From positions 1 to 21,427 of IMG/VR virus record IMGVR_UViG_3300010885_022314: a stretch of 21,427 nt of DNA; one strand, given 5' to 3'. Positions 1 to 21,427 of the stretch are shown in pieces. Source of the DNA: a virus. A program made the translations under genes and the position numbers. Each line of letters opens with the position of its first letter. Positions within the stretch are counted from its first letter, which is position 1. The notes under the pieces were generated by a model. It made no database searches. It was not told the origin of the DNA and worked only from the letters and a program-made list of their open reading frames with translations.

Positions 1-36
1 TCCGCCAGTGCTTCCGCCAGTGCTTCCGCCAGTGCT
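1..36. repeat. 12-base tandem repeat encoding a Gly-Gly-Ser-Thr linker
   Basis: The unit TCCGCCAGTGCT occurs three times in direct succession, and a degraded further partial unit (TCCACC) follows to base 42. Read on the minus strand in the frame of the giant structural protein, each unit encodes Ser-Thr-Gly-Gly in register, giving a flexible GGSTGGSTGG linker. The array touches the window edge, so its full copy number is unknown. The copies are identical at base level, which suggests recent expansion by slippage or an assembly-sensitive spot. Confidence 0.9.
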
Positions 37-3000
37 TCCACCTATTTCCGGGCTATCGTCAATTGAACCAACACCGTATGGGGCAGCAACTACCAAAATG
101 TCAGTATTTTTACGTTTAGTGATAGTTCTTCCAAACTCAAAAATGCTCTGGCTAATATTTGTTGTGGTGTTTACATCATAATTCTTAGTTTTATTATATA
201 CAGCCCAGCGATTACTTCCGTCATTGTCAACCCATAATTTAGAGTTGTAGGGTAATTTTAACAAATGATTATCACTTGGTATTGAGTGGAATGTGTCAAA
301 TCTAGTACTATTAAATTTATATAAAATTCCCGGTGCAGGCAATGTTGCATCTTCAATTGATGCTAGGGTAGATGCCACAGTAAATTGATTTAACATCGGA
401 ATTTCAGCAATCCGATATACTCCATCAACTTGTTCATTAAACTGAGTGACACAAACAAAATCACCAACAGATAGTCTGTGACGTATGTCTGTTGTAAATG
501 TTATAGTGCTAACTGGAGAACTAACATACACCCCAACAACCTGTGGGACAACTTTTTCGTATCTTAAAACATCCCAGTTGCCATTTAACTTAAATCCTAA
601 CCAAATTGTAGTACCTTCTGGCAATGACGCATCAGCAATATCTAATAAACTATTTTCGTTATAGGCTGTAGCAGTCACATCATCAACACGTACATAACCA
701 GCAGTGTTTATTAACATACTTTTTACACTAGATGTGCTGATAAAAACAGAGTTAATGTCAAAATCATCATAGGTAATAGTTAGGTCAGTGGGTAATACAT
801 AATTAGTTAAATCATTGCTAGTTGTAGGAACATCTGTAAGAAATTTAATAATCTGTGGATTTTCTAAAAACGATCCTTCAATTAACGGGAATTCAATTTC
901 TCGGTATGTTGAGTAAGATCCATAATAACCTACTCTAAATGCCCACTCTTCGGTGTAATCGACTTGACCGTGTAGATTATAAGAACTTGGCTTAGCTAGT
1001 TTTGTAATGCTGTTCTTAGTTCCCTTTTCTCTAATATATCCTTGATAGAATTTATATTGAGCAATAGGATCGGTAAAAATATTATCTAAGTTAGGTCGTG
1101 GAGTATAACCTATTAGATGTTGTGCCATTTTTTGCTGGCCAGCATCAAAGTTATCAATATTAAGATTGTAAAAATCTTGGAACTGATTAATCTTATAATC
1201 AAAGTTAGGCAATAAGGACGCCGTGGGTTTTTTGTCTAATAACACCCACCCATCGGCTACATTAAATGTTTCAGATCCGACAATTGTATTTTTAGCGGAA
1301 TAATATTTCCCGTTATAACTAACTATCTGTGAATATATATATTTTTTATAAGGAACCCAAGCTGACAATTCAGCTGTGTCATAAACAAACCCCGGGCTTG
1401 TAAAATCGCCGTCCCAGTTGGCTGTTCTTAAACCTGTTATCTTCATTCTAAATTGACGATACCCAGACTCTGGCTGAAAAATAATATCATTGAATATTGT
1501 GGTATTGTTAAAGACTATACCATGTTCTTTTTGTACAGGCCTTATTTGAGCAAAATAGATACCCTGTGTTGAATTTGATACCGTTATTGTACAAACACCA
1601 TCTAATCTGTTAACATTTATATTCTTTTGAGGATAAGGCGTTCCGTTAGATTGCAATATACTGTAATCATAAAAACTGTCAAATATATTATCAACAACTG
1701 AAAGAGTTGATTTAAATTTTATTTGATCGGCAAAAGGACTTAGTGTTATAATACTGTTGTCTGCCCAATTTTGTGTAGTCCAAAATAAGAATTCTTTTCC
1801 GCTAAAATTCCAATCAAGCATAGATCCTAGATCAGAATTAAATTGATCAAAGATAAACCCTTGGACTTCTAACCAATGGCCGTATCCTATAATAAAATCA
1901 TAAACTTCTTGTATTGTTTTAAACGATGTTCCATAGGAAACTTTAGTGACTTGATTTTCAAAACTAGAAGCTTGTTGTACACTAACTCCGCCTACTAGAG
2001 GAAGTGCAGGTATAGGTGCAAACAATGCAGAGTTAAATTCTTTTTCTGCTCGGTGACTGACTTTTACTCTATAGTATTTAGAGTTATAGGCTACCAATTG
2101 ACCTACTTGATAAAAAATACCAGTAGGAGCAGTTGACGCGGAAGTTGTTTCTGTTTGAGATACTCCGGTTGCATCCGGGGTAGTTCCTAATGACCAATTA
2201 ACATAAGATTCTGAGATACCGCCTACTGTGATTGCAGGAGTTGAGTTATTTCTAATAGGAAGATAAACATTAAAATAAGGATTACTTCTATCATAGCCTT
2301 TGACTACAAATACTCCGTTAGATTTTTGAACGACAATTCCGCTAATACCTAATGATTTAATAGGGCTACTAACATTTAAGAATAATGAATAATCTTCTGG
2401 GGGCATCATTGCCCCAGGATCTATTGATTTAGGGCTGTATGCATCAATAATAACATTCATGTTATTCTTATTAACAAATCCTCCAACTTTGTAGAATAAA
2501 TTAAAATCAAGATATGCAAGGTCATTCTTAAGAAGTTGCACATAATTAGAATTTCGATGTTGACCAACTTCAGAAACAAAAACACTGTAGCCGCTGGTTA
2601 ACGTGCCAGCATCATTGTGTATCGAAATGTTTTTAGGGTTTATAAATGTATGATCAGTGCCATAAGTCCATTGCCCGGCAATGTTTTGAATCACTCTTGA
2701 TGTATCATACATCAAGGAAGAATAAATTGCCGGACGAGTAAGTGCTAATGCTCGTTGTATAGCAAACGGATAATAACTGCTACGTCTCCATGATGTCTCT
2801 ACTGGGCCTTGGTCTCCAAAAGCAAAAGGTTGTCTAATTGTATAAGGAGTAGTAGCTGTGGCCAATAATTGGTCGGGGAGTATTAAATTACCTAATGTAT
2901 CAACAGGTAGGATTGACCCAAGACCCGGTCTTGCATAAAGTTCATTACCTAGACCCATTTCTATGTCATCCCATAAAATATTATTATTAGATGTATAGGG

Positions 3001-6000
3001 TGCAGGGCCGTATGTTGATTCCCAGTCTGCTGGTTTTTCGCTCAACCCTACCATTTCCCAAGGATGTGTATGCGGGCGATCAGTATCATAGAAATATTTG
3101 TAAATGGATCTCCAGTATCCATTTAGGTCTATGCCTAATGTGTTGTTAACACTCCCCGAATAATTCCAAGTAAACGGATTAAACTCGTCAAATTTTTCAT
3201 TGGCGGAATAATCAATGCCAAATATACCTGCCCATTTTATAAAATCTGTTTCTAGAATCTGTGTTATCTCACTTAGTGAATAATCATTATTTCTAAAAGC
3301 TCCCGGAAGGACAGAATTAATATCAAATAATTCTGGTCGATATTTTGATTTAATGTTATTGTATATTCTAGTTTCGAGCTCTAAAATAATATCATCTCTG
3401 TAATCATTAAATGCAACAATTATACTTCCGTCGTGACCTTGTATTACTTTTGTTGGAGTTATATAAGTATCATCAACAAATATAGATGGCACAAATGCAG
3501 GGTACAATCCTAGCTTACTAGGAGTTGGAGGAACATAACATCTTGTATTATCTAAATAATCATTAATAACAATTTGGTCACCGGGCACTAACGGCATTAA
3601 GAATTCTACCATAGACTCGATTGATATGAATTTATAATCTCTACCATTTACAGCCTGTACATTATTAACATAAACTAACACTGAACGCAGATTTAATGTT
3701 GTAAGATCAAATCCAGTAGTTAACGGGTAGAGAACATTTCTAGAATCTGATACTATCCATGTTCTAACAGTCTTATCTTCTCCATAAGCAATCATGTCAG
3801 ACGACGAATACATACTGTTGGTTTTGTTATTAATACTAAGTTCGGTTAACACAGTATCAACAGCACCAACCGGGTCTAATTGATTTGATAGTTGTTCAAT
3901 CTGTTTTAAGAAAGATTTCTTAAATTGATTATAATGATTAGCCACTGTATTTGTAGCATCAATTAAATTATGTTGTTTATTTCCAATAAAAAGAAAAGCA
4001 AATGCTAGCAGACTTGAATGTGAAACTAATTGTGTTCCTGATAGATTAGACAAATCTCTCAAATTATTTAAACCAGGATATGTTCCTAAAAATTCTGATT
4101 TATTTTCAATCATGGTTCTAACATGATCAGTTATTTCAGATTGTGTTAATGTGGGGATACTGCCATTTAACGGATTGTTTGTCAACGATAAAGGTGTTTG
4201 ATAATACCCGGTAGATGTAGGAATTGCCTTTGAATAAATTTTAAACAATACATTTGTAAAAGCAGGCAATGGTGTTGCAAAATTTACAAAATATTTTCCA
4301 AAAGAACTGCTAGTAGTATATTGACTGGGATTTAATACATATCCATTAATAAAAACTTTAAAATCAAAATTTACAATATTTGGATTTTTAATTGCAGTTA
4401 TTTCTAAGTCTGGAGTTAATTCTACAGTAGATTGAAACTGTAGAATAGGAATTTGATAATCACTAGATGCATCCCAAACTGTGGCATATTTGTCTAGTTG
4501 ATTGTATTTTAAATAGGCTGAAGATGTAGGAACAACAGTAAATGATTCATTGTTTGAAACAGTTATTGACTCGGTCATAAAATAGTTATTAAACAAATAA
4601 CTACCTACTCCTACACTGTTTTTATAAGATAACGGAAATCCTAAAACTGGATCATTTGCGCCCGTGCCAACAGCATAACCAAAAATTTTGTTTCCTACAA
4701 AATCAGAAACATAATAATCAAGATTGCTATAACTATTTTTATCACTGTCAAACAAATCAAATAAGGGAGCTTCATTTAAATTAGTGTGTTGTTGAGAAAA
4801 TATCCATTTGTCACCGTTGTAGTGCCAAGAAGAACCTTGATACGTTATTCCCGAAGCTATAATAACTGAAGATTCTGTTGTAGCAGTTTCTGCTATAACT
4901 AATTGTATTTTTGTATAACCAGATGCTTGAGTAAAATTAACTTTATAAATTGTGCCACGGACACCTAAGTGCTTGTCAGCGTTAAAAATTATTCGGTGAC
5001 CTTGCTGTAGCAAAACACCGTCAATATAATAACCTTCTGAACCTTCTATTGTTTGAAAGGCATCAACTAGTTCTGTGTCAATGATATCAACAGCAGGAGC
5101 TCCCATAGTTCCAAAATTATATAATTTTAGATCAGCATTAAATTCTATAATAGGTCGTTGTGCTCTTTTATCAGAAGGGTACACAGGGGTCAATCCGTTA
5201 ATTTCTGAACTAATCCGTATAACTTCTCCATGTACCCATCGGTTATATCTTGTCCAAGGGTTTAAATCTTGACTTGCCCTGTTAATTGTTATATATTCAG
5301 GAAGTATAGGTAATGATTTAAAACTGTCAAACGGGTATTGGTCAAAAGGAGTAGCATCAAAATTTTCATTGAGCTGTGTCTTTGCAATTCCAGTTGCAGA
5401 TAAAAGATCATACTGAACTAACACAATAGAATCACCAACTCCTTCTACAAAGAAATCTTTATTAAGATACGATGAAGGATAAACATCTCCGTCAAATCTA
5501 ACTTTCATGCCGCTGGTCAACGAAGCACTTGCAGTTGTTCCTATATTAGTAATATAAGAAAATGTGTAATTAGTTTGACCAATGATGTTAGTTTCTACAT
5601 TGATAGTTGTGCCGTGCGATCGAATAACAACCAACTCTGGTCCAGTCACTAACCAATAATATTCTTGATAGTTTGTAAACTTGTCCCAACTGATATGAGG
5701 ATTATAAGAATAAACAGGGGACTTATATAATCTATTAAAATTATCAACGATTCCCCCCTGAACACCTATATTGTTGGTCAAGTCATCAAGACCGGTTGCA
5801 GATTGTACATTTTTTAAATTGTCGTAGATAACCAATGCAGGGTCTAATTGATAATCTTTTCTAAGTTCTAATACTTCAGGAATATATACATCGCTGGTAG
5901 ATCGATATCTTGGACTTAACTTACTACCGATAAATCCGCTGATGCGTTCTAGTTGTGCAGGTTGTATTAATTGATCAATTGTAGCAGATAAAAATTTTGA

Positions 6001-6060
6001 ATTTTTATCTGTTTGGTGATATTCTGGTAATAGTTTAATTGAATTAATTTTATTAGCCAT
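1..6060 (-). CDS. Giant virion structural (baseplate/tail fibre-type) protein, C-terminus outside window
   Basis: I read this frame triplet by triplet from the ATG at 6060-6058 to base 1 and found no stop: 2020 codons, C-terminus missing. It starts 2 bases after the gp6 stop, with a GGAAG ribosome binding site six bases upstream that overlaps the end of gp6. The N-terminus (LLPEYHQTDKNSKFL, then DQLIQPAQLERISGFIG), a block near residue 996 (DRPHTHPWEM) and QGHDGSI near the middle resemble, from memory, the very large virion proteins that follow gp6 in marine T4-like phages. T4 has gp7 at this position, but I see no direct similarity to it. Two CBM5/12-like segments lie near residues 1310-1350 and 1566-1608 (YNSKYY and YNGKYY cores). 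An FG-GAP-like segment (FGRT, later VVAAPYG) lies near 1976-1997, followed by a GGST linker from 2007. Probable role: peripheral baseplate or fibre component that may touch host glycans. The structural assignment is fairly safe; the precise role is inferred. Confidence 0.82.
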   Translation of the reverse strand, partial: MANKINSIKLLPEYHQTDKNSKFLSATIDQLIQPAQLERISGFIGSKLSPRYRSTSDVYIPEVLELRKDYQLDPALVIYDNLKNVQSATGLDDLTNNIGVQGGIVDNFNRLYKSPVYSYNPHISWDKFTNYQEYYWLVTGPELVVIRSHGTTINVETNIIGQTNYTFSYITNIGTTASASLTSGMKVRFDGDVYPSSYLNKDFFVEGVGDSIVLVQYDLLSATGIAKTQLNENFDATPFDQYPFDSFKSLPILPEYITINRASQDLNPWTRYNRWVHGEVIRISSEINGLTPVYPSDKRAQRPIIEFNADLKLYNFGTMGAPAVDIIDTELVDAFQTIEGSEGYYIDGVLLQQGHRIIFNADKHLGVRGTIYKVNFTQASGYTKIQLVIAETATTESSVIIASGITYQGSSWHYNGDKWIFSQQHTNLNEAPLFDLFDSDKNSYSNLDYYVSDFVGNKIFGYAVGTGANDPVLGFPLSYKNSVGVGSYLFNNYFMTESITVSNNESFTVVPTSSAYLKYNQLDKYATVWDASSDYQIPILQFQSTVELTPDLEITAIKNPNIVNFDFKVFINGYVLNPSQYTTSSSFGKYFVNFATPLPAFTNVLFKIYSKAIPTSTGYYQTPLSLTNNPLNGSIPTLTQSEITDHVRTMIENKSEFLGTYPGLNNLRDLSNLSGTQLVSHSSLLAFAFLFIGNKQHNLIDATNTVANHYNQFKKSFLKQIEQLSNQLDPVGAVDTVLTELSINNKTNSMYSSSDMIAYGEDKTVRTWIVSDSRNVLYPLTTGFDLTTLNLRSVLVYVNNVQAVNGRDYKFISIESMVEFLMPLVPGDQIVINDYLDNTRCYVPPTPSKLGLYPAFVPSIFVDDTYITPTKVIQGHDGSIIVAFNDYRDDIILELETRIYNNIKSKYRPELFDINSVLPGAFRNNDYSLSEITQILETDFIKWAGIFGIDYSANEKFDEFNPFTWNYSGSVNNTLGIDLNGYWRSIYKYFYDTDRPHTHPWEMVGLSEKPADWESTYGPAPYTSNNNILWDDIEMGLGNELYARPGLGSILPVDTLGNLILPDQLLATATTPYTIRQPFAFGDQGPVETSWRRSSYYPFAIQRALALTRPAIYSSLMYDTSRVIQNIAGQWTYGTDHTFINPKNISIHNDAGTLTSGYSVFVSEVGQHRNSNYVQLLKNDLAYLDFNLFYKVGGFVNKNNMNVIIDAYSPKSIDPGAMMPPEDYSLFLNVSSPIKSLGISGIVVQKSNGVFVVKGYDRSNPYFNVYLPIRNNSTPAITVGGISESYVNWSLGTTPDATGVSQTETTSASTAPTGIFYQVGQLVAYNSKYYRVKVSHRAEKEFNSALFAPIPALPLVGGVSVQQASSFENQVTKVSYGTSFKTIQEVYDFIIGYGHWLEVQGFIFDQFNSDLGSMLDWNFSGKEFLFWTTQNWADNSIITLSPFADQIKFKSTLSVVDNIFDSFYDYSILQSNGTPYPQKNINVNRLDGVCTITVSNSTQGIYFAQIRPVQKEHGIVFNNTTIFNDIIFQPESGYRQFRMKITGLRTANWDGDFTSPGFVYDTAELSAWVPYKKYIYSQIVSYNGKYYSAKNTIVGSETFNVADGWVLLDKKPTASLLPNFDYKINQFQDFYNLNIDNFDAGQQKMAQHLIGYTPRPNLDNIFTDPIAQYKFYQGYIREKGTKNSITKLAKPSSYNLHGQVDYTEEWAFRVGYYGSYSTYREIEFPLIEGSFLENPQIIKFLTDVPTTSNDLTNYVLPTDLTITYDDFDINSVFISTSSVKSMLINTAGYVRVDDVTATAYNENSLLDIADASLPEGTTIWLGFKLNGNWDVLRYEKVVPQVVGVYVSSPVSTITFTTDIRHRLSVGDFVCVTQFNEQVDGVYRIAEIPMLNQFTVASTLASIEDATLPAPGILYKFNSTRFDTFHSIPSDNHLLKLPYNSKLWVDNDGSNRWAVYNKTKNYDVNTTTNISQSIFEFGRTITKRKNTDILVVAAPYGVGSIDDSPEIGGSTGGSTGGSTGG

Positions 6061-6062
6061 GT

Positions 6063-9000
6063 TCAACTTCCGGAGTTAGTTATTATCATTGTAGAATTTA
6101 ATTGACTGGCTGTTATTGCATCAATAATTTCTATATCGTTAACGGTAGCTCCGCTAATAAAAATTTCATTGTTTAAACATGCAACTTCGTAGAGACTGCC
6201 AAAATTATTAATTGTAGGAACTATTACAAAATTTGTAATATAAGGAGTCAACGAATTCATTACATACGTAGACAACTCACTAAAATTAAAAGTTTGACCA
6301 AATTCCCAATTCTCTAAAGAAAAGAATTGGTTAATAGCATTAAAGATCTGTGTTTTTAAATCATTATCGCTGGTAGGAATTGATGCATTCTTTACAGCTT
6401 TAAATGATGCTTGTAAATTTATATCTGCCTTATTTCCAAATAATATCTTATAAGAAACAGGTTGATAAACAATTTCATCACTGATTGTTTTAACTGGTTC
6501 TAATACTGAATCATAGTTTTGTTGCAGACCCTGGCTAGTAGGAGGCAACGGGGCTCGTCCTATTCCAGTAGATAGCCAACTCCTATAAGCAGTATCGTAG
6601 CTAGAAGTTAAAATATAAACATCAATAACATTACTCTTACTAGGATCAATTCTTCTTTCTTGTCCACTATTGTGTACATAGTGGAACTTTAAACCACTTC
6701 TTCCTGGGTAAGCAAAATAGTCTGGTTGATAAACCCAACCATTACCGGTATTTTGATATTGAGTCAATGAATACTGTTTTACTACATTTAATGTTGAATC
6801 AGTAAAATAATATAACTGGCCGTCGACGGGATCAACAACATCAGTGTCGAGAGTATAAGTTGAAATTATCGGAGTTGTTCCAACATCGACTAATTGATAT
6901 CTAATTCCGTCTGACAATTTTTTAAAATAAACAAATTTATTAGATGTTCCTACAATATCTGTAAAGGTGTCAGGATCTGTTATCTGTCCTGAATTATTAT
7001 AATCATAGAAACTAACCATTATCTTAGAAGGGTTTATGTATCCATCCGGCTCGACAATATAGTTGTCTATTTGTAAAGCGTAATCAATTCCTAACCCACT
7101 TGACATGTCACCCGGACTGGTATTAAATGATAAAATGTCAATATTATCTTTTACAACAACATTATTTGTAAAATCATAATTAACATCACTAGGATCAACA
7201 TAAAATGCTGTTTCTTTTTGACTTTCAAAAATATAATCAGTTAATCGATACACTACTTTGTATTTGCTACCTGTCCATGTAAATGCCACTAACCAACTAG
7301 CATCTAAATTGGCGCCTGTATTATTGCCTTGATATTCTAAACTAAAGGGACCTGTTAAATTTAAATTAATGTCAAAAATAACTTTCCATGCTCTAGAAGT
7401 CTTATCAAAACTTAATCCAAAGTTTTTTTGTATAAGGCACAGTTTAACCAATTCACTGGAAAATGCATTAGAGAATACATTATCAAACGCAGGAATTACC
7501 TCAATAGGTTTATACCCAGAAGGGATAATATTGTTTAAAAGAATAGGACCAGTTCCATCATCTAATTTACCTTTTCCCGAATTACTACCGTCTCCAATAA
7601 CCTGTGTCACCGTAGACCAAATAGTTGTTGTGCCGTCTTGAGATATAAATCGAATTAGTGCTTTAGGAGTCACATACAATAAATTGCTTAATGTGAAGGA
7701 TCCTACACTAGGAATTAATGCAACTGACAAACTAGTGCTTTTAAAATATCCTCTTGAACTACCTGACACATTGTTGACCTGTACCCATGATAAACTTAGA
7801 TAAGACAAATCTAGTCTGGGATATTGATCAAGATAAAAAGACCTCATAGAAGGCGATGAAACGATTGGTGCAAGGCGTTGTCTAACCACAGATAATATAT
7901 CGTTATTATTGTTAAATGTAAATTCAAAATTAGACTGGTGTGTATTTTTATATAATATTCCGTCTGCGGCAAAGATGTTTGTTTTACTATATTTTCCACT
8001 AACATCACTTAGTTCAAAATATTTGCTCAACCCGCTGGTCACTCTAGCAACTGACTTAACTTTTAATATGTCAGTTCCAGCTGTCAATGGAGTAATGTTG
8101 TAATCTTCACCTGTGACCATTCTATTTTGTGTATAATAAGCCTGTGGTGCTTTACTTTGTATACTGGCATTTGTTTCTGTAGGAGAACTATTTGAAACTG
8201 TAGTTTGTAAACTTAGAACAATGGTTAATGTTTGGGGACGGCCTGCTTTGTTTGTGTAAGGTATGTCAACAGCTACTCCTGTCATTTGTTCTGGTTTGAT
8301 ATTATATCCCAGCCCATTACTTTGACGATATAATAAATTAAAAGTGCCTTTAGGCAAATTACCAAAACTGCCATCGGCAAAATTTAAATCTATTTGATCT
8401 TGGGCTCGAGTGGTCACACTATAAATGTTTCGTTCATTGACATCAAGACTATTATAGATAACATTATTTCCTACAATGTTAGGAACCTGAGTCCATAACG
8501 TATTATAATTGCCGTTGCTGTCTAATTGCCATAGCCAGACATCAGTGTTATTAATATCAGCGGTGTTAATACCAATTAGTTCATTAGGCACCGGAGTGTT
8601 AATAGCAAAGTTAGAACGTCCTAAATTTCCTTGACGAAAGTGTACAAAAAATCCTGTGTTAGCACTACCAGATCCTTGATTATCATTTTTATAAATTAAA
8701 CTAAAAGCATTTCCAGGGCGAGGTGCTTCTTCGTAAATTCCCGACTTTCCGCTGAATGTTGACGAAACAACTTCAAAATTCATGCTAACACCGTTGATGC
8801 TTTTTGTAAAACTAAACACAGGAACATTAGCAGTAGTGCTGTTAACTCTATATTGTTCAGTTAATATTCCATCAATAGTTTGTCTGCCGTACGGAGTTCC
8901 AAATATATAAGAAGTTGGCATTGCAGAATTTATTATTGTTAAAAACTGATTATACCAATTTGAATTTGTTGGGTCGTTCCATGCTATTGTTGTATTTGAT

Positions 9001-9407
9001 AGATTGCTACCATTTGAATCATAGATATTATCTGTAGTTGCAATAGCTGTTATTTTTAAAAATCCGTTGGCAGGCACATTTCTGCTAGGAGCATAGCTTA
9101 TTAACTGAGCTAGTTGTAGTATACTATCTCGTTTAGAGGCAGTTTCTAAAAAGTTTTCACGAGCATTTAGGTCGATGCGGAAACTTAGATTTTGTCCTAG
9201 GTAGGCAATTAAATCAATAAGAGCAATATACTCGCTACTGTCAACATAATCATTAAAATCTTCAGGGTAGTTTTGTTGTAGATAATTGACCATCACACGG
9301 CGGATAGTTTCAAAATCGTAGCTTTGAAAATCTGCGTTGCGATAGCTTTGGTATATTTTAGTCCAATTTTCTGCTATCAATAATTGTTTAGTTGTTGATG
9401 GGATCAT
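6063..9407 (-). CDS. 6: Baseplate wedge protein gp6
   Basis: 1114 residues. gp6 is the wedge subunit that forms the iris-like ring of the T4 baseplate, acts as a dimer, and binds gp25, gp53 and gp7. The N-terminal segment has the typical gp6 pattern: IRRVMVNYLQ, then EYIALIDLIAYLGQNLSFRID and ARENFLETA within residues 30-90. A central block around residues 340-470 carries DLNFADGSFG and a stretch resembling the gp6/gpJ core (TAGTDILKVKSV). The C-terminal block around 1010-1100 (NLQASFKAVKN, ENWEFGQTFNFSELS) is also gp6-like. T4 gp6 is 660 residues, so about 450 extra residues sit mainly in the middle; I recall enlarged gp6 proteins in marine T4-like phages. It lies 47 bases downstream of gp25 and 2 bases upstream of the giant structural gene. 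No good ribosome binding site precedes the ATG; a late-promoter-like AATAAATA does. Confidence 0.93.
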   Translation of the reverse strand: MIPSTTKQLLIAENWTKIYQSYRNADFQSYDFETIRRVMVNYLQQNYPEDFNDYVDSSEYIALIDLIAYLGQNLSFRIDLNARENFLETASKRDSILQLAQLISYAPSRNVPANGFLKITAIATTDNIYDSNGSNLSNTTIAWNDPTNSNWYNQFLTIINSAMPTSYIFGTPYGRQTIDGILTEQYRVNSTTANVPVFSFTKSINGVSMNFEVVSSTFSGKSGIYEEAPRPGNAFSLIYKNDNQGSGSANTGFFVHFRQGNLGRSNFAINTPVPNELIGINTADINNTDVWLWQLDSNGNYNTLWTQVPNIVGNNVIYNSLDVNERNIYSVTTRAQDQIDLNFADGSFGNLPKGTFNLLYRQSNGLGYNIKPEQMTGVAVDIPYTNKAGRPQTLTIVLSLQTTVSNSSPTETNASIQSKAPQAYYTQNRMVTGEDYNITPLTAGTDILKVKSVARVTSGLSKYFELSDVSGKYSKTNIFAADGILYKNTHQSNFEFTFNNNNDILSVVRQRLAPIVSSPSMRSFYLDQYPRLDLSYLSLSWVQVNNVSGSSRGYFKSTSLSVALIPSVGSFTLSNLLYVTPKALIRFISQDGTTTIWSTVTQVIGDGSNSGKGKLDDGTGPILLNNIIPSGYKPIEVIPAFDNVFSNAFSSELVKLCLIQKNFGLSFDKTSRAWKVIFDINLNLTGPFSLEYQGNNTGANLDASWLVAFTWTGSKYKVVYRLTDYIFESQKETAFYVDPSDVNYDFTNNVVVKDNIDILSFNTSPGDMSSGLGIDYALQIDNYIVEPDGYINPSKIMVSFYDYNNSGQITDPDTFTDIVGTSNKFVYFKKLSDGIRYQLVDVGTTPIISTYTLDTDVVDPVDGQLYYFTDSTLNVVKQYSLTQYQNTGNGWVYQPDYFAYPGRSGLKFHYVHNSGQERRIDPSKSNVIDVYILTSSYDTAYRSWLSTGIGRAPLPPTSQGLQQNYDSVLEPVKTISDEIVYQPVSYKILFGNKADINLQASFKAVKNASIPTSDNDLKTQIFNAINQFFSLENWEFGQTFNFSELSTYVMNSLTPYITNFVIVPTINNFGSLYEVACLNNEIFISGATVNDIEIIDAITASQLNSTMIITNSGS

Positions 9408-9426
9408 GATTTTATTTTATTATACC

Positions 9427-9434
9427 TATTTATT
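9427..9434 (-). promoter_or_regulatory. Candidate phage late promoter for gp6 (AATAAATA)
   Basis: On the minus strand this reads AATAAATA, one base away from the T4 late -10 octamer TATAAATA and fitting the looser NATAAATA form reported for T4-like cyanophages. It lies in the 47-base gap between gp25 and gp6, ending 19 bases before the gp6 ATG, a workable distance for a late transcript with a short leader. The gap is very AT-rich, so chance occurrence is possible. The same octamer followed by G stands in front of gp25. Confidence 0.45.
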
Positions 9435-9454
9435 TTAAAATTTATGTAGGTACA

Positions 9455-9892
9455 TTATCCTACAACAAGCCCCACTGATTGATCAAATGATAATTTTAAA
9501 TTTGCCGATTGATCTGTACCTTTTAGGGTCAACGTTAGTTCTAACAGATAACCGCTTTCATATTCGTTCATGTTTATTTGAGTTGGAATTACTCTAGGGT
9601 CGCTATTACATATTCTAGTAATGTCTTCTGACAATGCAGTTCGAACAGCCTCGGTCATAGGCTCCATTAATAAATTCCATATGATGCTTCCAAAATTAGG
9701 ATTCATCACTCTTTCGCCCTTTTTGGTATTGAATTGATTTATAATATCTTGTTTAACTAAATCAAAATCATACAGCCGAGTATCAGCTGTATCAGTATTC
9801 GCAGAGCTGAACCCCCTGTAGAATTGACTTCGTTTTACTACATTCTGTAAAGTAGGTGATGAGTTTCCGATAACAAGATTTTTATATGGCAT
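9455..9892 (-). CDS. 25: Baseplate wedge protein gp25
   Basis: 145 residues, close to the 132 of T4 gp25. gp25 is the small wedge subunit that binds gp6 and gp53 at the inner baseplate and nucleates sheath assembly; type VI secretion (TssE) and P2 gpW-type baseplates have homologues. The family pattern is visible: an N-terminal DFDLVKQDIINQFNTKKGER, then NPNFGSIIWNLLMEPM with the Glu-Pro of the conserved EPR-type core, followed by an amphipathic helix and a C-terminal beta strand pair (YLLELTLTLKG). It sits 20 bases after gp5 and 47 before gp6, as expected for a baseplate module. There is no Shine-Dalgarno sequence in front of the ATG; instead AATAAATA ends five bases upstream. Confidence 0.93.
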   Translation of the reverse strand: MPYKNLVIGNSSPTLQNVVKRSQFYRGFSSANTDTADTRLYDFDLVKQDIINQFNTKKGERVMNPNFGSIIWNLLMEPMTEAVRTALSEDITRICNSDPRVIPTQINMNEYESGYLLELTLTLKGTDQSANLKLSFDQSVGLVVG

Positions 9893-9897
9893 AGTAC

Positions 9898-9905
9898 TAT
9901 TTATT
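9898..9905 (-). promoter_or_regulatory. Candidate phage late promoter directly in front of gp25 (AATAAATA)
   Basis: The minus strand reads GAATAAATAG followed by TACTATG, so the octamer ends five bases before the gp25 start codon. It differs from the T4 late consensus TATAAATA by the first base only. With the usual 6-7 base distance from octamer to transcription start, the transcript would begin at or next to the ATG, giving a leaderless or nearly leaderless message. No ribosome binding site is visible. Alternatively the octamer is chance sequence in a 20-base AT-rich spacer and gp25 is translated from read-through messages. Confidence 0.45.
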
Positions 9906-9912
9906 CTGTTTA

Positions 9913-12129
9913 TTAACCACCAGTTTTAACAGGGTTTCCACGACTATCTGTTAAAATACTGCCACTGCCTGTACTCACTGTTGCACCTTTAAGTTGGCCA
10001 AAGAAGCATTCGTAGAGTCCTTTTTTAGTAGCATGGATGTCTGGTGTATTAAATCCAACAGCCGCACAGGCCGCTTCAAAATAACTAGGGCTAGATTGGT
10101 CTGCCTTAACTCTGTCTTTCATATAGTAGGCAACAACTTTGGCGCCTATTTCTGGATCTGCTAATAAATCTGGATTGTTTACTAGGTCTGCACCTGCTAG
10201 CTGACCATACCTTGTATAATTTGCTCGACCAGTTAGTTGGACATATCCACGTCCGATATACTTTGCTCCGTCACCGGGTTGTTTATTTCCTAGTTCTTTT
10301 CCTTTAGGTGTATCATAACCATATAAAAATTCTGGCAGTTTATTTCCAGGATTACCTACATAGCTTTGTGCCAAATCCCTGTTGCCTTTAAACTTGCTAG
10401 GAAATACTTGTAAAAGTCGATCGGCTGTGGTGTAATTAAAACTTTCTGTGGCACACTTCCATCTACTTTCGCCTCCGCATATACCTAATATAGCGGCAAT
10501 GGCATTAGGATCTGATATTCCTGCGGCTATACACGCATCTTTAATTAATTGTATGCCGTTGCCTTTAGCACCATTAATCATTTGAGCATACTTAGGATCA
10601 CATGTTCCCGGAGTGACCTCTGGATAATTAGAAGGTGCCTGTACATCTGAATTTGGATTTGGGGCAACGCCTGGTCTATTTTGCAAAGTACTATCGGTAG
10701 CGGCTGTTGTAAATTGAGCAGGATTAATACTTTCATGTTGATCCCAAGGTTCGTGTGTTGGCACACGTTGCATAATTGATTTAATTGACGTAGATTTATA
10801 AAAATTACTATTTGCCCATCCGCTGTTAAATTCTCTGTTAGGTAGATTATAAATTGTTAATCTATCAGGTGTTTCAGAAGACTGGGCGGCTTCTGCGCCA
10901 GGACCATTCATATGTATCTGTCCAGCTGTTTCGTAGTGATTGCCACCGCTGCCAATGTTAGTATTGCCTGCTGAAGTAAGGAACACATTTTGTGCTTCGG
11001 CATGAAGGCCGGCACCTACAGTTAATCTAGAAGTTTGACCTACAGTTTCATGTTTGTCGTTTCTGATAGCAATTTTAGCTTCGTCATCAACAATTAAATA
11101 ATAATGTCCAGTGATGTTAGCTTCAAAATTTCCCTGAGCTCTCATGTGTATATGGCGTCCTGCTTCAAGATGTATATCTCTGTCAGCACGGAAATTAAAA
11201 TCATTCTTAGTATGAATACTAACACTGTCTTCAGCATAGATATCAAGTTTTCCGTTGCTGGTCATTTCAATCCAGGCAGTACCTTTGCTGTTAGCTATGT
11301 AAATTAAATCATGGCTATTATGTAATAATATTTGATGTCCTGTCCTAGTTCTAATACGTACTAATTCATTTTGCCCGTTGAGGTCTCCGTCATCCATGAC
11401 AAATTGCGAGCCACCTAGGCGACTAACGGGCAGTTGCTTAACATCGCCTGCATAACCAATTGTTCCTTGCTTGGCTCCTGCACTGGTATCTACTGGGCCC
11501 GGAGTTGAAATACCAAATACTGAACTTGGGACTTCTCTACGTGCAGAGCTTGATGTCACTCCCCTAACACTATCAAGCAACAATCCCTGTTGCATAAGCC
11601 TATCTGCAAAAGGATGTACAGGTTTGCGTATTGTTTCCGGATTTGGATTTTCTAACTTTTGTGCTCGTTTGTTAAATTCAGAAACTGGAAGATACTCTGT
11701 GCCGTATTTCCTTTTTTGCTCTTCGGTCATATGTGTTTGCCGGCTAGCGGCAATTCCAGGAACCATGTGATTCTGGAATATGTCTTGAACGCACCCAAAC
11801 CAATAACCTTGATTAGGGTCACCGTCAATAAACATGACCATAATTACTGTGCCTACATCGGGTGGGATCATCCACATGCCGTAAGATTTTTGTGCATCGT
11901 CAAACTTACCAGCATCATTGCCTTCGAATCTAACAGAGGTCACTCCATAGAAAGGACTTAGATATTTTACAATATAAGTATCTGATTGATTGGCAATTGA
12001 ATTAGGAATACCTTTAAGCAGAGCAACTTCAAGACTACCCATGTAGGTAGGATCTAGATGGTTAGTCACTTCTGCAAGGAAAGGTCCCGGAGTGGATAAT
12101 TTACTTCGTGTTCGTTTTTCAATAGCCAT
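9913..12129 (-). CDS. 5: Baseplate central spike gp5 with C-terminal GH19-type lysozyme domain
   Basis: 738 residues. gp5 forms the trimeric membrane-piercing needle below the hub. Residues about 12-120 form the OB-fold (GPFLAEVTNHLDPTYMGSLE, later GYWFGCV). Residues about 240-410 are the spike beta-helix, seen as an alternation of short polar and hydrophobic strands (IHLEAGRHIHMRAQGNF). A Pro/Asn/Ser-rich linker (about 460-510) leads to a C-terminal domain, about 515-710, that matches GH19 chitinase/endolysin proteins: GGESRW with the probable catalytic Glu554, TESFNY with Glu562, LLQVFP, and the hallmark GDGAKYIGRGYVQLTGRANY at 619-638. The predicted activity is cleavage of peptidoglycan glycan chains during injection. 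In T4 the lysozyme is a different family (GH24) and sits between the OB-fold and the beta-helix; here it follows the helix. A GGATT-type ribosome binding site precedes the ATG, three bases after the hub gene stop. Confidence 0.92.
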   Translation of the reverse strand: MAIEKRTRSKLSTPGPFLAEVTNHLDPTYMGSLEVALLKGIPNSIANQSDTYIVKYLSPFYGVTSVRFEGNDAGKFDDAQKSYGMWMIPPDVGTVIMVMFIDGDPNQGYWFGCVQDIFQNHMVPGIAASRQTHMTEEQKRKYGTEYLPVSEFNKRAQKLENPNPETIRKPVHPFADRLMQQGLLLDSVRGVTSSSARREVPSSVFGISTPGPVDTSAGAKQGTIGYAGDVKQLPVSRLGGSQFVMDDGDLNGQNELVRIRTRTGHQILLHNSHDLIYIANSKGTAWIEMTSNGKLDIYAEDSVSIHTKNDFNFRADRDIHLEAGRHIHMRAQGNFEANITGHYYLIVDDEAKIAIRNDKHETVGQTSRLTVGAGLHAEAQNVFLTSAGNTNIGSGGNHYETAGQIHMNGPGAEAAQSSETPDRLTIYNLPNREFNSGWANSNFYKSTSIKSIMQRVPTHEPWDQHESINPAQFTTAATDSTLQNRPGVAPNPNSDVQAPSNYPEVTPGTCDPKYAQMINGAKGNGIQLIKDACIAAGISDPNAIAAILGICGGESRWKCATESFNYTTADRLLQVFPSKFKGNRDLAQSYVGNPGNKLPEFLYGYDTPKGKELGNKQPGDGAKYIGRGYVQLTGRANYTRYGQLAGADLVNNPDLLADPEIGAKVVAYYMKDRVKADQSSPSYFEAACAAVGFNTPDIHATKKGLYECFFGQLKGATVSTGSGSILTDSRGNPVKTGG

Positions 12130-12132
12130 ATA

Positions 12133-15100
12133 TTACAATCCAAATAATTTTCGCAGGGGGCTTTTTGCTGACTTTGATCCAAACTGAGCAACTACCGTTG
12201 TAGCTAAACCTATTGCATAGGGATTTCCTAAAATATTACTGATACTAGATTGGTTAGATTCAACCGAACCTGATACTCCAGTTAAACCACCAAGTTGTGT
12301 TTGTGCGGTCTGCAATAGGCCTCGTTGCGACGACGCATCTGCTAGATTAGGTCGACCTAACCCAGGTATACCAGTAGTCATCTGATTCATATTAGTTATG
12401 TTAGGAACACTGCCTTGATAAGCTATATCGGGCACAACATTAGGAGCGGTTGAATACGGATAGGTAGACGGGATGTTTGGATATTTGCTAGAAGGCATAT
12501 TGTTTAGATTAACACCTTGATTAACAGCAGTTTGCAAATTTACATTGCCAGGAATTAATTTACTAATAAGTGAAATATCTTGAAACACCTTACTTTTTAA
12601 CGATGGTGACAATCCTGATAATTGAATAGCGTCAATTCCCAAACTTTTAATAACACCGGTAGGATCTGTCGCTGTCCCATTAACTACACTGGCAATTTTT
12701 CCGGCAGCGTTGATTGCTATACCTGCTGCCGCTTGCTTTTGAATTGGCACTAGTCCACTTAAATTCACAGGAGTACTAAATTGTCGTGATACTCCGAGAT
12801 ACGATGCCGCATCACTAGTTGGTGGTATAGTTGAATATCGTTGGCTTTCTGAAGCTACAGCAGGAGCAGGTGTAGATATTATTCTACTGCCTTCTCGAAT
12901 CAATGTCACAGCCGCTGAGGCATAGGGATTAAATTTAACTCTTGCACCAACACCAATTCCTGAACCTTTAACACCTGTTGCTTTATTAATTGCATTTGCA
13001 CTTGCTTGAGCTATATAATTTGAAGCAATAGCTTGTGTTAATGGAGGAAGGCCTGGAATATTAGAAAGAATCTTATTGGCTTGCCTGCCTGCAAGAACAC
13101 CACCTACCGTTCCTAGAGAAACATTACGGTTAAGAGCATATCCCAATAAGGATATTCCTGTCGGACCCAATTTAGATTGCACAAGGCCCACAATTCCAGA
13201 AGATTGCAAGCGTATTCCTGTTGCTAATTGATTAGCACCTCCGGGAATTGCGCCGCCAAACACAGACGAACCTAAAGTTTGACGTCCAATTCCATTTGTC
13301 ACTGCGCCACTAACTTGAGGGAAAACATTGTCCGAGGTGCCACCTAGTCCGCCAGGTGCCTGTGTAAAATTACTAGCTTCTCCCGGAAGTCCAGGATTGG
13401 GTAAACTTCTTTGTGTTAGTTCTTGTAAATTTGCATCATCGGGTCGAATACCTGCTTGGGCGGCCGCGGCAACTCCTGATGCTTGTAATGCGCCGCCGGC
13501 TTGTTCAGAATCTGCAGAAGTTTCTTGATTAGCAGGATTAGGAGCTTGAACAAACTGTTGTGAAACGTCACTAGGTCTCGTTTGAATATCAAGATATTGT
13601 CCTGGTGTTCGAATAATTTCTAAAGTTTGTTTAAATTGGCCGTCTGCAAATCTACTAGTAGCTTTAATAACTTGGTAAACTCCGCCAAAAGGAACTTTCT
13701 GAGGATCAAAGTACATGAGCCCGCCATCGGGTAAAGTTTTATAATCTATTGGATTATTAAATGTTATTCCTATTAACAATTCTCCCTGAGAAGCATGAGC
13801 TTCACCGTCAATAGTGACTCCTTTCTGAGTGTCGTCAGGTTTTGGATTGTAATTTCCAATTCCACCTGTAATCAAATAAAACGGGTCGCCTATAATTTCT
13901 ATGTCACCTTTGATTAATGCAGTTTTAGAATTTACAACAGAATCGTGTAAACCTTTGGCCATAACAGAATATGCATCTGTTTGACGTTGGCCTGCATTCG
14001 GAGTATTACCTACTCGAGTTTGTGTAAGATCCGGATTAGTTCTAGTCACAGGGGGTGGGGTTTGTGTGGCTTCAATTTTTTCTTTATTGCCCGAATTCAT
14101 TTTAGCACTAGGTGTGCCGCTAGAAGCAGCCGCGTCTCTGCGTTCTGGTTGATCAGAATTGCCGCCGGCTTTACCAACGCCTTCAAAATATAAGTTGTCA
14201 AATAGCAGTTTAAAATTTATTATGTCAACATTTTTTCCGGAATAGATATAATTGTATTCTCTAGTGACCCGTTGTTGTAATTTTTCAACATCGATTGCCA
14301 ACGACTCATACCCTGGAATTTTTGTGTAATGAATCTTATATGGGAATACCACATAGGTAAATTTCTGGAAGGGCTTTTTACTAACTTCATCTACTTCATC
14401 TAAATCAGCGACGTCGATCTTAACCATGAAATATTCTAACATTCCATAATCGTCAATATTTCCCTTAACATCTTTTAATATCTTTTTTAGATATTCACTA
14501 TCTCGAATAACAGCTGATATAATGTCGTGTACATTGGTGTTTTCTGAGAAGTGCACCTGTCCACTGCTGTTAAACGGATTGTATTTTATAGATTCAGGAG
14601 CTTTAGCCTGTTGTTCGGGGCTAGAACTAGGCTGGTCTTTTGTCTTATAGTTGTTTGTTTTTGGTGTGCTGCCAGGATTATCAAATTTATAAACTGCACT
14701 ATCTTTTAAAAGTTCAATAACTGCTGACTCAGCAATTTTGTTTTCAACAGCATAATCTAATCCTTTATCAGGGTCCCACAACGGAAATTTAATTTCATAG
14801 GTATCGTGCTTAGACGAAGGAGTGGCTTTTGATTGTTTGTCTGAGCTTGTTTTTTGCAGATTTAACTTATCCATTAAATTTGTTAAAATTTCTTTAATGG
14901 TCTTTCCGGACATGTTAATTGGTTCTTTAAGGAGGTTTGGAGATCCCATAGCCCTATCTCCAGGAGGAACAGCATCTACTTTATATACAGTGCCTCGCTC
15001 AGTGACTTCAACTTCAACTTTAGTAAAAATAAAAGGAAAATACCTAGAACTTTTATCAATTTTTTTAGGGGTTGGAAGATCAACATCATCGGGGTATCCT

Positions 15101-15717
15101 TGAAATTCCATTAATAGTACAAATTTTGCGTCTGCATAACTGACATATCCTGCAGCCACGGCAGAAGTATGTAGTGCTTCTAAAAATCCGTTAATACTGT
15201 AAGGTTCAATAATTTGAAATTTTATATTTGTTGGCTGACTAACTCCGCCCGACTGACTAGGTGCCAACTGGCTGATGATCTCAACATGGTCAATGTACAT
15301 GTCAAATCTGCCGGGGCTATCTTTATTAAATCCAGAAAGGGTATCAGCCGAATTTTGTGCAGATTTTTTTACCACCGAATCATATTTGTCATATACCTCA
15401 ACTTGAGATTTACGGGTTAAATCTTCGTTAGACATTCCGGCAGTGCCTTTACCCCCTGACTTTAGAATAATTTTTCCTAGGGTACCATTTCTATATGCTT
15501 CGGGGGTTGCGGCAACATCTTTACCCAAGGCCGCAATGGTAAAATTATAAGTGTACGATCTATAAGAATTTAAAACATTTTTGCCTGCCGAACCAGTAAA
15601 CATCGGAGTAGCAGGTTCTCCAGCTTTTTTTCGTTCAACGTTTTCATCAGCTTTGATAGGGTTGTCGGCTTCCTCTCCGTGTATAACATTGCCTTGCTGG
15701 TCATAGTCTATTTCCAT
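12133..15717 (-). CDS. Large baseplate hub-type protein with Ala/Gly-rich C-terminal half
   Basis: 1194 residues. The N-terminal part (about 130-510) looks like a tail hub protein: VEIISQ, FLEALHTSAVAAGYVSYADA, FPFIFTKVEVEVTERGTVYKV, and especially the hub-type REYNYIYSGKNVDIINFKL near 486-504. A second block (about 595-710, IKGDIEIIGDPFYL then GVYQVIKATSRFADG with QTLEIIR) looks like the closing hub domain. A polar Gln/Pro/Asn/Ser linker joins them at about 515-585. From about 715 to the end the sequence becomes low-complexity and rich in Ala, Gly, Ser, Ile and Asn, with hydrophobic stretches and a basic tail (KSPLRKLFGL). Its position immediately upstream of gp5, which sits on the hub in T4, supports a role like gp27. 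Sequence identity to T4 gp27 is not evident. I recall a large protein at this locus in cyanophages sometimes labelled VrlC-like, but cannot confirm it here. A GGGA ribosome binding site lies upstream; one base separates it from gp53. Confidence 0.65.
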   Translation of the reverse strand: MEIDYDQQGNVIHGEEADNPIKADENVERKKAGEPATPMFTGSAGKNVLNSYRSYTYNFTIAALGKDVAATPEAYRNGTLGKIILKSGGKGTAGMSNEDLTRKSQVEVYDKYDSVVKKSAQNSADTLSGFNKDSPGRFDMYIDHVEIISQLAPSQSGGVSQPTNIKFQIIEPYSINGFLEALHTSAVAAGYVSYADAKFVLLMEFQGYPDDVDLPTPKKIDKSSRYFPFIFTKVEVEVTERGTVYKVDAVPPGDRAMGSPNLLKEPINMSGKTIKEILTNLMDKLNLQKTSSDKQSKATPSSKHDTYEIKFPLWDPDKGLDYAVENKIAESAVIELLKDSAVYKFDNPGSTPKTNNYKTKDQPSSSPEQQAKAPESIKYNPFNSSGQVHFSENTNVHDIISAVIRDSEYLKKILKDVKGNIDDYGMLEYFMVKIDVADLDEVDEVSKKPFQKFTYVVFPYKIHYTKIPGYESLAIDVEKLQQRVTREYNYIYSGKNVDIINFKLLFDNLYFEGVGKAGGNSDQPERRDAAASSGTPSAKMNSGNKEKIEATQTPPPVTRTNPDLTQTRVGNTPNAGQRQTDAYSVMAKGLHDSVVNSKTALIKGDIEIIGDPFYLITGGIGNYNPKPDDTQKGVTIDGEAHASQGELLIGITFNNPIDYKTLPDGGLMYFDPQKVPFGGVYQVIKATSRFADGQFKQTLEIIRTPGQYLDIQTRPSDVSQQFVQAPNPANQETSADSEQAGGALQASGVAAAAQAGIRPDDANLQELTQRSLPNPGLPGEASNFTQAPGGLGGTSDNVFPQVSGAVTNGIGRQTLGSSVFGGAIPGGANQLATGIRLQSSGIVGLVQSKLGPTGISLLGYALNRNVSLGTVGGVLAGRQANKILSNIPGLPPLTQAIASNYIAQASANAINKATGVKGSGIGVGARVKFNPYASAAVTLIREGSRIISTPAPAVASESQRYSTIPPTSDAASYLGVSRQFSTPVNLSGLVPIQKQAAAGIAINAAGKIASVVNGTATDPTGVIKSLGIDAIQLSGLSPSLKSKVFQDISLISKLIPGNVNLQTAVNQGVNLNNMPSSKYPNIPSTYPYSTAPNVVPDIAYQGSVPNITNMNQMTTGIPGLGRPNLADASSQRGLLQTAQTQLGGLTGVSGSVESNQSSISNILGNPYAIGLATTVVAQFGSKSAKSPLRKLFGL

Positions 15718-15718
15718 A

Positions 15719-16018
15719 TTATAATCCCAATGCTTTATTAATTGTGGTTATTTTAGGAAGATAAATTTTTACGCCGGATATCATGTCAAATATCGGATCT
15801 GACATAACAGCCGAATTTCTAACAACAAACACCCACCATAGCCCTACATCTCCGTAAATGTCGTGCGCTAGTAGATCTGGTCGATGTTCATAGTTCTTAG
15901 TCACCGTAAACAAAATGTCGTCACTTTGTGCAGGTATGTTTCTATAATTAAGAGTATCTAAATATCCGTTAACTACTTCAGTGGTATAGTAAGGGCTATT
16001 TTTTTTGTATGTTGTCAT
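15719..16018 (-). CDS. 53: Baseplate wedge protein gp53
   Basis: 99 residues from the chosen start (MTTYKKNSPYY). gp53 clamps wedge subunits gp6, gp25 and gp48 together in the T4 baseplate and contains a LysM-like fold. The visible core is DLLAHDIYGDVGLWWVFVVRN followed by DPIFDMISGVKIYLP, the LysM-like pattern seen in gp53 proteins; T4 gp53 is longer (196 residues). The start at 16018 is preferred over an upstream in-frame ATG at 16051 because it has a strong GGAGG nine bases upstream and forms a TAATG one-base overlap with the stop of gp48, whereas the longer form would overlap gp48 by 34 bases and has no better binding site. It lies between gp48 and the hub gene. Confidence 0.85.
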   Translation of the reverse strand: MTTYKKNSPYYTTEVVNGYLDTLNYRNIPAQSDDILFTVTKNYEHRPDLLAHDIYGDVGLWWVFVVRNSAVMSDPIFDMISGVKIYLPKITTINKALGL

Positions 16019-16875
16019 TATAGATAGCCTCCAGTTTTTCCATTTAACCAACCACTAACTGTGTGCTCTAGAATTTCTTGACGACTATACATTGGTAAGC
16101 AAACTACTTGAATTTCCGATAGTGTGGGGACCGAAGTTTTTCCATATATAGAAGCACTTGTTTTACCTATTGTAAAATAATCTACAGTGTTTGGCAAATC
16201 TATTCTAAAACTATTAATAGCAACAGGCACATTTTTAAACATAAAATCTCCCCAAGCATCTAATCTGCAAATAGGAGGAGGGCTTCCGCTGTCAGAATCA
16301 TTACCAAACCGCATTTTTGTCAAGGCTCTTAACAAATGAATAGTGGCCAAATATACTCCAGCATCTTTGTCATTTTGTACAGAAAATTTTCCTGTTATAG
16401 AAATTGTACCAACTGAACTAGACTTGTAAAAATTTTGAGTATAGTTGCTATGTGTTGGAGACTGACTGGTGTAGTCAGCTTTGTATTCTTGACCAATAGA
16501 AGGAGTAAATGGAAAAATTATGCCTCCTAAATTTTGTAATTCATCCTTCAGTCCAGCAGTAAACTTTGTTAGATATGCGGAAGGAACTCTAATTTTAACA
16601 CGAGTATCTTGGCTTGTTGCTTTACTATTCATGCTAGAAATATTAACAGCAGGCGGTGGTGGTGTTTCGGGCATTGCACCTGCAGTGACCTGACCGTCTG
16701 CTGTTCCCATACCACCATTATCCATTCCGGACATGGTCATACTTGGTAAGTCATATCCATCATACCCATTACTGTCTAATATGTCTGTTTGTTCAGCAGG
16801 AGGCCCTAGCACTTCGGCACTGTTATACTTGTTTAGAGTACTTGCATCTGATTTACTAGGATTGGTAGTTGCCAT
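16018..16875 (-). CDS. 48: Baseplate tail tube cap gp48
   Basis: 285 residues. gp48 and its paralogue gp54 sit on the hub and start tail-tube polymerisation. Residues 1-90 are a low-complexity leader rich in Ser, Gly, Met and Pro, including MSGMDNGGMG and a PPPP run. The folded part begins near residue 90 (VKIRVPSAYL) and carries the family core: GGIIFPFTPSIGQEYKADY, HSNYTQNFYKSSSVGTISITG, then HLLRALTKMRFG and PPPICRLDAWGDFMF, ending with VPTLSEIQVVCLPMYSRQE. The mixed beta pattern is that of a tube protein. I prefer gp48 to gp54 because the core resembles marine-phage gp48 as I remember it; gp54 cannot be excluded. It is the first gene of the minus-strand block, with AAGGA six bases before the ATG, and its stop overlaps the gp53 start. 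Confidence 0.82.
   Translation of the reverse strand: MATTNPSKSDASTLNKYNSAEVLGPPAEQTDILDSNGYDGYDLPSMTMSGMDNGGMGTADGQVTAGAMPETPPPPAVNISSMNSKATSQDTRVKIRVPSAYLTKFTAGLKDELQNLGGIIFPFTPSIGQEYKADYTSQSPTHSNYTQNFYKSSSVGTISITGKFSVQNDKDAGVYLATIHLLRALTKMRFGNDSDSGSPPPICRLDAWGDFMFKNVPVAINSFRIDLPNTVDYFTIGKTSASIYGKTSVPTLSEIQVVCLPMYSRQEILEHTVSGWLNGKTGGYL
16028..16032 (-). promoter_or_regulatory. Ribosome binding site deciding the gp53 start (GGAGG)
   Basis: A perfect GGAGG on the minus strand, nine bases before the ATG at 16018-16016 and inside the 3' end of gp48. It is the strongest Shine-Dalgarno sequence noticed in the left block and supports translational coupling of gp53 to gp48. Confidence 0.8.
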
Positions 16876-16881
16876 AATTGG

Positions 16882-16886
16882 TCCTT
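16882..16886 (-). promoter_or_regulatory. Ribosome binding site of gp48 (AAGGA), inside a possible late start region
   Basis: The minus strand reads TATAAAGGACCAATT before the ATG: AAGGA with a six-base spacer. A few bases further upstream lies GTAAATA (16900-16894), two bases away from the late octamer TATAAATA when the preceding G is included. The whole left block needs a promoter somewhere upstream of gp48, and this 110-base gap is the only place inside the window. The binding site is well supported, the late element only weakly. Confidence 0.6.
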
Positions 16887-16902
16887 TATAGCATATTTAC
16901 CA

Positions 16903-16910
16903 TATAAATA
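16903..16910 (+). promoter_or_regulatory. Exact T4-type late promoter octamer TATAAATA, facing gp55
   Basis: TATAAATA is the full -10 consensus recognised by the T4 gp55-gp33 polymerase. Here it reads on the plus strand, 75 bases before the gp55 start and 23 bases before the -35 box of the sigma70 promoter. If used, it would let gp55 drive its own gene and the gp47-gp46 operon late in infection. An eight-base AT motif can arise by chance in such DNA, so use is unproven. Confidence 0.45.
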
Positions 16911-16933
16911 AACTGCTGATATTATTATTTCGG

Positions 16934-16961
16934 TTGACATAACGTATTTCTGTGCTATACT
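16934..16961 (+). promoter_or_regulatory. Strong host sigma70-type promoter for the gp55-gp47-gp46 operon
   Basis: A perfect -35 TTGACA (16934-16939), a 16-base spacer, and -10 TATACT (16956-16961) preceded by TGC, which is an extended -10. Transcription would begin near 16968, about 18 bases before the gp55 ATG, leaving just enough leader for the AAGGA at 16969-16973. This is the best promoter seen in the window and fits early or middle expression by unmodified host RNA polymerase. Confidence 0.85.
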
Positions 16962-16985
16962 AGTACATAAGGAAAAATAATAAGA

Positions 16986-17897
16986 ATGACAACAATTTCA
17001 TTACTCCCAAGAAAGGTCAAGTATCTAAACAATAGAGACCTTTTATTAGAAATACATCGTAGCAAATGTAGTTTTTCTAGTTTTACCAAACAAGAATACA
17101 GTCAACATGATATTATTCTAACCAACATAGATAAAGTTAATATACGTACCGTAGCTGATGCAAAACGTTCTCGTGCTAAAAGACTGGGATTATACGCATT
17201 TGCACAGGCAAGAGCGGACGGAGATAAAAAAGTTAAGTTAGCAGAACTAACTCCTGATTATAAATCAATTCCTAAAACTGATGTTGTTATTAGGATAATG
17301 ACATTTGAACATATTCCGCTGGCGCCCGGTCGCAAGAAGACAACTAAAACAACTGCAGATAGTCACGATAAAGTAAACTTTCCTCCGTTCCAACATTGGA
17401 AGTACGACGATGCCGGCGAATTAATATGTGTTGGAAAAAGTCATTGGAAGGGTCCAATTGATACAGGGCACTTTAGCAAGGACCACGGACGTATAACAGA
17501 GAACTTAGGTCGCATGTATATCAAATTATCAGAGCGATATGCCCAACGTAGCAATTGGCGTGGATATACCTACATTGACGAAATGAAAGGGCAGGCTATT
17601 CTACAGTTAAGTCAGATTGGTCTACAGTTTGACGAAAGCAAATCAGAGAATCCATTTGCCTATTATACTGCCGCAGTGACTAACTCATTTACTCGTATTC
17701 TAAATATTGAAAAGAAAAGTCAAAATATCCGTGATGACCTATTAGAAGAAAACGGACTAACTCCAAGTATGACTAGACAAAACAGTCAAATGTATGCTGA
17801 GGAAATTGCAAGGCAGGCCGAATTATACAAAAATATGCGTATGCCTAAATCCGAAGAAGATATAAATCCGGAAGAAGATGGTGAGGCAGAGGCTTGA
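16986..17897 (+). CDS. 55: Late-transcription sigma factor gp55 with long N-terminal extension
   Basis: 303 residues. gp55 replaces the host sigma factor and directs RNA polymerase to late promoters, working with the sliding clamp and a coactivator in T4. The sigma-like part is residues about 172-262: MYIKLSERYAQRSNWRGYTY, DEMKGQAILQLSQIG, FDESKSENPFAYYTAAVTNSF, then RILNIEKKSQNIRDDLLEENG, a region-2-type core-binding and -10-recognition segment. T4 gp55 is 185 residues; here about 155 residues precede the sigma core. That extension begins KYLNNRDLLLEIHRSKCSF, is basic around 112-128, and has an FPPFQHWKY and CVGKSHWKG stretch near 132-156. The C-terminus is an acidic tail (SEEDINPEEDGEAEA). 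The gene is first in the plus-strand operon, behind the sigma70 promoter, with AAGGA 12 bases upstream. The 50-base gap to gp47 holds nothing clear except the gp47 ribosome binding site. Confidence 0.88.
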   Translation: MTTISLLPRKVKYLNNRDLLLEIHRSKCSFSSFTKQEYSQHDIILTNIDKVNIRTVADAKRSRAKRLGLYAFAQARADGDKKVKLAELTPDYKSIPKTDVVIRIMTFEHIPLAPGRKKTTKTTADSHDKVNFPPFQHWKYDDAGELICVGKSHWKGPIDTGHFSKDHGRITENLGRMYIKLSERYAQRSNWRGYTYIDEMKGQAILQLSQIGLQFDESKSENPFAYYTAAVTNSFTRILNIEKKSQNIRDDLLEENGLTPSMTRQNSQMYAEEIARQAELYKNMRMPKSEEDINPEEDGEAEA

Positions 17898-17947
17898 CTT
17901 TTACTCAAGATATCTGTTAAACTTAGCTCTAGGAGATTTATATATAT

Positions 17948-18961
17948 ATGGCCTTGTTTAAAAAGGTAGCATGTTTTACCGACATCCACTATGGACTCAA
18001 AAGCAATTCATCTGTTCATCTTAAAGACTGCGAAGAATTTGTAGATTGGTTTATTGCTAATGCCAAAGAACAAGAATGCGAGACCTGCATATTCCTTGGC
18101 GACTGGAGTCACAATAGAAATAGTTTAAATTTGTTTACTCTTGATTCAAGCCTTAGATGTCTTGAAAAATTAGGGGCGGCATTTGAGCAGTTCTACTGGT
18201 TTCCTGGCAACCACGATTTGTTCTACAAGGACAAACGAGACATCCATAGTAGTGCGTTCGGACGCCATATTCCTGGCGTGACTGTTGTAGACTCTGTCAC
18301 CACTCTAGGCGATGTCACCCTTGTACCGTGGTTGGTAGGCAACGAATGGCAGGAGATGAAAAAGCTGACCAGCAAGTATGTGTTTGGTCACTTTGAACTT
18401 CCCTTGTTTTATATGAACGCCATGGTACAGATGCCGGACCATGGGGAACTTAGAGCTGACGATTTTGGAAAACCCGAATATGTATTCAGCGGTCATTTTC
18501 ATAAAAGACAAAACAAAGGCAACATTCATTATATAGGTAATGCGTTTCCGCACAACTTTGCAGACAACTGGGATGATGCCCGCGGAATGATGACATTAGA
18601 GTGGGGCGGCACTCCTCAATATATTGATTGGCCCGATGCTCCTAAGTATAGAGTTGTTAAACTCAGCGACTTAATTGATAAAAAAGACAGCATCATGAAA
18701 TCTAAGATGCATCTTAAAGTTAACTTAGATATAGATATTAGCTACGAAGAAGCAAACTTTATCAAAGAAACGTTTATCAATGATTATGACATCCGAGAAA
18801 TTAGCCTTGTTCAAGACAAGAATAATTTAGAAGGATCATATGAAGATAACCCAGATCAAAAATTTGAAAGTGTAGATCAAATTGTGACTGAACAACTAGT
18901 TAACATCGAATCCGAGCAATTCGATAAAAACAAATTACTTGAAATTTATCAAAATATCTAA
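17948..18961 (+). CDS. 47: Recombination endonuclease subunit gp47 (Mre11/SbcD-like nuclease)
   Basis: 337 residues, near the 339 of T4 gp47. With gp46 it forms the nuclease-ATPase that resects DNA ends for recombination-dependent replication and helps degrade host DNA. All calcineurin-type phosphoesterase motifs are present: TDIHYG (Asp12, His14), GDWSHN (Asp52), GNHD (Asn88, His89), GHFE (His148) and SGHFHKR (His183, His185). The nuclease domain ends near residue 235, followed by a capping and gp46-binding C-terminal part. AGGAG lies 12 bases before the ATG. The stop overlaps the gp46 start by one base (TAATG). Base composition changes sharply within the gene: hand-counted 60-base lines between 18241 and 18600 are about 50% G+C, while lines after 18720 are about 27-32%. 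Confidence 0.96.
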   Translation: MALFKKVACFTDIHYGLKSNSSVHLKDCEEFVDWFIANAKEQECETCIFLGDWSHNRNSLNLFTLDSSLRCLEKLGAAFEQFYWFPGNHDLFYKDKRDIHSSAFGRHIPGVTVVDSVTTLGDVTLVPWLVGNEWQEMKKLTSKYVFGHFELPLFYMNAMVQMPDHGELRADDFGKPEYVFSGHFHKRQNKGNIHYIGNAFPHNFADNWDDARGMMTLEWGGTPQYIDWPDAPKYRVVKLSDLIDKKDSIMKSKMHLKVNLDIDISYEEANFIKETFINDYDIREISLVQDKNNLEGSYEDNPDQKFESVDQIVTEQLVNIESEQFDKNKLLEIYQNI

Positions 18962-20748
18962 TGTTTAAGATTAAAAATATCACAGTGAAAAATTTTATGA
19001 GCGTGGGTAATCAAACTCAGGCTGTAGACTTTGACAAAGAGCATCTTACCTTGGTGTTAGGATCTAACCATGATCTAGGCGGGGACGATACTGGATCAAG
19101 AAATGGTACAGGTAAAACAACCATTGTTAATGCACTTAGCTATTCCCTATATGGTCAAGCGTTAACTAACATCCGTAAAGAAAATCTTATTAACAAAACT
19201 AACAATAAAGCTATGTTAGTCACTGTTGAATTTGAAAAAGACGGAAACTCATATCGCATTGAGCGGGGACGTAAACCTAATATTCTAAAGTTGTTTGTTA
19301 ATAACCAACAATTAAAAGACGACAACGAAATAGAAGACGATGCACAGGGAGACAGTAGAGAAACACAAAAATCTATTGAACAGATGTTGGAAATGTCGCA
19401 TACTATGTTTAAACATTTAGTTGCATTAAACACCTATACAGAACCGTTTTTATCAATGAAGGCGGGTGATCAACGTGAAATTATTGAACAGCTATTGGGC
19501 ATAACCCTGCTCAGTGAGAAAGCAGAAAATCTTAAAAATCTAGTTAAAGAATCCAAAGATTCAATACAAGCAGAAGAACTTAAAATTGCCGCTATTAAAA
19601 CTGCCAACGAAAGTGTGCAGAAAAGCATAGACAGCCTAGGAATTAAAAGTTCTGCTTGGGACTCGAAGAAAGACCAAGACATAGAAAGCCTGGGCAAAGC
19701 TATGATGAAACTAGAAAGTGTCGATATTGAAGCAGAGCTACAATCACACTCTGCATTAAAAGCATGGGATGAAGCCAACACTAAAATTCGAAATCTTAAT
19801 AAACAGAAGGCTACATTAGAGTCAGCGGTGACCCAAGCTGAAAAGACCCTTAAGAAATATAAAACAGAGCTAGACAGTCTAGGCAATAAGAAATGTCACG
19901 CTTGTGAGCAAGAGCTACACGATCATAAACATGAAGAAATGACTGCCACAGCTACTCAAAACTATGACGAGGCACTTTTTTACTTTCAAAAGATGAGTTC
20001 TCAGCTTAAACAAGTTGTAGAAGAAGTAGGAGATGGAACACTTCCTCATAAACCTAACACCTTCTACGACACAGAAGCAGAAGCACTAGGTCACAAGAAT
20101 AATTTAGAAAGTTTAGAAAAACAGCTAACATCCAAAATTGATGAAGCTAATCCCTACGAAGAACAAATTGAAGAATTAAAAAATACTGCCCTTCAAGAAA
20201 TTACTTGGGATGCAATTAATCAGTTAACTTCAATTAAAGATCATCAAGAATTTTTATATAAGCTTCTAACCAATAAAGACAGTTTTATTCGTAAGAAGAT
20301 TATTGATCAAAATTTAAACTATCTCAATAAGAGATTAAGTTATTACATTGATAAACTAGGTTTACCACATCGTGTTGTATTCCAAAACGATCTAAATGTA
20401 GAAATAACCCAGTTAGGACAAGAACTCGACTTTGATAACTTATCACGTGGTGAACGCAATCGACTAATTTTAAGTTTGAGTTTTGCATTTAGAGATGTAT
20501 GGGAAGGGCTTTACCAAAGCATCAACTTATTATTCATTGACGAGCTGTTAGACAGTGGAATGGATAGTGCAGGGGTTGAGTCAGGGCTGGGAGTCTTAAA
20601 GAAGATGGCACGTGAACGTGGTAAAAATATATATCTAATTAGTCACAAGGATGATTTAATAGGTCGCGTAAACACAGTTTTACGTGTGGTAAAAGAAAAC
20701 GGATACACATCCTACGCCACGGATTCAGAATATATAGAGGCGGTATGA
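18961..20748 (+). CDS. 46: Recombination endonuclease subunit gp46 (Rad50/SbcC-like ATPase)
   Basis: 595 residues (T4 gp46 is 560). It is the SMC-family ATPase partner of gp47. Walker A is GSRNGTGKTT at 45-54. The arms form coiled coil at about 180-300 and 330-420. The zinc-hook CxxC (Cys312, Cys315 in KKCHACEQ) sits at the turn. The ABC signature LSRGER is at 494-499, Walker B LLFIDE at 523-528 with the D-loop directly after, and the switch histidine is in SHKDD (His562). All catalytic motifs are intact, so the protein should be active. The coiled coil is short compared with cellular Rad50, as usual in phages. The start overlaps the gp47 stop by one base and its stop overlaps the next gene (ATGA), implying coupled translation. 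In cyanophages and T4 the clamp gene 45 is close to 46; it is not seen here. Confidence 0.96.
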   Translation: MFKIKNITVKNFMSVGNQTQAVDFDKEHLTLVLGSNHDLGGDDTGSRNGTGKTTIVNALSYSLYGQALTNIRKENLINKTNNKAMLVTVEFEKDGNSYRIERGRKPNILKLFVNNQQLKDDNEIEDDAQGDSRETQKSIEQMLEMSHTMFKHLVALNTYTEPFLSMKAGDQREIIEQLLGITLLSEKAENLKNLVKESKDSIQAEELKIAAIKTANESVQKSIDSLGIKSSAWDSKKDQDIESLGKAMMKLESVDIEAELQSHSALKAWDEANTKIRNLNKQKATLESAVTQAEKTLKKYKTELDSLGNKKCHACEQELHDHKHEEMTATATQNYDEALFYFQKMSSQLKQVVEEVGDGTLPHKPNTFYDTEAEALGHKNNLESLEKQLTSKIDEANPYEEQIEELKNTALQEITWDAINQLTSIKDHQEFLYKLLTNKDSFIRKKIIDQNLNYLNKRLSYYIDKLGLPHRVVFQNDLNVEITQLGQELDFDNLSRGERNRLILSLSFAFRDVWEGLYQSINLLFIDELLDSGMDSAGVESGLGVLKKMARERGKNIYLISHKDDLIGRVNTVLRVVKENGYTSYATDSEYIEAV

Positions 20749-20990
20749 GTGAACAGCTAAACAAGTATATTGAATTAGATAATCAGTTTTTAGAAAGTCT
20801 AATAAGATATACTGATTTAAAGAATCGATTTATAAGACGCCCAAGTGTTGATGGAACCAAGGCTCTTAGATCGGAACTTAAAAAAATGAAAAATCTGCTT
20901 AAAGAGATACACGCGACTGCTCAATTAAGACGTCAAGAGTATAGCATTGAGTGGAGACAAGAAGTAAAAGAAAAAAGGAAACCAAAATGA
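20745..20990 (+). CDS. Small charged helical protein of unknown function
   Basis: 81 residues; I do not recognise the family. The sequence is almost entirely charged and probably helical, with a heptad-like N-terminal part (YIELDNQFLESLIRYTDLKN), an Arg/Pro break (RFIRRPS), then a basic helix with KKMKNLLKEIH and a strongly basic C-terminus ending KEKRKPK. No signal peptide or membrane segment. The ATG overlaps the gp46 stop (ATGA) and its own stop overlaps the next ATG in the same way, so it is wedged tightly in the recombination operon and probably co-translated. A role as a nucleic-acid-binding or gp46/47-associated factor would be a guess from charge and position only. Confidence 0.75.
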   Translation: MSEQLNKYIELDNQFLESLIRYTDLKNRFIRRPSVDGTKALRSELKKMKNLLKEIHATAQLRRQEYSIEWRQEVKEKRKPK

Positions 20991-21181
20991 GCTCAACAGA
21001 ATTATTGAAAACAACATTTGAAGCGTTTTTAGCAGAAGACGCAAAATTTACAGGCGGAAACTCTGCCGCTGGCACTCGCGCTCGTAAGGCATTGGCTGAA
21101 TTAGGTAAAGCTGTTAAAGCTCGCCGCAATGAAATTACTGCTGAGAAGAATGCTCGCAAGGAAGCAAAAGCAGAAAAATAA
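20987..21181 (+). CDS. Small histone H1-like basic protein
   Basis: 64 residues, rich in Ala, Lys, Arg and Glu. The middle (NSAAGTRARKALAELGKAVK) has the pattern of the small histone-like or H1-like proteins that I recall from marine T4-like phages; the C-terminus alternates Lys and Ala (EKNARKEAKAEK). It probably binds DNA, RNA or nucleoprotein, in the cytoplasm, perhaps helping to organise replicating phage DNA. I chose the ATG at 20987 because AAGGAA lies six bases upstream and it makes an ATGA overlap with the previous stop. An earlier in-frame GTG at 20951 would add 12 residues but overlap the previous gene by 40 bases. The codons look richer in G and C than in the flanking genes (several GCT, CGC, GGC). 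Confidence 0.78.
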   Translation: MSSTELLKTTFEAFLAEDAKFTGGNSAAGTRARKALAELGKAVKARRNEITAEKNARKEAKAEK

Positions 21182-21184
21182 TCA

Positions 21185-21427
21185 ATGACTTGGACTTATC
21201 AAGGACAAGTTGTAAATGAATTACCTGAGGACTGTGTTGGTTTTGTTTATTGCATAACCAACATAGATTCGGGTCGCCAATACATTGGCAAAAAACTAGC
21301 AAAATTTAGTAAAACGACCTACAAAACTGTAAAGTTGAAGAACGGCACCAAGAAGAAAAAGAAGATTCGAAGCAAAATCGACAGTGATTGGCAGGAGTAT
21401 TACGGGTCCAGTCCTAATTTAACAGCA
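21185..21427 (+). CDS. GIY-YIG (SegE-like) endonuclease domain protein, 3' end outside window
   Basis: The first 81 residues are present and the frame is open to the window edge. The GIY-YIG signature is clear: GFVYCITN with FVY at 20-22 in the GIY position, and QYIGKK with Tyr33-Ile34-Gly35 eleven residues later. A very basic stretch follows (residues 52-62, with five consecutive lysines), then DSDWQEYYGS, which resembles the conserved WxxYYGS of SegE-type GIY-YIG proteins of T-even and marine phages. GIY-YIG enzymes make single- or double-strand DNA cuts; Seg proteins act as free-standing homing endonucleases in T4. The start lies three bases after the histone-like gene stop. No clear ribosome binding site is adjacent, so translation may be coupled. 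The downstream nuclease half, with the catalytic Glu, cannot be checked. Confidence 0.8.
   Translation, partial: MTWTYQGQVVNELPEDCVGFVYCITNIDSGRQYIGKKLAKFSKTTYKTVKLKNGTKKKKKIRSKIDSDWQEYYGSSPNLTA

Follow-up and report, generated by a model that had tools for sequence, protein, structure and literature searches.

Where on the needle of a contractile phage can the wall-cutting enzyme sit, and how fixed is its family? In T4 gp5 the tail lysozyme is a GH24 enzyme. The window (the whole stretch of DNA analyzed, a 21 kb IMG/VR fragment of 21,427 nucleotides) encodes a gp5-like spike with a GH19 domain at its C-terminus. We consider it highly probable that this spike belongs to a jumbo T4-like phage with a contractile tail, and that it carries a GH19 peptidoglycan hydrolase on the needle's far end, as an exchangeable module beyond the needle.

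Domain organization of the spike

The region 9913–12129 encodes a gp5-like spike built of an OB fold, a gp5/VgrG-type helix, a linker and a GH19 domain, with the following features.

9913–12129 (−): gp5-like central spike ORF, 738 aa (ORF list; PHROG 13211; 127 other distinct complete relatives among the matches listed)
11788–12081 (−): OB-fold part, residues about 17–114 (PF04717 at 79–114; model strands 17–113; PHROG 13211 from residue 16)
10840–11367 (−): gp5/VgrG-type helical needle, residues about 255–430 (PF10106, PF22178; VgrG 9jg8 by sequence; T4 gp5 1k28 and VgrG by fold)
10732–10755 (−): HEPWDQHE motif at the needle end, residues 459–466 (spike alignment; kept with or without an enzyme)
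10597–10731 (−): Pro/Asn-rich variable linker, residues 467–511 (sequence; identity drop between spikes of unlike enzyme)
9988–10596 (−): GH19 domain, residues 512–714 (Pfam, PHROG, PDB sequence, model and fold matches)
10468–10470 (−): E554, predicted catalytic acid (56 of 56 type-A spikes)
10444–10446 (−): E562, predicted catalytic base (54 of 56 type-A spikes)
10216–10254 (−): GRGYVQLTGRANY block, residues 626–638 (sequence and type-A comparison)
9916–9969 (−): C-terminal tail GSGSILTDSRGNPVKTGG, with a motif common to spikes with different enzymes (motif search)

PHROG 13211 (baseplate hub and tail lysozyme) matched spike residues 16–428 with an E value of 1.8e-44. The Pfam OB model PF04717 scored 19.2 on the window spike, below its cut-off of 23.8, and several relatives scored above the cut-off. 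The helix models PF10106 and PF22178 were sub-cut-off in the window spike; the helix (residues about 254–416) gave fold matches to gp5 and VgrG with a model of the monomer only. This AlphaFold model, obtained from an alignment of 38 spikes, had a mean pLDDT of 72. Residues 512–714 were all-helical (pLDDT ~90), and the tail (residues 715–738) had low confidence. The N-terminal half was poor, as may be expected when a single chain of an intertwined trimer is modelled. In Foldseek searches the C-terminal domain matched GH19 endolysins (7r6s, 4ok7, 8p8e and 9eoi, probability 1.00) and the remainder of the spike matched VgrG and T4 gp5. The top matches among viral models came from uncultured phages and were gp5/VgrG OB-fold proteins, some about as long as the window spike.

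The GH19 domain call is more than chance. PF00182 (GH19) matched residues 620–669 with 34.8 bits (cut-off 25.5), PHROG 181 (endolysin) matched residues 527–671 (E 1.9e-33), and the C-terminal part matched 7r6s over residues 527–675 (E 1e-16), followed by further GH19 endolysins, in a PDB sequence search. A sequence-only reading of the window had proposed a GH19 enzyme at residues ~515–710, C-terminal to the needle after a Pro-rich linker. The family is upheld by Pfam, PHROG, PDB and fold matches, and the placement is confirmed by profiles, PDB matches and the model. The range given for it, 9913–10600, does cover the GH19 domain and the tail, but the gene runs to 12129. Its view that both the enzyme family and the place in the chain differ from T4 gp5 is supported, since GH24 was not found and GH19 is C-terminal. 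A free endolysin was ruled out: the GH19 domain lies in the same ORF as the OB fold and the helix, inside a baseplate cluster.

The window spike contains E554 (in GGESRW), E562 (in TESFNY) and GRGYVQLTGRANY at residues 626–638, where that reading had put them. The GH19 hallmark, a GRG.(V/I)Q.TG..NY block and two catalytic Glu, is thus present, and the predicted acid and base roles of E554 and E562 follow from family membership. Among the type-A GH19 spikes, window included, E554 is conserved in all 56 and E562 in 54. The second Glu is missing in the GH19-A spike L040 and lies one position earlier in L122. The near-invariance of both residues suggests that the window domain is likely an active enzyme, and the loss in L040 that some modules may be inactive.

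Genomic context and phage group

Three baseplate genes were assigned near the spike by Pfam/PHROG-type profile matches.

6063–9407: gp6
9455–9892: gp25
15719–16051: gp53

Divergent genes were also present nearby, namely an ORF in the gp55 position and gp47-like and gp46-like genes. The order gp55-gp47-gp46 / gp53 / hub / spike / gp25 / gp6 matches that of PA5oct, and the jumbo phages RaK2, GAP32 and Atu_ph07 keep much of it. Some IMG/VR relatives span 326–353 kb. The gene order common to jumbo phages and the size of these relatives place the window in a jumbo T4-related group. The sequence-only reading had pointed to marine T4-like phages for a survey of gp5 homologues; by gene order the group is jumbo and PA5oct/RaK2-like, and not one of ordinary marine T4-like phages. 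According to the PA5oct record, its spike and most of the neighbouring products were detected by mass spectrometry.

Directly upstream of the spike lies a 1194-aa ORF (12133–15717, −) that has relatives in many loci. A low-confidence model of its residues 1–560 (pLDDT 58) gave no more than weak hits, most of them VgrG/gp27-type hub proteins. The ORF is probably a gp27-like hub whose C-terminal part is long and of low complexity. Downstream of gp6, a 2022-aa ORF (1–6066, −) runs off the window; it has a weak CBM5/12 match and occupies the position of a large structural protein. At the other end (21185–21427, +) a SegE-like GIY-YIG endonuclease gene begins and is cut by the window end. Among genome contigs, three from MAGs matched, each over the hub part alone, and none of the three offered a reliable clue to the host.

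Tip types and the junction past the needle

Relatives were collected in three IMG/VR scans with at least about 600 matches each, of which the best 80 per scan were kept. The sample comprised 128 distinct complete spikes (127 relatives and the window) from the loci kept among the matches listed, and profiles of the part past the needle were used to assign each spike a type. With proportions biased by query choice and best-80 selection, the 128 listed spikes included GH19-A (56), GH19-B (7), transglycosylase-like (29, in two subtypes of 23 and 6), GH104 (11) and VanY-like (1) types, and 24 had no enzyme. A GH104 representative matched lambda lysozyme 1am7 (E 5e-27) and a transglycosylase-like one matched 9udh (E 2e-32); the VanY-like match was weak (E 5e-5). 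OB-helix-GH19 was the commonest single architecture in this query-biased sample (63 of 128 among the matches listed). The order read from the window alone is real; its novelty is not supported, as the order is common here.

Other tip arrangements were seen. L049:5561–8137 and L052:6001–8598, two close relatives, have a C-terminal GDSL-like domain (weak by Pfam) behind different muralytic domains. The Atu_ph07 spike (L083:4905–7502) ends in a trypsin-like peptidase (Trypsin_2, E 6e-17), an unusual tip module.

In 22 of the 24 enzyme-free spikes gp25 lies directly downstream with no gene between, and no separate enzyme gene adjoining the spike was found among the 24. Roughly one in five sampled relatives is without a tip enzyme, suggesting that it is not essential in general. 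PAAR proteins, the candidates for a separate tip protein, were detected by Pfam in 3 of 28 records (none of the three GH19-bearing, and most of the 28 incomplete fragments) and in 2 of 30 records when a relative was used as query, one of them weak (E 0.009). PA5oct, whose spike is enzyme-free, encodes a PAAR protein (L237:1432–2451) with a C-terminal part that is M15-peptidase-like by eye. Transfer of the enzyme to this protein was considered and dropped, as Pfam and PDB gave no support.

We show that all tip variants (two GH19 types, transglycosylase, GH104, VanY-like, extra GDSL, or nothing) join just past HEPWxxHE. By alignment, HEPWDQHE is the last conserved point ahead of the exchangeable segment. 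Identity is high up to this motif and collapses in the linker when the types differ, as is clear for the pair L102/L115. Spike pairs of unlike type share 63–73% identity before the needle end vs. mostly 22–36% past the linker, and the same-type pair formed by the window and L002 shares 76 and 73%, respectively.

The segment past the needle is an exchangeable module that changed type repeatedly at one junction. On the hub tree (residues 1–440) at least 24 type changes were counted, compared with an average of 63.5 for shuffled labels, so the types cluster yet change often. Three type changes could equal one gain and two losses. A single GH19-A clade was rejected in an AU test (p-AU 0.0016) on a set thinned to 84 rows, a test made after the tree had been inspected. 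The window falls in a well-supported group of four spikes with three types: GH19-A (window and L002), GH19-B (L049) and transglycosylase-like (L052). Among GH19-A spikes, distances between hubs correlate with those between enzymes (r 0.78), suggesting that descent is mostly joint with exchange superimposed. Recombination is the most likely route of exchange.

A second sequence often follows the enzyme. A search with a loose pattern found GGI.TDS.GNP(V/I)KTG in GH19-A (50 of 56), GH19-B (4 of 7) and transglycosylase-like (10 of 29) spikes; the GH104 and enzyme-free spikes all lacked it. The 48 IMG/VR stretches with the DNA form of the motif were mostly such enzyme-bearing spikes. In L243 and L285, however, it lies between the OB fold and GH19 of T4-ordered gp5 proteins, and it may be a linker sequence travelling with the module. 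A broader proposal, which we put forward tentatively and hold somewhat less probable than its negation, is that in this widespread group of jumbo phages the needle end is a dedicated docking site prone to recombination: HEPWxxHE and often GGI.TDS.GNPVKTG would bracket swapped non-homologous wall enzymes, and the tip would track the host wall as receptor-binding tips track the surface.

Possible action of the tip and comparison with known systems

The variety of tips bears on what the GH19 domain does. It might have lost its cutting activity and serve as a structural tip or bind the wall or a glycan, as the enzyme-free relatives and L040 could suggest. We regard this as unlikely: both Glu are kept in the proportions given above, the GRG..Q.TG..NY block is kept as well, and the position is also taken by other families of hydrolases, a pattern that fits selection for cutting over one binding surface. 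It appears about equally unlikely that the domain cuts a polymer other than peptidoglycan, such as capsule, slime or a chitin-like glycan. GH19 includes chitinases and the Pfam model is a chitinase model, but the best matches by PHROG, sequence and fold are phage endolysins, and the replacement modules are peptidoglycan enzymes. A fusion of two genes by assembly or frame error, conceivable for a single 21 kb fragment record, was rejected as next to impossible, because 55 other distinct complete proteins from many samples have the same uninterrupted order.

For a GH19 peptidoglycan hydrolase on the needle's far end, the following course can be proposed. The OB fold and needle would be the fixed part, and GH19 would hang from the needle tip on a flexible linker. 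Homology with T4 gp5 predicts a trimeric spike located where the tail tube ends, which would put three GH19 domains past the needle, near its tip. Sheath contraction would push the needle across the outer membrane; carried into the periplasm with the tip, the GH19 domains would cut glycan strands ahead of the tube so that it could pass. Related phages would exchange tip enzymes by recombination and retain those that suit the host wall; we infer this selection, as we do the place and time of peptidoglycan cleavage.

Enzymes at the tip end are known from related giant phages, and what is added here is the exchangeable segment past the needle. The lysozyme of T4 gp5 lies between the OB fold and the helix (restated in PMC3622015), whereas that of the window is C-terminal; the OB fold, a helix predicted to form a trimer and a tail lysozyme are in common, a likeness found by fold. 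An enzyme after the helix is not a new arrangement, having been described in RaK2 (2013; PMC3622015) and CBB (2017; PMC5259590). The RaK2-like gp5 proteins (RaK2 gp078, CBB_240 and GAP32_234) have a homologous OB fold and helix (26–29% identity) and a C-terminal lysozyme as here, but they are about 890 aa long and end in M23 plus GH24 (confirmed in the RaK2 and GAP32 spikes), whereas the window spike has GH19 only. The closest cultured hub is that of the PA5oct-like spikes (Arenbergviridae), with 35% identity over residues 15–467 and the same gene order; that spike, of 477 aa, stops right after the needle and has no enzyme. No single match in INPHARED covered 80% of the window spike.

GH19 itself occurs in the gp5 of Synechococcus phage BUCT-ZZ01 (ON615601), but in T4-like order (OB 31–99, GH19 262–316, helix about 560–660, and a weak terminal M15). 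The S-N03 cyanophage GH19 protein (933 aa), a hit of the fold search, was dropped as a gp5 candidate, having no OB fold or helix by Pfam or PHROGs. The GH19 phage endolysins (SPN1S 4ok7, KTN6 gp46 8p8e, and 9eoi) have a similar catalytic domain, but they are free endolysins and not spike parts. Mosaic domain architectures are generally known among phage tail and lysis proteins (PMC10684548), and the divergence of pelagimyophage gp5 has been ascribed to host walls (PMC7029224). Among the open-licence papers searched, none that we found describes a gp5 spike ending in GH19 or frequent exchange of the needle-end enzyme.

The wall-cutting tool of a contractile-phage needle can thus sit beyond the needle and change families many times at a fixed joint. 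The relatives offer a natural set of interchangeable tips for weighing the tip enzyme against receptor-binding proteins as a limit on host range. Exchangeable needle tips also parallel the evolved VgrG spikes of type VI secretion. In VgrG3cp (PMC9927483), for example, a gp5-like spike likewise has a muralytic domain fused to its end and works alike, but VgrG3cp is a type VI secretion effector that comes with an immunity protein and has a pesticin-like domain; it is not a phage tail protein.
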